DNA from: Salinigranum marinum
GTDB lineage: Archaea; Halobacteriota; Halobacteria; Halobacteriales; Haloferacaceae
Assembly: GCF_024228675.1 (NCBI RefSeq)
Contig: NZ_CP100461.1
Span: 1 to 64,000 of the forward strand
Direction of reading: 5' to 3'
Length of the DNA: 64,000 nt
Shown: positions 1 to 64,000 of the stretch, one piece after another
Layout: every line of letters starts with the position of its first letter
Numbering within the stretch: the stretch's first letter is position 1
Translations under genes and position numbers: made by a program
The notes under the pieces: model-generated
Database searches by the model: none
Told to the model about the DNA's origin: nothing
Seen by the model: only the letters and a program-made list of their open reading frames with translations

Positions 1-1
1 C

Positions 2-73
2 TTTTCGGTTCGGACTGTGGAGACGTTCGAGCGTACCGGCCGCGAGTACATCGTCGTCGTCGCCGACGCCTGA
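2..73 (+). CDS. 3' end of an unidentified CDS
   Basis: An open frame enters from the left edge and ends with TGA at 71-73, giving a C-terminal peptide ending in EYIVVVADA. The 24 visible residues do not identify a family. It faces the minus-strand AAA ATPase, which ends 27 bases further on, so the two genes converge. Confidence 0.55.
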   Translation, partial: FSVRTVETFERTGREYIVVVADA

Positions 74-100
74 GCGGCGACGGTCGGGAGGAACCGACGG

Positions 101-2395
101 CTACCCGCCGTCTCGCCGCTCCATCCGTTCTTCGAAGTCGTCGAACCGGCCGTCGCCGTCCTCGCTCGCGTCCACCTCGTCGAGTGCCTGCTCGAAGCCC
201 GCGGCGGTGAGGGTGATCTCCTCGACCGGCTCACCGGTGGTGACGTGCGATCGGACGGCGGCGGTGGCGGCCTCGCGACAGACCGCCTCGATGTCCGCGC
301 CGACGTACCCCTCGGTCTCACGCGCCAAGTGATCGAGGTCGACATCGTCGGCCAGCGGCCGCCCCTCGGTGTGCACGGTGAAAATCTCCCGCCGCCCGGC
401 CTCGTCGGGCACCCCCACGTGGACGTGCCGGTCGAACCGCCCCGGCCGGAGCAACGCGTCGTCGACCAGCCCCGGCCGGTTCGTCGTCGCCACCACGACC
501 ACGTCCTTCAGGTCCTCCAGTCCGTCGAGTTCGGTCAGCAACTGCGAGACCACCCGCTCGGTGACGCCCGTCGTCGTCCCGCTCCCGCGCTCGGTGGCGA
601 TGGCGTCGATCTCGTCGAAGAACACTACCGTCGGCGCGTTCTCCCGCGCCTTCGCGAACACCTCTCGCACCCCTTTTTCGGACTCCCCGACGTACTTGTC
701 GAGCAGTTCGGGCCCCTTCACCGAGATGAAGTTCGAGTCGGCCTCGTTCGCCACCGCTTTGGCGAGGAGCGTCTTGCCCGTCCCCGGCGGGCCGTACAGT
801 AATATCCCCGTGGGTGGCCGGAGCGACACCCGCTCGAACGCCTCCGCGTACAGCAGCGGCCACTGGACGCTCTCGCGCAACCGCTCTTTCACCGCGTCGA
901 GTCCCCCCACGTCCGCCCACGACACCTCCGGCACCTCGACGAACACCTCGCGGAGCGCCGATGGTTCGGTGGTCCGGAGGGCCGCCTCGACGTCCGCGGC
1001 CGTCACTGTCGCGTCGTCGGCGTCGATCGAGCTGAACACGTCGCCAGCCGCGGGGTCGACCGCGTCGGCGTCCCCGTCCGTCTCGGGTCGCAGGCGTCTG
1101 ATCGCCCGCATCACGCTCTCCCGCAGGAGGTTCTCGAGGTCGCTCCCGACGAAGCCGTGGGTGCGCTCGGCGTACGCCGACAGGTCGACGTCGTCGGCCA
1201 GGGGAATCGATCGGGTGTGGATCCGGAGGATCTCCTCGCGCCCGTCGCGGTCGGGCACACCGATCTCCACCTCGCGGTCGAACCGCCCCGGTCGGCGTAA
1301 CCCCGCGTCGATCTCCTCCGGCCGGGTCGTCCTCCCGATCACGACGGTTCGGCTCCGCCGGTCGAGGTCGTCCATGACCGCGAGCAGTTGGGCGACGGCT
1401 CCACCGTCGCCGTCGACCCCGTCCTCGCGCCCTCCGGCGATGGCTCCGAGGTCGTCGACGAGGACGATCGCGGCGTCGTGCTCCGCGGCCGACTCGAACA
1501 GCTCGCGGAGGCGTGCCTCCGTCTCCCCGGCGTACTTCGAGCGGATGGCCGACCCCGAGACCGCCTCGACGTGCACGTCGGTCTCGTGGGCGACGGCCCG
1601 GGCCACGAGGCTCTTTCCCGTGCCGGGCGGGCCGTGCAAGAGCAGGCCCGTCGGCGGGTCGACGCCGAAGCGCTCGAAGACGTCCGGATGGCGCAGGGGG
1701 AGTTCGACCGTCTCGCGGATCTGGGCGAGTTCGTCGGCGAGCCCGCCGACGTCGTCGTAGCTGACGGGCCGCGGAGCCAGCCGCGGGGCCGACGCGTCGG
1801 AGGGGTGCCCGTTCGTCGCCTCCGCCGACTGCCCCGGTCTCGCTTCGGCCGCCCTGTCGCCGTCGACCGTCTCGGCCGCATCGCCGGCGACGGTGAGCGT
1901 GGTCCACTCGCGGACGACGACCGGGCCGTCGGGCTCCGTGTCGACCACGTGGATGTGGTAGCGGTGTGCCGCGTCCGCGGTGTAGCCCCCGCCCCCCGCC
2001 GCCGTCTCGAGGGCGACGCCGAGCGTCTGGTCCGCGAGCACCGCCCGTCCGACCAGCGCGTCGCGGAACGAGAGCGCGCGGTCGCCGTCGTCCGTCATCG
2101 GTGGCAGCGCGACGGTCACGGCGGTCGCGTCCTCCACCGCCGCCTGTTCGACGGTCACTTCGTCGCCCACGTCGGCGTCGAGCGCACGCCGCAGGTATCT
2201 GTCGACGCGGATCGCGTCCGCGCCCGCCCGGTCGTCGCCGGCACGGATCCGGGCGACCGTCTCGTCCCCGTCCGGCCCGACGAGCCGCACGTACGCTCCC
2301 TCGCTCACCCCGACTGCGTCCATCGCCGACGGCCCGAGGACGGCGACCCCGTCCTCGGCGTCCGCCCGCGACACCGGTTTCACCGTCAGCGTCAT
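101..2395 (-). CDS. cdc48: CDC48/VCP-like double AAA+ ATPase with atypical first ring
   Basis: A 764-residue protein of the archaeal CDC48 (VAT/p97) family, which unfolds proteins by pulling them through a double hexameric ring. The N-terminal part (about 1-170) looks like the double-psi barrel substrate domain. AAA domain 1 has Walker A GPPGTGKS at about 255-262, and domain 2 has GPPGTGKT at about 535-542. Domain 2 has a canonical Walker B (FFDEID, about 592-597) and a TTN sensor 1. Domain 1 is unusual: its Walker B reads VLVDDLG, so the catalytic Glu is Asp, and its sensor-1 Asn is replaced (GRTTRP). Arginine-finger regions (RRPGRFD, LRPGRFD) are present in both. Domain 1 may therefore bind ATP but hydrolyse it slowly; that is inference. 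The start ATG at 2395 begins MTLTVKPVS, typical for the family. It stands alone, with no operon partner. Haloarchaea usually carry several paralogues, and this looks like a divergent one. Confidence 0.93.
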
Positions 2396-2777
2396 CGGTT
2401 CTGCCCGTCCTTCGCGGCCGGACGTACATCAATTACGGGGGCGGCAGCGCCCCGACGGACGACCCGTCCGATCGGGGACAGTCCCGCCGGTTGACAGGCC
2501 AGTTTTTCGGCGGGGGCCGCGGGACGGGCACCGACTTCGAACCGCGGACTCGCCCGAGGGACCGCTCAGATTCCGAGTGGGGACGCGATTAATGCAATCT
2601 TGCTGACGACGTATCTAACGGGCGACCTCACATTCCGAAGCGTCCGCGAAAGACGTGCGAGGGATCCGATGTGCGTGGATATTCAACCTTTATTTATAAA
2701 TTCTCCCACGAACTTATAACAAATCCGATAGCTTGAACAATGTTTAATAATTATAAACCGTAGATCAAATTGCCCCC
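2396..2777. other. Divergent intergenic region with A/T-rich promoter patch
   Basis: This 382-base gap separates the divergent ATPase and the unknown gene at 2778. The part up to about 2680 is ordinary high-GC sequence with no convincing gene. From about 2685 to 2765 it is strikingly A/T rich, with three TATA-like clusters (near 2691-2703, 2713-2720 and 2743-2757). No RNA gene was recognised. Confidence 0.6.
2743..2757 (+). promoter_or_regulatory. TATA-like box for the PQQ dehydrogenase unit
   Basis: The sequence TTTAATAATTATAAA is centred about 27 bases before the ATG at 2778. That is the spacing expected for a leaderless haloarchaeal transcript starting at or near the ATG. Two further A/T boxes lie upstream and could be alternative promoters or regulator sites. 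Confidence 0.6.
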
Positions 2778-3695
2778 ATGGGAGAGACACAGAAGCCAAA
2801 GGTAACTGCCCGCGAACGACGCGAGTTGGCAGCGCGCCTCGGTGTCGACGAGTCACGGACGGAGGAGAGTCCCACGCTGAGTGACCTCAAACGGGCGATC
2901 GAGACGGAGACCGACCCGGAGTTCGTCTCGATCGGCGAGGCCATCCGGGGGGACCTCACCGGCAAGCTCGACGCCGAGCTCATCGAACGAAACCTCGACG
3001 CGTTCGAGGAACGGATCGAGCGGTTCGACGAAGTCCGGGAGGCCGGCATCCCGGGCGGCGAAACGGAAGCCGAAGAGCTGTACAGAGAGGTAATCGCCCC
3101 CGCCTTCGCGGTGTACGATCACCTCGAAGCGGTCGGCTTCTTCGAGAGCATCGAGGAGAATCTCCCAGCGTTCACGGAAGAGCACATCGACAGCACGGCA
3201 CACGAGTTGCTCCAGGCAGATCCGCTGACCGACGCGCTGACCGCGGTCGGGTTCGACGAACACGAGCAGACGGCGCTGATGATGAACGTGGTCAACAACG
3301 ACACCCGGCTCTCGCGGTGGACGCCCACCAGCGAGATCCCCGACGGTGTCGAGTTCAACGTCGACTACGTGCCGCCGCTCCACATGCGAGCCATGGGCGG
3401 ATCCTTGCTCTGGATGAAGGCACTGGACGACCACCTGTGGAAGAAGAAGGTGCTCATCACGGAGGAGATTCTCGACGACGCACACTGGCGGAGCAAGGCG
3501 ATGCTCGCGGGGCTCGACGTGATGATCCGTGCCGCCCGCGCCGTCGCGGTGGGTGACGAGGACGAACTCACCGACGCGCAGGTGACCGCCGGACTCATCG
3601 CGGGGTCGGCGGTGTGTATCGTCAACCAGGAGGAACTGATGAAGGAGGCGTTCTGGATCACGGAGGAGAAACGCAAGCCGAGCGAGGCACGCTAA
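2778..3695 (+). CDS. Unknown 305-residue helical protein upstream of PQQ dehydrogenase
   Basis: I do not recognise this family. The protein is acidic, appears largely helical and has no signal peptide or membrane segment. The first 90 residues are charged. The C-terminal half contains an aromatic and methionine-rich stretch (PPLHMRAMGGSLLWMKALDDHLWKKK split across about 197-225) and a compact helical end with a single Cys in GSAVCIVNQEE. The only other gene on the same strand close by is the PQQ dehydrogenase, 73 bases downstream, so a shared transcript and a helper role (partner subunit, electron transfer or cofactor handling) are possible but unproven. The ATG is supported by the TATA-like box 27 bases upstream. 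Confidence 0.85.
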   Translation: MGETQKPKVTARERRELAARLGVDESRTEESPTLSDLKRAIETETDPEFVSIGEAIRGDLTGKLDAELIERNLDAFEERIERFDEVREAGIPGGETEAEELYREVIAPAFAVYDHLEAVGFFESIEENLPAFTEEHIDSTAHELLQADPLTDALTAVGFDEHEQTALMMNVVNNDTRLSRWTPTSEIPDGVEFNVDYVPPLHMRAMGGSLLWMKALDDHLWKKKVLITEEILDDAHWRSKAMLAGLDVMIRAARAVAVGDEDELTDAQVTAGLIAGSAVCIVNQEELMKEAFWITEEKRKPSEAR

Positions 3696-3768
3696 CACCG
3701 ACTTTACCCGAGAGCACCGTCAGCACAGCACCCATCAGCAACACACGATATCCCTACACACGCACACA

Positions 3769-5487
3769 ATGGCGACAGAGGAAAACAAAGCAGTCAAGGC
3801 AGCGAGCGAGACGATCGTCGAAGAGACCGAACTCGGCTATCAGGTGTTCAACGCACCCGACGAGCCGGTGTTGGACCAGCACGACACGGACCGCATCCCG
3901 CGGTTCGACGTCACCCAGGAGATGCTCACCAACTCCGGCGACGACCCCGAGAGTTGGCTGATGTTCGCCAACAACTACGAGGCGCACCGCCACACCGCCG
4001 CCGACGCGATCACCAAGGAGAACGTCGGGGAGCTCGAACTGGAGTACGACATCACGGTCGGCGCGAACTCCAGCATGGAGGGCTCGCCCGTCGTCGTGCC
4101 GGGGGACCCGCCCGTCATGTACCAGACGAACGGGCCGAGCCACGTGAAGGCGCTCGACGCCCGCACCGGCGAGATCCTCTGGGCGTACACGTACCCCGCA
4201 CCGGACGACGCCGTGCTCTGCTGTGACGACAACAACCGCGGCGTCGCCGTCTGGAAGGACAAGGTGTTCCTCACCTCCCTGGACTCCGGCGTGCAGGCGC
4301 TCAACCGCTACACCGGCGAGGAGGAGTGGTACGCCTCCACCGCCGACCACAAGGAGGGGTACTCCGCGACGTGGGCGCCCATCATCTACGACGGCATGCT
4401 CTTTACGGGCAGTGCCGGCGGCGAGTACGGCGTCCGCGGCTTCCACTGCGCGTTCGACGCCGAGACCGGCGAGGAGCTCTGGCGCACGCTCACCTGCCCC
4501 GAAGAGGAGTACGTCGGCGACTCGATCAAGCAGTCCGGCGGCACCAACTGGATGAGCCCGACGATCGACACGGAGCGAGAACTGGTCCTGATCAACGTCG
4601 GGAACCCGAGCCCCGACTTCAACGGGACGGTCCGGCCGGGGCCGAACCGCAACACGTGTTCGACGCTCGCGCTCGACATGCACACCGGCGAGATCCAGTG
4701 GGAACACCAGGAGTCGGCCCACGACATCTGGGACTACGACGCGGGGAACATGCGGATCCTTATCCGCGACCTCGAGATCGACCACCGCGACTACGAGGGC
4801 GACGTCGTCTACAGCGGCGGCAAGACGTCGTTCGGCTACACGATGGACGCCGACACGGGCGAACTGCTCGTCCGCTCGGAGGCGATGACCCAGCAGATCA
4901 ACTTCCTCAAGATGGTGCCGCACGTCGAGGAAGAGCGCGAGTACGTCATGCTCCCCGGTCTCCTCGGCGGTGTCGACTGGCAGCCCGCGACCTACTGCCC
5001 CGCGACCGGCCTCGTCTACCACAAGACGCTCAACACGCCGCACAAGGTCGCCTGGCGCAACGAGGAGTTCCGCCCCGGTGAGAAGTTCTGGGGCGGCATC
5101 GTCGACGTCGAACCCGACGAGGAACACATCCCCGACGAGTACAACGGCCACATCTCCGCCGTCGTCGCCGTCGACCCGGCCACAGGCCAGGTCAAGTGGC
5201 GCGACTGGATCGACTCGGACCGCTACCTCTGGGGCGGCCTGATGTCCACGCCGACGGGGCTCGTCTTCGGCGGCACGCAGAACGGCCAGATGGTCGCCTG
5301 GGACGGCGAGACCGGCGAGCGCCTCTGGGAGTTCGACCTCTCTGACAAGGCCATCTCCGGCGACCCCGTCTCGTGGTACGACCCCGGGGAAGGCAAACAG
5401 TACATCGCGATCCAGGTCGGCGGCAGCGGCTTCGTCGGCCGCGGCCCCCGCGGCGACCGCCTCGCGGTCTTCTCGGTCGAGGCCTGA
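3769..5487 (+). CDS. PQQ-dependent alcohol dehydrogenase, predicted lanthanide type
   Basis: A 572-residue eight-bladed quinoprotein of the MxaF/XoxF/ExaF alcohol dehydrogenase family, which oxidises alcohols using pyrroloquinoline quinone. Family hallmarks visible: the rare adjacent Cys pair at 151-152 (VLCCDD); the metal/PQQ ligand Glu219 in GGEYGVRG; Trp261 in GGTNW; Asn279 in GNPSP; Lys352 in SGGKTSFGY; and the active-site segment HDIWDYD with catalytic Asp322 followed by Tyr323 and Asp324. In this family Asp-Tyr-Asp marks lanthanide-dependent enzymes, while calcium enzymes usually have Ala or Ser at the third place. Repeated W-docking motifs (ALDARTGEILW, AFDAETGEELW, ALDMHTGEIQW) define the blades. 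Oddly, no Sec or Tat signal peptide is visible (MATEENKAVK), although such enzymes are normally extracytoplasmic, and no cytochrome c gene is nearby. Substrate unknown. Confidence 0.9.
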   Translation: MATEENKAVKAASETIVEETELGYQVFNAPDEPVLDQHDTDRIPRFDVTQEMLTNSGDDPESWLMFANNYEAHRHTAADAITKENVGELELEYDITVGANSSMEGSPVVVPGDPPVMYQTNGPSHVKALDARTGEILWAYTYPAPDDAVLCCDDNNRGVAVWKDKVFLTSLDSGVQALNRYTGEEEWYASTADHKEGYSATWAPIIYDGMLFTGSAGGEYGVRGFHCAFDAETGEELWRTLTCPEEEYVGDSIKQSGGTNWMSPTIDTERELVLINVGNPSPDFNGTVRPGPNRNTCSTLALDMHTGEIQWEHQESAHDIWDYDAGNMRILIRDLEIDHRDYEGDVVYSGGKTSFGYTMDADTGELLVRSEAMTQQINFLKMVPHVEEEREYVMLPGLLGGVDWQPATYCPATGLVYHKTLNTPHKVAWRNEEFRPGEKFWGGIVDVEPDEEHIPDEYNGHISAVVAVDPATGQVKWRDWIDSDRYLWGGLMSTPTGLVFGGTQNGQMVAWDGETGERLWEFDLSDKAISGDPVSWYDPGEGKQYIAIQVGGSGFVGRGPRGDRLAVFSVEA

Positions 5488-5511
5488 TCGGCCGGCCACC
5501 CGACTTCGTTT

Positions 5512-5520
5512 CTTTTTTTA
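5512..5520 (+). terminator. Oligo-T terminator after the PQQ dehydrogenase
   Basis: A run of seven T residues (5513-5519) lies 25 bases after the PQQ dehydrogenase stop codon. Such T-runs end transcription in archaea without needing a hairpin, and no strong hairpin is seen here. Confidence 0.6.
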
Positions 5521-5651
5521 TCGGGTCCGGGAAGCGGACAGCCCCGCGCCCGAGGCGACCGACCGCTCCCGAACGGGACAGACGCCGGACACGCCGGAGA
5601 CGCCACGGAGGAGCCCAAAGAGCCAAACGATTGGCGTGCTAACACGGAGCA

Positions 5652-5963
5652 ATGGCTGGGCCGCTCGACACTGGCTGTACCGAGTGCGGGGCGGTGTTCC
5701 CCCGTTCGGAGGCCAGGCGAGGCACCGACGGCGGGCTCGCCTGTCCGGCGTGCGGCGAGAGCGTCGTCCGTGGCGTTCCCAAACAGTACACCGCGCTGAC
5801 GACCCGTGCGAACACGCGGTGTGCGGCCTGCGGGTCGACGTTCCCCCGCGGCGAGGCCGAGACGGACGTCAAGGGGGTCCTCGCCTGTCCGGTCTGCGGG
5901 TCGACGAGCGACCTCGAAGCCGTCGACGTCTCCGAGGACGAGGACGAAGACCGCGAGCCGTGA
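5652..5963 (+). CDS. Small protein with two zinc-ribbon-like modules
   Basis: A 103-residue protein with four CxxC pairs arranged as two similar modules: CTECG...CPACG at about 9-36 and CAACG...CPVCG at about 56-83, each pair about 21-24 residues apart. This looks like a duplicated zinc ribbon. The tail is very acidic (SEDEDEDREP). Such short two-zinc-finger proteins are common in haloarchaea, and their roles are mostly unknown. It lies between the PQQ dehydrogenase and a convergent carbamoyltransferase, whose stop codon lies only 12 bases beyond. I infer zinc binding only, not a specific function. Confidence 0.8.
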   Translation: MAGPLDTGCTECGAVFPRSEARRGTDGGLACPACGESVVRGVPKQYTALTTRANTRCAACGSTFPRGEAETDVKGVLACPVCGSTSDLEAVDVSEDEDEDREP

Positions 5964-5974
5964 CCGCCGGCCGC

Positions 5975-7612
5975 TCACGCCTCGACGACCGCGTCCCCGA
6001 CGACGAGCAACTCCAGTGCTGTCGTGGCGAACGCCTCGAGCGCCTCCTCTGGGGTGGTGACGATCGGCTCCCCCCGGCGGTTGAACGACGTGTTGAGCAG
6101 CACCGGAACCCCGGTCAGTTCACCGAACGTCGTGAGGAGGCGGTGGTAGCGCGGCCGCACCGACTCGCGGACGGTCTGTGGACGCGTCGTTCCGTCGCCC
6201 GGGTGGGTCACCGCGGGGATCTCCGACCGGCGCTCGGGCCGGACGTCGAACGCGTCGATCATGTACGGCGACGGCCGGGGCGACTGCAGGTAGTGCTCGG
6301 CCGCGCTCGCGGGGAGCGACGGTGCGAGGGGCCGCCACGCCTCGCGGCGCTTGACGAAGGCGTTGACCCGCGCGGCTGCGTCGGCCGACCGCGGATCGGC
6401 GAGGACGCTCCGACTGCCCAGCGCGCGCGGGCCCAGTTCGGCCCGCCCCTGGAACCAGCCGACGAGCGCGCCGTCGGCGAGCCGCTCGGCGGCGAGTCGG
6501 ACGGGGTCGTCGGGACGGGAGTAGTCGACACCCCGCCGGTCGAGCAGGCGTTCGATCTCTATCGAGGAGTACGACGGGCCGAGCGCCACCGTCCGTATCC
6601 GGGTCCGTCGCGGCCGCCCTCCGGCGAGGAGCCCCGCACCGATCGGCGCGCCGGCGTCGCCCGCGACCGGCTGGACGAACAGTCGGTCGACCGCCGGGGA
6701 CTCGGCGATCCGCCTGTTCAGCTTGCAGTTCAGCGCCACCCCACCGGCCAGGCAGACGGTCCGCACGCCCTGACAGTCGCAGTGCGCCTCGACGATCGCC
6801 ACGACGGTCTCTTCGAGGAGCGTCTGGGTGACGTGGGCGAGGTTCGCGGCCCACTGGTCCGACGGATCGGCCGGCCCGGCCGGCCGACGGCCGAACAGCG
6901 CTTCGAGCCGGCTCACGGCCGACGGGATCCCCTCCCCCACCAGCCCGGTCACGTCGTAGTCGACGCCCGCGTCGACGACGGACCGGAGCCGTGACTCGAT
7001 CTCGGGGTCGGCGTCGCCGTACGCCGCGAGCGCCATGAGCTTCCCCTCGCCGCCGAACGGCGCGAACCCCAGGTACGCCGTGACCGCCGCGTAGAGGTAG
7101 CCGAGGCTGTTCGGCGGGGCGAACGAGGAGAGCCGTCGTAACCCGCGTTCGTCGCCGGCCCAGACCGCCGTCGACCACTGATTCCCCCGGCCGTCGAGGG
7201 TAACGACGACCGCCTCGTCGGCACCCGACGGGAAGAAGGCGCTCGCCGCGTGGCACCGGTGGTGGTCGTACCCCTCGACCGGCGGCACCGGCGTTCCGAG
7301 CCCCAACTCGGCCAGCCGTCGCTCGACGGCGACCGCCGGGCGGCCGGCCGTCGCCGCCGACAGGGGCGTGCCTCGCCGACGCTCCCCCCAGGGGACCACC
7401 ACGCGGTCCACCGCCGGGAGGTCGACGCCGCAGTGGTCCAGACACGCCCGCACCGCGCGGGCCGGGAACGTCCGCGGGGCGTGTTTCCGCCGCACGAGTC
7501 GTTCCTCTTCGACGCCGAACGCGAGGGCACCGTCGACGAAGACGACCGCGCTCGGGTCGTGTGATCCGAAGCCGTTCGTCGCCGGGTGGAGCGCGAGCGT
7601 GTAGTCGGGCAT
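5975..7612 (-). CDS. NodU/CmcH-type O-carbamoyltransferase
   Basis: A 545-residue member of the carbamoyltransferase family (NodU, CmcH, TobZ), which transfers a carbamoyl group from carbamoyl phosphate through carbamoyl-AMP to a hydroxyl of a sugar or small molecule. The start MPDYTLALHP at 7612 fits the family; the frame is open further upstream but that part looks non-coding. The N-terminal Kae1-like domain has the metal-binding motif YDHHRCHAASAFF (about 107-119) and the glycine-rich LAGGVALNCKLNRR. The C-terminal YrdC-like domain has GRAELGPRALGSRS. No glycan, antibiotic or nodulation-type gene cluster surrounds it, so its acceptor is unknown. Surface glycan decoration would be a reasonable guess. 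Confidence 0.9.
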   Translation of the reverse strand: MPDYTLALHPATNGFGSHDPSAVVFVDGALAFGVEEERLVRRKHAPRTFPARAVRACLDHCGVDLPAVDRVVVPWGERRRGTPLSAATAGRPAVAVERRLAELGLGTPVPPVEGYDHHRCHAASAFFPSGADEAVVVTLDGRGNQWSTAVWAGDERGLRRLSSFAPPNSLGYLYAAVTAYLGFAPFGGEGKLMALAAYGDADPEIESRLRSVVDAGVDYDVTGLVGEGIPSAVSRLEALFGRRPAGPADPSDQWAANLAHVTQTLLEETVVAIVEAHCDCQGVRTVCLAGGVALNCKLNRRIAESPAVDRLFVQPVAGDAGAPIGAGLLAGGRPRRTRIRTVALGPSYSSIEIERLLDRRGVDYSRPDDPVRLAAERLADGALVGWFQGRAELGPRALGSRSVLADPRSADAAARVNAFVKRREAWRPLAPSLPASAAEHYLQSPRPSPYMIDAFDVRPERRSEIPAVTHPGDGTTRPQTVRESVRPRYHRLLTTFGELTGVPVLLNTSFNRRGEPIVTTPEEALEAFATTALELLVVGDAVVEA

Positions 7613-7656
7613 CGGTCTGTCGCCCTCGGTCGGCCGGTCAGCCGGCCGCCCTCGGA

Positions 7657-8403
7657 TCAGTTCCCGTCCGCGTCGACCACAGAGTCGAGCCGGTCGAGTG
7701 CCTGGATCAGGTTCTGGTCGGGCTGCAAGAGCCCGTCGTTCACGCGGGCTTCGATCTCCGCGACGCGCGTGCGGACCGCTTCGGGCGAGGACACTGCGGC
7801 GGCGTCGCTCTCGGCGATCAGCGACACCGCCGACGCGGCGTACCGTCGGACGCGCGCGGAGTCGTCGTCGAGCGCCGCCTCGGTCGCACGGACCGTCGCC
7901 GGGAACGTCGACGGCCGTTCGATGACGGCGCTCACGAACACCGAGACGACCGCGGTCCGGATCGGCGTCGTCGCGGTTCGGAGGCGGTCGGCGACGACCG
8001 GATCGGACGCCTCGACGGCGGGCGGAGACCACTCACCGATCCGGGTGAGCGCCTTGATCGCGGCCATCTCGATGGCCGGCGCGTCGGTCCCCCGTACGAC
8101 GTCTAAGAGTCGGGGAACCTCGTCGGCGACGCGCTCGGGGGAGTCAGCGGCCAGTTCGGCCACGGCGACGAGCCCCGACAGCTGGAGCGACCCGTTCCCG
8201 TCCCCGAGGAGGTCGACGACCAGGTCGTGGTAGGGCTCGACCAGCGCCGCGTCCTGGGCGGCGGCGACCCGGAACGCCCGCCCCGCGTCGACCCGGTCGT
8301 GCACGTCGTCCGAGGCCAGTTGGCGCGTGATGTCGTCGATGTACTCGGGCAGCCTGTGCGGGTCCTGCTGGATCGCCCGCTCGATCGTCTCGGTGCCTGT
8401 CAT
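7657..8403 (-). CDS. HEAT-like repeat protein
   Basis: A 248-residue soluble helical protein with repeated paired-helix units such as LGDGNGSLQLSGLVAVAELA, GTDAPAIEMAAIKALTRIG and DDDSARVRRYAASAVSLIA. These resemble HEAT repeats, which usually serve as protein-binding scaffolds. The ATG at 8403 (MTGTETIERA) is preferred over upstream frame extension. It ends 44 bases before the start of the carbamoyltransferase on the same strand, so the two may be co-transcribed. No catalytic motif is visible. Confidence 0.82.
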   Translation of the reverse strand: MTGTETIERAIQQDPHRLPEYIDDITRQLASDDVHDRVDAGRAFRVAAAQDAALVEPYHDLVVDLLGDGNGSLQLSGLVAVAELAADSPERVADEVPRLLDVVRGTDAPAIEMAAIKALTRIGEWSPPAVEASDPVVADRLRTATTPIRTAVVSVFVSAVIERPSTFPATVRATEAALDDDSARVRRYAASAVSLIAESDAAAVSSPEAVRTRVAEIEARVNDGLLQPDQNLIQALDRLDSVVDADGN

Positions 8404-8594
8404 CTGTGTTCGTGAGTACCGGTACCGATGGACGCACGGTACTAATGGTTTGTTCCCCGCTCCGCCACGTTCCCTAGATCGCGGTGTTCGACCGCCGTGT
8501 CTCACTTCGGCGTCGCCGCCTCACGTTCCCCTGCGGGCCGGAACCGTCGCGCGGTTCCGACCGGTTTTTTTCCCCGCCGGTTCTCTCGGAGACG

Positions 8595-9302
8595 ATGGGA
8601 ACGCTCGCGCTCGACATCGAGACCGCCAGCCCCGACGAGTCGCCGGGCTCCGACGAGTTCGACGACACGCGGTACTTCGAACTCGTGGCGGTCGCGCTCG
8701 GCTTCCGCGTCGCACCCGACGCGGAGCCCGAGACCGCCGTCTTCCTCCGCCGCGGCGACTGGGCGGCCGACCACACGGCCGACGTCGTCGAACGGGCGCT
8801 GGCGTGGTGCGAGGGGCGCGACGTCGACCGCCTGGTGACGTACAACGGGAGCGGCTTCGACATCGTCCACCTGCGCACCTGGGCCGACGAACTCGCCGCC
8901 GCCGGGGTCGCAGACCCGCGTGACGACCTCGCCGCGCTCTCGGCCACACACGTCGATCTGAAGCACCCCGCGACGGACCGATACCGCGACCGACTCCCCC
9001 GCCGGGCCTCGTTTCACAAACTCGAACGGGTCTGTCGGTGGGAGGGGCTCGACGTGGTCGAGACGCGGTACGCCGACTACGACCTCAACCCGGACTTCCT
9101 CCGCGGGGTCGGTGTCCCCGCCGACGCGACCCGCGTCGAGGGGAGACACGTCGGGCAAGGGCTCGGTGCGGCGTACGTCAGAGGCGTCGCGGCCGGGTTG
9201 GATGACCGACTCACGTACCGCGAACTCGAGCGGCTGCTCCGCGACTACGCGCGGTCGGACGTCACGGTGCTGTTCGGGCTGGCGGACGCGCTGGGCGTGT
9301 GA
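8595..9302 (+). CDS. Predicted DEDDy-type 3'-5' exonuclease (RNase H-like fold)
   Basis: A 235-residue protein with the three exonuclease motifs of the DnaQ/PolB proofreading superfamily. Exo I is LALDIETASP at about 4-13 with the catalytic Asp and Glu. Exo II is TYNGSGFDIVHL (about 81-92). Exo III is DYARSDVTVLF near the C terminus with the Tyr and Asp of the DEDDy type. The family resembles stand-alone predicted exonucleases related to the proofreading domain of archaeal PolB or YprB. It could trim DNA or RNA. The ATG at 8595 directly precedes the Exo I strand, and a T-rich patch lies about 27 bases upstream. It stands alone, divergent from the HEAT-like gene. Confidence 0.87.
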   Translation: MGTLALDIETASPDESPGSDEFDDTRYFELVAVALGFRVAPDAEPETAVFLRRGDWAADHTADVVERALAWCEGRDVDRLVTYNGSGFDIVHLRTWADELAAAGVADPRDDLAALSATHVDLKHPATDRYRDRLPRRASFHKLERVCRWEGLDVVETRYADYDLNPDFLRGVGVPADATRVEGRHVGQGLGAAYVRGVAAGLDDRLTYRELERLLRDYARSDVTVLFGLADALGV

Positions 9303-9333
9303 CCCGACCGCGCGACTGAACGGAAAAACTGTG

Positions 9334-9801
9334 TTACGAGAACCGTCTCTTCAGAGTCGACAGGAGCCCGCCGGAGCGGTCCTCGTCGGCGTCGTCGACC
9401 CCGTCGGCCTCGGCGTCGATGTCGGCCGATTCCGTGGGGTCGGCCCCGGTCGCGTCGCCTCCCTCGGGTGACTCCTCGACCGTCTCCGCGTCGGCCTCGT
9501 CCACGAGCCGCTCGGCCTCGCGGATGACCGCTTCGGCCTTGTTGACGCCGTCTTTGACCGTCTTCTTCACGACGGGTTTACCCGCGAAACGGTCCTGCGA
9601 GACGGCCGTGTCGGCCGTGATGACGACGACGTCGGCGGCAGCGATCTCCTCGGTCGTGAGTTCGTCCTGGGCACCCATCGCGCCCTGGACCTCGACGCGG
9701 ATCTCGTGACCCCGGGCTTCGGCGGTGGTCTTGACGTTCTCGGCAGCCATCTGGCTGTGGGCGATTCCGGTCGGGCAGGCGGTTACGGCGACGATCTTCA
9801 T
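9334..9801 (-). CDS. ptfB: PTS fructose-specific EIIB component
   Basis: A 155-residue cytoplasmic EIIB of the fructose class. It carries phosphate from EIIA to incoming fructose through the active-site Cys in the N-terminal loop VTACPTGIAHSQM (Cys at about 9). The EIIB fold ends near residue 105. The remaining 50 residues form a very acidic tail ending in LLSTLKRRFS, which is unusual for bacterial EIIB. It is the last gene of the HPr-EIIC-1-PFK group on this strand, 56 bases downstream of HPr, and an A-run (T-run on the coding strand) follows at 9324-9328 as a probable terminator. Confidence 0.93.
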   Translation of the reverse strand: MKIVAVTACPTGIAHSQMAAENVKTTAEARGHEIRVEVQGAMGAQDELTTEEIAAADVVVITADTAVSQDRFAGKPVVKKTVKDGVNKAEAVIREAERLVDEADAETVEESPEGGDATGADPTESADIDAEADGVDDADEDRSGGLLSTLKRRFS

Positions 9802-9857
9802 GATGTGGATTGTGGTCGGGTTGTGGTAGTTCGACGGACGGTCGTCCGCGGGTAGCG

Positions 9858-10127
9858 TTACTCGCCTTCCGGTGTCGAGAGCACGGCCTCGAGGGCGTCG
9901 AGTGCGGTCTCGCCGTCTTTGCCGTCGGCGACGAGTCGGACCCGTTCGCCGCTCTTGACGCCGAGCCCCGTGACGGAGAGCATGCTCCCCGCGGGCGCGA
10001 GATCGCCGTCTTCGGCACCGATCCGGACGTCGGCGTCGTACTCGTTGACGGTCTCGACGAACGCCGACGCGGGACGGGCGTGCAGGCCCGCCTCGGGGAC
10101 GACGGTGACGACGCGTTCGAGGCTCAC
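9858..10127 (-). CDS. ptfH: HPr phosphocarrier protein
   Basis: An 89-residue HPr, the phosphocarrier that moves phosphate from enzyme I to EIIA. The active His is in AGLHARPA (about His15), and the Ser46-region motif reads GSMLSVTGLGVKSG. Its length is normal for the family. It lies between EIIC and EIIB. The genes for enzyme I and EIIA, which should feed and drain this carrier, are not in the window. Confidence 0.94.
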   Translation of the reverse strand: MSLERVVTVVPEAGLHARPASAFVETVNEYDADVRIGAEDGDLAPAGSMLSVTGLGVKSGERVRLVADGKDGETALDALEAVLSTPEGE

Positions 10128-10190
10128 GCGACCGCCTCCCGCCGGTTCGGACGGCCCGTCTCGGCGGCGCGTGCCGTGGTCGTGGTCATC

Positions 10191-11324
10191 TCAGTCGCTC
10201 GCCCCCGCGGCGGTCTGGTTGGCGGTGCCGGCTTCCTCCTCGAAGTCGCCCTTGAGTAGGGTGGCGATCGCGGCGGTGACGAGCGAGCCGAGGACGATAC
10301 AGCCGAGGAACGCGATCGGCTGGCTCGACAGGGGGATCACGAAGATCCCGCCGTGCGGGGCGCGCATCCCCACGCCGAGCGCCATCGACAGCGCGCCGCC
10401 GATCGCCGAGCCGGCCACGATCGAGGGGATCACGCGCAGCGGGTCGGCGGCCGCGTACGGGATCGCGCCCTCGGTGATGAACGACGCGCCGAGGATGACG
10501 CCGTTCTTCGCGTTCTGGTACATCTCCTCGGCGTATTTGTGCGGGGCGATGAAGTTCGAGATCGCGAGCCCGATCGGGGGGATCATCCCCGCGATCATCA
10601 CCGCGGCCATCGGCTCGTAGATGCCCTCGCTCACCAGGCCGACCGAGAAGACGTACGCGACCTTGTTGACGGGGCCGCCCATGTCGAACGCCATCATCGC
10701 GCCGAGGATCGCACCGACGAACAGCGCCTGGCTCCCGCGCATGCCCTCGAGGAACGCGGTGAGCGCCTGGTTGGCCAGCGCGACGGGCGCGCCGATGACG
10801 AACAGGACGATCGGTGCCAGGACCGCCGTCGTGGCGACGGGAATGAGGAGCACGGGCATCATCGGGGCGATCGCCTGGGGCACGTCGAGATTCTTGAACC
10901 AGCGGGCGACGTAGCCGGCGACAAGCCCGACGACGAGCGCGCCGAGGTAGCCCGCGGTGGCCCCGCCGGCGTCGAGGCCCAGCACCGTGCCGGCCTCGGT
11001 GACGATGTTCCCCTGCTGGATGATCCAGGTGAGGACGAAGCCGGGCGCGAGCCCCGGGCGGTCGGCGATGGCGTAGGCGATGTACGCCCCGAGGACCGGA
11101 ACCATCAGGGTGAGGCCGGCGACGCCGATCTGGGCGAGGTACCATCCGACGCTGCCGGTGTTTTCGAATACCGAGACGGTGTCACCGGCGGCGAAGCCGA
11201 GCGCGAGGAAGATGCCGCCGATGGTGACAAAGGGGATCATGAACGAGACGCCGGTCATGAGGTCTTCTTTGACGGAGGTGACGTGCGACCGCAGCAGGCT
11301 CTCCGCCGTGTCGGTGGTGCTCAT
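10191..11324 (-). CDS. ptfC: PTS fructose-specific EIIC permease
   Basis: A 377-residue integral membrane protein of the fructose EIIC family that moves fructose across the membrane as it is phosphorylated to fructose 1-phosphate. About nine to ten hydrophobic segments are visible, along with the family segments MTGVSFMIPFVTIGG (near 18-32), GGPVNKVAYVF and the C-terminal APHGGIFVIPLSSQP. EIIC stands alone here rather than fused to EIIB or EIIA, as in other haloarchaea. The ATG at 11324 starts the predicted cytosolic helix. A TATA-like TATTTAG (reverse strand, about 11358-11364) lies upstream. Confidence 0.94.
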   Translation of the reverse strand: MSTTDTAESLLRSHVTSVKEDLMTGVSFMIPFVTIGGIFLALGFAAGDTVSVFENTGSVGWYLAQIGVAGLTLMVPVLGAYIAYAIADRPGLAPGFVLTWIIQQGNIVTEAGTVLGLDAGGATAGYLGALVVGLVAGYVARWFKNLDVPQAIAPMMPVLLIPVATTAVLAPIVLFVIGAPVALANQALTAFLEGMRGSQALFVGAILGAMMAFDMGGPVNKVAYVFSVGLVSEGIYEPMAAVMIAGMIPPIGLAISNFIAPHKYAEEMYQNAKNGVILGASFITEGAIPYAAADPLRVIPSIVAGSAIGGALSMALGVGMRAPHGGIFVIPLSSQPIAFLGCIVLGSLVTAAIATLLKGDFEEEAGTANQTAAGASD

Positions 11325-11370
11325 GCTGTATCCATCACAATCGTTCGAGGGTTACTGACTAAATACTACC

Positions 11371-11384
11371 GAACATGATTGTTT
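11371..11384. promoter_or_regulatory. Putative operator shared with pfkB (ptfC side)
   Basis: GAACATGATTGTTT sits just upstream of the ptfC TATA-like box. A near-identical element, GAACACGATCGTTT, occurs upstream of pfkB at 12586-12599, and a partial copy (CACAATCGTT) is at 11336-11345. Both full copies are imperfect palindromes. In Haloferax the fructose genes are controlled by GlpR; I infer a shared regulator site, but the sequence does not prove which protein binds. Confidence 0.4.
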
Positions 11385-11509
11385 CCATCGATAGATATCG
11401 AATTAAACAGGTATCGTGCACGGTTCCGCGCTCCGACGGCGAGAACTGCCGACAGGACGGACTGATCGGGACGCACGGACCTGGCTCGGGGAGGAGAGTC
11501 GACGGCTCG

Positions 11510-12448
11510 TTAGCTCGCACGGACGCCGCGGTCGTCGGCCTGCTCGGACGCGGCGAGGCTCTCGACCACCGACGCCGCGGTGCCGGCGGTGCCGACCACG
11601 CACGTGGCGACGTCGACGCCGAGTTGGAGGGCCGCCTCGTCGCTCTCGCCGCGCACCCACCCACAGAGGACGCCCGACAGGAGCGCGTCGCCCGCGCCGA
11701 CCGTGTCGACGACGTCCACGTCGGCCGCGGGGACGTGCGCCGTCCGCTCGGCGGAGACGAGGAGCGCACCGTCGGGGCCGAGCGACGCGATCACGCGCTC
11801 GTACCCCCGTTCGAGAAGCGCCTCGGCGGCGGCGACGCAGTCGTCGACGCTCTCGGTCGGCAGCCCGGTCGCCGCGTTGAGTTCCTCGCGGTTCGGCTTG
11901 CACGCGGCGTACGACGCGTCCAGCCGGGCGAGCGTCGTCCCGTCGACGTCGACGACGGTCTCCCACGCGCCCGCCTGGGCGACGGCGTCGATGGCCTCGA
12001 CGTCCAGCCCCGGCGGGAGGCTCCCCCCCACGACGACCGTCTCGGGGTCGTACGCGGCGATGCGGTCGACGACCCGCGCGACGGCGTCGGCGGCGACGGA
12101 CGGGCCGTCGTGGTTGATCTTGTACTCGGCGTCAGGGGTGGAGAGCGTCACGTTCACGCGCGTGTTGCCGGGGATCGAGACGAAGTCGTGGGCGAGGCCG
12201 TCACCGTCGAGGCTCGTGCGGACGAACGATCCGGTGAAGCCGCCGACGAGCCCCGTCGCGACCGCGTCGACGTCGAGCGCGGTCAAGTAGCCCGCGACGT
12301 TGATGCCCTTGCCGCCCGGATCGAACCGGGCCTCGTCGGTTCGCGCCACGGCACCGTCGACGAGCGTCTCGGTCGTGAGGGTGTAGTCGATCGCGGGGTT
12401 GAACGTCACCGTGACGACGGGCGAGCGAGGGCCGCGATCCATCGTCAC
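11510..12448 (-). CDS. pfkB: 1-phosphofructokinase (PfkB/ribokinase family)
   Basis: A 312-residue PfkB-family sugar kinase that phosphorylates fructose 1-phosphate to fructose 1,6-bisphosphate. The substrate signature is GGKGINVA near residue 45, and the C-terminal ATP/anion-hole motif is DTVGAGDALLSG with the catalytic Asp in GAGD. Its location beside the fructose EIIC, HPr and EIIB genes supports 1-phosphofructokinase rather than another PfkB kinase. The start could be the Met at 12448 or the one at 12442 (MDRGPRSPV). A 185-base gap separates it from ptfC, so ptfC may have its own promoter. Confidence 0.93.
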   Translation of the reverse strand: MTMDRGPRSPVVTVTFNPAIDYTLTTETLVDGAVARTDEARFDPGGKGINVAGYLTALDVDAVATGLVGGFTGSFVRTSLDGDGLAHDFVSIPGNTRVNVTLSTPDAEYKINHDGPSVAADAVARVVDRIAAYDPETVVVGGSLPPGLDVEAIDAVAQAGAWETVVDVDGTTLARLDASYAACKPNREELNAATGLPTESVDDCVAAAEALLERGYERVIASLGPDGALLVSAERTAHVPAADVDVVDTVGAGDALLSGVLCGWVRGESDEAALQLGVDVATCVVGTAGTAASVVESLAASEQADDRGVRAS

Positions 12449-12585
12449 CGCCCCCGCGACCGCTCGGCCGCACGATCACGGACGGGCGCCGACGGGGAGT
12501 GCACACTCGAACACTGCATCCGGTCCTGGCTGGTATGGAGGCGCATTTCGCGTAAACGTTCAGCGCGTGGTGCAAAAGTAGTTTT

Positions 12586-12599
12586 GAACACGATCGTTT
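12586..12599. promoter_or_regulatory. Putative operator shared with ptfC (pfkB side)
   Basis: GAACACGATCGTTT lies about 140 bases before the pfkB start in the 205-base gap to nadE. It contains the perfect 8-base palindrome ACGATCGT and matches the ptfC-side copy at 11371-11384 at 12 of 14 positions. The rest of this gap holds no gene that I can support. Confidence 0.4.
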
Positions 12600-12653
12600 T
12601 TGATCGAACCGGGCGACCCGTCCGACGAGACGTGCAGTGCGACCGCGGGGTGC

Positions 12654-14417
12654 TCACTCGCCGTCCCACCCGTTGATGATCGGCTCGCGGAAGTCGGTGC
12701 CGAACGCGCGCGCGGAGACGGCGACGACCGGCGGTGTCTGGACGCGCTTGAACGTGTTGCGCTTCATCCGGCGATAGGTGTCGTACACCACGTCCGCGAA
12801 CGCCTCGGCGTCGAGTTTGTCGTCGACCGTTCGGCCGTCGCTGTCCGGCCGGTAGCGCGTCTCGTCCAGTTCCCCCCGCTCGAACCGCGCGACGATCTCC
12901 GCGGGGCTCTGGCGGTCCTCGAGGAGGTCGCTGACGACGGGCGAGACGACGTCGTAGTCGAAGGGATCGACCTGGTCGGCGCTCAGTTCGGCGGAGGGCG
13001 GGATCTCGAACACCGCCTCGGGGATCACCTCCCGGCCGGCGCGCTCGTTGACGTACGCGGCGACGTCGTAGACGTCACGCTTCGAGAGGTCGCCGAGGAT
13101 CGAGAGCCCGCCGCAGGCGTCGCCGTACAGCGTCACGTAGCCGAGCGCCATCTCCGTCTCGTTGCCGTTCGTCACGAGTAGCCCCCCCGAGTCGTTCGAG
13201 ACAAGCATCATCAACAGCCCGCGGACCCGCGCGTAGACGTTCTCCTTCGCGACGCTCCGCGACACCGTCCCGACGTGTGACTCGTAGGTGTCGAGGAGCG
13301 CGTCGTACGCCGACTGGACGGGGACGACGCGGTAGTCGACGCCGAGGTTCTCCGCCAACTCCGCGGCGATCCCCTTCGTCGTCTCCGTGTTCACCGCCGA
13401 GGGGAGGTTGTAGGCGACGACGTTCTCGGGGCCGAGCGCTTCGGCACAGATCGCGAGGCCGAGCGAGGAGTCCACACCGCCAGAGACCGGCTCGATGACC
13501 GTCTCGAACCCCGTCTTGCGAGCGTACTCGCGGAGGCCGAACGCCAGCGCCTCGAACAGTTCGCGCTCGCGGCGCTCGGGTTCGACGGGCTCCGCGCTCG
13601 GCACGAGCGGGCCGTCGTCGCCGGCGACGCCGCCCGCGACGTGGCGTCCGACGCCGTCTTCGAACGCCACGGTGAGCAGGTCGGCGTCGAACTGTGCGCC
13701 GCGGGCGACCAGCGCGCCCGTCGCGTCGACCGCCAGCGAGTCGCCGTCGAAGACGATCACGTTCCGACCCACGTCGGCCGCGCCGGCGGTGTTCACGTAC
13801 ACGAGGGGGACGCCGGTCGCGGCGACGTGTTCCCGAATCACCCGTGCGCGCTCCGTGCGCTTGCCCACCTCGAACGGCGAGGCGTTGAGGTTCACGACGA
13901 GGTCCGCGCCCGCGTCGGCCAACTCCCGCACGGGACGGCGGTCGTAGTCGGCGTCCCACATGTCCTCGCAGACGGAGACGCCGAGGCTGTACGACTCGCC
14001 GTCGACGGACACGTCGATCGGTTCGACCGTCTCGCCGGGCTCGAAGTAGCGCTCGTCGTCGAAGTAGCGGTAGTTCGGGAGGAGAACCTTCCGGGCCACG
14101 CCCCGGATCTCGCCGTGCTGGCAGACGGCGGCGGCGTTGTATCGACGCTCGCCCGCGCGGTCGACGAAGCCGACGACGGCCGCGGTCTCGCCGGTCTGGG
14201 CGGCGATCTCCTCCAGCGCCGTGCGGTTGCGGTCGACGAACGTGTCGTCCTCGACGAGGTCGAGGATGCAGTAGCCGGTGACGACCATCTCGGGGAACAC
14301 GACGACGTCGGCACCCGCCGCCGCGGCGCGGTCGTACGCGTCGCGAACGAGCGCCGTGTTCCCGTCGATGTCCGCCGTCGTCGGATCGAGTTGCGCGAGT
14401 GAGAGCGTGAGCGTCAT
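12654..14417 (-). CDS. nadE: Glutamine-dependent NAD+ synthetase
   Basis: A 587-residue two-domain enzyme that makes NAD+ from deamido-NAD, using glutamine as nitrogen source. The N-terminal nitrilase-type glutaminase domain has the Glu-Lys-Cys triad: Glu43 in FPEMVVTGY, Lys110 in RKVLLPNY and Cys150 in SVCEDMWD. The C-terminal synthetase domain has the ATP pyrophosphatase loop SGGVDSS at 312-318 and NGNETEMALGY. The ATG at 14417 (MTLTLSLAQL) is the family start. Many archaea use a short ammonia-dependent NadE without the glutaminase, so the fused bacterial-style form is worth noting. It is a single gene, 98 bases downstream of the ABC permease on the same strand. Confidence 0.94.
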   Translation of the reverse strand: MTLTLSLAQLDPTTADIDGNTALVRDAYDRAAAAGADVVVFPEMVVTGYCILDLVEDDTFVDRNRTALEEIAAQTGETAAVVGFVDRAGERRYNAAAVCQHGEIRGVARKVLLPNYRYFDDERYFEPGETVEPIDVSVDGESYSLGVSVCEDMWDADYDRRPVRELADAGADLVVNLNASPFEVGKRTERARVIREHVAATGVPLVYVNTAGAADVGRNVIVFDGDSLAVDATGALVARGAQFDADLLTVAFEDGVGRHVAGGVAGDDGPLVPSAEPVEPERRERELFEALAFGLREYARKTGFETVIEPVSGGVDSSLGLAICAEALGPENVVAYNLPSAVNTETTKGIAAELAENLGVDYRVVPVQSAYDALLDTYESHVGTVSRSVAKENVYARVRGLLMMLVSNDSGGLLVTNGNETEMALGYVTLYGDACGGLSILGDLSKRDVYDVAAYVNERAGREVIPEAVFEIPPSAELSADQVDPFDYDVVSPVVSDLLEDRQSPAEIVARFERGELDETRYRPDSDGRTVDDKLDAEAFADVVYDTYRRMKRNTFKRVQTPPVVAVSARAFGTDFREPIINGWDGE

Positions 14418-14515
14418 GCGTGAGCGCGGCGGGCACGACGGCCCGCCGTCCGTGTTCGACCCTCGGGATGCGAGCGGCTTAGAGGTGTGGTCTCTCACCC
14501 CGGGACGTCGAGCCG

Positions 14516-15316
14516 CTACCCCGGGACGTCGCGCCGCTCGAACGCCTCGGCGGCGAGGACGACGCAGACGAGCGCCACCACGAGGAGGACCCCGACGTCG
14601 CCCCACTCGATCTCGGCGTCGATCAGAATCTCGGCGGCGTCGAAGTACCGCGACAGCGAGAGCGTCCCGAGCCACTCGTAGTCGGTGTCGAACGTGAGCG
14701 CGTCGAGGAAGTACGTCCCGACGATAGCCCCGAGGGCGGCCGCCCGCGCCTGTCGGACCCGGGCGAGCGTCGCGCTGGCGACGAGCCCCACCGCGGCGTT
14801 CGCGGCGTGGTAGAGCACGAACAGCGCGTGGAGGCGGGCGAAGTCGAGCGGGTCGACGGTCTCGCCGATGAGCGACACGAACGCGAGCACCGCCAAGAGC
14901 GAGACGGCGTTGACCGCGACGATCGCCGGCAGGAGCGAGACGGCCTTCGCGACGACGATCCGCGAGCGCGACACCGGGCTCGACAGCAGCAGGTCCGCCG
15001 TCCGCGCCTCGACCTCACCGGCGACGAGCGATGCGGCGGCGTACGCGAAGTACGCCCCGAGGACGAGCACCCAGATGAGCTGGTACAGTTCGGTGAGGAG
15101 AAAGCCCTCGACGGTACCGAGGTCGGTCACGCCGCCCAGAAAGGCCGCCTGGACCTCCGGCGGGAACGACTCGACGTACGCCTCGAAGTCGACGCCCGAC
15201 TCCGCGACGGAGGGGAAGAGCCCGACGGTGAGCCCCGCGAAAGCGACCACGACGGCCGTGAGCATCGCTGTCCCCCTGAACCGGCGGCGTGCCTCGAAGC
15301 CGACGATCTCACGCAT
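14516..15316 (-). CDS. ABC-2 type transporter permease
   Basis: A 266-residue membrane protein with about six hydrophobic segments, the first right after MREIVGFEARRRFRGTA. The layout (long external loop after helix 1, then paired helices) and the phrase ARTADLLLSSPVSR are typical of ABC-2 exporters of the NosY/NatB kind. Its start overlaps the stop of the upstream ATPase gene by 8 bases, so the two are translationally coupled. Substrate unknown. Confidence 0.88.
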   Translation of the reverse strand: MREIVGFEARRRFRGTAMLTAVVVAFAGLTVGLFPSVAESGVDFEAYVESFPPEVQAAFLGGVTDLGTVEGFLLTELYQLIWVLVLGAYFAYAAASLVAGEVEARTADLLLSSPVSRSRIVVAKAVSLLPAIVAVNAVSLLAVLAFVSLIGETVDPLDFARLHALFVLYHAANAAVGLVASATLARVRQARAAALGAIVGTYFLDALTFDTDYEWLGTLSLSRYFDAAEILIDAEIEWGDVGVLLVVALVCVVLAAEAFERRDVPG

Positions 15317-16394
15317 CCGGCTCGCCTCCCCCGTTCTGGGCGACGTCGCCGTTTTCGAGCGCCGCCTCGGCCGGCGTCGTCCCCGCGCCCCGCGCGTCGC
15401 CGGGGGCCGTCCCCACGGCACTGGCGTCGCCGGTGCCGTCGGTGCCGTCGTCGGCGTCGTCGGTGTAAAAGTGCAAGAACACGTCGTCGAGCGACGTCTC
15501 CCTGATCTCGATGTCGTGGACGTGGTACCGCGTCAGCACGGCGAGCAGACCGTCGTAGTTCGCGGTGACGAGCAGCCGGTACCGGTTCTCGTCCGCGTCG
15601 CCGGCGTCGAGCCGTTCGACGTTCGCGACGCCGTCGAGCGCGAACGTCGCGGGCGGGGGCGACTCCGCGAGCGCGACGGTGACCACCTTCCCGCTCTTCT
15701 CGAGGAGGTCGTCGATGGCTTCGACCGTGACGAGCCGACCGTCGCGGATGACGGCGACGCGGTCACAGACCCGCCGGACCTCGCTCAGCACGTGCGACGA
15801 GAACAGCGCCGTCACGCCGCGGTCGCGCTCGGCGTCGAGGAAGTCGTAGAAGGCGTTCTGCATGATCGGATCGAGCCCCGACGTCGGCTCGTCCATGACG
15901 ACCAGCGAGGGGTCGTGCATGAACGCCTGGACCAGCCCGAGCTTCTGTCTGTTGCCCCGCGAGTACGTCTCGATCCGGCGGTCGAACGGCGCGGGAAAGC
16001 GCGCTTCGAGTTCGGCCCGGCGCTCGCCACCGCGGAGCGACTGGAGGTAGTCGAGCAGCCGGCGGCCGGTCACGCCATCGTAAAACGCCACGTCGCTCGG
16101 GAGGTAGCCGACCTCCGAGAGGACCGCCAGCCGCGCCCGGCGATCCGTGATCCGGTGGCCGAGGAGCGCCGCGGAGCCGTCGGTCGGCGTCAGGAATCCG
16201 AGTAGCGTCCGGATCGCGGTGGACTTCCCGGCTCCGTTCGGCCCGAGAAAGCCGAACACCTCGCCGTGATCCACCGAGAGCGTGAGCTCCTCGATCCCCC
16301 GGATGTCGCCGTAGTACTTCGTCAGCCCGGAGAGTTCGATGGCGGGTGCGTCGTCCCCGCCGTCGCCCGGGCCGGTAGCCTCCCCCGCTGACAT
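15309..16394 (-). CDS. ABC transporter ATP-binding protein
   Basis: A 361-residue ATPase of the CcmA/NatA exporter type. Walker A is GPNGAGKST (about 55-63). The signature region YSRGNRQKLGL differs from the classic LSGGQ, as in drug and lipid exporters. Walker B is SLVVMDEPTSGLDP. The C-terminal 60 residues are low complexity (Asp, Gly and Thr rich). The ATG at 16394 is preferred to a TTG at 16421, because an A/T box (TATTTGTA, reverse strand 16417-16424) lies about 27 bases upstream. It pairs with the permease that follows. Confidence 0.91.
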   Translation of the reverse strand: MSAGEATGPGDGGDDAPAIELSGLTKYYGDIRGIEELTLSVDHGEVFGFLGPNGAGKSTAIRTLLGFLTPTDGSAALLGHRITDRRARLAVLSEVGYLPSDVAFYDGVTGRRLLDYLQSLRGGERRAELEARFPAPFDRRIETYSRGNRQKLGLVQAFMHDPSLVVMDEPTSGLDPIMQNAFYDFLDAERDRGVTALFSSHVLSEVRRVCDRVAVIRDGRLVTVEAIDDLLEKSGKVVTVALAESPPPATFALDGVANVERLDAGDADENRYRLLVTANYDGLLAVLTRYHVHDIEIRETSLDDVFLHFYTDDADDGTDGTGDASAVGTAPGDARGAGTTPAEAALENGDVAQNGGGEPDA

Positions 16395-16416
16395 GGCCGA
16401 GGGTACGACGGGAGCG

Positions 16417-16425
16417 TACAAATAC
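16417..16425. promoter_or_regulatory. Single A/T box shared by two divergent genes
   Basis: The sequence TACAAATAC lies about 27 bases from the ATG at 16394 on the minus strand and about 27 bases from the ATG at 16451 on the plus strand. The two ATGs are only 56 bases apart and no other A/T-rich stretch lies between them, so one element may drive both leaderless transcripts. Confidence 0.45.
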
Positions 16426-16450
16426 GTGGGACACGGTTGTACCAGTTGAC

Positions 16451-18046
16451 ATGCGACGCGCGATCGTCCCCCTCGTGGTGGGCTGTCTCGTCGTGAGCGG
16501 GGTCGCCGGCGTCACCGTCGCCGACCAGCAGGTCATCGGCCGCCCGGAGCTGAGCGTGTTCGCCCCGGAGAACGTCCTCGTGCCCGGGACCGAGCGAACG
16601 CTCTCCGTCTTCGTCGCCAACGACGGCCGACTCGACAGCGGGGGCCCCGCGCAGTTCGAGTCGCGGGTCACCACCGCACGCGGGGTGCGCGTCGAGGCGC
16701 TCCCGTCCGACGCGCCGGTCACGATCCGAACCGGCACCGTTCCGGTCGGCGTCGTTCCCGAAGGGACGGCCGGACCGTTCGACCTCCAGGTCGCCGTCGA
16801 CGCGGACGCGGAGCCGGGGACGTACCGGATCCCCGTTCGCCTGTCGTACACGTACACGCGGATCGTCACGTTCGACGAGACCGACGCCGGGGCGGCCCCC
16901 GAGTACGGCGAGGCCTCGGCCACCCGGCGGACGGAGATCACCGTTCGGATCGAGGACCAGCCGAGCTTCTCGGTCGTCGGCGTCGACGCCGGCGTCGCCG
17001 TCGGCGGCCGCGGGACGGTGACGCTCGCCGTCGAGAACAGGGGGACGCGCACCGCCCGCGACGCGACGGTCGACGTCGTCTCCGCGGATCCCGGACTCCG
17101 CGTCGCGGAGGGGGAGACCGCGACGCTCGCCGCCGGGCGCTGGCGCGCGGGCGAGACCAAGCGCCTCGCCGTCGACGCGCGGGTCGCCGACACGGCCACC
17201 GTCCGCGACTATCCGCTCCGACTCACCGTCGCCTACGACGACGACGACGGCATCCGGCGCACCGGACGGCCCCTCACGGCGACGGTGCGCCCGGAGACGC
17301 GGGACGCGTTCGCGGTCGGTACGGTCGAGAGCGACCTGCGGGTCGGCCAGCGCGGCGAGGTGCGCGGCGAACTCACGAACCGGCGGGAGCGCCCGCTCGA
17401 GGACGCGACGCTCAGACTGCTCGACGCCGGGTCGCTCGCGCCGACGGAGTCGACGTATCCGCTCGGAACCGTCCCGGCGAACGGGAGCGTCCCGTTCGCC
17501 TTCACCGTCGACGTCCCCCGAAACGCCTCCACGGGCCCCCGGGGACTCCAGTTCCAGGTGGAGTACGAGGTCGCGAACGAGCGGCGGCTCTCCGACCCGA
17601 TCCCGGCGGCCGTGTCGGTCGCGTCCTACCGCGACGTGTTCGCCGTCGAGGCGCGCGAGGCGCGCGTGACCGTCGGCGGCGACAGCCGGCTCGTGGTGGA
17701 AGTGACCAACGTCGGGGCCGACACCGTCTCCGAGGGGGTCGCACGGCTCTCGGTGACGGAACCGCTGGAGAGCGACGTCCCCGAGGCGTTCGTCGGCTCG
17801 CTCGTGCCCGGCGAGTCGACGAACGTGACGTTCGCGCTGTCGGCCACCGACGACGCCATCCCCGCCACGCTTCCGGCGAGGGTCCAGGTGAACTACACTG
17901 ACACGGCGGGCCGGGACGTCGTCTCCGACTCCGCCACCGTCGGGGTGACCGTCGTCGCCGAGGAGTCGTCGGTTCCGCTTCCGATCCTCGGGGCCGTCGT
18001 CGTCGCCGTCGTGGGGGCTGGCGTCTGGTGGTGGTGGCGTCGGTGA
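16451..18046 (+). CDS. Membrane-anchored cell-surface protein with CARDB/NEW3-like repeats
   Basis: A 531-residue exported protein. A signal-like hydrophobic segment (about 4-24, ending near VTVADQ) is followed by three or four beta-sandwich repeats. These start with phrases such as LSVFVANDGRLDSG, VTLAVENRGTRTARD and LVVEVTNVGADTVSEG, typical of CARDB/NEW3 or COG1361-type surface modules. A C-terminal transmembrane helix (IPLPILGAVVVAVVGAGVWW region, about 508-528) ends in WWWRR, placing the body outside the cell. Similar proteins often sit beside ABC or MMPL exporters; here the ABC pair is directly divergent. Role unknown, possibly accessory to that exporter. Confidence 0.82.
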   Translation: MRRAIVPLVVGCLVVSGVAGVTVADQQVIGRPELSVFAPENVLVPGTERTLSVFVANDGRLDSGGPAQFESRVTTARGVRVEALPSDAPVTIRTGTVPVGVVPEGTAGPFDLQVAVDADAEPGTYRIPVRLSYTYTRIVTFDETDAGAAPEYGEASATRRTEITVRIEDQPSFSVVGVDAGVAVGGRGTVTLAVENRGTRTARDATVDVVSADPGLRVAEGETATLAAGRWRAGETKRLAVDARVADTATVRDYPLRLTVAYDDDDGIRRTGRPLTATVRPETRDAFAVGTVESDLRVGQRGEVRGELTNRRERPLEDATLRLLDAGSLAPTESTYPLGTVPANGSVPFAFTVDVPRNASTGPRGLQFQVEYEVANERRLSDPIPAAVSVASYRDVFAVEAREARVTVGGDSRLVVEVTNVGADTVSEGVARLSVTEPLESDVPEAFVGSLVPGESTNVTFALSATDDAIPATLPARVQVNYTDTAGRDVVSDSATVGVTVVAEESSVPLPILGAVVVAVVGAGVWWWWRR

Positions 18047-18140
18047 CGCCCGCGACGGGACACCCGTCTCGAGCGGTGCTCCCTGTTGAACCACCGGACC
18101 AGAGCCAAAGCCTTTGCCGTGGACGAGAGACGTACACGGT

Positions 18141-18605
18141 ATGGTCGACGACGATATCGACGATGTGGACCGGGCGATCATTCACGCGCTCCAGGAGGAC
18201 GCCCGAAACATGTCGTCGGGAGACATCGCAGAGCGGACCGGGACCTCGGACAGCACGGTTCGCAAGCGCATCCAGCGCCTCGAATCGGACGGGGTGATCA
18301 AGGGTTACAGCGCGGAGGTCGACTATCAGCGATCGGGCTACCCGCTCAGAATGCTCCTCTTCTGTACCGCTTCGATCCCCGAGCGGGGGGGGCTGATCCC
18401 GAAGATCCTGGCCCTCGATGGCGTGGTCTCGGTTCAAGAGCTGGTCACGGGCAAGCAGAACCTCCTCGTCACGGCCGTCGGGGAGTCGGACAGCGACATC
18501 ACGCCGGTCGCGCAGGCGCTCCTCGACATGGGACTCACGGTCGCCGACGAGGTGCTCGTCCGGAGCCACGAGACGACCCCCTTCGGCGAGTTCGCCCCCG
18601 AGTGA
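18141..18605 (+). CDS. Lrp/AsnC-family transcriptional regulator
   Basis: A 154-residue regulator. The N-terminal helix-turn-helix (about 8-60: VDRAIIHALQEDARN, then SDSTVRKRIQRLESDGVIKGY) is followed by an RAM/AsnC ligand-binding domain (LLFCTASIPER to VLVRSHETTPF). ATG 18141 gives the standard Lrp N terminus; an upstream TTG at 18114 is less likely. Such proteins sense amino acids or other small molecules and act on nearby or global targets. Its neighbour, the convergent amidohydrolase, is the only obvious local candidate. Confidence 0.91.
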   Translation: MVDDDIDDVDRAIIHALQEDARNMSSGDIAERTGTSDSTVRKRIQRLESDGVIKGYSAEVDYQRSGYPLRMLLFCTASIPERGGLIPKILALDGVVSVQELVTGKQNLLVTAVGESDSDITPVAQALLDMGLTVADEVLVRSHETTPFGEFAPE

Positions 18606-18627
18606 ACGTCCGGGGCGGACCGTCGAC

Positions 18628-19644
18628 TCAGAGCACCACCCGCTTGACGTCGAGGCCCGTCGCCCGGCGGACCACGGCCTCGACCGGGTCGGCGGTGCCC
18701 GCGAGGTTGTCGGACGCCCCGTCCAGCACGAGAAGCGCCGCCCGCCGCCCCGGCTCGACAACGCCGCAGTCGAGGCCGGCAATCTCGGCACCCGCCGTCG
18801 TCGCCATCCGGAGGACCTCCTCGGCGCTCACGTCGAACCCCGTCGCCGTGTACGCCATCTCCCGGAACATCGACGGCGGGTTGAGCATGACGTTGTCCGT
18901 CCCCAGCGCGACGGTCGTGTGGTCGAGCAGGTCCCGGATCGGCGGGCGACCGACGTCGAGCACGCGGTTCGTCCGCGGGCAGACGGCCACGGGGACCGAC
19001 TGCGACGCGACCCGTTCGAGGTGGGACGCGTCCGCGTGGACCATGTGGACGAGCAGGTCCGGCTCCAGGTCGAGCGCGGGGTGGATGTCCGTCGCGTCTG
19101 GTTCCCCGGCATGGATGGCGAACGGGACGCCCGCGTCCCGGGCCGCCGCACGCTGCGCGGCGAAGTCGTCGTCGTTCGCGCCGCTCGCCCCGAACCCGTC
19201 GGCGATCGCGAGGACGGCGGTGTCCTCGCTCCCGAAGACGAACGGCTCGATCTCCCTCCCGCTCGCGGCCTCGCGGAGCGCCCGGGCACCGTCGATCCCC
19301 GACTCACGGAAGTCGAGGAACGCCGCGGTCCCCGTCCGCTCCATCAACCGAAGCGTCCGACGCATCGCGGTCACGAGCGCCGTCCGGTCGGCCGCGGCCA
19401 GGCGGCGGTGTTTCAAGCTGTCGGGCGGGGCGACAGCCTCGTCCAGCGAGAGCCCGACGGCGGCGTCCTTCGCGACCGAGTCCCCGACGTGCGTGTGCGC
19501 GTTGACGAACGCGGGCAACACGATGTCCGTGGAGGTCGTCTCTGTTCGCTCGACGGCCTCGATTCGTCCGTCCTCGACGACGACGCGGCCACGCAGTGGT
19601 TCGAACGACTCGCCGGCGAGAACCGTTCCCTCGAACTTCTCCAT
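18628..19644 (-). CDS. Amidohydrolase-family metal-dependent hydrolase
   Basis: A 338-residue TIM-barrel amidohydrolase of the cytosine/guanine deaminase-like or chlorohydrolase group. Motifs in order: NAHTHVGDS (the HxH metal pair, near 51-59), AIHAGE (His on strand 5), VHMVHADASH and LGTDNVMLN (the Asp of strand 8). The C-terminal segment AALLVLD is a usual urease-like barrel element. Substrate cannot be told from sequence. ATG 19644 is chosen over a GTG at 19656, because an A/T-rich stretch (about 19663-19675) lies at the right distance. It converges on the Lrp gene with 22 bases between them. Confidence 0.88.
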   Translation of the reverse strand: MEKFEGTVLAGESFEPLRGRVVVEDGRIEAVERTETTSTDIVLPAFVNAHTHVGDSVAKDAAVGLSLDEAVAPPDSLKHRRLAAADRTALVTAMRRTLRLMERTGTAAFLDFRESGIDGARALREAASGREIEPFVFGSEDTAVLAIADGFGASGANDDDFAAQRAAARDAGVPFAIHAGEPDATDIHPALDLEPDLLVHMVHADASHLERVASQSVPVAVCPRTNRVLDVGRPPIRDLLDHTTVALGTDNVMLNPPSMFREMAYTATGFDVSAEEVLRMATTAGAEIAGLDCGVVEPGRRAALLVLDGASDNLAGTADPVEAVVRRATGLDVKRVVL

Positions 19645-19791
19645 GGTACTTCGCACGTCTTAGTAACAATATGGTTTTCTATGCTCGTATATCGAACAGA
19701 TCGGTAGTGTTATCTCTCCGCTGGGACCATCGTGAGAACGAACCCGGATGACGAGCGTGCCGATCCGACGGTCGAGTGGACGGGAGGTCGG

Positions 19792-20469
19792 ATGAGCGAC
19801 GGGCATCTCGACTCCCTGCTGGCGGGGTTCGACCGCCGGGCTCGGGGACCCACGGCCGTTCGTTCGGGGACGACAGAGTCCGTTCTCGTCGTCTCGTGTT
19901 CGATGGCCCGGTGTGCGTACGACGCCTCGCTCTGGCCGCTCGACCCGTCCCGGGACGTCACGGCGGTCACGACGCTCGGAAACCAGACCTGGGACGACCA
20001 CGACGGCGAACGGGGAGTGAGCGGCAGCCTGGCCCATCTCGCGACCGAGTGCGAACCGACGGCGGTCGTCGTCGTCGGACACACGGCGTGTACCGTCGTC
20101 GCGGACGCGTACGAGCGGTACGTCGCACCCGCCGAGGCGACGGGGACCGGGATCGAGGCCCGACTCGATCCGCTCGTCTCACTCGTCGAGGACGCTGTCG
20201 ACGCGGGTCTCGTCGACCCGTCGCTCCCGCTTCGGTCGGCACGGCACCGACTCGTCGAGTACAACATCGTTCGACAGGTCCAGTTCCTGACGGCGGAGCT
20301 TCGGCCGTCGGTCCCCGTCGTGGGGTACGTCCACGACCAGGACGGCGCGTACCGTTCGTTCCCGGGGAAACACTATCTGGTGACGGTCGACGGCGAGACC
20401 GACGGCGACGCGGTCCGCACACGACTCCCCAGCGACGGGTCAGTTCCCGTCGCGAGCCTCCTCTACTGA
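19792..20469 (+). CDS. Beta-carbonic-anhydrase-like protein upstream of dabBA
   Basis: A 225-residue protein with the zinc-ligand layout of beta-class carbonic anhydrases: Cys36 in VVSCSMARC, then His97 and Cys100 in VVVGHTACTVVA. In true beta-CAs the first motif is CxDxR; here the Asp is Met38 while Arg40 is kept, so the Asp-Arg catalytic dyad is broken. The C-terminal part (VGYVHDQDGAY, resembling the usual GxxYDxxxG strand) fits the fold. The next two genes encode DabB and DabA, so a link to CO2/bicarbonate handling is strongly suggested, either as an altered CA or a bicarbonate sensor. The ATG at 19792 has a GGAGGT just before it; a GTG at 19732 is an alternative start. Confidence 0.8.
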   Translation: MSDGHLDSLLAGFDRRARGPTAVRSGTTESVLVVSCSMARCAYDASLWPLDPSRDVTAVTTLGNQTWDDHDGERGVSGSLAHLATECEPTAVVVVGHTACTVVADAYERYVAPAEATGTGIEARLDPLVSLVEDAVDAGLVDPSLPLRSARHRLVEYNIVRQVQFLTAELRPSVPVVGYVHDQDGAYRSFPGKHYLVTVDGETDGDAVRTRLPSDGSVPVASLLY

Positions 20470-20554
20470 CTTTCGCTGTCCACGGTGGCCGCCCGATCAC
20501 GCTGGCCCCCGCGAGGACTATAATGTTCTTTCAAACCTTTCTTTGAGAACAATT

Positions 20555-20580
20555 TGGTAAAATAGAAGAGTTTAATAGAC
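20555..20580 (+). promoter_or_regulatory. A/T-rich promoter region before dabB
   Basis: Two TATA-like stretches, TAAAATA (20558-20564) and TTTAATA (20571-20577), lie in the 213-base gap between the CA-like gene and dabB. They would start a transcript with a leader of roughly 80 bases before ATG 20683. This suggests that dabBA can be transcribed separately from the CA-like gene. Confidence 0.5.
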
Positions 20581-20682
20581 AGTTTGTTCGTACTGTGGGG
20601 TGAAGACGACCAGCGACCCTCCGACGGGACCCGACGTAGTTCGTTCCTGTCGGGCGGTGGCTTGTCAACGACGGACCGAACG

Positions 20683-22170
20683 ATGACAGGACACGACCAG
20701 CCGACAACGGTGGGACAGCTTCCGAACACGACGTCGCAGTCTTCGCTCGCACCGCGGACGTTCACCCGACTCGTGTGGGCGCTGTGGCTCGCGAGTCTCG
20801 CGGTTCTCGTCGGCCGACTCGTTGACCCGACGTCGTGGACGCTGGCGGGAGTGGTCGCCATCGACGGCCTGACCGTGGTGATGTGGGTAGCGGTCACCTT
20901 CTTCAGCGGCATCGTCCACAGCTACTCACGGCGGTATCTGGCCGGGAGCCGGCACGTCGATCGGTTCTTCTCCCGCGTGTTCGCGTTCACCCTGGTCGTG
21001 ATGGTCCTGGTCGCCGCCGACCACGTCGTGCTCTTCGGAGCGGCGTGGCTGGCGATGGGGCTCCTGATGGCCGACCTGATCGGGCACGTCGACGGCTGGC
21101 CGCAAGCGCAGGCCGCCGCCGCCGTCGCACGCCGGTACTTCGTCGCCAGCAGCGCCCTGCTGGCGGTCTCGCTCGGAACGCTCTCGTGGGCGACGGGCGA
21201 AACCACCGTCTCCGGCGTCGTCGCGAGCGTCGACGCCGTTCCGCCGACGCTCTGGCTCGTTGCCGCCGGCGCGCTCCTCCTGGCGGCGATGATACAGTCC
21301 GCGCTGGTCCCGTTTCACACGTGGCTGCTCTCCTCGATGACCGCCCCGACGCCAGCGTCGGCGCTGATGCACGCCGGGTTCGTCAACGCGGGCGGGGTCT
21401 TACTGCTCCGCTTCGCGCCGGTGGTCAGCGTCGACCCCGAGTTCATGCTGGCGGTCGTGGTCGTCGGCGCGATCAGCGCGCTGTCGGGGAAGCTCCTGAA
21501 GTCGGTCCAGTCGGACATCAAGGGGCAACTCGGCTGTTCGACGGTGGGGCAGATGGGGTTCATGATCATGCAGGCGGGGCTCGGCTTCTTCGGTGCCGCG
21601 CTCACCCACCTCGTCCTCCACGGCTTCTACAAGGCCTACCAGTTCCTCTCGTCGGGCGAGCGGGTCGAGCAGACGAGCCCGACGGCCGAGCGCGAGACGC
21701 ACTCGATCGGCGTCGGCGGCCTCCTCGTCACGGCGCTGACCGCACTCGCGGGGGGCGCGGTGTTCGCCGGGCTCACGGGCAAGGGAACGAGCCTCGACAC
21801 TGGAGTGCTGTTGACGGCACTCGTCGTGCTGACGACGTTACACGCGACCCGCGAGGTCCTCACGCGGACCGGGCTTTCGGCCACGGTCCGGTTCGGTGCC
21901 GTGCCGCTCGTGTTCCTGCCCGCGATCGCCGTCTACGCGCTCGCGTACCGCCTCGTCACACATCTCCTGGCCGGACTGCCCGTCGTCACGGTGGCGACCG
22001 AACTGACCCCCGTCCACGGCACCGTGGCCGCCGCGTTCCTCGTCGCGTACCTCGCCGTCGAGAGCGGGGTCTACCGGCGGAGCCAGCGGCTGTACGTGGC
22101 GCTTCTGAACGCGACCCAGCCCTCATCCGAAACCGTCCTGACGTCCACGGAGGAGTACAATGAGTACTGA
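20683..22170 (+). CDS. dabB: DabB, proton-channel-like membrane subunit of inorganic carbon transporter
   Basis: A 495-residue membrane protein of the NuoL/MrpA-like (proton_antipo_M) family with about 13 hydrophobic segments. Visible markers include the Lys/His-bearing helix segments VPFHTWLLSSMTAPTPASALMHAG and LKSVQSDIKGQLGCSTVGQMG, characteristic of the NuoL antiporter-like core. A stand-alone NuoL-like protein directly followed by a DUF2309 protein is the signature of the DAB complex, in which DabB couples ion flow to CO2/bicarbonate capture by DabA. The start at ATG 20683 (MTGHDQP) is chosen; the frame also opens upstream at a TTG. It overlaps dabA by 11 bases. Confidence 0.9.
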   Translation: MTGHDQPTTVGQLPNTTSQSSLAPRTFTRLVWALWLASLAVLVGRLVDPTSWTLAGVVAIDGLTVVMWVAVTFFSGIVHSYSRRYLAGSRHVDRFFSRVFAFTLVVMVLVAADHVVLFGAAWLAMGLLMADLIGHVDGWPQAQAAAAVARRYFVASSALLAVSLGTLSWATGETTVSGVVASVDAVPPTLWLVAAGALLLAAMIQSALVPFHTWLLSSMTAPTPASALMHAGFVNAGGVLLLRFAPVVSVDPEFMLAVVVVGAISALSGKLLKSVQSDIKGQLGCSTVGQMGFMIMQAGLGFFGAALTHLVLHGFYKAYQFLSSGERVEQTSPTAERETHSIGVGGLLVTALTALAGGAVFAGLTGKGTSLDTGVLLTALVVLTTLHATREVLTRTGLSATVRFGAVPLVFLPAIAVYALAYRLVTHLLAGLPVVTVATELTPVHGTVAAAFLVAYLAVESGVYRRSQRLYVALLNATQPSSETVLTSTEEYNEY

Positions 22171-24640
22171 ACAGCAGATTCACGATCGCATCGAACGCGC
22201 GGCGAGTACGGTCGGAGCGGTCTGGCCGCTCCACTCGTTCGTGACGGCCAACCCGCTCGCCGGCTTCGAAGACCGGCCGTTCCACGAGGCCGTCGCGGCG
22301 GCCGAACGGCTGGTGGGCGGCGACGGCTACCCGAGCGCGGACGTGTTCCGTCGGGCCTGGGAGGCCGGCCAGATCGATCCCGAGACCCTCGCGATCGAGC
22401 TGTCCGAACACGGCTACGACGCGGCTCCGGAGGCGCTCCTCGACCACATGGAGAAAACGGAGACGCCGGTGGACACCGACCCCGACACCGACCCCGACAC
22501 CGACATCGACGCCGATGCCGCCGAGGAGACCCCGACGGACCGGGTCGACCGGCTCCTGACGAAGTGGTTGGCGGCGTTCCTCGACCAGGGGCAGGCGGAG
22601 TGGCCGATGCCGAACCGCGAGGAGGGCTTTTACGGCGCGTTCCGCGCGGTGGCCCGCCACGACCGCGAGATCCCCGGCCGGGGGGCGATCGCCGACCTGC
22701 CCGACGACCCCGTCGACAGTATCGAGAGAGTGCTCGCCGACCGGCCGGCCAACCGGTGGGACGCGGTCTTCGAGCACCACCTCGCTGCGCTACCCGGCTG
22801 GACGGGGCTGCTCAAACAGCGGAGCGCGGCCGGCGACGGCTGGCAGTCGGCGTACCCGATCACGCTCGCGGGCTATCTGGCGGTCCGCCTGGCGCTCGCG
22901 GAGCTGGTCGGCGCGCCTATCGAGCCGCCGGCCGACGACGCGGACGCCGCTGCCGCCGGCGAAGCCGCCGACGGGGACGCGGCTCCGCTCCCCGAAGCCT
23001 GGCTGACCGCGTGGGAGGCGACCTACCGCGAGGAGCTGGTCGACGCCGTCACGGACGCGAGTGCCTCGCTGTCCGACACCGGAGGCGACGGCCGTCCGGA
23101 CGCACAGCTCGTCTTCTGTATCGACACGCGGTCGGAGATCGTCCGCCGCCACATCGAGGCTACGGGCGCGTACGAGACACACGGCTACGCCGGCTTCTTC
23201 GGCGTTCCCATGCGCTACGAGGGGTACGGGACGGACCTGACCGTCGACGCCTGCCCGCCGATCCTCGACGCCCAACACCGCATCGTCGACCGGCCGACCG
23301 ACGGGGCCGACGACGAGCGGGCCAGTTACGACGGCTGGTCGAGGCTCCTCGACGCCGGGAGGGCGGTCGTCCACTCGCTCAAATCGAACGCCGCGACCGC
23401 GTTCAGCTTCGTCGAGAGCGCCGGGAGCGGCTACGGTGCCGCGCTGGCGGCCCGGACGCTCCTCCCGGCCCGGGTGTACGACTTCCTCGGCGCGGCCGAC
23501 GAGCGCGCACCGAGCACCCACGAGTTCTGTACGCCGACGGTCGACCACGACCACGACGCCGCGGGGGAGCTTCCGCTCGGTCTCACGCTCGCGGAGCGGG
23601 TCGAGTACGCCGCGACCGCCTTCGAGCTGATGGGATGGGAGGAGTTCGCGCGCGTCGTCGTGTTCGCCGGCCACGCCAGCCAGACGGCGAACAACCCGTT
23701 CGGGTCGAGTCTCGACTGCGGTGCCTGTGCCGGCAACCCCGGCGGGCCGAGCGCCCGCGTCCTCGCGACGATCTGTAACCAGGAGGCGGTCAGAGATGGG
23801 CTCCGTGACCGTGGGTTCGACCTCCCGGGGGACACCGTCTTCGTCGCCGGCGAGCACAACACGACGACCGACGAGGTGACGCTCTACACCGGCGACGTCC
23901 CCGAGAGTCACTACGAAGACGTCGAACGGCTCCGCGAGGACCTCGCTACCGCACGCGCCGGTGCGGCCGCCGAACGCGCCGAGTCGATGGGCGCGGCGGG
24001 TGCCGGCGTCCGCGACACCGAGCGCCGCGCCGCCGACTGGGCCGAGACCCGTCCGGAGTGGGGGTTGGCCGGCAACGCCGCCTTCGTCGTCGGGCCGCGC
24101 GCGCTGACCGCCGACCTGGACCTCGACGGCCGCTCGTTCCTCCACTCGTACGACTGGGCGACCGACACCGAGGGCGACGCGCTGGAGGCGATCATGGCCG
24201 GGCCGATGGTCGTCACCCAGTGGATCAACGCGCAGTACTACTTCGCGTCCGTCGACACCGCCGTCTACGGGAGCGGGTCGAAGGTGACCCACAACCCCGT
24301 CGGCAACGTCGGGGTCTACCAGGGGAACGGGGGCGATCTGATGACCGGCCTGCCGCTCCAGTCGCTGATGGCCGCGGACGACGACCTCTACCACCAGCCC
24401 CTACGGCTCTCGACCGTGATCCACGCGCCCGTCGACCGCGTGACGGAGATCCTCTCGCGGCAGGCGGACCTCGCCGAACTGCTCGACAACGGGTGGCTCT
24501 CGTTGACCGTCGTCGATCCCACCCAGAACCACGACGCGTTCCACTACGACGGCGAACTGCAGTGGACGGCCGTTCGTCCCGACGAGCCGATCGCCGACAG
24601 CGCCGTGTCGATGAACGCGCCCTCGGTCGCCGACGACTGA
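22160..24640 (+). CDS. dabA: DabA, beta-CA-like subunit of inorganic carbon transporter (DUF2309)
   Basis: An 826-residue DUF2309/UPF0753 protein, the catalytic half of the DabAB dissolved inorganic carbon accumulation complex. The zinc-site residues known from the Halothiobacillus DabA are all present with identical spacing: Cys320 and Asp322 in VFCIDTRSE, His505 in VFAGHASQT, and Cys520 in GSSLDCGACAGNPGG. This suggests an active site. The N terminus ERAASTVGAVWPLHSFVTANPLAGF is typical. A repetitive acidic linker (TDPDTDPDTDID, about 106-117) is a halophilic insertion. It acts as a soluble or membrane-attached partner of DabB at the inner face. The overlapping ATGAGTACTGA start implies translational coupling with dabB. 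Confidence 0.94.
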   Translation: MSTEQQIHDRIERAASTVGAVWPLHSFVTANPLAGFEDRPFHEAVAAAERLVGGDGYPSADVFRRAWEAGQIDPETLAIELSEHGYDAAPEALLDHMEKTETPVDTDPDTDPDTDIDADAAEETPTDRVDRLLTKWLAAFLDQGQAEWPMPNREEGFYGAFRAVARHDREIPGRGAIADLPDDPVDSIERVLADRPANRWDAVFEHHLAALPGWTGLLKQRSAAGDGWQSAYPITLAGYLAVRLALAELVGAPIEPPADDADAAAAGEAADGDAAPLPEAWLTAWEATYREELVDAVTDASASLSDTGGDGRPDAQLVFCIDTRSEIVRRHIEATGAYETHGYAGFFGVPMRYEGYGTDLTVDACPPILDAQHRIVDRPTDGADDERASYDGWSRLLDAGRAVVHSLKSNAATAFSFVESAGSGYGAALAARTLLPARVYDFLGAADERAPSTHEFCTPTVDHDHDAAGELPLGLTLAERVEYAATAFELMGWEEFARVVVFAGHASQTANNPFGSSLDCGACAGNPGGPSARVLATICNQEAVRDGLRDRGFDLPGDTVFVAGEHNTTTDEVTLYTGDVPESHYEDVERLREDLATARAGAAAERAESMGAAGAGVRDTERRAADWAETRPEWGLAGNAAFVVGPRALTADLDLDGRSFLHSYDWATDTEGDALEAIMAGPMVVTQWINAQYYFASVDTAVYGSGSKVTHNPVGNVGVYQGNGGDLMTGLPLQSLMAADDDLYHQPLRLSTVIHAPVDRVTEILSRQADLAELLDNGWLSLTVVDPTQNHDAFHYDGELQWTAVRPDEPIADSAVSMNAPSVADD

Positions 24641-24756
24641 CCGTCCGTGAGCGTCCCACACGCTCGCGTTCGGCGGGCTGGCGTCGGTGCACAGCGTCCT
24701 CGAGCCGACTGGACCGTGGTCTGGGTATTCTCACCCACGATAACCGGTGCCACACG

Positions 24757-24765
24757 TTTATATAA
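24757..24765 (+). promoter_or_regulatory. TATA box upstream of small protein gene
   Basis: TTTATATAA is a strong match to the haloarchaeal TATA element. It predicts transcription starting near 24787, where a GTG codon happens to lie in frame with the small protein at 24868. Confidence 0.6.
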
Positions 24766-24867
24766 TGAAAGGCCGCAGGAACAACTGTGCCCGGAACGGG
24801 GGCATCCGACGCAGCACCCACCCAACCCATACCCACCGCCCCCGGCTGGGACACACACCCCAGGAAC

Positions 24868-25065
24868 ATGAGCGCCATTGAACCGTCGGAACAGAGCCAG
24901 TCTACCCACCTCGAGGAACTCCCGCAGTTCGATCTCGAATACCTCTTCGACGACGACGACAGCCCAACGGAGGTGACAGTCTTCGCCGACGACCCCGAAG
25001 CGCTCTCGACGCAGTGGATCACTGTCGACCGCAACTGCGCGGTGCCCCTCGAAGAGGTCCGCTGA
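24868..25065 (+). CDS. Small acidic haloarchaeal protein, unknown
   Basis: A 65-residue acidic protein (LEYLFDDDDSPTEVTVFADDP, ending in TQWITVDRNCAVPLEEVR). Its C-terminal pattern, with an aromatic-Ile-Thr-x-Asp then Leu-Glu-Glu-x-Arg, resembles short haloarchaeal proteins that I recall as DUF7511; this is from memory and not checked. No domain of known function is visible. The ATG at 24868 is chosen; a leaderless GTG start at 24787 would add a 27-residue Pro/Gly/Thr-rich N terminus. Confidence 0.65.
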   Translation: MSAIEPSEQSQSTHLEELPQFDLEYLFDDDDSPTEVTVFADDPEALSTQWITVDRNCAVPLEEVR

Positions 25066-25289
25066 CGCCGGCGAGACCCCACCGGCTTCGACGCCCGGGC
25101 GGTCCCCGCACCGACTACGACTCAGCACTCACCACCCACCCACGACCACACCCGGTCACGGGCCAGCAACCACCACCTGCCATCGTCCCACGGGACGTCT
25201 CTGCGGCCGCGTTTTTCCCGCCACCCGACGCCACCGACGCCCGGCGTCGCGCGGCAAGGATTTAGCCGTCCCCTGACATAGTGGGAGGT

Positions 25290-25673
25290 ATGTCCGATGT
25301 CGTCGACGGCCTCGAAGGCGAACTGCGGAGCAACGGGATCAGCGTCGAGGAGGTCGAACCGGGCGAGACGGTCGACCTCACGTACCTCACTGCATTCCCA
25401 GGGAGTCGCGTCAACCACCAGGAGATGGGCCGCGCCTGCAACACGTTCATCGATCTCGTCGAGGCGGACGACTGGTCCCCGCGGCGGGTCGAAGCGACGG
25501 TGCTCCGCTCCGATGACGACGTGCTGGGGACGTGGCACATCGAACCCGAGTGGATCGCCGGCCTGGTGGAGTACCGCCTCAGCGAGGAGGACTTCTCCGA
25601 GCGTGTCCTCGACACGCTGGCGCACGACACGACCGACGCGGCCGACGAGAGCGGTGCGGAGGCCGACTCGTGA
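25290..25673 (+). CDS. Unknown 127-residue soluble protein
   Basis: Not recognised. It is an acidic protein of mixed helix/strand character with no signal or membrane segment. The central part (VDLTYLTAFPGSRVNHQEMGRACNTFIDL) and the EPEWIAGLVEYRLSEEDFSERVLDTL region look well structured, and the tail is acidic. The stop codon overlaps the GTG start of the alpha/beta hydrolase in a GTGA arrangement, so the two are probably co-translated. An alternative start 9 bases upstream is possible. Confidence 0.8.
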   Translation: MSDVVDGLEGELRSNGISVEEVEPGETVDLTYLTAFPGSRVNHQEMGRACNTFIDLVEADDWSPRRVEATVLRSDDDVLGTWHIEPEWIAGLVEYRLSEEDFSERVLDTLAHDTTDAADESGAEADS

Positions 25674-26587
25674 GTCCCGCCGCACGAGGGGGGTCCCATC
25701 CCCGTCCCCGACTCGTCGGCCGCCCATCGAAGTTCGACTACTCGCGGGTCACCGTCAGCTTCGACAGCGCGGGCGACGCGTGCACGGGGTGGCTCTACCG
25801 CCCCGACCGCCCCGCCGACCCGCCGGTCGTCGTGATGGCCGGCGGGATCGCCCTGCCGCGGGAGGTGTTGCGGCCGCTCGCGGAGCGGTTCGCCGAGCGC
25901 GGCTACGCGGTGTTCCTCTTCGACTACCGTGGGATCGGCGACAGCGAGGGGACGCCGCGCGGACTGCTCTCGCCCGCCCGGGCGGTCACCGACTGGGAGG
26001 AGGCCGTCGCACGCGTCCGTGACCTCGACGGCGTCGACACGAATCGGGTCGTGCTCTGGGGCCACTCGCTCGGCGGCGCGTACGCCCTCTCGGCGGCGGC
26101 CGACGACCCCCGCGTGCGGGCGGTCGTCGCGCTCGGTCCCGTCCTGTCGGGGTCGGCGCTCCTCCGCGCGCGGCCCTTCCCGGACGTCCTCCGGGCGCTC
26201 CTCGCCGGCGTCCGCGACCGCGTGCAGGGCGTTCTCCCCCGCGTCGGTCCCCACACCGTCCCTGCCGTCGGCGACGACGCCGAACTCGCCGTCGTCTCCG
26301 ACACGGGCGTTCGCGGCTCGTACCGGCGACTCGCTCCCGTCCCGGACGTGCCCGCCCGCTCGTTCCTCGCCCTCGCACGCTACACCGCTCCCGTCGAGGA
26401 GGTCGCCTGCCCCACGCTGTTCGTCGCCGGGAGCTACGACGACGTCGGCGACGCCGAGGCGGTCGAAGCCGCGGTAGCCGACCGCGCCGACGCGACGCTC
26501 GTCCGCGTCCCCGCGACCCACCTCGACCTCCTCGACGACGAGGGCGCACTCGGGCATACGCTGGTCTTCCTCGACGGCGTCCTCTGA
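25670..26587 (+). CDS. Alpha/beta hydrolase (serine hydrolase family)
   Basis: A 305-residue alpha/beta-hydrolase of the dienelactone hydrolase/acyl-peptidase-like type. The nucleophile elbow is GHSLGGAYALS (Ser about 128). The oxyanion-strand region is VVVMAGGIALPREVL, with the FLFDYRGIGDSEG motif after it. The likely acid (AGSYDDVGD) and His (VPATHLDLLDDEG) follow in the C-terminal third. Substrate unknown. The GTG start at 25670 overlaps the upstream stop codon; no ATG gives a complete N-terminal strand. Confidence 0.88.
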   Translation: MSPAARGGSHPRPRLVGRPSKFDYSRVTVSFDSAGDACTGWLYRPDRPADPPVVVMAGGIALPREVLRPLAERFAERGYAVFLFDYRGIGDSEGTPRGLLSPARAVTDWEEAVARVRDLDGVDTNRVVLWGHSLGGAYALSAAADDPRVRAVVALGPVLSGSALLRARPFPDVLRALLAGVRDRVQGVLPRVGPHTVPAVGDDAELAVVSDTGVRGSYRRLAPVPDVPARSFLALARYTAPVEEVACPTLFVAGSYDDVGDAEAVEAAVADRADATLVRVPATHLDLLDDEGALGHTLVFLDGVL

Positions 26588-26657
26588 GTTTCCCGCGATC
26601 GTCATCCCTGATAACCGGGTCTCAACGCTTATCTCGGTCCGCGTCGTTCTCGTTTGC

Positions 26658-27146
26658 ATGACTCTTACGACGAAGAGCGTCTTCGCCACGCTCCTGTCCC
26701 TCGCGCTCGTGACCAGCCTCGCCGCCCCGGTCACGGCGCAGTCGCAACCCGCCTGGGGGGACGCGATGTACGACGACTTCTCGGAGATGGTGCCGAAGTA
26801 CAACGAGAACGCCGGCACCCTCGAACTCGGCATCGGGAACAGCCTGCTGGAGAACCAGCGGGTGACGGTTCGGGTCTCCGAGGGGTCGGAGACGGCGTAC
26901 TACTGGTTCGACACCGACGCGAACAAGCAGATCACAGATCACGGCCAGGGGCAACACCCGGACGGCGCGACGCTGGTGATCAAGACCTCGCGGAGCAGCC
27001 TCTCGACGATCGCCGCGGCGGACAACCCTGTCGCGGAGTTCCGTGACGCCGTCACGGACAACCGCGTGACGTTCTCCGGCAAGACGCCGACCACCTTCGT
27101 CGTCGGCGTCGGCGTCTCCATCGGACAGCGGCTCGGCCTCATCTGA
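26658..27146 (+). CDS. Small secreted protein, unknown function
   Basis: A 162-residue protein with a clear N-terminal Sec-type signal (positive MTLTTKS, then hydrophobic about 8-25, cleavage probably after VTAQS). The mature part is a single compact domain with predicted strands (GTLELGIGNSLLENQRVTVRVSEG, ending FVVGVGVSIGQRLGLI). No Cys, lipobox or anchor is seen. A TATA-like GCTTAT at about 26627-26632 gives a leaderless start at ATG 26658. I do not recognise the family. Confidence 0.8.
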   Translation: MTLTTKSVFATLLSLALVTSLAAPVTAQSQPAWGDAMYDDFSEMVPKYNENAGTLELGIGNSLLENQRVTVRVSEGSETAYYWFDTDANKQITDHGQGQHPDGATLVIKTSRSSLSTIAAADNPVAEFRDAVTDNRVTFSGKTPTTFVVGVGVSIGQRLGLI

Positions 27147-27436
27147 ACCCCCGCGGACGCGGGTCTCGCGGGCGTGCTCACACCACACCCGGCCACGCTT
27201 TTCAGCCACGCACTGCCAACCGACCAACTGCTCCGGCATACTTCCATACATACGTAGTCCTCTAGCAGCGAAACGAGACAGCTCGTTCGACGAGTGGGCG
27301 CAAATGTTTCGATCCGCGAAGCGTTCTTGTACCCCGTTTCCGTACGAGGGCGTGTGAGGCGTTAGCAACCCTCTGCCGAGCGTCAGGGACGAGCGGACCA
27401 CTAGAACGCACGCGCCGAAACCGGACAGGGGCTACC

Positions 27437-28549
27437 GTGTCAGCATACGAATCGGAACCGAGACGGCGGAGCATCGAGGTCGAATACTGGGTGATCGACG
27501 ACGAGGGGCGGCTCGTCGAACCGGGCGAACTCGTCGACGCGGCGGCGGGGGCCGAACGAGAGTTCGTCGCGCCGTTGCTGGAGCTCAAGACGACGCCGTG
27601 TGCGACCACACGGGAGTTGCGCGAGGAGCTGTTCGATACCGTCGGGCGCGTCCTGCGGCGGGCCGACGAACTCGGCAAGGCGCTCGTCCCGCTCGCCACG
27701 CCGGTGAGCGCCGACGGAATCGCGGAACTCCCGAGCGAGCGAACCCGGGTGCAGAACCGCGTCGTCGGCGAGCCCTTCGAGTACGTGCGCCACTGCGCCG
27801 GGACGCACATCCACGTCGAACAACAGCCGGGACACGAGATCGACCAGTTGAACACGCTGATCGCGCTCGACCCCGCGCTGGCGCTGGTCAACTCCTCGCC
27901 GTACTTCGAGGGGCGACGGCTGGGTCCCGGCGCGCGGTCGAAGCTCTACCGCCGGATGGGTTACGACGACGTCCCCCACCAGGGCTGGCTGTGGTCGTAC
28001 GTCGACGACGCCGACGAGTGGGACCGGCGGCTCGAACGGCGCTACGAGGACTTCGTGACGGCGGCGGTCGAGGCGGGTATCGATCGCCGCACCGTCGAGG
28101 CGCACTTCGACCCGGAGAGCGCGATCTGGACACCCGTCCAGCTCAGGCCGGCGTTCGGCACGGTCGAGTGGCGCTCGCCGGACGCCGCCCTCCCGAGTCG
28201 GATCGTCCGACTGGCCGACGAGGTGGCCGCGACCGTCGGACACCTCGGCGATGTCGACGTGCGGATCGACGGCGAGACCGGCCGCGTGAGCGACGACGAG
28301 GTCGTCCTGCCGACGTTCGATGCCGTCCTCGGCTACGTCGACGCCGCACTCGAGGAGGGACTCGACTCCGCACCGCTCCGGTCGTACCTCGATCGGATGG
28401 GGTTCGACGTCGCGGCGTACGAGCCCGTCTCCCACGAGATCGACGGACGGGAGCCGGTTTCGGCCGAAGAAGCCCGCCGACTCCGACTCGACCACGCGGC
28501 GCGGCTCGAACGCGACGTGTTACAGGCGCGATCGGTTCACGGTGACTGA
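27437..28549 (+). CDS. gshA: Glutamate-cysteine ligase, archaeal GCS2 type
   Basis: A 370-residue GCS2-family (YbdK-like) glutamate-cysteine ligase. It makes gamma-glutamylcysteine, the main thiol of haloarchaea, from glutamate, cysteine and ATP. Landmarks are the N-terminal IEVEYWVID (metal and glutamate binding), ELKTTPC, the CAGTHIHVEQQ strand, and the C-terminal RPAFGTVEWRSPDA. The GTG at 27437 is used as start; it directly precedes the conserved core. It is followed after 46 bases by the ornithine cyclodeaminase-family gene on the same strand. No glutathione synthetase gene is nearby, as expected for haloarchaea. Confidence 0.88.
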   Translation: MSAYESEPRRRSIEVEYWVIDDEGRLVEPGELVDAAAGAEREFVAPLLELKTTPCATTRELREELFDTVGRVLRRADELGKALVPLATPVSADGIAELPSERTRVQNRVVGEPFEYVRHCAGTHIHVEQQPGHEIDQLNTLIALDPALALVNSSPYFEGRRLGPGARSKLYRRMGYDDVPHQGWLWSYVDDADEWDRRLERRYEDFVTAAVEAGIDRRTVEAHFDPESAIWTPVQLRPAFGTVEWRSPDAALPSRIVRLADEVAATVGHLGDVDVRIDGETGRVSDDEVVLPTFDAVLGYVDAALEEGLDSAPLRSYLDRMGFDVAAYEPVSHEIDGREPVSAEEARRLRLDHAARLERDVLQARSVHGD

Positions 28550-28595
28550 CCCCGAACCCACAACTCTCATACCTCCGACGTGCGTCCCTCCGTCG

Positions 28596-29885
28596 ATGAC
28601 AGCCTCCCGCACGGTCGAACTCGAAGGCCACATCATCGACTCGGGGATGATGCAACAGGCCTTTGGCATCGTCATGGACATGGGCGGCAACTTCGACGTC
28701 GAGGAGTTCGAGGTCGGCACCCACAAGGAGGCGGAGTCGTACTGCCGGATGGCGGTGTTCGCCGACTCCGACTCGGAGTTACAGGAGATCCTCCACGAAC
28801 TCCACCAGATCGGCGCGAACCTCACCGACCCCGTCGACGCCCACCTCGAACCCGCCCCCGCGGACCGCGTCGTCCCCACCGGCTTCTACTCGACGACGAA
28901 CCACCCGACGCAGGTCCGATACGACGGCGAGTGGGTCGACGTCGAGAACATCGAGATGGACTGTGCGATCGTCGTCGAGGACGGCGACGAACCCCGCGCG
29001 TACACGAAGGTTCTCAACGCGATCCGCGAGGACGACATGGTCGTCACCGACGAGGCCGGGATCCGCGTCGATCCGCCGGAGCGCCCCCGCGACTCGTCGG
29101 GGCCGTTCGGCTTCATGCAGGGCGGCGTCTCCTCCGAGCGCCCCTCCGAGTCCCTGATCCGACAGGTCGCCGAGGCGATGCACACCACGAAAGCGGAGGG
29201 AGGGAAGATTCTCGTCGTGACCGGCCCGGCGCTCATTCACGCCGGCGCGGGCGACGAACTCGCGCGCCTGGTCCGAGAGGGGTACGTCGACATGCTCTCG
29301 GCGGGCAACGGCTTCGCCGTCCACGACATCGAGCGCGGGCTGTACGGCACCTCGCTCGGGATGGACATGGAGACGCTCGAACACCCCCGCAAGGGGCACA
29401 AACACCACATCTACACGATCAGCGAGGTGATCCGCGCCGGTGGCATCGGCGACGCAGTGAACGACGGGCTCATCCGCGAGGGCGTGATGTACGAGTGCGT
29501 CGAGAACGACGTCCCGTACGTGCTCGCGGGGTCGATCCGCGACGACGGCCCCCTGCCCGACACGATCACCGACTCGGTCGAGGCGCAGAACGCCATCCGC
29601 GAGCAGGCCCACGAGGCCGACATGGTGCTCATGCTCTCGACCCTGCTGCACTCGGTCGCCGTCGGTAACTGCCTCTCCTCGACCACGAGAGTCGTCTGCG
29701 TCGACATCAACCCCGCGACCGTCACCCAGTTGCTCGACCGGGGCAGTTCGCAGGCCATCGGCATGGTGACCGACATCGGCACGTTCGTCCCGACGCTCGC
29801 CGCGGAGGTGCTCGGCGAGCCGACTGACGACGACGACACGGACGCCGTCGACGCCGTGACCGAAGCGAACACCGACGACGACTGA
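28596..29885 (+). CDS. Archaeal ornithine cyclodeaminase-family protein (LOR/SDH type)
   Basis: A 429-residue protein of the TIGR00300 / LOR-SDH bifunctional-like family. A methanogen member has been shown to be an ornithine cyclodeaminase that converts ornithine to proline with NAD. The N-terminal domain (VELEGHIIDSGMMQQAF to about 95) is followed by a linker and a Rossmann-type C-terminal part (KILVVTGPALIHAGAG, SAGNGFAVHDIERGLYGTSLGMD, and VVCVDINPATVTQLLDRGS). The length is normal apart from an acidic, disordered tail. ATG 28596 gives the conserved N terminus; the frame extends upstream through the gshA 3' end without coding character. Proline synthesis or osmolyte supply is a likely role. 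Confidence 0.82.
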   Translation: MTASRTVELEGHIIDSGMMQQAFGIVMDMGGNFDVEEFEVGTHKEAESYCRMAVFADSDSELQEILHELHQIGANLTDPVDAHLEPAPADRVVPTGFYSTTNHPTQVRYDGEWVDVENIEMDCAIVVEDGDEPRAYTKVLNAIREDDMVVTDEAGIRVDPPERPRDSSGPFGFMQGGVSSERPSESLIRQVAEAMHTTKAEGGKILVVTGPALIHAGAGDELARLVREGYVDMLSAGNGFAVHDIERGLYGTSLGMDMETLEHPRKGHKHHIYTISEVIRAGGIGDAVNDGLIREGVMYECVENDVPYVLAGSIRDDGPLPDTITDSVEAQNAIREQAHEADMVLMLSTLLHSVAVGNCLSSTTRVVCVDINPATVTQLLDRGSSQAIGMVTDIGTFVPTLAAEVLGEPTDDDDTDAVDAVTEANTDDD

Positions 29886-29997
29886 TCCCGGCCGCGATCC
29901 GGTCCGTCGTCGATCGTAGTTCGGTACCCGCCGCGGGCCGGCCGAGCGGATCGTCCGGATGCGCCGACGTTATTACTCGCGTGACGGACGGGAAGGT

Positions 29998-30873
29998 ATG
30001 GATATCGTCGTCACGGGCGGTCGCGGCCAGTCGGGACGGTGGATCGTCGAGCGGCTCGCGGCCGACCACGCGGTCACCTGTCTCGACCGCGACCACCCCG
30101 GAGCGGACGGTCACTCGGCGGTCGACTACCGGGCGCTGGACCTGACCGACCCCGGTGGCGTCTTCGACGTGCTCACCGAGATCGACCCCGACGCCGTGGT
30201 CCACTGGGCGGCCATCCCCGTCGCGGGGACCCGCCCGGGCGTGGAGACGTATCGGAACAACACCCTCGCGGCCCACAACGTCCTGACGGCGGCGGGCCGC
30301 GTCGGCGCGCGCGTGGTCCAGGCCTCCTCGGACGGCGCGTACGGTTTCTTCTTCGCCGCCGAGACGCCCGTCCCGGACCACCTCCCGGTCTCCGAGGAAC
30401 ACGCGCTTCGGCCCGAGGACGCCTACGGGCTCTCGAAGGTCGTGGCCGAGGAGATCGGCAAGACGGTCGCACGGCGCGACGGCGTCGGGGTTGCGTCGCT
30501 CCGTCCCTCGTGGATCCAGATCCCCGGCGACTACCCCTGCCGCGACGACGACTACGTGTCTGACCTGGCGGCCGGTGCGGGCAACTACTGGTCGTACGTC
30601 GATGTCCGCGACGTGGTTGACCTGGTCGAGGCCGCCCTGACCGGCGAGGTGAGAGGCCACCAGGCGTTCAACTGCGTCGGCCCGGACAACGCCCTCGGAC
30701 GTCCCCTGCGCGAACTCGTGGCAGAACAGTACGGGGAGGTCCCGACGGACTGTTCGGTCACGGGGGACGCAGCCGCCTACGACACCTCGAAGGCGACGGA
30801 GTTGCTCGGCTGGGAACCCACGCGGTCGTGGCGAGACGCCGCCGACGAAACGGTCTCTCCGCCGGAGGTCTGA
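29998..30873 (+). CDS. NAD-dependent epimerase/dehydratase (extended SDR)
   Basis: A 291-residue extended short-chain dehydrogenase. The Rossmann motif is VVTGGRGQSGRWIVE (near 4-18). The active-site Ser region is VVQASSDGAYGF and the Tyr-x-x-x-Lys is YGLSKVV (about 142-148). The fold resembles sugar-nucleotide epimerases or uronate dehydrogenases; substrate unknown. The start ATG 29998 has a TATA-like GTTATTA 22-28 bases upstream. The tnpB element begins 27 bases after its stop codon. Confidence 0.9.
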   Translation: MDIVVTGGRGQSGRWIVERLAADHAVTCLDRDHPGADGHSAVDYRALDLTDPGGVFDVLTEIDPDAVVHWAAIPVAGTRPGVETYRNNTLAAHNVLTAAGRVGARVVQASSDGAYGFFFAAETPVPDHLPVSEEHALRPEDAYGLSKVVAEEIGKTVARRDGVGVASLRPSWIQIPGDYPCRDDDYVSDLAAGAGNYWSYVDVRDVVDLVEAALTGEVRGHQAFNCVGPDNALGRPLRELVAEQYGEVPTDCSVTGDAAAYDTSKATELLGWEPTRSWRDAADETVSPPEV

Positions 30874-30900
30874 CCGGCCTGGACGCGATCACACCACCGA

Positions 30901-31090
30901 TTGACATCCTCCTCCGCGTTCACGCGGAGGAATCCCACGGCACCGCGCCGCTGGATTGGGATATTAGGGTTTGGAGTCTACCACCTCTGTCCGAGGTTGG
31001 AATCCTCGGGAGAGGTCGTGAAGGTAGACTCCGGGCTGTGCCAACCAGCCGGTACTCCTATCCCCGGACAACTGCCCGGATGACTCGGAG
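30901..31090 (-). ncRNA. Predicted omega RNA (sotRNA-like) from the tnpB 3' end
   Basis: By analogy with TnpB systems and with the sense-overlapping RNAs of haloarchaeal IS1341 elements, a guide RNA scaffold should span the last part of tnpB and the right-end hairpin. The guide would begin directly beyond the right end, reading leftward from 30900 (minus strand TCGGTGGTGTGATCG...). The 5' end is a guess. This is a family-based prediction. Confidence 0.45.
30911..30930. repeat. Right-end hairpin of the tnpB element
   Basis: Perfect 8-bp stem CCTCCGCG/CGCGGAGG with TTCA loop, the subterminal palindrome recognised by Y1 transposases in this IS family. Confidence 0.8.
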
Positions 31091-32286
31091 TTACTTTGAT
31101 TGATGTCGAGACGGATGTTCTCCGCCCCGTTCACGTCAGCGTTGAACGCCGCGTCACACTTCTCACACACGTACAAGCCACGCTCAACGCGCTGACTGTC
31201 GTCTTCTCTACCGCACACGCAACACGTCTTACTCGTGTCGCGCTCGGACACTTCTACGACTTCGATGCCCTCAACCGTCGCCTTGTATTCGAGGATGTTC
31301 GAGAACCTATCGAACGCCCACCCGTGCAGGTTGAGATTGCCGTGCCGCCCCCAGTTCTTCGACTCGTTGTTATCGTCCTCTTCGCGGACTCCAGCGAGTT
31401 CTCCGATGTTGATGTGACACACTCCCTTCTCGATACACCGTTCAACGATGTGTTTAGCGAGGCTGTGGAAGAAGTGAGTACGGCGCTCCGACCACTTCGC
31501 GTGGAGTCGAGTGGCTTCTTGACCCCCCGAGTCGTCGCACTTGGCGATTTCCTTCGGGAAGGAGTAGCCGTCCTGTTTCAAGCGATTGCCGGGGTACAAG
31601 TCGGCTTCCTCGGTACTGTACGCGACCGCCGCGAAGTTACAGATGCCGAGGTCGATACCCGCCGTCTCCTCGCCGGGTGCGTTGGGCGTCTCTACTTCGG
31701 CTTTGCAGACAAGGTGGAGTTCCCAGCGTCCCTTTGCCTTGTCGTAGACGGCTCTGACCTGCTGGAGATTCTCGACCGTGACTCCGGGCCGCGTCTCGTA
31801 TTCGACAAGGATGTATTCCCACGCTCGGGGGTGTTCCTTGTGATTCGCGCCCTTTGAAAGTCGGACACGGTTGTTCTTGGTGTCGTGTTTGATGCCGTTC
31901 TGCTTCCACGTCACCGTCGAACGGGGGTGTTCTTCGTGGACGCGGTTGCCGTGGTCGTCGTAGTAGTTTTTCTTGCGGTAGCCGGGCGGGTTCGCTCGAC
32001 TGTCTGACTTCCTCTTGCCGTCCCACGAGTTGAAGGCTTCAGCGAGTTCCTCCAGAACGCGCTGACTGGACTGTGAGTGCAGTCCTTTGTATTTGGTGTG
32101 ACCTTTCAACTCGTCTTTGAGGTCGCCGTGGTCAGGAATCTCGCCGGTTTCATCCCACACTTGGCGGGAATGGTAATTGGCGACGTTCCAGAGCTTGCTG
32201 GCCGACCACCCGTGCCGGTCGAGCGGTTCCTCTACCTGACTGTGGTTGAGGATTTTCGCTCGGTGAGTGCGGTGGACTTCCAGCAT
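30964..32286 (-). CDS. tnpB: TnpB, RNA-guided DNA endonuclease of IS200/IS605 family
   Basis: A 440-residue TnpB, the ancestor-type of Cas12. All three RuvC acidic residues are present: Asp212 in AGIDLGICNF, Glu296 in INIGELAGV and Asp384 in FNADVNGAEN. The zinc-finger Cys pairs are intact: Cys355 and Cys358 (CCVC), then Cys374 and Cys377 (CEKC). The N-terminal helical/WED region (HRTHRAKILNHSQ to about 200) looks complete, so the nuclease is probably functional. It lies inside the IS with hairpins at both ends and overlaps its own guide RNA. The ATG at 32286 follows a TATA-like stretch (TATAAG, about 32299-32312 on the reverse strand). Confidence 0.95.
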   Translation of the reverse strand: MLEVHRTHRAKILNHSQVEEPLDRHGWSASKLWNVANYHSRQVWDETGEIPDHGDLKDELKGHTKYKGLHSQSSQRVLEELAEAFNSWDGKRKSDSRANPPGYRKKNYYDDHGNRVHEEHPRSTVTWKQNGIKHDTKNNRVRLSKGANHKEHPRAWEYILVEYETRPGVTVENLQQVRAVYDKAKGRWELHLVCKAEVETPNAPGEETAGIDLGICNFAAVAYSTEEADLYPGNRLKQDGYSFPKEIAKCDDSGGQEATRLHAKWSERRTHFFHSLAKHIVERCIEKGVCHINIGELAGVREEDDNNESKNWGRHGNLNLHGWAFDRFSNILEYKATVEGIEVVEVSERDTSKTCCVCGREDDSQRVERGLYVCEKCDAAFNADVNGAENIRLDINQSNSESSGQLSGDRSTGWLAQPGVYLHDLSRGFQPRTEVVDSKP

Positions 32287-32403
32287 TGTGAACGCCTGTA
32301 TAAGAACTTATACTCGTGTCTCTTGTGAAGTTTCGGTTTGAGGAGAGTGGAATATCCTGCTTTGCCATCGACGGTGGGTTGTGGAGGGGTTGTCGGATTC
32401 ATC

Positions 32404-32421
32404 CCGCGCCTAAAGGCGCGG
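32404..32421. repeat. Left-end hairpin of the tnpB element
   Basis: Perfect 7-bp stem CCGCGCC/GGCGCGG with TAAA loop, the typical left-end palindrome of haloarchaeal IS200/IS605 elements. The 319-base gap from 32287 to 32605 holds this left end, the tnpB promoter and, beyond about 32460, the upstream region of the ECF operon; no gene is seen there. Confidence 0.75.
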
Positions 32422-32605
32422 ATATTCTCCTCGAATCTCTATAACATACTGCCGGTGAAACGAGCGTGGGGCGACCGAACCCGTTCGGCTCCCAGACCGG
32501 CCAGGTATTGTAAAAACCGCCTGATCATCGATCCGACACAAACATATCTGAGGTTATACGAGGATAACAACACTTAACAGTGAGTTTCGTCAGGATACGA
32601 CCGTC

Positions 32606-33400
32606 ATGCGAGAGATACTCACGATGTGGCGCGACACGAGGATGATCATGCTGGTCGCGGTGGTCGCCGCGGTGTACGCGGCCGTGTTGCTCCCGTTCAA
32701 GGTGTTCACTATCCTGCCGGGGCTGACCAGCGTCCGTCCGGCGAACGTCTTCCCGGTCATCTTCGGCATCATGTTCGGCCCGGCGGCCGCGTGGGGGGCG
32801 GCGATCGGCAACCTCATCGGGGACGTCTTCGGAGGGACGTTCGGTCCGGGCAGCATCGGCGGCTTCCTCGGGAACTTCTTCTTCGGCTACGTCGGCTACA
32901 AGATGTGGGGCAACCTCGGCCCGCTCTCCTCGGGGGTCGAGCCGGACTTCCGCTCCAAGCCGTTCCGCCAACTCGTCGAGTACGCGATCGTCGCGGTGGC
33001 GGCGTCGACCGCCTGTGCGGCAATCATCGCCTGGGTCGTCGACGCGCTCGGGCTCGTCCCGTTCAGCGTGCTCGCGCCCATCATCGTCACGAACAACACC
33101 ATCGCGGCGGTCATCCTCGGCCCGCCGCTTCTGTATCTCACCTACCCGCGCATCAAGGACATGGGCCTGCTGTACACCGACCTGCTCCGCGACGAGGACG
33201 TGACGGTGTCGACCCCCTCGCGGAGTCAGCTGGCGGCGTTCGCGCTGCTTCTAACGCCGCTGGTGTGGATCGGCGTCGGGATCTCCCTGTTCGGGCCGTC
33301 GTCGACGCCGCAGATCGCCGTCGGGGCGCTCCTGATGGTCGTCTTCCTGGCCGGGGCCGCCCTGGGCGGCGAACGCCTCTCGTCGATCGTCGGTGCGTGA
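32606..33400 (+). CDS. ECF transporter S component (substrate-binding membrane protein), QueT-like
   Basis: A 264-residue membrane protein with six or more hydrophobic segments. The first part (ILPGLTSVRPANVFPVIFGIMFGPAAAWGAAIGNLIGDVFGG across about 37-78) matches the S-component pattern of ECF transporters, including the conserved small-residue helix that packs against EcfT. It resembles QueT-like S components, but the vitamin or precursor cannot be named. Two genes downstream encode the double ATPase and EcfT, so this is a dedicated (group I) ECF operon. The ATG at 32606 is clear. Confidence 0.82.
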   Translation: MREILTMWRDTRMIMLVAVVAAVYAAVLLPFKVFTILPGLTSVRPANVFPVIFGIMFGPAAAWGAAIGNLIGDVFGGTFGPGSIGGFLGNFFFGYVGYKMWGNLGPLSSGVEPDFRSKPFRQLVEYAIVAVAASTACAAIIAWVVDALGLVPFSVLAPIIVTNNTIAAVILGPPLLYLTYPRIKDMGLLYTDLLRDEDVTVSTPSRSQLAAFALLLTPLVWIGVGISLFGPSSTPQIAVGALLMVVFLAGAALGGERLSSIVGA

Positions 33401-33474
33401 GACGACCGTGGCAGTCCCGCCGATCCGACCGAGGTCCACACACTGATGTCCGTCGCGAGCGAGGCGGCAGATAG

Positions 33475-35397
33475 ATGACGGCTGACCGAACACGCGAGAT
33501 TGCAGCGGCGCTGAAACGAGTCGTGTTCTCCTACGAGCGGGACGCGACCCTCCCCTCGGAGGCCGAACTCCGCGCGGACCGCGCGCCGGATGACCGCGAG
33601 GGGCCGGTGCTCCGCGGGGTCGACCTCGAACTCCCACACGGCTCTTTCACCGTGGTGATGGGCGCTTCGGGCGGCGGCAAGTCGACGCTGTTGCGGACGT
33701 TCAACGGGATCATCCCCGACTTCATCGACGGCAGCTTCGACGGCGACATCGAGGTGCTCGGCCGGGACGCGACGGCGTCGCGCGTGAGCGAGATGGCGGC
33801 GGACGTCGGGATGGTGCTGCAGGACTACGAGGCACAGCTGTTCGGCACGAGCGTCGAGACCGAGGTGGCGTTCGGCCCGGAGAACCTCGCCGTTCCCCCC
33901 GCGGACATCGAGGGTCGAATCGACGCCGCGCTGGAGCTCGTGGGGCTGTCGGACCTCGACCGCCGGCGCGAACCTTCGGGACTCTCCGGCGGGCAGAAGC
34001 AGCGTCTCGTCGCCGCCGGCGTCGTCGCCATGCATCCGGAACTGCTCGTGCTCGACGAGCCGACGAGCGACCTCGACCCGAAGGGAACCCGCGACCTGCT
34101 CCGCGTCGTCGCGACGCTCACCGACGACTCGGCGGACGACACCGCCATCGGCGCCGACGGGTGGGCCGGTCCGGAGACCATCGTCATGGTCACGCACAAG
34201 ATCGAAGAGGCGTTGCTCGCCGACCGGGCCGTGCTGCTCGACGGCGGACGGGTCGCGAAACAGGGCCCCATCGAGACGGTGTTCACCGACGCCGAAGCGC
34301 TCCGGGAGTCGCGGGTCGCTGTCCCGCCGCTCGTCGAGGCGTTCGACCGGCTCGGCGTTTCGGACGACGAACTCCCGCTCCTCCCCGGTGACGCCGTCGA
34401 AAGAGCCCGGGAGGCGGGACTCTCTTGGACTGGCCACGCGGCCGAGACACCGCCGGCCGGGACCGGCCGCGACCCCGGCGCGCCGCTGTTCTCGCTGGAG
34501 GACGTCGTCTACGCGTACGAGACCGATCGCGGCCCGGTCCGGGCGGTCGACGGCGTCGACCTGACCGTCCGGGAGGGTGAGGTCCTCGCGCTGGTGGGGC
34601 ACAACGGCTCGGGGAAGACGACGCTGGCGAAGCATCTGAACGGCCTCCACGAACCCGACACCGGTCGCGTCGTCTATCGGGACCGACCAGTGAGGGAGTA
34701 CAGCATGGGCGAGATCGGGCGCGAGGTCGGCTACGTCTTCCAGAACCCCGACCACCAGATCTTCGCCGCCACCGTTCGCGAGGAGGTGGCGTTCGGCCCG
34801 GAGAACTTCGGTATCACCGGCGACGCCCTGGCGGAACGGATCGACGACGCGATCGAGACGGTCGGGTTAGAGGGGCTCGAAGAAGCCGATCCGTTCGCGC
34901 TCTCGAAAGGCCAGCGCCAGCGGGTCGCCCTCGCTGGCATCCTCGCGACCGACCCGGAAGTCATCGTCTTCGACGAGCCGACCACGGGGCTCGACGCCGC
35001 CCAACAGGACCGCTTTATGGACCTCATCGCCCGGCTCAACCGCGAGGAATCACTGACGGTCGTGATGGTCACCCACGACATGGGGAAGGTCGCGACGTAC
35101 GCGTCCCGAGTGGTGGTCCTCGACGACGGGTCGGTCGCCTTCGCGGGCGGCGTGCGAGAGCTGTTCGCCGACGAGGACCGCCTGGCGACCCACGATCTGC
35201 AGCCACCGCACGTCGTCGAGACCGCGAACGCGCTGCGCGACGGCAGGGGGACGCCGGCACTGTCGGTCGACGAACTCGTCGCCGGCCTCGGCGGTCCCGG
35301 CGCGACCGCCGCCGAAGACGAGACGACCCTCGACGAACCCGAGACGACGCGTGACGGCGACGAAGCGCTGACCCGGGAGGTGTCGACCGATGAGTGA
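33475..35397 (+). CDS. ecfA: ECF transporter fused double ATP-binding protein (EcfA-EcfA')
   Basis: A 640-residue protein with two complete ABC ATPase domains in one chain. Domain 1 has Walker A GASGGGKST (about 62-70), signature LSGGQKQR and Walker B LLVLDEPTSDLD. Domain 2 has Walker A GHNGSGKTT (about 377-385), signature LSKGQRQR and Walker B VIVFDEPTTGLD. It powers uptake by the ECF complex at the inner face of the membrane. In most bacteria the two ATPases are separate genes. The stop overlaps the EcfT start by 8 bases; the S component lies 74 bases upstream. Confidence 0.93.
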   Translation: MTADRTREIAAALKRVVFSYERDATLPSEAELRADRAPDDREGPVLRGVDLELPHGSFTVVMGASGGGKSTLLRTFNGIIPDFIDGSFDGDIEVLGRDATASRVSEMAADVGMVLQDYEAQLFGTSVETEVAFGPENLAVPPADIEGRIDAALELVGLSDLDRRREPSGLSGGQKQRLVAAGVVAMHPELLVLDEPTSDLDPKGTRDLLRVVATLTDDSADDTAIGADGWAGPETIVMVTHKIEEALLADRAVLLDGGRVAKQGPIETVFTDAEALRESRVAVPPLVEAFDRLGVSDDELPLLPGDAVERAREAGLSWTGHAAETPPAGTGRDPGAPLFSLEDVVYAYETDRGPVRAVDGVDLTVREGEVLALVGHNGSGKTTLAKHLNGLHEPDTGRVVYRDRPVREYSMGEIGREVGYVFQNPDHQIFAATVREEVAFGPENFGITGDALAERIDDAIETVGLEGLEEADPFALSKGQRQRVALAGILATDPEVIVFDEPTTGLDAAQQDRFMDLIARLNREESLTVVMVTHDMGKVATYASRVVVLDDGSVAFAGGVRELFADEDRLATHDLQPPHVVETANALRDGRGTPALSVDELVAGLGGPGATAAEDETTLDEPETTRDGDEALTREVSTDE

Positions 35398-36169
35398 CTC
35401 GCCGTCGCTGTACATCGACGGGGACACGCTGTTACACCGGCTCGACCCGCGTGCGAAGCTCGCGCTCGCGGCGGCGCTGTTCGTCGGGGCGTACGCCTTC
35501 TTGGACCCCGTCGTCGTCGCCGTCCCGCTCACCCTCGCCCTGCTCGCGGTCGTGCTGACGGGCGCGCTCGCGAACCTCCTGCGGCTGTGGTTCATCCTCG
35601 TCGCGCTGTTCGTCGTGGGACTGGTCGTCTGGCCGGCCTTTACCCCGCCCGCGGGGCCGGTCGTCGTCGACCTCCCGTTCATCGAGATCACCCGGCGACA
35701 GCTCACGGCGTCGCTCGCGCGCTCTTTGCGCATCGTCAGTTTCATCGTCACCGGTGTGGCGTTCGTCTCGACCACCTCGAACGAGGAGATCGTCCGCGGG
35801 CTGCGCGGCCTGGGCGTTCCCTACGCCTTCTGTTTCGCCGTCGGGACCGCGCTCCGACTCTTCCCGACGTTCCTCGGCGCGGCGGGAACCGTTCGCCAGG
35901 CACAGGAGGCCCGCGGGCTCGACCTCTCGGCGTCGAACCCGATCGAGCGCGTCCGGAAGTTCGTCCCCCTCCTGATCCCGGTGTTCATGACCGCCTTCCG
36001 CAACGTCCAGACGCAGGCGATGGCGCTGGAAGCCAGGGGGTTCGACACCCAGTCCGACCGGACGTTCTACAACGAGGCGTCGTTCGACGCCGTCGACTGG
36101 GCCGCCACGGGCCTCTCGCTCGTGGCCATCGTCGGCGTCGCCGCACTCGCGCTCTCGGGGCTCGGCTGA
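35390..36169 (+). CDS. ecfT: ECF transporter transmembrane protein EcfT
   Basis: A 259-residue membrane coupling protein. The N terminus LHRLDPRAKLALAAALF is typical, and the two Ala-Arg-Gly coupling motifs are QEARGLDL (about 171-178) and LEARGFDTQ (about 213-221). These fit into grooves of the two ATPases. About five to six membrane helices are visible. It completes the S-A-A'-T operon. Confidence 0.92.
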   Translation: MSDSPSLYIDGDTLLHRLDPRAKLALAAALFVGAYAFLDPVVVAVPLTLALLAVVLTGALANLLRLWFILVALFVVGLVVWPAFTPPAGPVVVDLPFIEITRRQLTASLARSLRIVSFIVTGVAFVSTTSNEEIVRGLRGLGVPYAFCFAVGTALRLFPTFLGAAGTVRQAQEARGLDLSASNPIERVRKFVPLLIPVFMTAFRNVQTQAMALEARGFDTQSDRTFYNEASFDAVDWAATGLSLVAIVGVAALALSGLG

Positions 36170-36275
36170 ACCGACCGCCTCGTTCCCCTCGCACAGCCGG
36201 TGGTTCGCACCCGATCTGTCCCGAACGATCACCGCGTAGAAGATTTTTATCCGGTGGCGAGTAAATACGTACGCG

Positions 36276-36614
36276 ATGAACGCAACGAAGTACGAGCTCA
36301 CGGATTCGGTCGCCGGCTTCGACGAGGGCGCGATCCTCGACGTCACCGCGCGGTTCGGTGACTGGCACACGGTCGACCTGAAACTGGAGTCGAGCGAGCG
36401 ATCGCCCGCGTCGACCACCGTCGTCGTCGCCGACAGCCCCGGCTTCACCGAGGCGGAGATCCTCGACGAGACGGCCCGGATCGGCGACTGGCACGAGTTC
36501 GCGCTGGGGTTCGATCCCGGAGCGACTGACGGCCCTGAACCCGGGATCGGGCGCGTCCACCTCACCGCCGACGAGTTCGAGCGCGTCGCCGCCCCCGTCA
36601 CTCCGACCGCCTGA
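36276..36614 (+). CDS. Unknown 112-residue protein with internal duplication
   Basis: A small acidic soluble protein I do not recognise. Two copies of a 24-residue motif are clear: GFDEGAILDVTARFGDWHTVDL at 14-35 and GFTEAEILDETARIGDWHEFAL at 56-77, sharing GF, ILD, TAR, GDWH. The rest is linker and an acidic tail. The strongly conserved GDWH suggests a structural turn or a ligand site, but no function can be claimed. A TATA-like TTTTTAT at about 36244-36250 lies 27 bases before the ATG. It stands alone between the ECF operon and ahcY. Confidence 0.78.
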   Translation: MNATKYELTDSVAGFDEGAILDVTARFGDWHTVDLKLESSERSPASTTVVVADSPGFTEAEILDETARIGDWHEFALGFDPGATDGPEPGIGRVHLTADEFERVAAPVTPTA

Positions 36615-36753
36615 GACCGACCGGGAACGCGGCGCGGTGTGCGCTCACCCGGGTCGCTCTCGACTCGCCCCGTGAGAGCCCGGGAGAGACGCGGCCGACG
36701 CTCGACGCCCGGTAGCCGACAGACGCCGCGCTGGGTGGGCGCGGCAGCCGCGA

Positions 36754-38019
36754 TCAGAAACTGCTGTCGCCGTGTCGCCAGTCCTCGCTGTACTCGCGTT
36801 GGCTCTCGGTCTCCTCGTCGATGTCGATGCCGAGCGTCGCGAGCTTTCGCTCTGCCACCTCGCGGTCGACGCGGTCCGGAACGTTGTACAGCCCCGGCTC
36901 GAGGTCGGTGTGGCGCCCCACCAGGTCGTACGCCGCCATGAACATCATCGCGAACGTCATGTCGATCACCTCGGCGGGGTGGCCCTGGCTGTACGGGCCG
37001 GTGAGGTTCACGAGCCGCCCCGCCGCGAGCAGGTCGAGATGTCGTCCGTCGGGGAGTTCATAGCGGGTGATCCCCGCCTTCGGCGACCAGGTGCGCTCGG
37101 CCATCTCCTCGAGGTCCGCGAGGGTGATCTCGACGTCGAAGTGGCCGGCGTTCGCGAGCTTCGCCCCCGACTGCATCGCCTCGAAGTGTTCGGCGCGGAT
37201 GATGTCGCGGCTCCCGGTCGCAGTCACGAACAGGTCGCCGATCTCGGCGGCCTCCGGCATGCTCATCACCCGGTGGCCGTCCGTGTGCGCCTGGAGTGCA
37301 CGGCGCGGGTCAACCTCGGTGACGACCGTGTTGGCTCCGACGCCGCGGAGTTTCCGAGCGACGCCGCGGCCGACGTAACCGTAGCCCGCGACGACGGCCG
37401 TCGCCCCCGAGACCATGGCGTTGGTCGAGATCATCACGTTCGCGAGTGCGGACTCGCCCGTGCCGTGGACGTTGTCGAAGAAGTGTTTCATCGGCGTGTC
37501 GTTCACGCCGTAGACGGGGAACGCGAGGACGCCCTCGCGGTCCATCGCCTCCAACCGGGTGATGCCGGCGGTGGTCTGCTCGGCCCCCGCGATGACCTTG
37601 CGGGCGATCTCGGGGTGGGCGTCGTGGGCCTTCGCGATGAGTTCACAGCCGTCGTCGAGGATGACGTCCGGTTCGCGTTCGAGGAGCGCGTGCTGGGCCG
37701 CCTCGAACGCCTCGTCGCTCATCCCCTCCTCGGCGAACGCCTCGTAGCCCTCCTGGGCGTCGAGAAAGCGGACGACGTCGCCGTGGGTCGACTGGGGCTC
37801 GGAGGGCGCAAAGAGGACCGTGGCACCCGCGGCGTGGAGCGTCTCGATGAGGACGCCGGTCTTCTTCTCGAGGTGGGAGACGACGGCGACCGTGAGCCCA
37901 TCGAACGGCTGTTCCCGGCCGAACTCCTCGCCGAACGACTGCAACAGCGGGGTGTGGTCGCGGGTCCAGACCAGGGGGTCGTCGGTCGCGTCCGCCTCGT
38001 TCCGCAGCTGGGATGACAT
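36754..38019 (-). CDS. ahcY: S-adenosylhomocysteine hydrolase
   Basis: A 421-residue adenosylhomocysteinase that splits S-adenosylhomocysteine into adenosine and homocysteine, keeping methylation going. Visible family features are the NAD-binding AGYGYVGRGVA (near 215-225), VEQT-like GAEQTTAGI, NDTPMKHFFDN, and the C-terminal GHPAEVIDMTFA. The length is normal for archaea. The ATG at 38019 (MSSQLRNEAD) fits; extra upstream frame is not coding-like. It forms a single gene, transcribed opposite to the small duplicated protein and 131 bases from the Usp gene on the same strand. Confidence 0.95.
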   Translation of the reverse strand: MSSQLRNEADATDDPLVWTRDHTPLLQSFGEEFGREQPFDGLTVAVVSHLEKKTGVLIETLHAAGATVLFAPSEPQSTHGDVVRFLDAQEGYEAFAEEGMSDEAFEAAQHALLEREPDVILDDGCELIAKAHDAHPEIARKVIAGAEQTTAGITRLEAMDREGVLAFPVYGVNDTPMKHFFDNVHGTGESALANVMISTNAMVSGATAVVAGYGYVGRGVARKLRGVGANTVVTEVDPRRALQAHTDGHRVMSMPEAAEIGDLFVTATGSRDIIRAEHFEAMQSGAKLANAGHFDVEITLADLEEMAERTWSPKAGITRYELPDGRHLDLLAAGRLVNLTGPYSQGHPAEVIDMTFAMMFMAAYDLVGRHTDLEPGLYNVPDRVDREVAERKLATLGIDIDEETESQREYSEDWRHGDSSF

Positions 38020-38150
38020 ACGTGCATCTCGGTGGAGGGGGACATAAATCCGGGTCGATGATGTCCGTGCCCGCGGGTCGTCGACGCCGCGGGCCACGAG
38101 ACGCGTCCCCGGTCGGACGCGGAACGATCGACGGCGGGCGGCCCGAGAGG

Positions 38151-38555
38151 TTACTCGACCGCGACGAGCGGGACGACCGCGATCGGCACGTCCGCGTTCA
38201 ACAGGATCGCCTGCGCGGTCGAGCCGAACACCACCTTCGCCGTGGGGTTGCGCTTGCGGACGCCGATGACGAGCTCGTCCGCGTCGAACTCCGCGACGGC
38301 TTCGAGGAGGTCCTCGTGGGGGTCGTTCCCCCGGACGTACTGGTGTGTCTCGACCGTACACCGCTCGCCGAGGCGTGAGGCGACCGCGTTCAGCGCGTCC
38401 TCGCCGTCCCGGATGTCCTCGGAGGAGGTGGCGCTCCCTCCGCTGAGCGAGTTGACGGCGACGACCGTGTCGCCCGCACCCACGCGGGTTCCGAGGTAGT
38501 CACAGAGCGTCGCAGCCGTGTGGACCGAGTGCGTTCCGACGACGTAGGTCGTCAT
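38151..38555 (-). CDS. Universal stress protein family (UspA-like)
   Basis: A 134-residue Usp-fold protein. The N-terminal strand is TYVVGTHSVHTAATL and the C-terminal nucleotide region is ELVIGVRKRNPTAKVVFGSTAQAILLNADVPIAVVP. The usual G-2x-G-9x-G(S/T) ATP motif is partly degenerate: the second Gly is Lys (GVRK), while the GST end is kept. ATP binding is therefore uncertain. The start is MTTYVVG at 38555. Confidence 0.85.
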   Translation of the reverse strand: MTTYVVGTHSVHTAATLCDYLGTRVGAGDTVVAVNSLSGGSATSSEDIRDGEDALNAVASRLGERCTVETHQYVRGNDPHEDLLEAVAEFDADELVIGVRKRNPTAKVVFGSTAQAILLNADVPIAVVPLVAVE

Positions 38556-38636
38556 ACGTGTTCGCGCGTGGGGCGACCACAAAAACCCGCCTGCCGGTTC
38601 TCGGATTCACAGATCGGTCCCGACGGAGCCGGCGGC

Positions 38637-39077
38637 TCAGGAGCGACCGTCGGTGGACCGATCCGGGGGGCTCCCGTCGGCGTCGTCGGCCCGCCCGGCC
38701 CGCGTCGGAGCCGTCGTCTCGCCCGTCGCCTCCATCTCTGTCGCGGCCGCGACACCGCCGTCCGCGGTCGCGTCGGGGTCCGTGTCACGGGGCTCGTCGT
38801 CCCCGTCCGACCCCGTGAGCCGCCGTATCTGCCGGGAGACGCCGACCCCCACAACGAGGAGGACGACGAGGTTGAACACCATCTTGAAGGGCGGGCGGAA
38901 CTCCCGGGTCACCCAGACGTTGATGGTGCGGTCGGCGGCGAGGTAGAACTGGATCGCCGCGAAGACGCCGAGGAGGACCAGTCCGCCGAGGAGCGCGTAG
39001 TCGAGTCCGCGGCGGACGCGCGCGGCGGTGTCCCCGTCGGACGCCTCGTTTGCGGCGTCGGGAGCGCTGGAACTCAT
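38637..39077 (-). CDS. Small two-helix membrane protein next to PGF-CTERM protein
   Basis: A 146-residue protein with two predicted membrane helices (YALLGGLVLLGVFAAIQFYLA near 27-47 and FKMVFNLVVLLVVGVGV near 63-80) separated by a short conserved-looking loop (DRTINVWVTREFRPP). The C-terminal 65 residues are Asp/Ala/Thr rich and probably disordered. The ATG overlaps the stop of the upstream PGF-CTERM gene in ATGA, implying joint translation and function with that surface protein. Confidence 0.8.
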   Translation of the reverse strand: MSSSAPDAANEASDGDTAARVRRGLDYALLGGLVLLGVFAAIQFYLAADRTINVWVTREFRPPFKMVFNLVVLLVVGVGVSRQIRRLTGSDGDDEPRDTDPDATADGGVAAATEMEATGETTAPTRAGRADDADGSPPDRSTDGRS

Positions 39078-40081
39078 CGGCCCCACCTCCGGGCGAGGAG
39101 GGCGATCGAGAACAGCGCCGCGACGGCGACGCCGACGCCGAAGCCGGGGGCACTCGTCGAGACGGTGCGCGCCTCGGTCGCTTCGGGCCGCGGACGCTCG
39201 TCGTCGCTCTCCGAGAAGTCCTCGACGCGGAGTTCGACCTCTCGCTCGGTCTCGTTGACGCTGATGCGCTCGGTCGGATCGAGGTTCGCCACCGACCGCG
39301 CCGTGTCGACCACGACGCCGTCCTTCCAGAGCACGGCGTCGATGTAGTAGTTGTACTCGGAGGGCACCGTCACCTGGGTGTCGACCGTCTCCGTCCGACC
39401 GGGGCGGATCGTCCCCACGGCCGCCTCAGAGCGGGCGGCGACGATGTTCGAGTCGGCCTGGCGGAGTACGACCTGGACGCGGAGGTCGTCGGAGGCGTCG
39501 TTGCCGCGGTTGGTCAGCGTCGCCGAGAGATCGAGCGTCGTCCGGTCACCGTCGACCGAGCCGACGGAGAACGACACCGGTGGGAGCGCCTCGGAGTCGG
39601 TGAAGCCGACGCTCGTCCGGGCGTACGCCGGCGTGAGCGCATCCAGCCCGGAGACCGTCTTCCCGCCGGAGCCGATCCGCTCGCCGTCGCGGAAGACGGT
39701 CGCCTCGACGCGGTAGCCGCCCTCGCGCTCGACGGTGAGGTTCGTCTCGACGGGCGTCTCGCCGTCCTCGTCGAGCGTCCCGACCTCGACGGTCTCGGTG
39801 GCCGCGACGAAGCCCGACTCGGCGTCGGTCGCGCGGAACCGAACCGAGACGTTCGGTGTCGGGTTGCCGCGGTGGTCGAGACGGGTCTGTACGTGCAGGA
39901 CGGTCGTCTCACCGGAGACGGTGCCGGGGGCGATCGTCGTCTCGGCGATGCGGACCGGACCGGGGCGGGTCGGCCCCTCGTCGGTCGGGTCGGCGAGCAC
40001 GCCGGGCATCACCGCGGCGACGAGGAGGGCCACGGCGACGAGACCGGCCGCCCCCGCCGCCAGTGTTCTGTCGCGGGGCAT
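39074..40081 (-). CDS. PGF-CTERM-anchored extracellular protein
   Basis: A 335-residue exported protein. The N-terminal signal (RTLAAGAAGLVAVALLVAAVMPG) is followed by two beta-sandwich-like domains; the second (VDGDRTTLDLSATLTNRGNDASDDLRVQVVLRQADS) resembles CARDB/DUF7490-type modules. A Glu/Pro/Thr-rich spacer leads to the C-terminal tripartite PGF-CTERM signal (APGFGVGVAVAALFSIALL then RRWGR). Archaeosortase A is expected to cut this and add a lipid anchor. A TATA-like TTTAATG (reverse strand, 40104-40110) fits a leaderless start at ATG 40081. Function unknown, probably at the cell surface with the following two-helix protein. Confidence 0.85.
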   Translation of the reverse strand: MPRDRTLAAGAAGLVAVALLVAAVMPGVLADPTDEGPTRPGPVRIAETTIAPGTVSGETTVLHVQTRLDHRGNPTPNVSVRFRATDAESGFVAATETVEVGTLDEDGETPVETNLTVEREGGYRVEATVFRDGERIGSGGKTVSGLDALTPAYARTSVGFTDSEALPPVSFSVGSVDGDRTTLDLSATLTNRGNDASDDLRVQVVLRQADSNIVAARSEAAVGTIRPGRTETVDTQVTVPSEYNYYIDAVLWKDGVVVDTARSVANLDPTERISVNETEREVELRVEDFSESDDERPRPEATEARTVSTSAPGFGVGVAVAALFSIALLARRWGR

Positions 40082-40214
40082 CGGTCACACGGTCGAGAGT
40101 GCGCATTAAATGTCTTCTGTCGTCACAGACGATCACGCGGGCGTGATGGCCGCGCGCAGCGACGCCCGTGTTCGCCGTCGGGACTCAGGGGAAGCGTCGC
40201 CCGGAGCCGGGGGG

Positions 40215-41072
40215 TCACGCGAGCGCGAGCCACGCGACGAAGACGGCGACGCCGCCGAGGACGGTGCTCCCGACGGCGTGGAGCCGGAGCCGGTCTAAGA
40301 GAGCGTGTGCGTCGCCGTCGACGGCGAGCGCGTCGTGGATCTCGCTGCCGAGTTCACACCGGGGCAAGAAGTCCATGGCGACGTGGAGGAAGATGCCGGT
40401 CGCGAAGCCGAAGACGACGCCGCGGACGGCTGGCGCGGCCGGAAGCTGGAGCGACGCCGCCGTGATGGCCGTGAGGCCGACGCCGACGGCTGGGAGGAGA
40501 AGCGTGGTGGTGTCGCCCCCCTTGCGTGCGAGCCGGGCGGCCGCGGCGTAGCCCGCGGGTCCTTTGTGGGAGACGATCGCCAGCCCGAGCAGCAAGCCGA
40601 GTTCGGGCATGTTGCCGTAGACGACGCCGATGACGACGCCCGCGGCGAGCGCGTGTGCCGACAGCTCCGCGACGGTCCGGTCTAGCGGCATCTCGACGTG
40701 TGCGAGCCGGTGGCCGATCGAGTGTGAGCCGAAGCCGACCAGCACCCCGAGTGCGACCCCGAAGCCGCCGAACTGGGCGTGGTGGCCGATGGCGCTCGGA
40801 AGCAAGAACACCGCCGCGGAAGTGACCATCGCGCCGGAGGCGAGGCCGTACCCCCACACGAGCGCCGTCGGGTTCTCGTCGCGGCTCCGCCGCCCGACGA
40901 GGCCAGCTCCGGCCATCGCGGCGAACGCAACCCACGAGATACCGAGGAGCTTCCACAGTCCGACCGAGACGGCGTACGCCGACAGGGCGACCAGGAGCGC
41001 GAAGGCACCGAGGCCGACCCGCGACACCCGCGGCGCTGCGTGTCGCTCTTCCGACTCGGTCGGTAACTCCAT
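40215..41072 (-). CDS. ZIP-family divalent metal transporter
   Basis: A 285-residue membrane protein of the ZIP family (zinc/iron and related metals). The metal-site helices are visible: SAHALAAGVVIGVVYGN (helix 4, with the conserved His) and LAIVSHKGPAGYAA (helix 5; the family HKxPEG appears as HKGPAG). The C-terminal IFLHVAMDFLPRCE follows. The usual Glu of helix 5 (HKxPEG) is Ala here, so metal preference or coupling may be altered. ATG 41072 gives the full first helix. It has its own A/T-rich promoter region with duplicated sites. Confidence 0.87.
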   Translation of the reverse strand: MELPTESEERHAAPRVSRVGLGAFALLVALSAYAVSVGLWKLLGISWVAFAAMAGAGLVGRRSRDENPTALVWGYGLASGAMVTSAAVFLLPSAIGHHAQFGGFGVALGVLVGFGSHSIGHRLAHVEMPLDRTVAELSAHALAAGVVIGVVYGNMPELGLLLGLAIVSHKGPAGYAAAARLARKGGDTTTLLLPAVGVGLTAITAASLQLPAAPAVRGVVFGFATGIFLHVAMDFLPRCELGSEIHDALAVDGDAHALLDRLRLHAVGSTVLGGVAVFVAWLALA

Positions 41073-41099
41073 AGTTAACAAATCGTTTTCAATAGTTAA
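41071..41099. promoter_or_regulatory. ZIP gene promoter with duplicated ATAGTTAA element
   Basis: ATAGTTAA occurs at 41071-41078, overlapping the ZIP start codon, and again at 41092-41099, 21 bases or two helical turns away. The distal copy doubles as the TATA-like region about 25 bases before the leaderless ATG at 41072. Such paired sites would suit a metal-responsive repressor (for example a DtxR/SirR-type protein), but no binding protein is identified. Confidence 0.45.
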
Positions 41100-41164
41100 T
41101 AAGCCCTGTGATCGCCGACCGCCGGGGTCGGTGCGGGCGGTCACCGCGACGGCGCGCGGCCCGA

Positions 41165-41845
41165 CTACCGGGTCGCCTTCTTCCACGTCCGGAGGTCGAC
41201 GACCTCCCCGTCGAGTTCCTCGGCGGGGCAGTCGGTGGCCGCCCACAGGAACATCGGCGCGACGTCGTCGGCCTCGCGCCCCTGGCCGCCGGTGACGTCG
41301 GTCGCGACCAGTCCGGGGTCGACGACGCCGACCGGCTGGTCGAGGTCGGTCCCGAAGCCCCGGACCAGCGCCTCCGCCCCGGCCTTCGAGACGGCGTACG
41401 CCCCCATGCCGGGCTTGGCCTCGCGGGCGATCGACCCCGAGGTGACGAGGATCCGCGCGTCGTCGGCGAGATGCGGGACGGCCTCCTTGACCGTCGCGAA
41501 CACCCCACGGACGTTGGTCCGGAGGGTGTCGTCGAACCGGGCGTACGGCTCGCGGTCGAGGGGCATTTCGCCGGGCGTGCCGTGGTTGATCCCGGCGTTG
41601 GCGATCACGACGTCGACCGTTCCGCCGACGCGGGCCGCCGTCTCCATCAGCCGCTCGACGTCGTACTCGTCGCGGACGTCGGCGCGGACGGCCTCGACGC
41701 GCTCGAACTCCGCGGCCAGCGTCTCGATCGGGCCGGTGTTCCGCGCACACGCGACGACCGTCGCTCCCTCGCGCGCGAACGCTCGCACGCACGCCGCTCC
41801 GATGCCCCGGCTCCCGCCGGTGATTACGACCGTGCTGTCGTCCAT
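41165..41845 (-). CDS. Short-chain dehydrogenase/reductase
   Basis: A 226-residue classical SDR. The NAD(P) motif is VVITGGSRGIGAACV (near 6-20), and NAG is in VVIANAGINHG. The catalytic Ser is in ILVTSGSIAREAKPG and Tyr/Lys in YAVSKAGAE (YxxxK). Substrate unknown. The ATG at 41845 (MDDSTVV) is family-typical. It lies just upstream of the ZIP gene on the same strand but with its own gap of 92 bases. Confidence 0.9.
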   Translation of the reverse strand: MDDSTVVITGGSRGIGAACVRAFAREGATVVACARNTGPIETLAAEFERVEAVRADVRDEYDVERLMETAARVGGTVDVVIANAGINHGTPGEMPLDREPYARFDDTLRTNVRGVFATVKEAVPHLADDARILVTSGSIAREAKPGMGAYAVSKAGAEALVRGFGTDLDQPVGVVDPGLVATDVTGGQGREADDVAPMFLWAATDCPAEELDGEVVDLRTWKKATR

Positions 41846-42007
41846 ACCGACGGGTAGGCTGGAGAGTAAGTAAAGACCCGGTTCGCCCCGCGCTCGGCGA
41901 CGACGCGCCGCACCCGTCGTCACCTTCTGGGCGATCCGACGCCGATGGTGCGCCGCCTCCGACTGCGGGCGGCCAGCGACCGGGCGGGCCGGGCGGCAGT
42001 CAGTCGA

Positions 42008-42012
42008 TTTAT
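42008..42012 (+). promoter_or_regulatory. TATA-like box of the crtD-lyeJ-cruF operon
   Basis: TTTAT at 42008-42012 sits 25-29 bases before ATG 42037, the usual spacing for a leaderless transcript. Confidence 0.45.
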
Positions 42013-42036
42013 GCCCCCGACGCCCCTAGCTCAGAC

Positions 42037-43542
42037 ATGGATTCGGTTTCGGACCTCTCCGCCCTCGATGGTGCGTCGGTCGTCGTCGTCGGGGGCGGGT
42101 TCGGCGGTCTCTCTACTGCCTGTTACCTCGCGAACGCCGGTGCCGACGTGACGCTCTTAGAGAAGAACGAACAGCTCGGCGGTCGTGCCTCCCGGCTCGA
42201 ACGCGACGGCTTCCGGTTCGACATGGGGCCGTCGTGGTACCTCATGCCCGACGTGTTCGAGCGCTTCTTCGGTCACTTCGACCGGACGCCGAGCGACTAC
42301 TACTCGCTCACGCGGCTGGACCCCCACTACCGCATCTTCTTCAAAGACGGCGACCGGGTCGACATGGTTCCGGATCTCGAACGCAACCGCGAGACGTTCG
42401 AGTCGTACGAGCCCGGTGCCGGCGAGGTGTTCGACGAGTACCTCCGCAAGTCCGAGCGCAACTACGAGATCGGGATGGAGCACTTCGTCTACGAGGACCG
42501 CTCGCGACTCAGGGACTTCCTCGACCTCGACGTCGCACGGAACGCGTGGGGGCTCTCGCTGATCGGGTCGATGCAGGACCACGTCGAGAAGTACTTCGAC
42601 CACCCGAAACTCCAGCAGATCACCCAGTACACGCTGGTGTTCCTCGGGGGCTCCCCGCAGAACACGCCGGCGCTGTACAACCTCATGAGCCACGTCGACT
42701 TCAACCTCGGCGTCTACTACCCCGACGACGGGTTGGGCGGCGTCGTCGACGGCATCGTCTCGATGGCCGAGGAACTCGGCGTCGACTTCCACACCGACAC
42801 GCCCGTCTCCGAGATCAGGGGTCGCACGGGGGCGTTCGTCGTCCGGACTGAGACGGACGAGGAGTTCCTCGCCGACTACGTCGTCTCGGACGCGGACTAT
42901 GCCTACACGGAACAGGAACTCCTCCCTCCCGAGAAGCGGCAGTACTCCGACGCGTACTGGGAGTCGCGGACGTACGCCCCCTCCGCGTTCCTGCTGTACC
43001 TCGGGGTCGAGGGCGACGTCGACCCGCTCGCCCACCACACGCTCGTCCTCCCGACCGAGTGGGACGACCACTTCGAGCAGATCTTCGACGACCCCGCCTG
43101 GCCCGACGACCCCGCGTACTACCTCTGTGTGCCCTCCGAGACCGACGACGCGGTCGCCCCCGAGGGCCACTCGAACCTGTTCGTCCTCGTGCCGATCGCG
43201 CCCGGGCTGGAGGACACTCCGTCGCTCCGTGAGGAGTACCGCGACCTCGTCCTCGACGACGTCGCCGAACACACGGGCGTCGACCTCAGGGACCGGATCG
43301 TCGTCGAGGAGTCCTTCTGCGTCTCGGACTTCGCCGCGCGCTACAACGCGACCCAGGGGACGGCGCTGGGGCTCGCTCACACCCTCCGGCAGACGGCGAT
43401 CTTCCGGCCGCCGAACGCGTCGACCGAGATGGACGGGCTCTTTTTCACCGGGTCGTTCACCCAGCCGGGGATCGGCGTCCCGATGTGTCTCATCAGCGGC
43501 CAGCTGACGACCGAACGGATGGCCGAAACAATCGAGAGCTAG
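42037..43542 (+). CDS. crtD: Carotenoid 3,4-desaturase (CrtI/CrtD family)
   Basis: A 501-residue FAD-dependent CrtI-type desaturase. The FAD Rossmann motif is VVVVGGGFGGLSTACYLANAGADVTLLEK, split by Gly-rich turns near 12-40, followed by GGRASR and FDMGPSWYLMPD. The C-terminal GTGSFTQPGIG-type motif reads FTGSFTQPGIGVPM. Placed with lyeJ and cruF, it matches the haloarchaeal enzyme that introduces the 3,4 double bonds of bacterioruberin, rather than the phytoene desaturase itself; that choice is by context. Confidence 0.88.
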   Translation: MDSVSDLSALDGASVVVVGGGFGGLSTACYLANAGADVTLLEKNEQLGGRASRLERDGFRFDMGPSWYLMPDVFERFFGHFDRTPSDYYSLTRLDPHYRIFFKDGDRVDMVPDLERNRETFESYEPGAGEVFDEYLRKSERNYEIGMEHFVYEDRSRLRDFLDLDVARNAWGLSLIGSMQDHVEKYFDHPKLQQITQYTLVFLGGSPQNTPALYNLMSHVDFNLGVYYPDDGLGGVVDGIVSMAEELGVDFHTDTPVSEIRGRTGAFVVRTETDEEFLADYVVSDADYAYTEQELLPPEKRQYSDAYWESRTYAPSAFLLYLGVEGDVDPLAHHTLVLPTEWDDHFEQIFDDPAWPDDPAYYLCVPSETDDAVAPEGHSNLFVLVPIAPGLEDTPSLREEYRDLVLDDVAEHTGVDLRDRIVVEESFCVSDFAARYNATQGTALGLAHTLRQTAIFRPPNASTEMDGLFFTGSFTQPGIGVPMCLISGQLTTERMAETIES

Positions 43543-43547
43543 CCCAC

Positions 43548-44459
43548 ATGGACACGAGCACGTCGGCATCGCAGTCGACCGCCTCGTCGACCGACGAGGA
43601 CGGCGAGACCGCACGCGTCGGGCCCGGCGCGACCGCCCGTTACCTCCTGACGCTGTCGCGACCGCGCTTTTGGCTCTATCTCGCTGGGCCGGTCGTCGTC
43701 GGCGTCACCGCCGCGGCGACGACGCCCGCCGCGCTGTTCGACCCGCTCGCGGTCGCGCTGTTCGCGTACTTCCTCCTGCCGGCGAACCTCTTTCTGTACG
43801 GCGTCAACGACGTGTTCGACGCCGATGTCGACGCCGAGAACCCGAAGAAGGAGGGTCGAGAAGCGCGCTGGCAGGGCGGGCGGAGCGTCGTCGCCGCCGT
43901 CGTCGTCTCGGGGCTCCTCGGTGTCGGACTCTTCGCCTTCACCCCCGCGCTGGCGTGGCCGTACCTCGTCGGCTTCTTCGTTCTCGCCGTCGGGTACAGT
44001 GCTCCTCCGTTGCGGTTCAAAACGACACCACTCCTCGACTCGGCGTCGAACGGGCTGTATATCCTCCCGGGCGCGGCGGCGTACGCGGCGCTCTCGGGGA
44101 CGCATCCGCCGCCTCCGGCGCTCGCGGGGGCATGGCTCTGGACGATGGGGATGCACACCTTCTCGGCGATCCCAGACATCGAACCCGACCGCGAGGCGGG
44201 GATCAGAACGACGGCGACCGTCCTCGGCGAGGAGTGGACGTACGCCTACTGCGGCGCGGCGTGGCTGGGCGCGGCGGTCGCGTTCGCCCCGGTCGACGCC
44301 CGCGTGTCGGTGCTCCTCCTCGCGTACCCGGTCGTGGTGTTCGTCCTCTACTGGTCGGACGTGCCGACCGACCGCGCCTACTGGTGGTACCCCGCGCTGA
44401 ACACCCTCGTCGGGATGGCCCTGACCATGGGGATGCTCTGGAGGCTCCTCTATGGATAG
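43548..44459 (+). CDS. lyeJ: Lycopene elongase/1,2-hydratase (UbiA prenyltransferase family)
   Basis: A 303-residue UbiA-type membrane prenyltransferase that adds C5 isoprenyl units to both ends of lycopene to start the C50 carotenoid bacterioruberin. The two Asp-rich motifs are NDVFDADVDAEN (about 81-92) and DIEPDREAGIRTT (about 208-220). About eight membrane segments follow the Ser/Thr-rich N terminus. ATG 43548 lies 5 bases after the crtD stop, and its own stop overlaps the cruF start by 8 bases. Confidence 0.92.
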   Translation: MDTSTSASQSTASSTDEDGETARVGPGATARYLLTLSRPRFWLYLAGPVVVGVTAAATTPAALFDPLAVALFAYFLLPANLFLYGVNDVFDADVDAENPKKEGREARWQGGRSVVAAVVVSGLLGVGLFAFTPALAWPYLVGFFVLAVGYSAPPLRFKTTPLLDSASNGLYILPGAAAYAALSGTHPPPPALAGAWLWTMGMHTFSAIPDIEPDREAGIRTTATVLGEEWTYAYCGAAWLGAAVAFAPVDARVSVLLLAYPVVVFVLYWSDVPTDRAYWWYPALNTLVGMALTMGMLWRLLYG

Positions 44460-45291
44460 GCGCGCGCTCGAAGCCCGGATCGACCGGCTCGTCGTCGACA
44501 ACCGCTTCACCATCTCGGTGTTCTTCCCGCTGAACGGGGCCGTCCTCCTCGTGGCCAGCGCCGAGGGACTGCTCCCGCCGCCGCTGTCGTTCAACCCTCT
44601 GTTGATCCTCCTCGGCACGCTCGTCATGCGGTCGCCGCTCGTCGCGGGCGTCCTCCCGCTCGTCAACAGGCGGGCGGCGCTCGCCGTCGGCGCGCTCGTC
44701 GCGTACTCGTACGGGATCGAGTATCTCGGCGTCCACACGGGCGTCCCCTACGGCGAGTTCTTCTACGGCGTCGACCTCGGCCCGACCCTCGCGGGGGTGC
44801 CGCTCGGGCTCCCCGTCTTCTTCATCCCGCTGGTGATGAACGCCTACCTGCTCGTCGCGCTCCTCCTGGGCGAGCGGGCGCGGTCGCGACCGCTCCGCCT
44901 CGTGAGCGTCATCGCCGCCGTGTTGGCGATGGATCTCGTCCTCGACCCCGGCGCGGTCGCGCTTGGCTTCTGGGTCTACCCCGACGGCGGCCTCTACTAC
45001 GGGGTGCCGCTGTCGAACTACGTCGGCTGGGTCCTGTCGGCGACGGTCGCGGTGGTCGCGCTCGACGTCGCCTTCTCCAGGCGGGCGCTCCTCCGGCGGC
45101 TCTCGGAGACGGAGTTCATGCTCGACGACCTCGTGAGCTTCGTCATCCTCTGGGGGGCGATCAACGCCTGGTTCGGCAACTGGGTGCCCGTCCTCGTCGC
45201 CTGCGGCTTCGGTGTCGGACTCGTCCGCACCGAGCGGTTCGACTCGCGCCTGCTCCGCGTGCCGCGACCGCAACTGAGCCGCTTTTGGTAG
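44452..45291 (+). CDS. cruF: Bisanhydrobacterioruberin hydratase CruF
   Basis: A 279-residue membrane protein of the CruF family, which hydrates the psi-ends of C50 carotenoids to give bacterioruberin in its final form. Several hydrophobic helices are seen, and the conserved region DPGAVALGFWVYPDGGLYY then GVPLSNYVGW (about 164-190) is typical. The start ATGGATAG overlaps the lyeJ stop, so it is translationally coupled as the last gene of the operon. The 285-base gap to crtB holds no gene that I can support. Confidence 0.92.
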   Translation: MDRRALEARIDRLVVDNRFTISVFFPLNGAVLLVASAEGLLPPPLSFNPLLILLGTLVMRSPLVAGVLPLVNRRAALAVGALVAYSYGIEYLGVHTGVPYGEFFYGVDLGPTLAGVPLGLPVFFIPLVMNAYLLVALLLGERARSRPLRLVSVIAAVLAMDLVLDPGAVALGFWVYPDGGLYYGVPLSNYVGWVLSATVAVVALDVAFSRRALLRRLSETEFMLDDLVSFVILWGAINAWFGNWVPVLVACGFGVGLVRTERFDSRLLRVPRPQLSRFW

Positions 45292-45576
45292 GGCCAGGAC
45301 GGCGGATACGTCTCGGTCGCGGACCGAATCCCAACTCAACCCCGTTATCGGGACGACGGCGCAGTGGCGCGTGACGTCGCGCTCTCAGTGAGCGTGACTC
45401 AGCGCGAGGTCTTCGTGAACGGTTCGAACGCCACGGGCACTTCGGTGGCGTGGCGTCTGGCCGCGCCGGTGACTCCGTCGGTTCCGCCGTCTCACGGGCT
45501 GTCGATCGGTTGCTCAGCCCCGGCCGAGTAGTTCGAAACGACCGACCCTCCGGGTTGAGACGAGAGCCCCGTCAGA

Positions 45577-46563
45577 TCAGATCAGATCGCGGACCCACGC
45601 GGCGACCCGGTGGCCGCGCCCGCCGCCGGGACGCTGTTCGACCCCGCCGGCGCGCCCACCGGGGTACGGGACGACGCTGACGCGGCGGAAGACGGTCTCG
45701 GGGTCTTTCGTCCGGGTCCACATCAGCCGGGTCCGCGCGAGCAACCAGAGCTTCCGCCCCGTCGAGAGCGAGGGCGTCTCCGAGAGCACGTCGTAGTCGC
45801 GGCGGCGGATGGCCCGGTGGTGGTCGGCGTACAACACCGCCGCGAGCAGGACGGCGAACTGGCAGTCGTCGGGGAGGTATTTGATGCCGGCGACGCCCTC
45901 CCGGTAGAGTTCCTCGGTGCGGCCGAGTTCGTCCCGCATCACTGCCCGAAAGCCCTCGGTGAACGCGAAGTTCTTGACCTCCTGCCCACTCACGCCGTGG
46001 CGGTGGAGCGTCTCGCGGGGGAGGTAGATCCGGTCGCGCTCGACGACGTCCTCGCGCACGTCGCGGAGGAAGTTCGACATCTGGAACGCCTCGCCGAGGG
46101 CGGTCGCGTACGGAAGCGCCCGCTCGCGCTCGTCGGGGTCCATCACCGCCGTCATCATCCGCCCGACGGCCGCGGCCGATCCGTCCATGTACGCCTCCAG
46201 TTCCTCGTAGGTCTCGTACCGACTCGTGTCGATGTCGGTTCGCATCGCGTCGATGAACACCTCGACGTCCGCGTCGTCGATCCCGACGTCATCGCGGACC
46301 TCACAGAAGGCGGCGAGCACCTCGTCCGTGGCCTCGCGCTCGCCGAGCGCCTCCGCGCGTAGTCGGTCGAGTTCGGCCCGCTGTTCGTCGGGCGGTGCGG
46401 GATCGGTCGTGTCGACCACCTCGTCGGCCACGCGGAAGAACGCGTAGAGAACGTACGTGGCGTGCCTGACGCGCTGTGGGAGCAGGCGTGTCGCGAGGTG
46501 GAACGTCTTACCGGTCCGTCGCTGGATCCGCTTGCTCTGCTCGACCTGTCTTGTGTTCACCAT
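45577..46563 (-). CDS. crtB: Phytoene synthase
   Basis: A 328-residue trans-isoprenyl diphosphate synthase that joins two geranylgeranyl diphosphates head-to-head to phytoene, the first carotenoid. The two Asp-rich motifs are FFRVADEVVDTT (about 44-55) and FQMSNFLRDVREDVVERDRIYLP (about 157-179, given here in parts), both with the metal-binding Asp residues. ATG 46563 (MVNTRQVEQS) is the family start. The C-terminal 40 residues are Gly/Arg rich. It converges on the crtD-lyeJ-cruF operon. Confidence 0.94.
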   Translation of the reverse strand: MVNTRQVEQSKRIQRRTGKTFHLATRLLPQRVRHATYVLYAFFRVADEVVDTTDPAPPDEQRAELDRLRAEALGEREATDEVLAAFCEVRDDVGIDDADVEVFIDAMRTDIDTSRYETYEELEAYMDGSAAAVGRMMTAVMDPDERERALPYATALGEAFQMSNFLRDVREDVVERDRIYLPRETLHRHGVSGQEVKNFAFTEGFRAVMRDELGRTEELYREGVAGIKYLPDDCQFAVLLAAVLYADHHRAIRRRDYDVLSETPSLSTGRKLWLLARTRLMWTRTKDPETVFRRVSVVPYPGGRAGGVEQRPGGGRGHRVAAWVRDLI

Positions 46564-46744
46564 TGTACTGAGAGAGACGGCAGGGTCGTCTGTCCGTGGC
46601 ACCCGGGAGGGCCAGGCATCGTAGTACGTCTAATATGGTGCTCTCGTAGTATAACGCTTGAGGCCGCTCGACCACTCGACGGACCGCCCGGTGATCGGTC
46701 GCCGCCGGGCGAACCGCGCGACCGCTGGTTGGCACGCATCCCCG

Positions 46745-46867
46745 TCACCAGAACGTATCGCTGCAGTCGTAGACGACCCCGTGTTCGGGACAGACGTACT
46801 TGCAGTGACGATGGTTCATCCCCGCCCCACAGAGTGGGCAGGGCCGACCCCGGATCTGCTCCTGCAT
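46745..46867 (-). CDS. Tiny 40-residue zinc-finger protein
   Basis: A 40-residue protein with CPLCG at about 9-13 and a second half CKYVCPEHG with His and Cys ligands, the layout of the small zinc-finger proteins found throughout haloarchaea. The start ATG 46867 (MQEQIRGRPC) is strongly favoured over longer frames. Ligand set likely Cys9, Cys12 and a Cys/His pair from the C-terminal half. Function unknown. Confidence 0.75.
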   Translation of the reverse strand: MQEQIRGRPCPLCGAGMNHRHCKYVCPEHGVVYDCSDTFW

Positions 46868-47016
46868 ACGAACGTAGGAGGACCCATCGGCAAAGACTGT
46901 TTCTCTCCCGACAGCCGGAGAGGTCGCCGACGTCTGTCGAAGTTGGGGCTGATTTGGAAGAGAGTGTACCGTGAGTTCGGCCAACGAATATGCCCGTCCG
47001 GGCTCCCTTCTCCAGT

Positions 47017-48585
47017 ATGAGCTCATCTTCGGGGCAGTCGACACCGCGGTCGTGGCGGCGACGGGCGATCGACGCCACGGTCGCGTTCGCCGTCGGCGTC
47101 GGCGCGGTCGCCGGATCGTACGCGGCGGTCGGTCCGACTCCGGGGTTCGTCGCCGCCCCGGTCGCGACCTGGGTGACCGCGCGTACGCCGGACGCGGTCG
47201 TCACCTGGGCGATCCTGACGCTCGGGAGTCTGGGTCAGTCGCTCGGGTTCGTTCTCGCGCTCGCGCTGACCGTTGGGGGCCTCGCCGTCGTCGGTGGGAT
47301 GGCCTCCCGTCTCGGCCGGGCGGCCGGCGGCGACCGGCTCCCGGTGGTCATCGCGGGCGGTGTCGCCGTCCTCGCCGCCACCCTCGCGCTCACGTCCGCG
47401 CCTCTCTCGGCGCTCGGCGCGGGGCTCGGCGCGGGACTCGTCCTCCTCGCCGCCGACTGGTCGGCGCTTGTGGGCACCGACGACGGGACGACGCCGGAGC
47501 GCCGCGGCTTCCTCCGCGTCGTCGCCGCGACGGTCGCCGTCGCCGGCGGTGGCGCGTTCGTCGGCTCCCGCGCGCGAACCGGCGCAACCGGCGACACGAG
47601 CGGGGCGGAGAGCGGCTCGATGGCCGGGTTGACGGGTGACGCGGTCGTTGACGGCCTCCTCGGAGCCGCGTCCGACCGGACGCTCGACCTCCCCGACCTC
47701 GACCCGCTCGTCTCCCGGGAGTTCTACCAGGTCGACATCAACAGCGTCGACCCCGATCTCTCGTCCGACGACTGGTCGCTCCGCGTGACCGGCGCGGTCG
47801 ACGAGGAGCGCGCGTTCGGCTACGACGAACTCACGAGCCGGCCCGCCGAACACCGCTTCGTCACGCTCCAGTGCGTCGGCGACGCGCTCAACGGGAAGAA
47901 GATCGACACCGCCCTGTGGACGGGCGTCCCGATCGCGGAACTGCTCCCGGACCTCCCCGACGAGTGCTGTGTGATGCTCCGGGCGGCCGACGACTACTAC
48001 GAGGAGTTCCCGATGGCCGCACTCAGAAACGGCTTCCTGGCTTATCGGATGAACGGCCGGTCGCTCCCGCGCGGTCACGGCCACCCGGTCCGGGCGCTCA
48101 TCCCCGGGCACTGGGGGGAGATCAACGTCAAGTGGCTCACCGAGATCGAAGTGCTGGAGGAGGAGGTCGACGGCTACTGGGAGGAGCGCGGCTGGCACGG
48201 GACCGGTCCGGTCAACACCGTGGCGAAGCTCCACTCGGTCTCCGCGACCGACACCGGCGTCCGGGTGGGCGGTCACGCCTACGCGGGCACCCGCGGCATC
48301 GACCGCGTCGCGGTGTCGACCGACGGCGGCAACTCCTGGGCCGAGGCGACGCTCTCGGAACCCCTCCCCGGAGCCGTCGACGCCGCGACGGGCGACTCCC
48401 TGCGCGAGACCGCCACCGACGCCTGGCGCATGTGGTCTCACGAGTACGCCGCGACGGAGCCACACGAGGTGGTCGTCCGTGCGGTCGACGGATCGGGCAC
48501 CGTCCAGACGGAGACCGAACAGCGCGCGTTCCCGCGCGGGGCGACCGGCTGGGTCTCCCAGCAGGTCGACCCACGGAGATTATAA
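47017..48585 (+). CDS. Membrane-anchored sulfite-oxidase-family molybdoenzyme
   Basis: A 522-residue protein. The first 160 residues carry four to five hydrophobic segments. A second Arg-rich stretch (ERRGFLRVVAATVAVAGGG, about 165-183) looks like an internal Tat-type signal or further helix. Then comes the oxidoreductase molybdopterin-binding domain: the cofactor Cys lies in FVTLQCVGDALNGK (Cys about 287), followed by the dimerisation-type domain (VSATDTGVRVGGHAYAGTRGIDRVAVSTDGG). It should oxidise sulfite or another small compound outside or at the membrane, with the membrane domain possibly passing electrons. ATG 47017 is chosen; the frame also opens at 46990. Confidence 0.87.
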   Translation: MSSSSGQSTPRSWRRRAIDATVAFAVGVGAVAGSYAAVGPTPGFVAAPVATWVTARTPDAVVTWAILTLGSLGQSLGFVLALALTVGGLAVVGGMASRLGRAAGGDRLPVVIAGGVAVLAATLALTSAPLSALGAGLGAGLVLLAADWSALVGTDDGTTPERRGFLRVVAATVAVAGGGAFVGSRARTGATGDTSGAESGSMAGLTGDAVVDGLLGAASDRTLDLPDLDPLVSREFYQVDINSVDPDLSSDDWSLRVTGAVDEERAFGYDELTSRPAEHRFVTLQCVGDALNGKKIDTALWTGVPIAELLPDLPDECCVMLRAADDYYEEFPMAALRNGFLAYRMNGRSLPRGHGHPVRALIPGHWGEINVKWLTEIEVLEEEVDGYWEERGWHGTGPVNTVAKLHSVSATDTGVRVGGHAYAGTRGIDRVAVSTDGGNSWAEATLSEPLPGAVDAATGDSLRETATDAWRMWSHEYAATEPHEVVVRAVDGSGTVQTETEQRAFPRGATGWVSQQVDPRRL

Positions 48586-48615
48586 CACGACCGTGCGAAT
48601 CCCAGGAACGCTCAG

Positions 48616-48891
48616 ATGGAGAAGGCGCTCTGGTATCTGCTCACGGCGACACGTGGCGGTGAGAACCGCGTCCGGCTCATCCGTGCGCTATCGGAGCGTC
48701 CGCGCAACGCGAACAAACTCGCGGAGGAACTCGACGTGAGCTACAAGACCGTCCGCCATCACCTCGACATGCTCGAAGACCACGGCATCGTGGAGGGCGG
48801 CGGCAACGAGTACGGCAAGCTCTACTTCCTCACGGACCAGTTCGAGCACAACCGCGAGACCTTCGAGCACATCACGGAGCACATGGAGTAG
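48616..48891 (+). CDS. Winged-helix (ArsR-like) transcriptional regulator
   Basis: A 91-residue winged-helix protein: ALWYLLTATRGGENRVRLIRALSERP, then the recognition helix region NANKLAEELDVSYKTVRHHLDML, then the wing (IVEGGGNEYGKLYFLT). No metal-binding Cys pair is seen. It is 2 bases upstream of a small membrane protein gene, so the pair forms an operon seen in many haloarchaea. Confidence 0.9.
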   Translation: MEKALWYLLTATRGGENRVRLIRALSERPRNANKLAEELDVSYKTVRHHLDMLEDHGIVEGGGNEYGKLYFLTDQFEHNRETFEHITEHME

Positions 48892-48893
48892 CT

Positions 48894-49190
48894 ATGACGA
48901 TGCAACTCACGATCCAGGCTGCGAGCGTTCTCGCGGGTGTGAACATCATCTTCCTCACCGCGCTGTCGGGCGTGTGGCTCCGCAACTACCGCACCTTCCG
49001 GACGCCGCTCGTCCTCGGGCTCGTCGCGTTCAGCGGCGTCATGCTCGTCGAGAACGCCCTCGCGCTGTACTTCTTCTTCACGATGCAGAGCCTCTACTCG
49101 GGCGACCCGCACGTCCAGCAGGCCGTGCTCGTCCTCCGCGGGCTCCAGTTGGTCGCGATCGGCTTCCTGACCTACGTCACGATGCGCTGA
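48894..49190 (+). CDS. Small membrane protein linked to winged-helix regulator
   Basis: A 98-residue protein with three predicted membrane helices (about 8-28, 38-61, 77-95). No catalytic motif. Its ATG lies 2 bases after the regulator's stop, implying that the regulator and this membrane protein act together, perhaps as a membrane-linked one-component sensor. The family is not named with confidence. Confidence 0.78.
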   Translation: MTMQLTIQAASVLAGVNIIFLTALSGVWLRNYRTFRTPLVLGLVAFSGVMLVENALALYFFFTMQSLYSGDPHVQQAVLVLRGLQLVAIGFLTYVTMR

Positions 49191-49233
49191 TGGGGAGAGA
49201 TACGCTCTTTTGTGCGCCGTCACAACGGCCGAC

Positions 49234-49746
49234 GTGTTCCGTCGCCTCCGCAAGAACGGGCCCATCGTGCTCGTGCCGCTGGCATGGTCGTTCGTCACCG
49301 CCGCGCATCTCGGTTATGTCTCCCCGCGCACGCTCTTGGCGGCGCACGTGGTGATGAACGTCGTCTTCGTCGTCTTCACTGCGGCGTCGTGGTCGGAGAT
49401 GCGCTCGGGCGTCCTCTACGCGTGGAAACTCGTCCTCTTGGTCGGCTTCGGCTTCACCGCCGCTGGGACGGTCGCGCTCGCGGTCGCTCCCACCGCCACG
49501 GACCTCGTCGCGATCATGCTCGCGGCGTGGATGCTCGTCCCGGCGGCCGCGTTCGTCTACACGGCGCGGAACGTCGCCGAAGCGCCGGGCGTCTACCGCG
49601 CGGCGGCCGCCCTCAGCGTCCTCGGCTGGGCCGTCTACTTCGGGAGCCCGCTCGTCTCGCTCGGCGGGCCGGCGACCATCGCCGGCCTCACGCTCGTCAA
49701 CGTCGGGCAGACGGCCGGCATCGCAAACGCGGTCGTCCAGTACTGA
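49234..49746 (+). CDS. Five-helix membrane protein, unknown
   Basis: A 170-residue integral membrane protein with about five hydrophobic helices and short loops. A GTG at 49234 (MFRRLRKNG...) puts a positively charged N terminus before helix 1; a TTG at 49210 would add eight residues. It follows the regulator/membrane pair by 43 bases on the same strand, so it may belong to that unit. No motif identifies function. Confidence 0.75.
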   Translation: MFRRLRKNGPIVLVPLAWSFVTAAHLGYVSPRTLLAAHVVMNVVFVVFTAASWSEMRSGVLYAWKLVLLVGFGFTAAGTVALAVAPTATDLVAIMLAAWMLVPAAAFVYTARNVAEAPGVYRAAAALSVLGWAVYFGSPLVSLGGPATIAGLTLVNVGQTAGIANAVVQY

Positions 49747-49834
49747 ACTGATCGGTACGGCTCCGCCTCGGTCTCTCTCCCGCACCGCGATGACAGCCCT
49801 CAGACGGTGTTTATTTCCCGAACCGACGTACGGA

Positions 49835-50209
49835 ATGAGACCATGTAGTTCGCCACCCTTCCCCCCGTTTGCCGATCTCGCCGTCTTCGGCTTCATCGCC
49901 CTCGTCGTCCTCGCCACCGTCGGCCTCGTCGGCGCGCTCGCGTACCTCGACCACCGCAAGACGATGGCGCTCGTCGAGACCGGACAGTACGCCGCGTCCG
50001 AGCGCGACGGCCGCGACTGGGTGCTCGCCGTCGGGCTCGTCCTCGTGGCGATCGGTCTCGGGGGGATCGCCGAGACGCTCGTCGCCGGCGCACCCGTCGA
50101 GGGGCTGACGACCGCGTTCGTCGGCCTCGCCGCGCTCGCGTACTACGCGGTGAAACGCCGTGCGACCGCCGCTCCCGCGGCCGACCGCGACGGCGGTCTC
50201 GACTCGTGA
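49835..50209 (+). CDS. Small membrane protein with charged cytosolic loop
   Basis: A 124-residue protein with three predicted helices (about 15-38, 61-82, 87-104). After the first helix comes a conserved-looking charged segment LDHRKTMALVETGQYAAS, a pattern seen in small DUF6249-like membrane proteins. A TATA-like GTTTATTT at 49809-49816 supports the leaderless ATG at 49835. Function unknown. Confidence 0.72.
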   Translation: MRPCSSPPFPPFADLAVFGFIALVVLATVGLVGALAYLDHRKTMALVETGQYAASERDGRDWVLAVGLVLVAIGLGGIAETLVAGAPVEGLTTAFVGLAALAYYAVKRRATAAPAADRDGGLDS

Positions 50210-50312
50210 CGACTCCTAACGAGTCGTCCCGCCCCGCGGACGCTCTCGGACCCCGTTCTCGCCCGTTCACCGGGTCGGCCTCGCTCGCCGCCGTCGGCTC
50301 GCCCGCCGCCGT

Positions 50313-51302
50313 TCAGTTCGCCGTCTCGGTCGGCGTCGCCGTCTCGCCCGCGATTTCTCGGGCCGCCGTCGCCTTCCTCGCGGTGATGGCGATGAGCTCT
50401 TCGGTGATCTCCGTCAGCGAGTCGGCGGGTTCGGAGAGGTCGTCGAGGAACGTCTGTAGCGACGCCTCGGCGTCGTCGAGCTCGCTCGCGGCACGCTGGG
50501 CCGTCTCGACCGCGCTCTCGGAGTTGTTCTGGTCCTGTGCTCGCGCCGCGGCCAGGCGGCTGACCGCCCTGCTCAGCCGCTCCACCCGGGATCGAAGCCC
50601 GCCCAGGGCAGCGATCTCCGCGTCGAACTGTGCGATCTTCGCCTCGTAGTCGGCCGTGTCGATGTTGCTGATGACGCTGACGGCCGCCGCGTCTGTCTCG
50701 GCACGGAGGCTCTCGAACAGCGGCATCGCCAGTTGACGCTCGCTCTCCATCCGCGAGAGGTTGTCTCGGGCGTCCTCGCCGTCCTCTTGGTCGATCCCGT
50801 TTCGCGCCCGTTCCAGCTCGAAAAAGGCGTTTCCGAGCGCGGTCTGTATCTGGAGGGCGAGTTCGAGAAAGCGGATCGTGACCGCCAGTCGCTCGACGGT
50901 CCGTTGCTGCTCCCGGGTGACCGCGCGCTCCCGTGCGGTCTCCAGCTCCGTCTCCGCCTCCGTGAGGGAGCCTGCGATCCGCCCGCCGCGGAAGTCGGTC
51001 GTCGAGGCGTCGGCCCCCAGGAGGCTGTCGCTGTCGGCCCCGCCGTACGTCGCGACGACGGAGTTCAGCGTCTTTTCCACCTCCGCGATCGCCTCGTTCC
51101 CCGCCCGTTCGGGCGCACCGGGGGTGGCCGTCCCCGTCTCTGTCGGTGTGTCGGTCTGTGTGTCGGTCGCGGTCTGTGTGTCGGTCGCGGTCTGTGTGTC
51201 GGCCGCCGTCGGCGTCGCGGTCTGTGTCTCCGTTGCGGCGTCTTGCCCGCTACAGCCAGCGACGGCAGCCGTGAGGAGTGCGAGGACCCGTCTGCGGTGC
51301 AT
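50313..51302 (-). CDS. Secreted lipoprotein with helical body
   Basis: A 329-residue lipoprotein. The signal MHRRRVLALLTAAVAGCSGQ has a lipobox (AVAGC, Cys about 17) and paired Arg suggesting Tat export. A Thr/Gln/Asp-rich spacer (repeats of DTQTAT, about 24-58) precedes a long helical, probably coiled-coil body (about 70-315). The spacer is encoded by a short tandem repeat. No enzyme motif; it may be a structural or binding lipoprotein of the outer face. Confidence 0.85.
   Translation of the reverse strand: MHRRRVLALLTAAVAGCSGQDAATETQTATPTAADTQTATDTQTATDTQTDTPTETGTATPGAPERAGNEAIAEVEKTLNSVVATYGGADSDSLLGADASTTDFRGGRIAGSLTEAETELETARERAVTREQQRTVERLAVTIRFLELALQIQTALGNAFFELERARNGIDQEDGEDARDNLSRMESERQLAMPLFESLRAETDAAAVSVISNIDTADYEAKIAQFDAEIAALGGLRSRVERLSRAVSRLAAARAQDQNNSESAVETAQRAASELDDAEASLQTFLDDLSEPADSLTEITEELIAITARKATAAREIAGETATPTETAN
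51148..51205. repeat. Tandem repeat in lipoprotein spacer
   Basis: A unit reading roughly TGTGTGTCGGTCGCGGTC (18 bases) is repeated about three times and encodes the DTQTAT spacer. Copy number may vary between strains. Confidence 0.6.
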
Positions 51303-51658
51303 AACACAGTATCACTGCTGAAAGAGTATCAGTGTATCCGAAACCAGTGCTCCTCGGTGCCCGCCCGCGCGACTGCGGCGGGAGCCCGAACAGGGCCGTC
51401 CTCGACCGTCGCGCCAGCGACCCGTCGCCGGACAGCCACCGATCCGAGTTATATCAATAATAATATAGTTGAACGAACAGTCAGTCGTGGTTATCGGTGT
51501 ATATCCGCGATATGGGCGAGAATACACCGATTCGTGATGGTCGCTGGTCGCTGAAGATCGTATCAAATGAAGATAATTTGGGTCGGAGTTGGCACAGAGT
51601 CGACCCACATCTTGAAAAACGAATATGATTCACGCTCGCCAGGATCGACCGGACGACA
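51303..51658. other. Divergent intergenic region with inverted repeat
   Basis: This 356-base gap separates the lipoprotein and the spondin-like gene. The right two-thirds are A/T rich (TATATCAATAATAATATAG near 51451) with no convincing gene. It contains the perfect inverted repeat ATCGGTGTAT (51493-51502) / ATACACCGAT (51522-51531) with a 19-base spacer. Confidence 0.6.
51493..51531. promoter_or_regulatory. Inverted repeat, possible operator or hairpin
   Basis: Ten-base perfect arms 51493-51502 and 51522-51531. The spacing of two to three helical turns would suit a dimeric regulator; a hairpin RNA is the alternative. No named family. Confidence 0.35.
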
Positions 51659-52432
51659 ATGACAGACGACTCACAACTCCCGACCTCACGGAGACGCTTC
51701 CTCGCAGCCACCGGGACCGCCGTCGGCGGTCTCGCCCTCGGCGGCACGGCCCTCGCTCAGCAGGGGGGCGGCAGCCAGGCGAACGCCGCCCGGAGCTACC
51801 GCGTCACCGTCGCGAACCTCACACCGTCTCAGCCCTTCACGCCGCCGGCGGTCGCGGCCCACCAGGACAGCGTCGAGGTGTTCGCTGTCGGCGACGCGGC
51901 GAACACCCCGGTGCAGGAGCTCGCCGAGAACGGCAACCTCGCTCCGCTCGTCGACCTGGTCGAGAACACGAACGCGATCCGCGGCGCGGCCGTCGGCGAC
52001 ACGCCGCTCGTCCCGTCGAGCGACCCCGGCGGCACTGGCTTCCCGTACTTCGTCGAACTCCAACTCGCCGCGGACGCCAGCGCGACGGCACTCTCGTTCG
52101 TCTCGATGCTCATCGCGACCAACGACGGCTTCGTCGGCCTCGACACCGTCCCGCTCCCCACCCGGGTCAACATGTCGGTGACTTACTACGCCCAGGGGTA
52201 CGACGCCGGCACCGAACAGAACACGGAGGAGTTCGCCGACCTCGTCCCTGAGGCCCAAGAACTCACCGGCGAGGTCAGCCCGGACGTCGACGGGACGGCC
52301 GAGAGCAACCCCGAACTCGCGGAGGACGGCGTCATCACGCCCCATCCGGGGATCACCGGCACCGGCGACCTCCCGACGGAGTTCGACTGGGACGAACCGG
52401 CCGCGTCGGTCCAGGTCGAACGGATCAGCTGA
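51659..52432 (+). CDS. Tat-exported spondin-domain-like protein
   Basis: A 257-residue secreted protein. The twin-arginine signal SRRRFLAATG (about 10-19) is followed by a hydrophobic stretch and AQQ cleavage region. The mature part begins RSYRVTVANLTPSQPFTPPAVAAH, the hallmark of prokaryotic spondin_N-type domains, and continues GTGFPYFVELQLAAD and LSFVSMLIATNDGFVGLDT. Such proteins are predicted surface or matrix components. An A/T-rich promoter region lies upstream. Function is not established. Confidence 0.85.
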   Translation: MTDDSQLPTSRRRFLAATGTAVGGLALGGTALAQQGGGSQANAARSYRVTVANLTPSQPFTPPAVAAHQDSVEVFAVGDAANTPVQELAENGNLAPLVDLVENTNAIRGAAVGDTPLVPSSDPGGTGFPYFVELQLAADASATALSFVSMLIATNDGFVGLDTVPLPTRVNMSVTYYAQGYDAGTEQNTEEFADLVPEAQELTGEVSPDVDGTAESNPELAEDGVITPHPGITGTGDLPTEFDWDEPAASVQVERIS

Positions 52433-52481
52433 GCTGCGCTCCCAACCGGCTCTGCTGACCACCGTTCTCGACGCACCGAGA

Positions 52482-52490
52482 GAAAAAAGA
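52482..52490 (-). terminator. T-run terminator after the ribonucleotide reductase gene
   Basis: A run of six A on the plus strand (52483-52488) reads as T6 on the coding strand of the RNR gene, 50 bases after its stop codon. It would end the RNR transcript before the convergent spondin-like gene. Confidence 0.5.
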
Positions 52491-52537
52491 GCCAAAACCG
52501 CGATGTGGCGCGCGTTACGCGCCAGTTCGATCGACGC

Positions 52538-55500
52538 TCAGCACTCCGACCAGCCGCAGGACTCGCAGGTCTTGCAGCCTTCAGAGAAGTACAGCGTCAT
52601 GTTGCCGCACTCGGGGCACTCGGGGCTCTCGCCCGCGTCGAGTAAGTCCTGCGTGGCGTCCGCTCTCGCTCCCTCGTCGGCGTCGAGCGTCGGGGCGTCG
52701 CCACTCTGCTGGGCGACCGCCGCACCGCCGTCGGTCTCACCCGCACCGGCCTCACGCTCGCGCGCCTCGGCCTCGAGTTCGGAGAGGTTCTTCTGCTGCG
52801 GGTACTGCTTGTCGATCTCGCCGTCGAGGTAGCGCCGCATCGCCGTGCCGATGGCGTCGGGGATGGAGTTGATCTGCTCGCCCTTGTCCCAGGCCACCTT
52901 CGGAGAGCGGATCCCCTGGAGCTCGCTCGCGATCTCCTCGGGATCGACGCCCGAGCGCAGTGCCGTGGAGATGGTCTTGGCGAGCGCCTCGGTGAACGAG
53001 GCGGTGAACCCGCCCGAGTTACCGATGTTGGCGAACAGCTCGAACGGGTTCCCCTGGGCGTCCTCGTTGATGTTGACGTACAGCTTTCCGTAGCCCGTGT
53101 CGATGCGCTGGGTGACGCCGTGGAGGACGGCCGGCCGCGGCCGCTTCTTGCCGAGTTTCTGCCCGCCGCCGAGCAGCGCTTCGACGTCGGCTTCGAGTTG
53201 GGCGCGGACCTCCTCGCTGTCGAGGAAGCCCTCGATACCGCCGAACACCTCCTCGATCTGCCCGACGATGGTCTCGGCGGCCTCCTCGTCGTCGGCGAAC
53301 TCGGCGTTCTTCGCGCGCGTCGTCAGCACCTGCTTCGAGCGCGTTCCGTCGCGGTACACCGTTACACCCTTCCCGCCGTTGTCGTAGATGTACCGGTAGA
53401 CCTCGTCCATGTCCTCCCGGCTCGCGGAGTTCGGGAAGTTACAGGTCTTCGAGATGGCCGAGTCGACGCCCTCCTGGCAGGCACACTGGACCGCAGCGTG
53501 TTCTTTTCCACTCAGGTCGGCGGTGACGACGAACAGTTCGCCGATGGCCTTCGGGACGGCCGAAAGCCCCTCGACGCCGTCGAACTCGTTGTTCTGCATC
53601 TGCTCGACGGCCTCGGACTTGACGGCTTCGACGTCGATGTCGTTCGCCTCCAGGACACGCAGGAAGTAGTCGTCGAACTCGACGAGCATCTCGTCGCCCT
53701 GGACGTCGTCGGAGACGTTCTTGAAGTACGCGACGGAGAAGATCGGCTCACAGCCACCCGAGGTGTTGCCGATCATCGAGGTGGTTCCCGTCGGAGCGAT
53801 GGTCGTCGTGTTGTGGTTGCGGACGGGGAAGCCGTCGGCCCACTCCTCGGCCGAGAGACCGGTGTGGTGCTCGAACCACTCGCGGTATTCGAGCGGGTCG
53901 GCGTACTTCGAGTCGTCCCAGTCGGCGAAGTTACCGCGCTCCTGTGCGAGTTCGTGCGACGCCCACTTCGACTCGTGGTTGATGTGTTTCATCAACTGGC
54001 GGGCGACCTCGTTCCCCTCCTCGGAGCCGTAGCGGACACCGAGCTGGAGGTACAGCTGGGCCAAGCCCATGACGCCGAGCCCGATCTTCCGCATCTCGCG
54101 GACCTTCTTTTCGATCTTCTCGACGGGGAAGTCCGACATCGTGACGACGTTCTCCAAAAAGCGCGTCCCGAGGTCGATGCGCGTGTCGAACTCTTCCATG
54201 TCGATGGCTTCCTGGAGGAAGGCGTCGACTGCTTCGTCGAGCGAGTCGTACTCGTCGGCGTGTTCGTCGGACCAGACGCGCCAGTCCGGCGCGTCGAGGT
54301 CGGCGACGGTCGAGAGGTTGATGTGACCGAGGTTGCACGCCTCGTACTCCTCGAGCGGCTGTTCGCCGCAGTTGTGGACGACGAGACCGTTCGCGACGAA
54401 CGAGTGCGTGTCGGGTTCGGTCAGGTCGTACACCGGTTCGTGACCGTCTGCCTCGACCGATTCGACTGTCGCTTCGAACCGCTCGGCGTACGGTCCACGG
54501 TCGTATGCGTCGAGACGCTCCGCGAGTGCGGCGTTTTTCCGCTCGTGGAGGAAGCCGACCTCCTCGTCGAATCGGACGAGATTGTCCTTTCCGATGATGA
54601 GTTCGTGCTGTGCAGCGGTCTCGTACGCCCTCGTTCCGCCGCGTCCGTCGGGAAGTTCTTTTTCACCTGCCTTCCGGCGGTTCTCGTGCAGTTTGCTCGC
54701 GATACCGAAGTTGAGCAGGAGTTGCTGGACCTGCCGCAGAAGGTCGGTGTGGTTGCTGGAGAGTCGGACAGAGACGCCTTTTTCGACGTTCCCCTGGACA
54801 CTCCCGTCCGCGGAGAACAGCGCTCGGAGGAAGCCACGGGCCATCTCTTCGCTCCCCTGCATGACGGCGTCCGGCACCTGATGTTTCTGCTTCACGAGCC
54901 CGGCACTGTCGGCGTACTCGTACAGTCTGGCCGAACGGATTCGCTGTTCGACCGCCTGGGAACCACGGTAGTCGTTGCCGCGGTCGATGGTGCTCACGCC
55001 GACATCGTAGTTTGCGTTGCCGACCGGCTCCCGAACGACCGCGTTCACATCGTCGGCAAACGACTCCGAGAGGGTCGAATCGTCGTCATAGAAGTTCAGG
55101 ACTGCTCGTTCTTCGCCGTGTTTGAGATGACCGTCGCCGACGACCCATCCAAGGACACGGCCCTCCTCGGCGCTTCCATGCCGTCCGAACGCACCCTTCC
55201 GGTTCTGGATGTGGACGGTGTCGCCCGCCGAAAGGTCCTGCGCCTCGACCCAGCCATCGTTGGTCATCACCTGATGATCGGCCGTGAGGCGGAGTTCGTA
55301 CCCTTCCTCGGTTGTGAGCTTGTAGACGTCCTTCTCGCCGGTCTTGTAGACGCTACTTGCTTCTTTGACCAGGTCCTGGCTCAGCCGGCCGTCGACGACG
55401 ACGTCCCGCGCGACGCCCTGTTCGTACAGCTCGTCGGCTCGTGCCAGCCCGCTTTGGGTGCTGACGAGCGTGTCGCCCGTCACACACGGGTTGGTCGCGA

Positions 55501-58180
55501 GGATGCGGTGGTCCGGATGTTTCTCGACGTCGAACGAGTGCTGTTTGTTCACTCGTTCGAGGTAGATGACGCCCGGTTCGCCGTTCTCGTAGGCGCCGTC
55601 GACCATGTGTTCCCAGAGGTCTGCGGCGGGAATGGAGAGCACCTCGCCGACCTCGACGTGGTCGCCGAGACCGAACATCTCGTACAGTTCCTTGGTCTCG
55701 GGCGTCGCGACGTGTGGCTCCTCGGTGCGGGGGTTGGTGAAGACGAACTCCTCGTCGTTCTCCAGCGCCGTCATGAAGTCGTCCGTCACCCCCACCGAGA
55801 TGTTGAAGTTCGAGAGGTGGCCCTCGACGGCGTTGCGGAGGTGCTTCGGGACGCGACCCTCCTCGTCGATCAGCTCGCGCGCTTCTTCGAGCGCGTCGGC
55901 GAACGAGGTGTGCGTGAAGTCGTCGGGATCGTTCAGTCTGAGCGAGTGCGCGAGCGAGACGTCCTTGTTCTTCGCGTGGATGAACTGGATGACGTCGGGG
56001 TGAGAGACGCGCATGACGCCCATCTGGGCACCGCGGCGGGCCCCACCCTGTGCGATCGTCTCACACATCTGATCGTACGTGCGCATGAAAGTAATTGGAC
56101 CAGATGCGATGCCACCGGTAGAGCCGACGGCGTCGCCGTACGGCCGGAGCCGCCAGAAGGCGTAGCCCATGCCGCCGCCGCTATTGTGCGAAACGACGGA
56201 GTTCGCGACGTATTCGTGGTTGTCCGCGACAGTGACGTCGTAGACCGTCTCCGGCTCGCACTGTTCAACAGTTTCTACCTGCTGTTCCCAGACCGAGTCT
56301 CCACTCACCGTTCCACACTGCGTTGGACCGGGTGGGGATTCGGCGATCGACGCGGACATCTCCTCCGCGCGCGTATCAACATACCCAATGCAGTCGGCGA
56401 ACCGCTCCAGACCGACCGCGTCGGTCGGAGCGACGGTGAAGTAGTCACGCTCCTCGTTCTCCCACTCCCACTTCGTCACCGGCATCCCGACGCCGAGCAT
56501 GAGCTGGAGCGTCTCGTCGATGAGGCGCTCGGACGAACTGTAGAGACGCGGATATCGGCCCTTCGTCAGCGTTCCGTCGGTCGAGAAGAGACCGCGGAGG
56601 AACGCGTGGATCTGGTCGTGGCCGGCGCGCCAGATCGGGTCCGGAACGCGTGCCTCGGCCGACGAGGGCTTCGCGTCTCCGAAGTTCGAGAGCCACCAGC
56701 GTTTGATCTCATGGCTGTGAATGACCGCTTCGTAACATCCCTCGGACCAGGTGTAGTCGATTCCGGTGTCGAAGAGGTCCCGCGAGAGCGTATCGAGGTG
56801 ATTGAGGACGTCATCGCGGTTGATGTGGAATCGAATCCCATCCTGATGGACGGATCCATCACCGACCCAGATTCCGACGAGTTCGGCGAGGTCTGCGGTG
56901 AGCGTCGACGGTTGCGAGACCGTCTTCACGGGTTCACCGTTCGACTCCAGCCCCTGTGCAGCGCGGTACTGCTGAATCGTCGCGGTGTGGACGCCGACCG
57001 CCGAGGCGATCTCCGAGTCCGTGTGTCCCTCCTCGTGGAGGCTCGCAAACGTGTTCTCGTCGAATTCGACACCGGGTTTGCGGCCGCCAGTTCCGTTCGG
57101 TGGGAGATCGAGTTCGTTGGCTCGTCGTCGCTGGACCGTCGATGGCGAACAGTCGAGCAGTTCCGCGATCTCGTAGTCCGAACGATTCTCTGCGTGAAGC
57201 TCGGCGATCGCCTTGTTCGATACGACACGGGTTTGGGCCCACTGGCCGCCACGTGCGGTCGAGGTGAGCTGGACGGCCTGCCCGTTGTCCGGAAGCCAGC
57301 CAAGCCTGATCGAAAGAGTGTCTCCCGATTCGATGTCATCGATTTCGGTCCACTCGCCGTTCACCAGCAGGCGGTGATTCGGCGTGCCCCGAACGGAGAT
57401 CCCACCCTCGGTGACGACCCGCTTCGTGGGGGCGTCGTCGTACGCGTGGATCTCGTCGACGTTCCGCGTTCGATACTCGCCTCCGTCACGCTGGACGATC
57501 GTATCGCCAGGCTCGACCTCGGCAATCGAGACGACACCCTTCCCTTCGACAGCGACGCGCGCGGTGTCGGTAAGACACTGAAAGACCTCCGCGGCTTCCT
57601 TCGCAGTCTGGTGGATGTCGGTGATGTCGTCGTCCGGCGAGTCGACGAAACACGCGCTCAACTGTTGAAGCTCGTCGCCCGCGTTCATCAGCGTCGGCGA
57701 GTTCGGCATGAACGACAGCGACTCCATCTGCTCCTGGAACGCCTCGCGGTAGTCGACCACGGTCTCCCTGATCTCCTCGGGGAGTTCGGGGACGACGGTG
57801 TCGTAGGCGAACTTGTTGACGTTGTGCGCCGACAGCGTGGTGGTGACGTCGTCGTCGGCGGTCGTCCCCACGCCGAACACCTCCGCGGCGAGTTCGTCGC
57901 GTCGCGGGTGGCCCGGCTTCAACTGGTCCGGGCCGACCTCGACGGTGAGTCCCCGCTGGTCGGCCTCGTACACCGCCTCGGCGAGTGCGATGTTCTTCGC
58001 GACGCGCGCGAACAGTTCCTCCTGGCTCTCCGTGACGTTCCCATCGGCGTCCTTCCGGAGGTAGCGCGCGGGGAGGATGTTGTTGTACGCGTTGGCCGTC
58101 AGCCGCTCTTCGAGCGTCTCGCCGTCGGTTCGTTTGATCGGTCGGACGAGTTCGTCCGCGCCGATGTCCGCGTTGCTCAT
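52538..58180 (-). CDS. nrdJ: Class II (B12-dependent) ribonucleotide reductase with two inteins
   Basis: A 1880-residue precursor; after removal of 465- and 372-residue inteins the mature enzyme is about 1043 residues. It reduces ribonucleotides to deoxyribonucleotides with adenosylcobalamin. Extein landmarks are SFMPNSPTLMNAG, the active-site Cys of LSACFVDSP, FQ/SGGGMGYAFWRLRP, the radical and catalytic region ATNP/CGEQPLEEYEACNLGHINLS, APTGTTSMIGNTSGGCEPIF, and a C-terminal Cys-rich zinc-ribbon tail (CPECGN...CKTCESCGWSEC). The exteins join without loss. ATG 58180 is preferred (MSNADIG), with 58204 an alternative. The gene stands alone. Confidence 0.96.
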   Translation of the reverse strand: MSNADIGADELVRPIKRTDGETLEERLTANAYNNILPARYLRKDADGNVTESQEELFARVAKNIALAEAVYEADQRGLTVEVGPDQLKPGHPRRDELAAEVFGVGTTADDDVTTTLSAHNVNKFAYDTVVPELPEEIRETVVDYREAFQEQMESLSFMPNSPTLMNAGDELQQLSACFVDSPDDDITDIHQTAKEAAEVFQCLTDTARVAVEGKGVVSIAEVEPGDTIVQRDGGEYRTRNVDEIHAYDDAPTKRVVTEGGISVRGTPNHRLLVNGEWTEIDDIESGDTLSIRLGWLPDNGQAVQLTSTARGGQWAQTRVVSNKAIAELHAENRSDYEIAELLDCSPSTVQRRRANELDLPPNGTGGRKPGVEFDENTFASLHEEGHTDSEIASAVGVHTATIQQYRAAQGLESNGEPVKTVSQPSTLTADLAELVGIWVGDGSVHQDGIRFHINRDDVLNHLDTLSRDLFDTGIDYTWSEGCYEAVIHSHEIKRWWLSNFGDAKPSSAEARVPDPIWRAGHDQIHAFLRGLFSTDGTLTKGRYPRLYSSSERLIDETLQLMLGVGMPVTKWEWENEERDYFTVAPTDAVGLERFADCIGYVDTRAEEMSASIAESPPGPTQCGTVSGDSVWEQQVETVEQCEPETVYDVTVADNHEYVANSVVSHNSGGGMGYAFWRLRPYGDAVGSTGGIASGPITFMRTYDQMCETIAQGGARRGAQMGVMRVSHPDVIQFIHAKNKDVSLAHSLRLNDPDDFTHTSFADALEEARELIDEEGRVPKHLRNAVEGHLSNFNISVGVTDDFMTALENDEEFVFTNPRTEEPHVATPETKELYEMFGLGDHVEVGEVLSIPAADLWEHMVDGAYENGEPGVIYLERVNKQHSFDVEKHPDHRILATNPCVTGDTLVSTQSGLARADELYEQGVARDVVVDGRLSQDLVKEASSVYKTGEKDVYKLTTEEGYELRLTADHQVMTNDGWVEAQDLSAGDTVHIQNRKGAFGRHGSAEEGRVLGWVVGDGHLKHGEERAVLNFYDDDSTLSESFADDVNAVVREPVGNANYDVGVSTIDRGNDYRGSQAVEQRIRSARLYEYADSAGLVKQKHQVPDAVMQGSEEMARGFLRALFSADGSVQGNVEKGVSVRLSSNHTDLLRQVQQLLLNFGIASKLHENRRKAGEKELPDGRGGTRAYETAAQHELIIGKDNLVRFDEEVGFLHERKNAALAERLDAYDRGPYAERFEATVESVEADGHEPVYDLTEPDTHSFVANGLVVHNCGEQPLEEYEACNLGHINLSTVADLDAPDWRVWSDEHADEYDSLDEAVDAFLQEAIDMEEFDTRIDLGTRFLENVVTMSDFPVEKIEKKVREMRKIGLGVMGLAQLYLQLGVRYGSEEGNEVARQLMKHINHESKWASHELAQERGNFADWDDSKYADPLEYREWFEHHTGLSAEEWADGFPVRNHNTTTIAPTGTTSMIGNTSGGCEPIFSVAYFKNVSDDVQGDEMLVEFDDYFLRVLEANDIDVEAVKSEAVEQMQNNEFDGVEGLSAVPKAIGELFVVTADLSGKEHAAVQCACQEGVDSAISKTCNFPNSASREDMDEVYRYIYDNGGKGVTVYRDGTRSKQVLTTRAKNAEFADDEEAAETIVGQIEEVFGGIEGFLDSEEVRAQLEADVEALLGGGQKLGKKRPRPAVLHGVTQRIDTGYGKLYVNINEDAQGNPFELFANIGNSGGFTASFTEALAKTISTALRSGVDPEEIASELQGIRSPKVAWDKGEQINSIPDAIGTAMRRYLDGEIDKQYPQQKNLSELEAEAREREAGAGETDGGAAVAQQSGDAPTLDADEGARADATQDLLDAGESPECPECGNMTLYFSEGCKTCESCGWSEC
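54371..55486 (-). other. Intein 2 (372 residues, LAGLIDADG type) at ATNP/CGEQ
   Basis: The intein starts with Cys (CVTGDTLV) after ATNP and ends LVVHN before Cys (CGEQPLEEY). Block B reads LTADHQVMT (about 67-75). The homing endonuclease motifs are VLGWVVGDG (about 111-119) and LRALFSADG (about 220-228), so it may be active. It sits at the catalytic NPCGEQ segment, a known hot spot for RNR inteins, where the mature protein has CGEQPL directly after ATNP. Confidence 0.93.
56183..57577 (-). other. Intein 1 (465 residues) with two HTH modules at FQ/SGGGM
   Basis: The intein starts with Cys (CLTDTARVAVEG) after AEVFQ and ends SVVSHN before Ser (SGGGMGYAF). Block B is GTPNHRLLV (about 64-72). LAGLIDADG motifs are LVGIWVGDG (about 233-241) and LRGLFSTDG (about 329-337). 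Between block B and the endonuclease lie two helix-turn-helix-like segments (about 120-158 with YEIAELLDCSPSTVQRRR, and about 171-208 with SEIASAVGVHTATIQQYR), an extra DNA-recognition arm not present in intein 2. Confidence 0.93.
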
Positions 58181-58788
58181 CTCACTGTCCCTCCTGCCCG
58201 GCATCCCCCTGCCGGATCTGTTGTGGTGACTGGATTCCGCTCATTCGTGACGATGTTTGTGTGGGCGACTGCTGCGGTTAACTCTTGGGTTAACTCTCGG
58301 GACTCGTGGCCCGTGGGTCCCGTTCCTATCGAGTTTTTGGTTGTTCGAATGCGATCGTGTCCCGCTCGCACTACCGGTACACTACTCCCGTGGGTGCGCG
58401 ACCGACTTAACGGATGCTAAACCGGAGTGAAAGTGGTCCCGCTGTCGACGAATTCGACAGACACGGCCCGCGTGTCCAGTGGAACGAATGGGGGGTTCGA
58501 ACCGCTCGCGAACTCGGAGTATTCACCCCTTACTCGGCGATTCCATGGACGCCCACGCGGCTCGTCACCGTCGTATTACACCAGAATTACCTGAAAGAGT
58601 ACACATTTTCGTCGGTGGCAGTTGCTCGTCGTCGATCCGGGGTCGTCCAGGCCGCTGGACCGCCGGTCGCGGCCGACGTCGGTCCAGCGGTGTATCGACC
58701 GCCGATCACCGGCGACCACTGATCGCCAATCGCCGCCGACCGACCGCCGACCGTCACGCACATGCCAGGACAGTCCTTGGTCTCGCGT
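58181..58788. other. Long intergenic region between RNR and membrane protein genes
   Basis: This 608-base gap holds no gene that I can support; the frames that are open in it lack family features. It contains the RNR leader with a tandem repeat (58276-58300), an A/T-richer patch around 58570-58615, and a low-complexity Cys/Gly/Arg-coding-like stretch of repeated CCGCCGACCG units near 58640-58750. Confidence 0.5.
58276..58300. repeat. Tandem repeat GGTTAACTCTYGG upstream of RNR
   Basis: GGTTAACTCTTGG (58276-58288) is followed at once by GGTTAACTCTCGG (58288-58300), one shared base. The unit contains the palindrome GTTAAC. It lies about 100 bases before the RNR start and may be a regulator site for nucleotide or B12 control; the binder is unknown. 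Confidence 0.45.
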
Positions 58789-59262
58789 ATGGATCCCGTT
58801 CCGCTCGTGACGACGCTTTCGGTCCCGCTTCGGTTCGTCCTCGGCGCCGTCGCCGCCGTCGTCGCCACGCTCGTGATGGACGTCGTGATGGGCCGCCTCC
58901 CGGAGGGCGAGACGCCGCCGTTCGTCGCCTCGGGCGTCCTCACCGAGACGCCGCCCGACACCGCACCGCCACGGCTCGCCAGCGTCGTTCATTACATGGC
59001 GGGCGGGCTCACCGGTCCCCTGTTCGTCTGGTTCCTCCTCGCGAGCGAGGGGGTCCTCGGCGGCTCGTCGCTGCTGTCGACCGCCCTCGCCGGCGTCGTC
59101 CTCTACGTCCTGATGGTGGGCTTCTTCGTCGTGATCGTCCTCCCCCGTTCGCAGGTGGCCGCCCAACGTCTCGGGGCGATCCGGCGCGACTGGGCGGTGT
59201 CGGCCGCGGCGTACCTCCTCGTACTCGTCCCGATCGTCGCGGTCGGATCGACCGTCGTCTGA
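58789..59262 (+). CDS. Four-helix membrane protein, unknown
   Basis: A 157-residue integral membrane protein with four predicted helices and short loops, with a conserved-looking segment MDVVMGRLPEGETPPFVASGVL in the first third. No catalytic motif. ATG 58789 (MDPVPLV) is favoured over an ATG 27 bases upstream. It is followed after 53 bases by another small membrane protein on the same strand. Confidence 0.72.
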   Translation: MDPVPLVTTLSVPLRFVLGAVAAVVATLVMDVVMGRLPEGETPPFVASGVLTETPPDTAPPRLASVVHYMAGGLTGPLFVWFLLASEGVLGGSSLLSTALAGVVLYVLMVGFFVVIVLPRSQVAAQRLGAIRRDWAVSAAAYLLVLVPIVAVGSTVV

Positions 59263-59315
59263 GACCCGAGACGACACGCCCCCAAGCTTATGCCGTCCCT
59301 GCGGCTGATGGGCGT

Positions 59316-59519
59316 ATGAACGTCGTCGCGACCGTGCTCCAGTCCGGTCTCGGTCCCGAAAACCCGCTCGTCCAGTTGCTCGGACTCGTCGTCGCCATCG
59401 GGCTCGTCATCGTCGTCGGCCGGGTCGTCCTCAAAGTGGCATGGCGGCTCGTGACGATCGCCGCGGTGATCATCGGACTGGTCCTGCTGGCGTCGATGTT
59501 CCTGCCCGGACTGCTCTAA
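59316..59519 (+). CDS. Small 67-residue membrane protein
   Basis: Sixty-seven residues with two predicted helices (about 19-40 and 46-64). A TATA-like CTTATG at about 59287 fits a leaderless ATG at 59316. Its stop codon lies at the foot of a strong terminator hairpin. Function unknown. Confidence 0.68.
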   Translation: MNVVATVLQSGLGPENPLVQLLGLVVAIGLVIVVGRVVLKVAWRLVTIAAVIIGLVLLASMFLPGLL

Positions 59520-59549
59520 CAGCCTCGGGCCACCGGGCCCGAGGCTGTT
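59518..59549. terminator. Bidirectional terminator hairpin
   Basis: A perfect 14-bp stem (AACAGCCTCGGGCC, 59518-59531, against 59536-59549) with a 4-base loop lies between the converging small membrane protein gene and trpG. It could end transcription from both sides, though no T-run follows, so it may instead act as a 3'-end stabiliser. Confidence 0.5.
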
Positions 59550-59616
59550 CACTCTCGCTCTGGCGTCGCGCCGACGGGACCGAACCGGCGGCGATTCGGT
59601 GACACCCAGTAACCGA

Positions 59617-60354
59617 TCAGCGACCGCCGTCGGTTCCAGCGGTCGCGTCGGGCGCCTCGCTCCCGATCCCGACCTGGTCGAGGAAGTTCCGCACCACGTC
59701 GTGGCCGACCGCCGTCAACACGGACTCGGGGTGGAACTGCACGCACTCGATGGGGTACTCGCGGTGGCGCACGCCCATGACGAGCTCGTGACCCGCGTGG
59801 TCGGTCGTCGCCGACACGACGAAGCAGTCGGGCACCTCGGTCGCGATGAGCGAGTGGTAGCGACCGGCTCGGAAGCCCTGGTCCAAGCCTGAAAAGACGC
59901 CGGTCCCGTCGTGGTCCACCGGGAAGGCCTTGCCGTGGATCGGTTCGGGGGCGTGACCGACGCTCCCGCCGTAGGCGTACACCGCGGCTTCGAGGCCGAG
60001 ACACACCCCGAGTGTCGGCGTCGTGGGCGAGAGTTCGCGGAGCACGGCGTTCGTTACGCCGACGTCGCGGTCGTTCTTCGGGTGGCCCGGCCCGGGGCTG
60101 ATGACGATGGCGTCCGGGTCGGCGAGCGCGACATCGGAGAGTGACGCCGTGTTCTTGAACACGACGATCTCGGGGGCGGGCTCCTGTTCGGAGAAGTACT
60201 CGACGAGGTTGTAGGTGAACGAGTCGAAGTTGTCGACGACGACGAGCGTCCGTCCCGATCCAGCTTCGACGTGCGCGCCCGCGTCGCGGAGGCGGTCGAG
60301 GCGCTCTCGGTCGGTGGCTCCGTCGAGCGCGTCGCCTTCGGGCGTCGTGCTCAT
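59617..60354 (-). CDS. trpG: Anthranilate synthase component II (glutamine amidotransferase)
   Basis: A 245-residue class I glutamine amidotransferase that supplies ammonia to TrpE. The nucleophile Cys is in GVCLGLEAAV (about 119-128), where the usual GVCLGHQ is altered to LE; the catalytic His and Glu are in VQFHPES (about 206-212). The oxyanion motif ISPGPGHP is normal. It overlaps trpE by 4 bases (ATGA) and ends the trpDFEG operon before the terminator hairpin. An N-terminal extension of about 35 residues precedes the domain. Confidence 0.94.
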   Translation of the reverse strand: MSTTPEGDALDGATDRERLDRLRDAGAHVEAGSGRTLVVVDNFDSFTYNLVEYFSEQEPAPEIVVFKNTASLSDVALADPDAIVISPGPGHPKNDRDVGVTNAVLRELSPTTPTLGVCLGLEAAVYAYGGSVGHAPEPIHGKAFPVDHDGTGVFSGLDQGFRAGRYHSLIATEVPDCFVVSATTDHAGHELVMGVRHREYPIECVQFHPESVLTAVGHDVVRNFLDQVGIGSEAPDATAGTDGGR

Positions 60355-61991
60355 CGGGACACCTCCTGCTCTGCGGGACCGGCGTCGTTAGCGTCGTCTC
60401 GGTCCCCCGCGTCGACCTCGATCGCCTCCAGCGCCGCGAGGACGCCGCCCATCTTCTGTTCGGTCTCCTCGTACTCGCGTTCGGGCACCGAGTCGGCGAC
60501 GATCCCCGCGCCGGCCTGGACCGTCACGACGTCTTCCGCGCCCGCGCCCTCGTCACCGTCGTCGCACATCCCCTGTTCGACGGTCGCCGTCCGGATGACG
60601 ATGGCGAAGTCGGCGTCGCCCCCCCACGAGTAGTAGCCCACGCCGCCGCCGTACACCCCGCGAGGCTCGCGTTCGAGGTCGTCGATGATCTCCATCGCAC
60701 GGACCTTCGGCGCGCCGGTGAGCGTCCCCGCGGGGAACGCCGCGCGCGTCGCGTCGAACGCGTCGTTGTCCTCGGCGAGCGTCCCCGTCACCGTCGATTC
60801 GATGTGCTGGACGTGCGAGTACTTCAGGACGTTCATGAACTCCTCGACGCGGACGCTCCCCGGCTCGGAGACGCGCCGGACGTCGTTGCGCGCCAGGTCG
60901 ACGAGCATCGTGTGCTCGGACCGCTCTTTCCCGTCGGCGAGCATCTCGCCAGCGAGCCGGCGGTCCTCCACCGGCGACGAGCCGCGGGGGCAGGTCCCGG
61001 CGATCGGGTTCGACACGACGTGTGACCCCTGCACGGAGACGAGCGTCTCGGGGGAGGCCCCGACGATCGATCGGTCGCCGTGTCGCAGGAGGTACATGTA
61101 CGGCGAGGGGTTCACCGCGCGGAGCGCGCGGTAGAAGCCGAGCGTGTCGACGTCGCCCCGGAGTTCGCGCGTGCGCGAGATGACGCCCTGGTAGATGTCG
61201 CCGTCGAGGACGTGTTCCTTCGCGCGACGGACCGCGTCCTCGTACGCCTCGCGGGGGGCGGTGTGTTCGGCTCGACGGCGGAACCCGCCGGTCTCGGGTT
61301 CGGTCGCCGACCCGAGCGTCGCGGCGACCGTCTCGGCCTCGGTGACGAGCGTCTCGTACGCGTCGAGCGGGTCGTCGTCGGGTTCGACGACGGGCGTGAA
61401 CACGAGCGAGACGGCGTCGGCGGCGTGATCGAAGACGAGCGTCCGAGTCGTGAGGACGAACTGGGCGTCGGGGACGATCGGGTCGGGACGCTCGATTCCT
61501 ACTTCTTCGAGCCAGAGGTCGTAGACGGCGTCGTACGCCAGAAACCCGACCAGGCCGCCGTCGAGTTGCTGGCGCTCCCGGGGCGGAAAGCCCACGCGTG
61601 GGAGGTCGGGGAGCGCCGCCCGGAGCGAGTCGAGGGTGTCGCCACCGTTCGGTTCGACGTACGCCGCGGCCGAACCGCCGAGGTCCTCGACGTCGGTCGA
61701 CTCCGGCCAGACGGAGACGACCGCGTCGGGGTCGTAGCCGACGAACGAGTACCGGGCGTGTCGGTCGCCGGCGCCGTCGGGGTCGAACGCACCGTCGGGG
61801 TCCGACGACGGCGTCTTCTCCGCCGATTCGAGGAGGAAGCCGTAGTCGCTCTCCGACGAGAGCGCGGCGTACGCCGACAGCGGCTCGACGTCGATGTCGA
61901 GCGACGCCTCCAAGCGGACGACCGCCGGGTCGTCCCGGTCGAGGAGCTCACGGAACTCGTCGGCCGACCGGTCGAACGAGACGCCGGTCAC
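60351..61991 (-). CDS. trpE: Anthranilate synthase component I
   Basis: A 546-residue chorismate-binding enzyme that makes anthranilate from chorismate with ammonia from TrpG. Motifs: YMYLLRHGDRSIVGASPETLV, the NPIAGTCPRG feedback/chorismate region, DLARNDVRRV, and GGGVGYYSWGGDADFAIVIR. A low-complexity insert (PSSDPDGAFDPDGAGD, about 62-77) is a halophilic addition. ATG 61991 overlaps trpF by 4 bases. Confidence 0.95.
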   Translation of the reverse strand: MTGVSFDRSADEFRELLDRDDPAVVRLEASLDIDVEPLSAYAALSSESDYGFLLESAEKTPSSDPDGAFDPDGAGDRHARYSFVGYDPDAVVSVWPESTDVEDLGGSAAAYVEPNGGDTLDSLRAALPDLPRVGFPPRERQQLDGGLVGFLAYDAVYDLWLEEVGIERPDPIVPDAQFVLTTRTLVFDHAADAVSLVFTPVVEPDDDPLDAYETLVTEAETVAATLGSATEPETGGFRRRAEHTAPREAYEDAVRRAKEHVLDGDIYQGVISRTRELRGDVDTLGFYRALRAVNPSPYMYLLRHGDRSIVGASPETLVSVQGSHVVSNPIAGTCPRGSSPVEDRRLAGEMLADGKERSEHTMLVDLARNDVRRVSEPGSVRVEEFMNVLKYSHVQHIESTVTGTLAEDNDAFDATRAAFPAGTLTGAPKVRAMEIIDDLEREPRGVYGGGVGYYSWGGDADFAIVIRTATVEQGMCDDGDEGAGAEDVVTVQAGAGIVADSVPEREYEETEQKMGGVLAALEAIEVDAGDRDDANDAGPAEQEVSR

Positions 61992-62656
61992 GCCATCACC
62001 TCGTCCTCGTCGAGCGCGCCGAGTTCGGCCCGCCGGACCGCGCGGACGAACGCACGGACGGCGTCTGCGTCCTTGACCCCGCCAGACGACTCGACGCCGC
62101 TGGCGACGTCGACGCCGTAGGGCGCTGCGGTCTCGACCGCGCCGGCGACGTTCTCCGGGGTGAGCCCTCCGGCGAGCACCACCGGGGAGTCGATGGCGGC
62201 CGCGAGCTCCCGCGTGGCCGCCCAGTCGTGCGTCTCGCCGGTGCCACCTGCGCCCTCGTCGGTCGTCGAGTCGACCAGCACCGCGTCGGCGACGTCGTCG
62301 ACCTCCCGCGCCCGCTCGCGGTCGGCCGCGTCGACCACGACCACGAGCTTCACCGACGACTCGGCGCGGACGAACTGGAACTCCTCGGGGTCGAAGTCGG
62401 CGTGTAGCTGGAGGACGTCCGGCTGGACCGTCCGGGCGAGCCCGACCGCGTGGGTCGGCGACTCGGGCATGAGGACGAGCGTCGTCGTCACGAACGGCGG
62501 GGCCGCCGCGACGAGATCGGCGGCCGTTGTGGCGTCGACCTCGCGGGGGGTGTCGACCGGGACGTCGGCGATGAAGCCGAGCGCGTCGGCCCCGGCGTCG
62601 ACGGCCAGCGCGAGGTCCTCTCGGTTCGTCAGGCCGCAGATCTTCACGCGCGTCAT
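61988..62656 (-). CDS. trpF: Phosphoribosylanthranilate isomerase
   Basis: A 222-residue TIM-barrel isomerase of tryptophan synthesis. The catalytic Cys is in VKICGLT (about 4-10) and the Asp in AVLVDSTTDEG (about 129-139); the phosphate site VVLAGGLTPENV follows. It starts 5 bases after the trpD stop and overlaps trpE by 4 bases, so it is tightly coupled in trpDFEG. Confidence 0.94.
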   Translation of the reverse strand: MTRVKICGLTNREDLALAVDAGADALGFIADVPVDTPREVDATTAADLVAAAPPFVTTTLVLMPESPTHAVGLARTVQPDVLQLHADFDPEEFQFVRAESSVKLVVVVDAADRERAREVDDVADAVLVDSTTDEGAGGTGETHDWAATRELAAAIDSPVVLAGGLTPENVAGAVETAAPYGVDVASGVESSGGVKDADAVRAFVRAVRRAELGALDEDEVMA

Positions 62657-62661
62657 CGAGG

Positions 62662-63687
62662 CTACGCCTCCGTCCAGGGGTCGGCCTCGTCGGTCGACGC
62701 CTGGAGGTCGGCTAACTTCTCGGCCGCGGCACCCTCGTCGATGGCCGCGCGGGCCTCGTCGACGCCGGCTTCGATGGAGTCCGCGAGCCCCGCGACGTAC
62801 ACCGCAGCGCCCGCGTTCGCGAGGATGATGTCCCGTTTGGCACCCTCCACCTCACCCGTGACGATCCCGCGGAGGTCAGCGGCGTTCTCCTCGGGGCTTC
62901 CCCCGGAGACCGCCTCGACCGGGGCGGCGTCGAGCCCGATCCCTTCGGGAGTGAGCGTGTACTCCTCGATCTCCCGACCGTGGACCTCGGCGACGGTCGT
63001 CTCGTCGTGGAGGCAGATCTCGTCCATCCCCGACCCGTGGACGACGAGCGCGTGCTCGACCGGCATGTGGGCGAGCGCGCGGGCGACGATCGGAACGAGG
63101 TCGGGGTCGTAGACGCCGAGCACCTGCGCTTCGGCCCCGGCGGGGTTGGTGAGCGGCCCGAGCACGTTGAACAGCGTCCGCATCCCGAGTTCCTTCCGGG
63201 GGCCGATGACGGCCTTCATCGCGGGGTGGAAGACGGGGGCGAGCATGAAGCCGATCCCGTCGCGCTCGATCGCGGTCTCGACCGACGCGGGGTCGGCGTC
63301 GACCTCGACGCCCGCGACCTCGAGGACGTCCGCGCTCCCCGACGACGACGAGACGGAGTAGTTGCCGTGTTTGGCGATGGCCGCGCCCGCGCCCGCGGTG
63401 ACGATGGCGCTTGTCGTCGAGACGTTGATCGTGTCGTAGTCGTCGCCACCGGTGCCGCAGGTGTCGACGAGCGGGCGGCGCGCGGGGTCGATCGTGCGTG
63501 CCGCGTCGCGCATCCCCTGTGCGAACCCCGCGATCTCCGCCTCGGTCTCGCCTTTCGCTCTGAGCGCGGCCAGGAGTGCGCCGATCTGTGCCTCGGTCGC
63601 CCCCTCGAAGACCAGGGTGGCAGCCTCCCGTGCCGCTTCGACTCCGAGGTCCTCACCGTCGGTCACGCGTCTGATGTAGTCCTGCAT
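62662..63687 (-). CDS. trpD: Anthranilate phosphoribosyltransferase
   Basis: A 341-residue enzyme that joins anthranilate to PRPP. The PRPP loop is CGTGGDDYDTINVSTT (about 76-91), and KHGNYSVSSSSGSADVLE is the second substrate segment. It is the first gene of the trpDFEG operon; trpC, trpB and trpA are not in the window. The start ATG at 63687 is unambiguous, but no clear TATA box stands at the usual distance. Confidence 0.95.
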   Translation of the reverse strand: MQDYIRRVTDGEDLGVEAAREAATLVFEGATEAQIGALLAALRAKGETEAEIAGFAQGMRDAARTIDPARRPLVDTCGTGGDDYDTINVSTTSAIVTAGAGAAIAKHGNYSVSSSSGSADVLEVAGVEVDADPASVETAIERDGIGFMLAPVFHPAMKAVIGPRKELGMRTLFNVLGPLTNPAGAEAQVLGVYDPDLVPIVARALAHMPVEHALVVHGSGMDEICLHDETTVAEVHGREIEEYTLTPEGIGLDAAPVEAVSGGSPEENAADLRGIVTGEVEGAKRDIILANAGAAVYVAGLADSIEAGVDEARAAIDEGAAAEKLADLQASTDEADPWTEA

Positions 63688-64000
63688 TGGTAGTCACCGA
63701 TGTATTGATTCGGGTTGTGATGGACAAATCAGTACATCTGCTTAAGACTGTCGGGTCCGGGCTTCGAGCGCGTGGCCCCGAGTCCAATACCAATACACTT
63801 TGGTAGAGTACTCTTGACCCTCGCGGCCCTCTCTCTGAATACCCCCCAGAGGACCGGTCGACCGGTCAGGGCGTTGCACCCGGTGGCGACCGGTCTCCGA
63901 CTGTGGGGGAATCGAGAGAGGGACGGACATCCGACGGTCATCCCGGCCTGGGTACTGGGGGGTACCGAGGCCTCTCTGGGGTGCCGTTCCGCGTCGCGTC
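63688..64000. other. Region upstream of trpD, no gene supported
   Basis: The last 313 bases carry the trpD upstream region and no gene that I can support; open frames here lack family features. A patch near 63781-63803 (CCAATACCAATACACTTTGG, with CCAA...TTGG ends) is the only A/T-rich stretch and might include a promoter or operator element. The region may continue into a gene beyond the window. Confidence 0.45.

Follow-up and report, generated by a model that had tools for sequence, protein, structure and literature searches.

Gene context of the dehydrogenase

The window, by which we mean the whole 64,000-nucleotide stretch of Salinigranum marinum DNA analysed here, encodes on its forward strand (3769-5487) a 572-amino acid PQQ-type alcohol dehydrogenase with a lanthanide-type metal site (Glu219, Asn279, Asp322 and Asp324) and without a signal peptide. 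Upstream of it on the same strand (2778-3695) is the gene of a conserved, all-alpha partner protein of 305 amino acids. A CDC48-family AAA ATPase is encoded on the reverse strand (101-2395), and most loci of the window's clade have a CDC48-like gene in the vicinity of the enzyme. By analogy with MoxR, which has a maturation role for methanol dehydrogenase, these CDC48-like ATPases are a possible maturation factor for the dehydrogenase.

The first 73 bases of the window (1-73, forward strand) encode the C-terminal end of a class I methyltransferase, and they complete in frame an open reading frame that is cut off at the far end of contig C1 (4,002,753 bp). The contig is thus circular, and the genes of the window therefore continue into the rest of a larger cluster. 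The joined cluster places a ferredoxin gene about 4.9 kb from the enzyme and includes two CaCA exchangers, an AOR-type aldehyde oxidoreductase, three soluble NMT1-like proteins, a cupin, parts of an ABC transporter, and a dehydrogenase paralogue accompanied by a second CDC48 gene and a second ferredoxin. Annotated plasmids from Halomarina and Halococcus carry largely the same gene set. Not far from the dehydrogenase cluster, at 9334-12448 of the window, there are also a sugar-kinase-like gene and fructose-type PTS genes (IIB by NCBIfam). In many loci an ArsR-type regulator and an Amphi-Trp protein (L089:4291-4990) recur next to the CaCA exchanger and ABC genes.

The genome carries three dehydrogenase copies: the window copy, a 64% identical paralogue in the same cluster with no adjoining partner gene, and a 39% identical paralogue. 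The latter (locus L090; G000:C1:3784001-3803000) has the motif HDWWDRD and no Cys pair, and its partner gene is divergently transcribed, with a product that is 28% identical.

A metal site of the lanthanide type

The dehydrogenase matches the Pfam PQQ family (6.6e-56) and, over almost its full length, TIGR03075 of NCBIfam (385 bits, E 5e-115, against a curated cut-off of 480 bits). Judged by sequence, it is homologous to TIGR03075 but beyond the limit of that named subfamily. The acido-empty-quinoprotein family TIGR04528 is also matched, at 261 bits and under its curated cut-off of 650 bits. The active-site segment reads ESAHDIWDYDAGN and includes Asp322 and Asp324; the codons of His318-Asp319-Ile320-Trp321-Asp322-Tyr323-Asp324 occupy 4720-4740 of the forward strand, with coordinates taken from the reading frame. 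The HDIWDYD motif described in an earlier note on this DNA is therefore present in the 572-amino acid reading frame, as are the other residues that the note had assigned to the MxaF/XoxF family, namely the vicinal Cys151-Cys152 pair, Glu219, Asn279 and Lys352.

The closest PDB entry by both sequence and structure is PedH, the lanthanide-dependent enzyme of Pseudomonas putida (6zcv/6zcw, 29% identity). In the alignment the DYD of the dehydrogenase falls on the DFD of PedH, with Glu219 over GGEFG, Asn279 over GNP and Lys352 over an Arg. The same alignment output has no Asp at position 324 in the calcium and quinohemoprotein enzymes, which read D-F-S (1flg) or D-Y-T (1kb0, 1yiq). The AlphaFold model (pLDDT 88.5, pTM 0.92) is predicted to adopt the eight-bladed PQQ propeller fold; a Foldseek search with it retrieved PedH as top PDB match (E 9e-48, TM 0.83) and matched PedH, XoxF and MxaF at a TM of about 0.8. 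The dehydrogenase shares with PedH the eight-bladed propeller, the vicinal Cys and the Glu/Asn/Asp/Asp set. The XoxF methanol dehydrogenases (4mae, 6dam, 6oc5), which are lanthanide-dependent and have D-x-D, show the same fold at 25-29% identity. The calcium enzymes MxaF and ExaA (1h4i, 1flg) also share the fold, the catalytic Asp, the Glu, the Asn and the vicinal Cys, but they have Ser, Thr or Ala where the haloarchaeal protein has Asp324.

Among 40 aligned haloarchaeal homologues (36-83% identical to the window protein), Asp322, Asp324, Asn279 and the PQQ-contact residues Arg157, Trp261 (the PQQ-stacking Trp) and Lys352 are invariant. At position 219, 37 homologues have Glu and 3 have Asp, and the vicinal Cys pair is kept in 29. 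The conservation of D-x-D across these homologues indicates that its occurrence in the dehydrogenase is not due to chance. In PedH, lanthanide coordination has been connected with the third-position Asp, which is Ser in the calcium-dependent sister PedE (PMC5487730). A 2025 survey takes D-x-D as the marker of lanthanide enzymes (PMC11996626), and in PedH, XoxF and ExaF this Asp goes with lanthanide use (PMC5487730, PMC11996626). The lanthanide-type site proposed in the earlier note is thus supported by the PedH alignment and by the invariance of Asp324, and the haloarchaeal dehydrogenase is likely, though not certain, to depend on rare earths.

Distribution and localisation of the dehydrogenase

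The dehydrogenase was detected in 51 of 292 haloarchaeal genomes (about 17% of the sample), a count in which G193 is represented by a fragment only and G163 by a split copy. It is thus no isolated case, and is more widespread than the earlier note had described. In a phylogenetic tree (midpoint root, characterised XoxF and PedH sequences not included), the 40 haloarchaeal rows are all separated from the 12 bacterial ones (support 100/99), and the window dehydrogenase falls within a nested haloarchaeal clade. The best reading of these sequences is that the dehydrogenase would represent a branch specific to haloarchaea within the PQQ dehydrogenase superfamily.

The reading frame upstream of the ATG adds 42 residues and contains no hydrophobic stretch. 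By inspection, no N-terminal signal is visible on the enzyme in any of the 40 haloarchaeal homologues, so the earlier statement that there is no Sec or Tat signal extends to the whole set. The dehydrogenase of the window's clade is probably cytosolic.

A partner protein that tracks the dehydrogenase

Of the 51 genomes with the dehydrogenase, 50 also encode the partner, against 0 of the 241 genomes without it (Fisher p 7e-56; a single hit in G253, at E 8e-4, is left out of the count), and the partner gene lies directly upstream of the dehydrogenase in nearly all loci. Comparison with Pfam and NCBIfam families and with PDB sequences gave no match. Its predicted structure is confident (pLDDT 91.7), and the best match of this model to PDB folds had an E of only 0.42. 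The partner has no conserved Cys or metal site; its invariant residues are W181, P200, G208, W212, A278 and R299. A structural or escort role thus appears likelier than a redox role. We considered whether the partner could be a PqqC-like or redox protein, and rejected this given the lack of a fold match, a conserved Cys and a metal site.

Nine early-branching loci encode a partner that opens with a Tat-type RRxFLK motif and then a hydrophobic stretch. No locus of the window's clade has this motif, and the Tat-type signal of the window partner is degenerate. The Tat-type signals are short, and not all of them reach the family cut-off: with the Tat HMMs, the partners of L101 and L105 score over the NCBIfam cut-off, those of L082 and L102 slightly under it, that of L100 weakly, and that of the window not at all. 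As the dehydrogenase bears no signal of its own, it would most naturally be exported in a complex with the partner, the latter carrying the Tat signal. An analogous arrangement is known for proteins of the Gluconate 2-dehydrogenase subunit 3 type, small non-redox subunits that carry the Tat signal for an unsigned dehydrogenase, but homology of the 305-amino acid partner to Pfam, NCBIfam or PDB entries is not detectable.

Candidate electron acceptor genes near the enzyme

Outside the window's clade, 18 of 21 loci have a cupredoxin gene near the enzyme and 1 of 21 has a [2Fe-2S] ferredoxin gene within 9 kb of it; inside the clade the counts are 0 of 23 for cupredoxin and 20 of 23 for ferredoxin. 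For these counts the window was taken across the circular join, and loci within one clade are related, so that the numbers reflect few independent events. In most loci with a Tat-type partner a cupredoxin gene adjoins that of the enzyme, and in many cases the cupredoxin has a Tat motif of its own. In one locus (L106:9751-11841) a dehydrogenase of the same family is fused to an N-terminal cupredoxin domain (Pfam Copper-bind), a natural clue to the ancestral electron acceptor. Two groups, comprising six Natrialbaceae loci in one case and L103 and L104 in the other, have retained the cupredoxin, yet their partners show no Tat motif. Either the changes of signal and of acceptor were therefore not simultaneous, or another route exists; a clean one-step loss of export was rejected, as some cupredoxin clades already lack the Tat motif.

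Both ferredoxins of the joined cluster score over the NCBIfam cut-off for haloarchaeal Fer. The potential of PQQ/PQQH2 is far more positive than that of a classical haloarchaeal ferredoxin, so reducing an ordinary ferredoxin from PQQH2 would be uphill. The ferredoxin of the cluster may instead serve the AOR. In agreement with the earlier note, which had seen no cytochrome c gene nearby, no CXXCH protein was found either in the window (56 genes called) or in neighbouring loci, except 52-amino acid zinc-ribbon-like proteins. GSDH-family sugar dehydrogenases are encoded near relatives of the enzyme at L100:11244-13211, where the protein is fused to a Copper-bind domain, and at L102:6280-7632. These are a possible further use of PQQ in cells without detectable PqqC.

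Metal and PQQ supply

An orthologue of the CaCA exchanger (threshold E below 1e-95) was detected in 42 genomes, each of which also encodes the dehydrogenase (Fisher p 3e-42; by genus 5.6e-14). In G247, G175 and G242 the exchanger is encoded away from the enzyme gene, indicating that the co-occurrence is not mere linkage. One NMT1-like protein also co-occurs with the dehydrogenase (40 of 41). The soluble NMT1-like triad was considered as a PQQ-specific module and rejected, since G037, a genome without the enzyme, has the triad beside AOR genes; that locus (L127; G037:C1:2616001-2634000) comprises the triad, a cupin, a regulator and two AOR-type genes. The triad may serve aldehyde oxidation.

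The earlier note called for a search for PQQ synthesis genes elsewhere in the genome, and its outcome was negative. No PqqC scored over the family cut-off in 292 haloarchaeal genomes (there was one sub-threshold match), while the search worked on a Sinorhizobium plasmid taken as positive control. Nor was PqqE found over the cut-off in 232 haloarchaeal genomes, in a run without a positive control. Candidate PqqE and PqqB proteins in the window's genome were rejected as weak matches like those in control genomes. As PqqC was detected in none of the 292 genomes, PQQ would have to come from outside the cell or from a pathway not yet recognised. The neighbouring ABC transporter is a candidate PQQ importer.

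Proposed mechanism and alternative explanations

We propose that the window encodes a soluble, cytosolic PQQ alcohol dehydrogenase with a site built for a trivalent lanthanide, descended from exported ancestors and served by the partner, carrier and supply proteins described here, a reading that we consider somewhat better than an even bet. The dehydrogenase and the 305-amino acid partner would form a complex. In ancestral relatives the Tat signal of the partner would have taken the unsigned enzyme outside by hitchhiking, and a cupredoxin outside the cell would have received the electrons. The window's clade would have lost the signal and retained the complex inside the cell, where the PQQ-lanthanide centre would oxidise an alcohol, possibly methanol. 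Electrons would go to a soluble cytosolic carrier, for which the adjoining [2Fe-2S] ferredoxins are candidates, and the aldehyde to the neighbouring AOR-type or other aldehyde oxidoreductases. A dedicated CaCA exchanger would handle the metal, and PQQ would be taken up from outside, perhaps via the neighbouring NMT1-type ABC transporter. The acceptor, the metal, the substrate and the PQQ source are the weakest steps of this mechanism. Points against it are the uphill electron transfer to an ordinary ferredoxin, the two groups that have a cupredoxin but no Tat motif on the partner, and the 64% paralogue, which has no partner gene next to it. Methanol as the specific substrate was rejected: formate dehydrogenase is encoded beside the enzyme in six loci, but the gene is present in 208 of the 292 haloarchaeal genomes, and a formaldehyde-dehydrogenase-like gene near three loci scores under its family cut-off.

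It is also conceivable, if rather unlikely, that the enzyme is a PQQ dehydrogenase that uses Ca2+ (or Mg2+) in vivo, with the extra Asp tolerated or inherited. Salt lakes are high in Mg and Ca, and the co-occurring exchanger is a member of a Na+/Ca2+ family. The membrane glucose dehydrogenase has D-x-D too, yet it is reported to complex Ca, Mg, Zn or Sr (PMC11996626). The motif by itself is compatible with the use of Ca or Mg. The invariance of Asp324 down to 36% identity argues against this explanation, as does the position of PedH as the closest structure to the predicted model, and Good et al. 2020, as cited in PMC11996626, reportedly found the Asp to be essential for lanthanide coordination and function. 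Less probable still is an empty quinoprotein, in which the fold was kept without PQQ for another ligand or role. The lack of PqqC and PqqE over the cut-offs would fit such a protein, and so would the missed TIGR03075 cut-off together with the match to TIGR04528, but TIGR03075 scores far above TIGR04528, the catalytic Asp, the metal ligands, the PQQ-stacking Trp and the Arg/Lys contacts are invariant or nearly so, and electron-carrier genes and a metal exchanger track with the dehydrogenase.

The remaining alternative concerns the compartment: the window enzyme could leave the cell by hitchhiking on a different Tat protein or through some unusual route, and act outside. To our knowledge, all PQQ alcohol dehydrogenases that have been studied act outside the cytoplasm. 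The early-branching relatives are paired with a Tat-type partner and exported cupredoxins, and PQQ outside the cell would make an importer needless. The window's clade, however, has no signal on the enzyme or the partner, whose open frame can be extended by 7 residues only, and all 23 of its loci are without the cupredoxin gene, with ferredoxin genes in most of them instead. We therefore regard export as improbable, and retain a cytosolic lanthanide-type dehydrogenase as the preferred reading.

Relation to known systems and significance

XoxF is periplasmic and works with XoxG and XoxJ, neither of which was found with the haloarchaeal dehydrogenase. PedH is part of a periplasmic oxidation system (PMC5487730) and, unlike the haloarchaeal enzyme, has no 305-amino acid partner, ferredoxin or CDC48 context. 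Our search of the open-access literature yielded no account of a haloarchaeal lanthanide enzyme, nor of a PQQ dehydrogenase located in the cytosol. The fullest form of our proposal, which we advance tentatively and consider less likely than not, is that this would be the first archaeal lanthanide enzyme working in the cytosol, with a Tat-escort and cupredoxin ancestry, retained inside the cell and provided with a ferredoxin-type carrier, a CaCA metal supply and scavenged PQQ imported by an ABC transporter.

The findings raise the question of how cells without detectable PqqC get PQQ inside. If the proposal is true, the CaCA exchanger would be a candidate metal transporter with a clean genomic signature, the partner would define a new protein family, and rare-earth biology would reach a second domain of life and a second cellular compartment.
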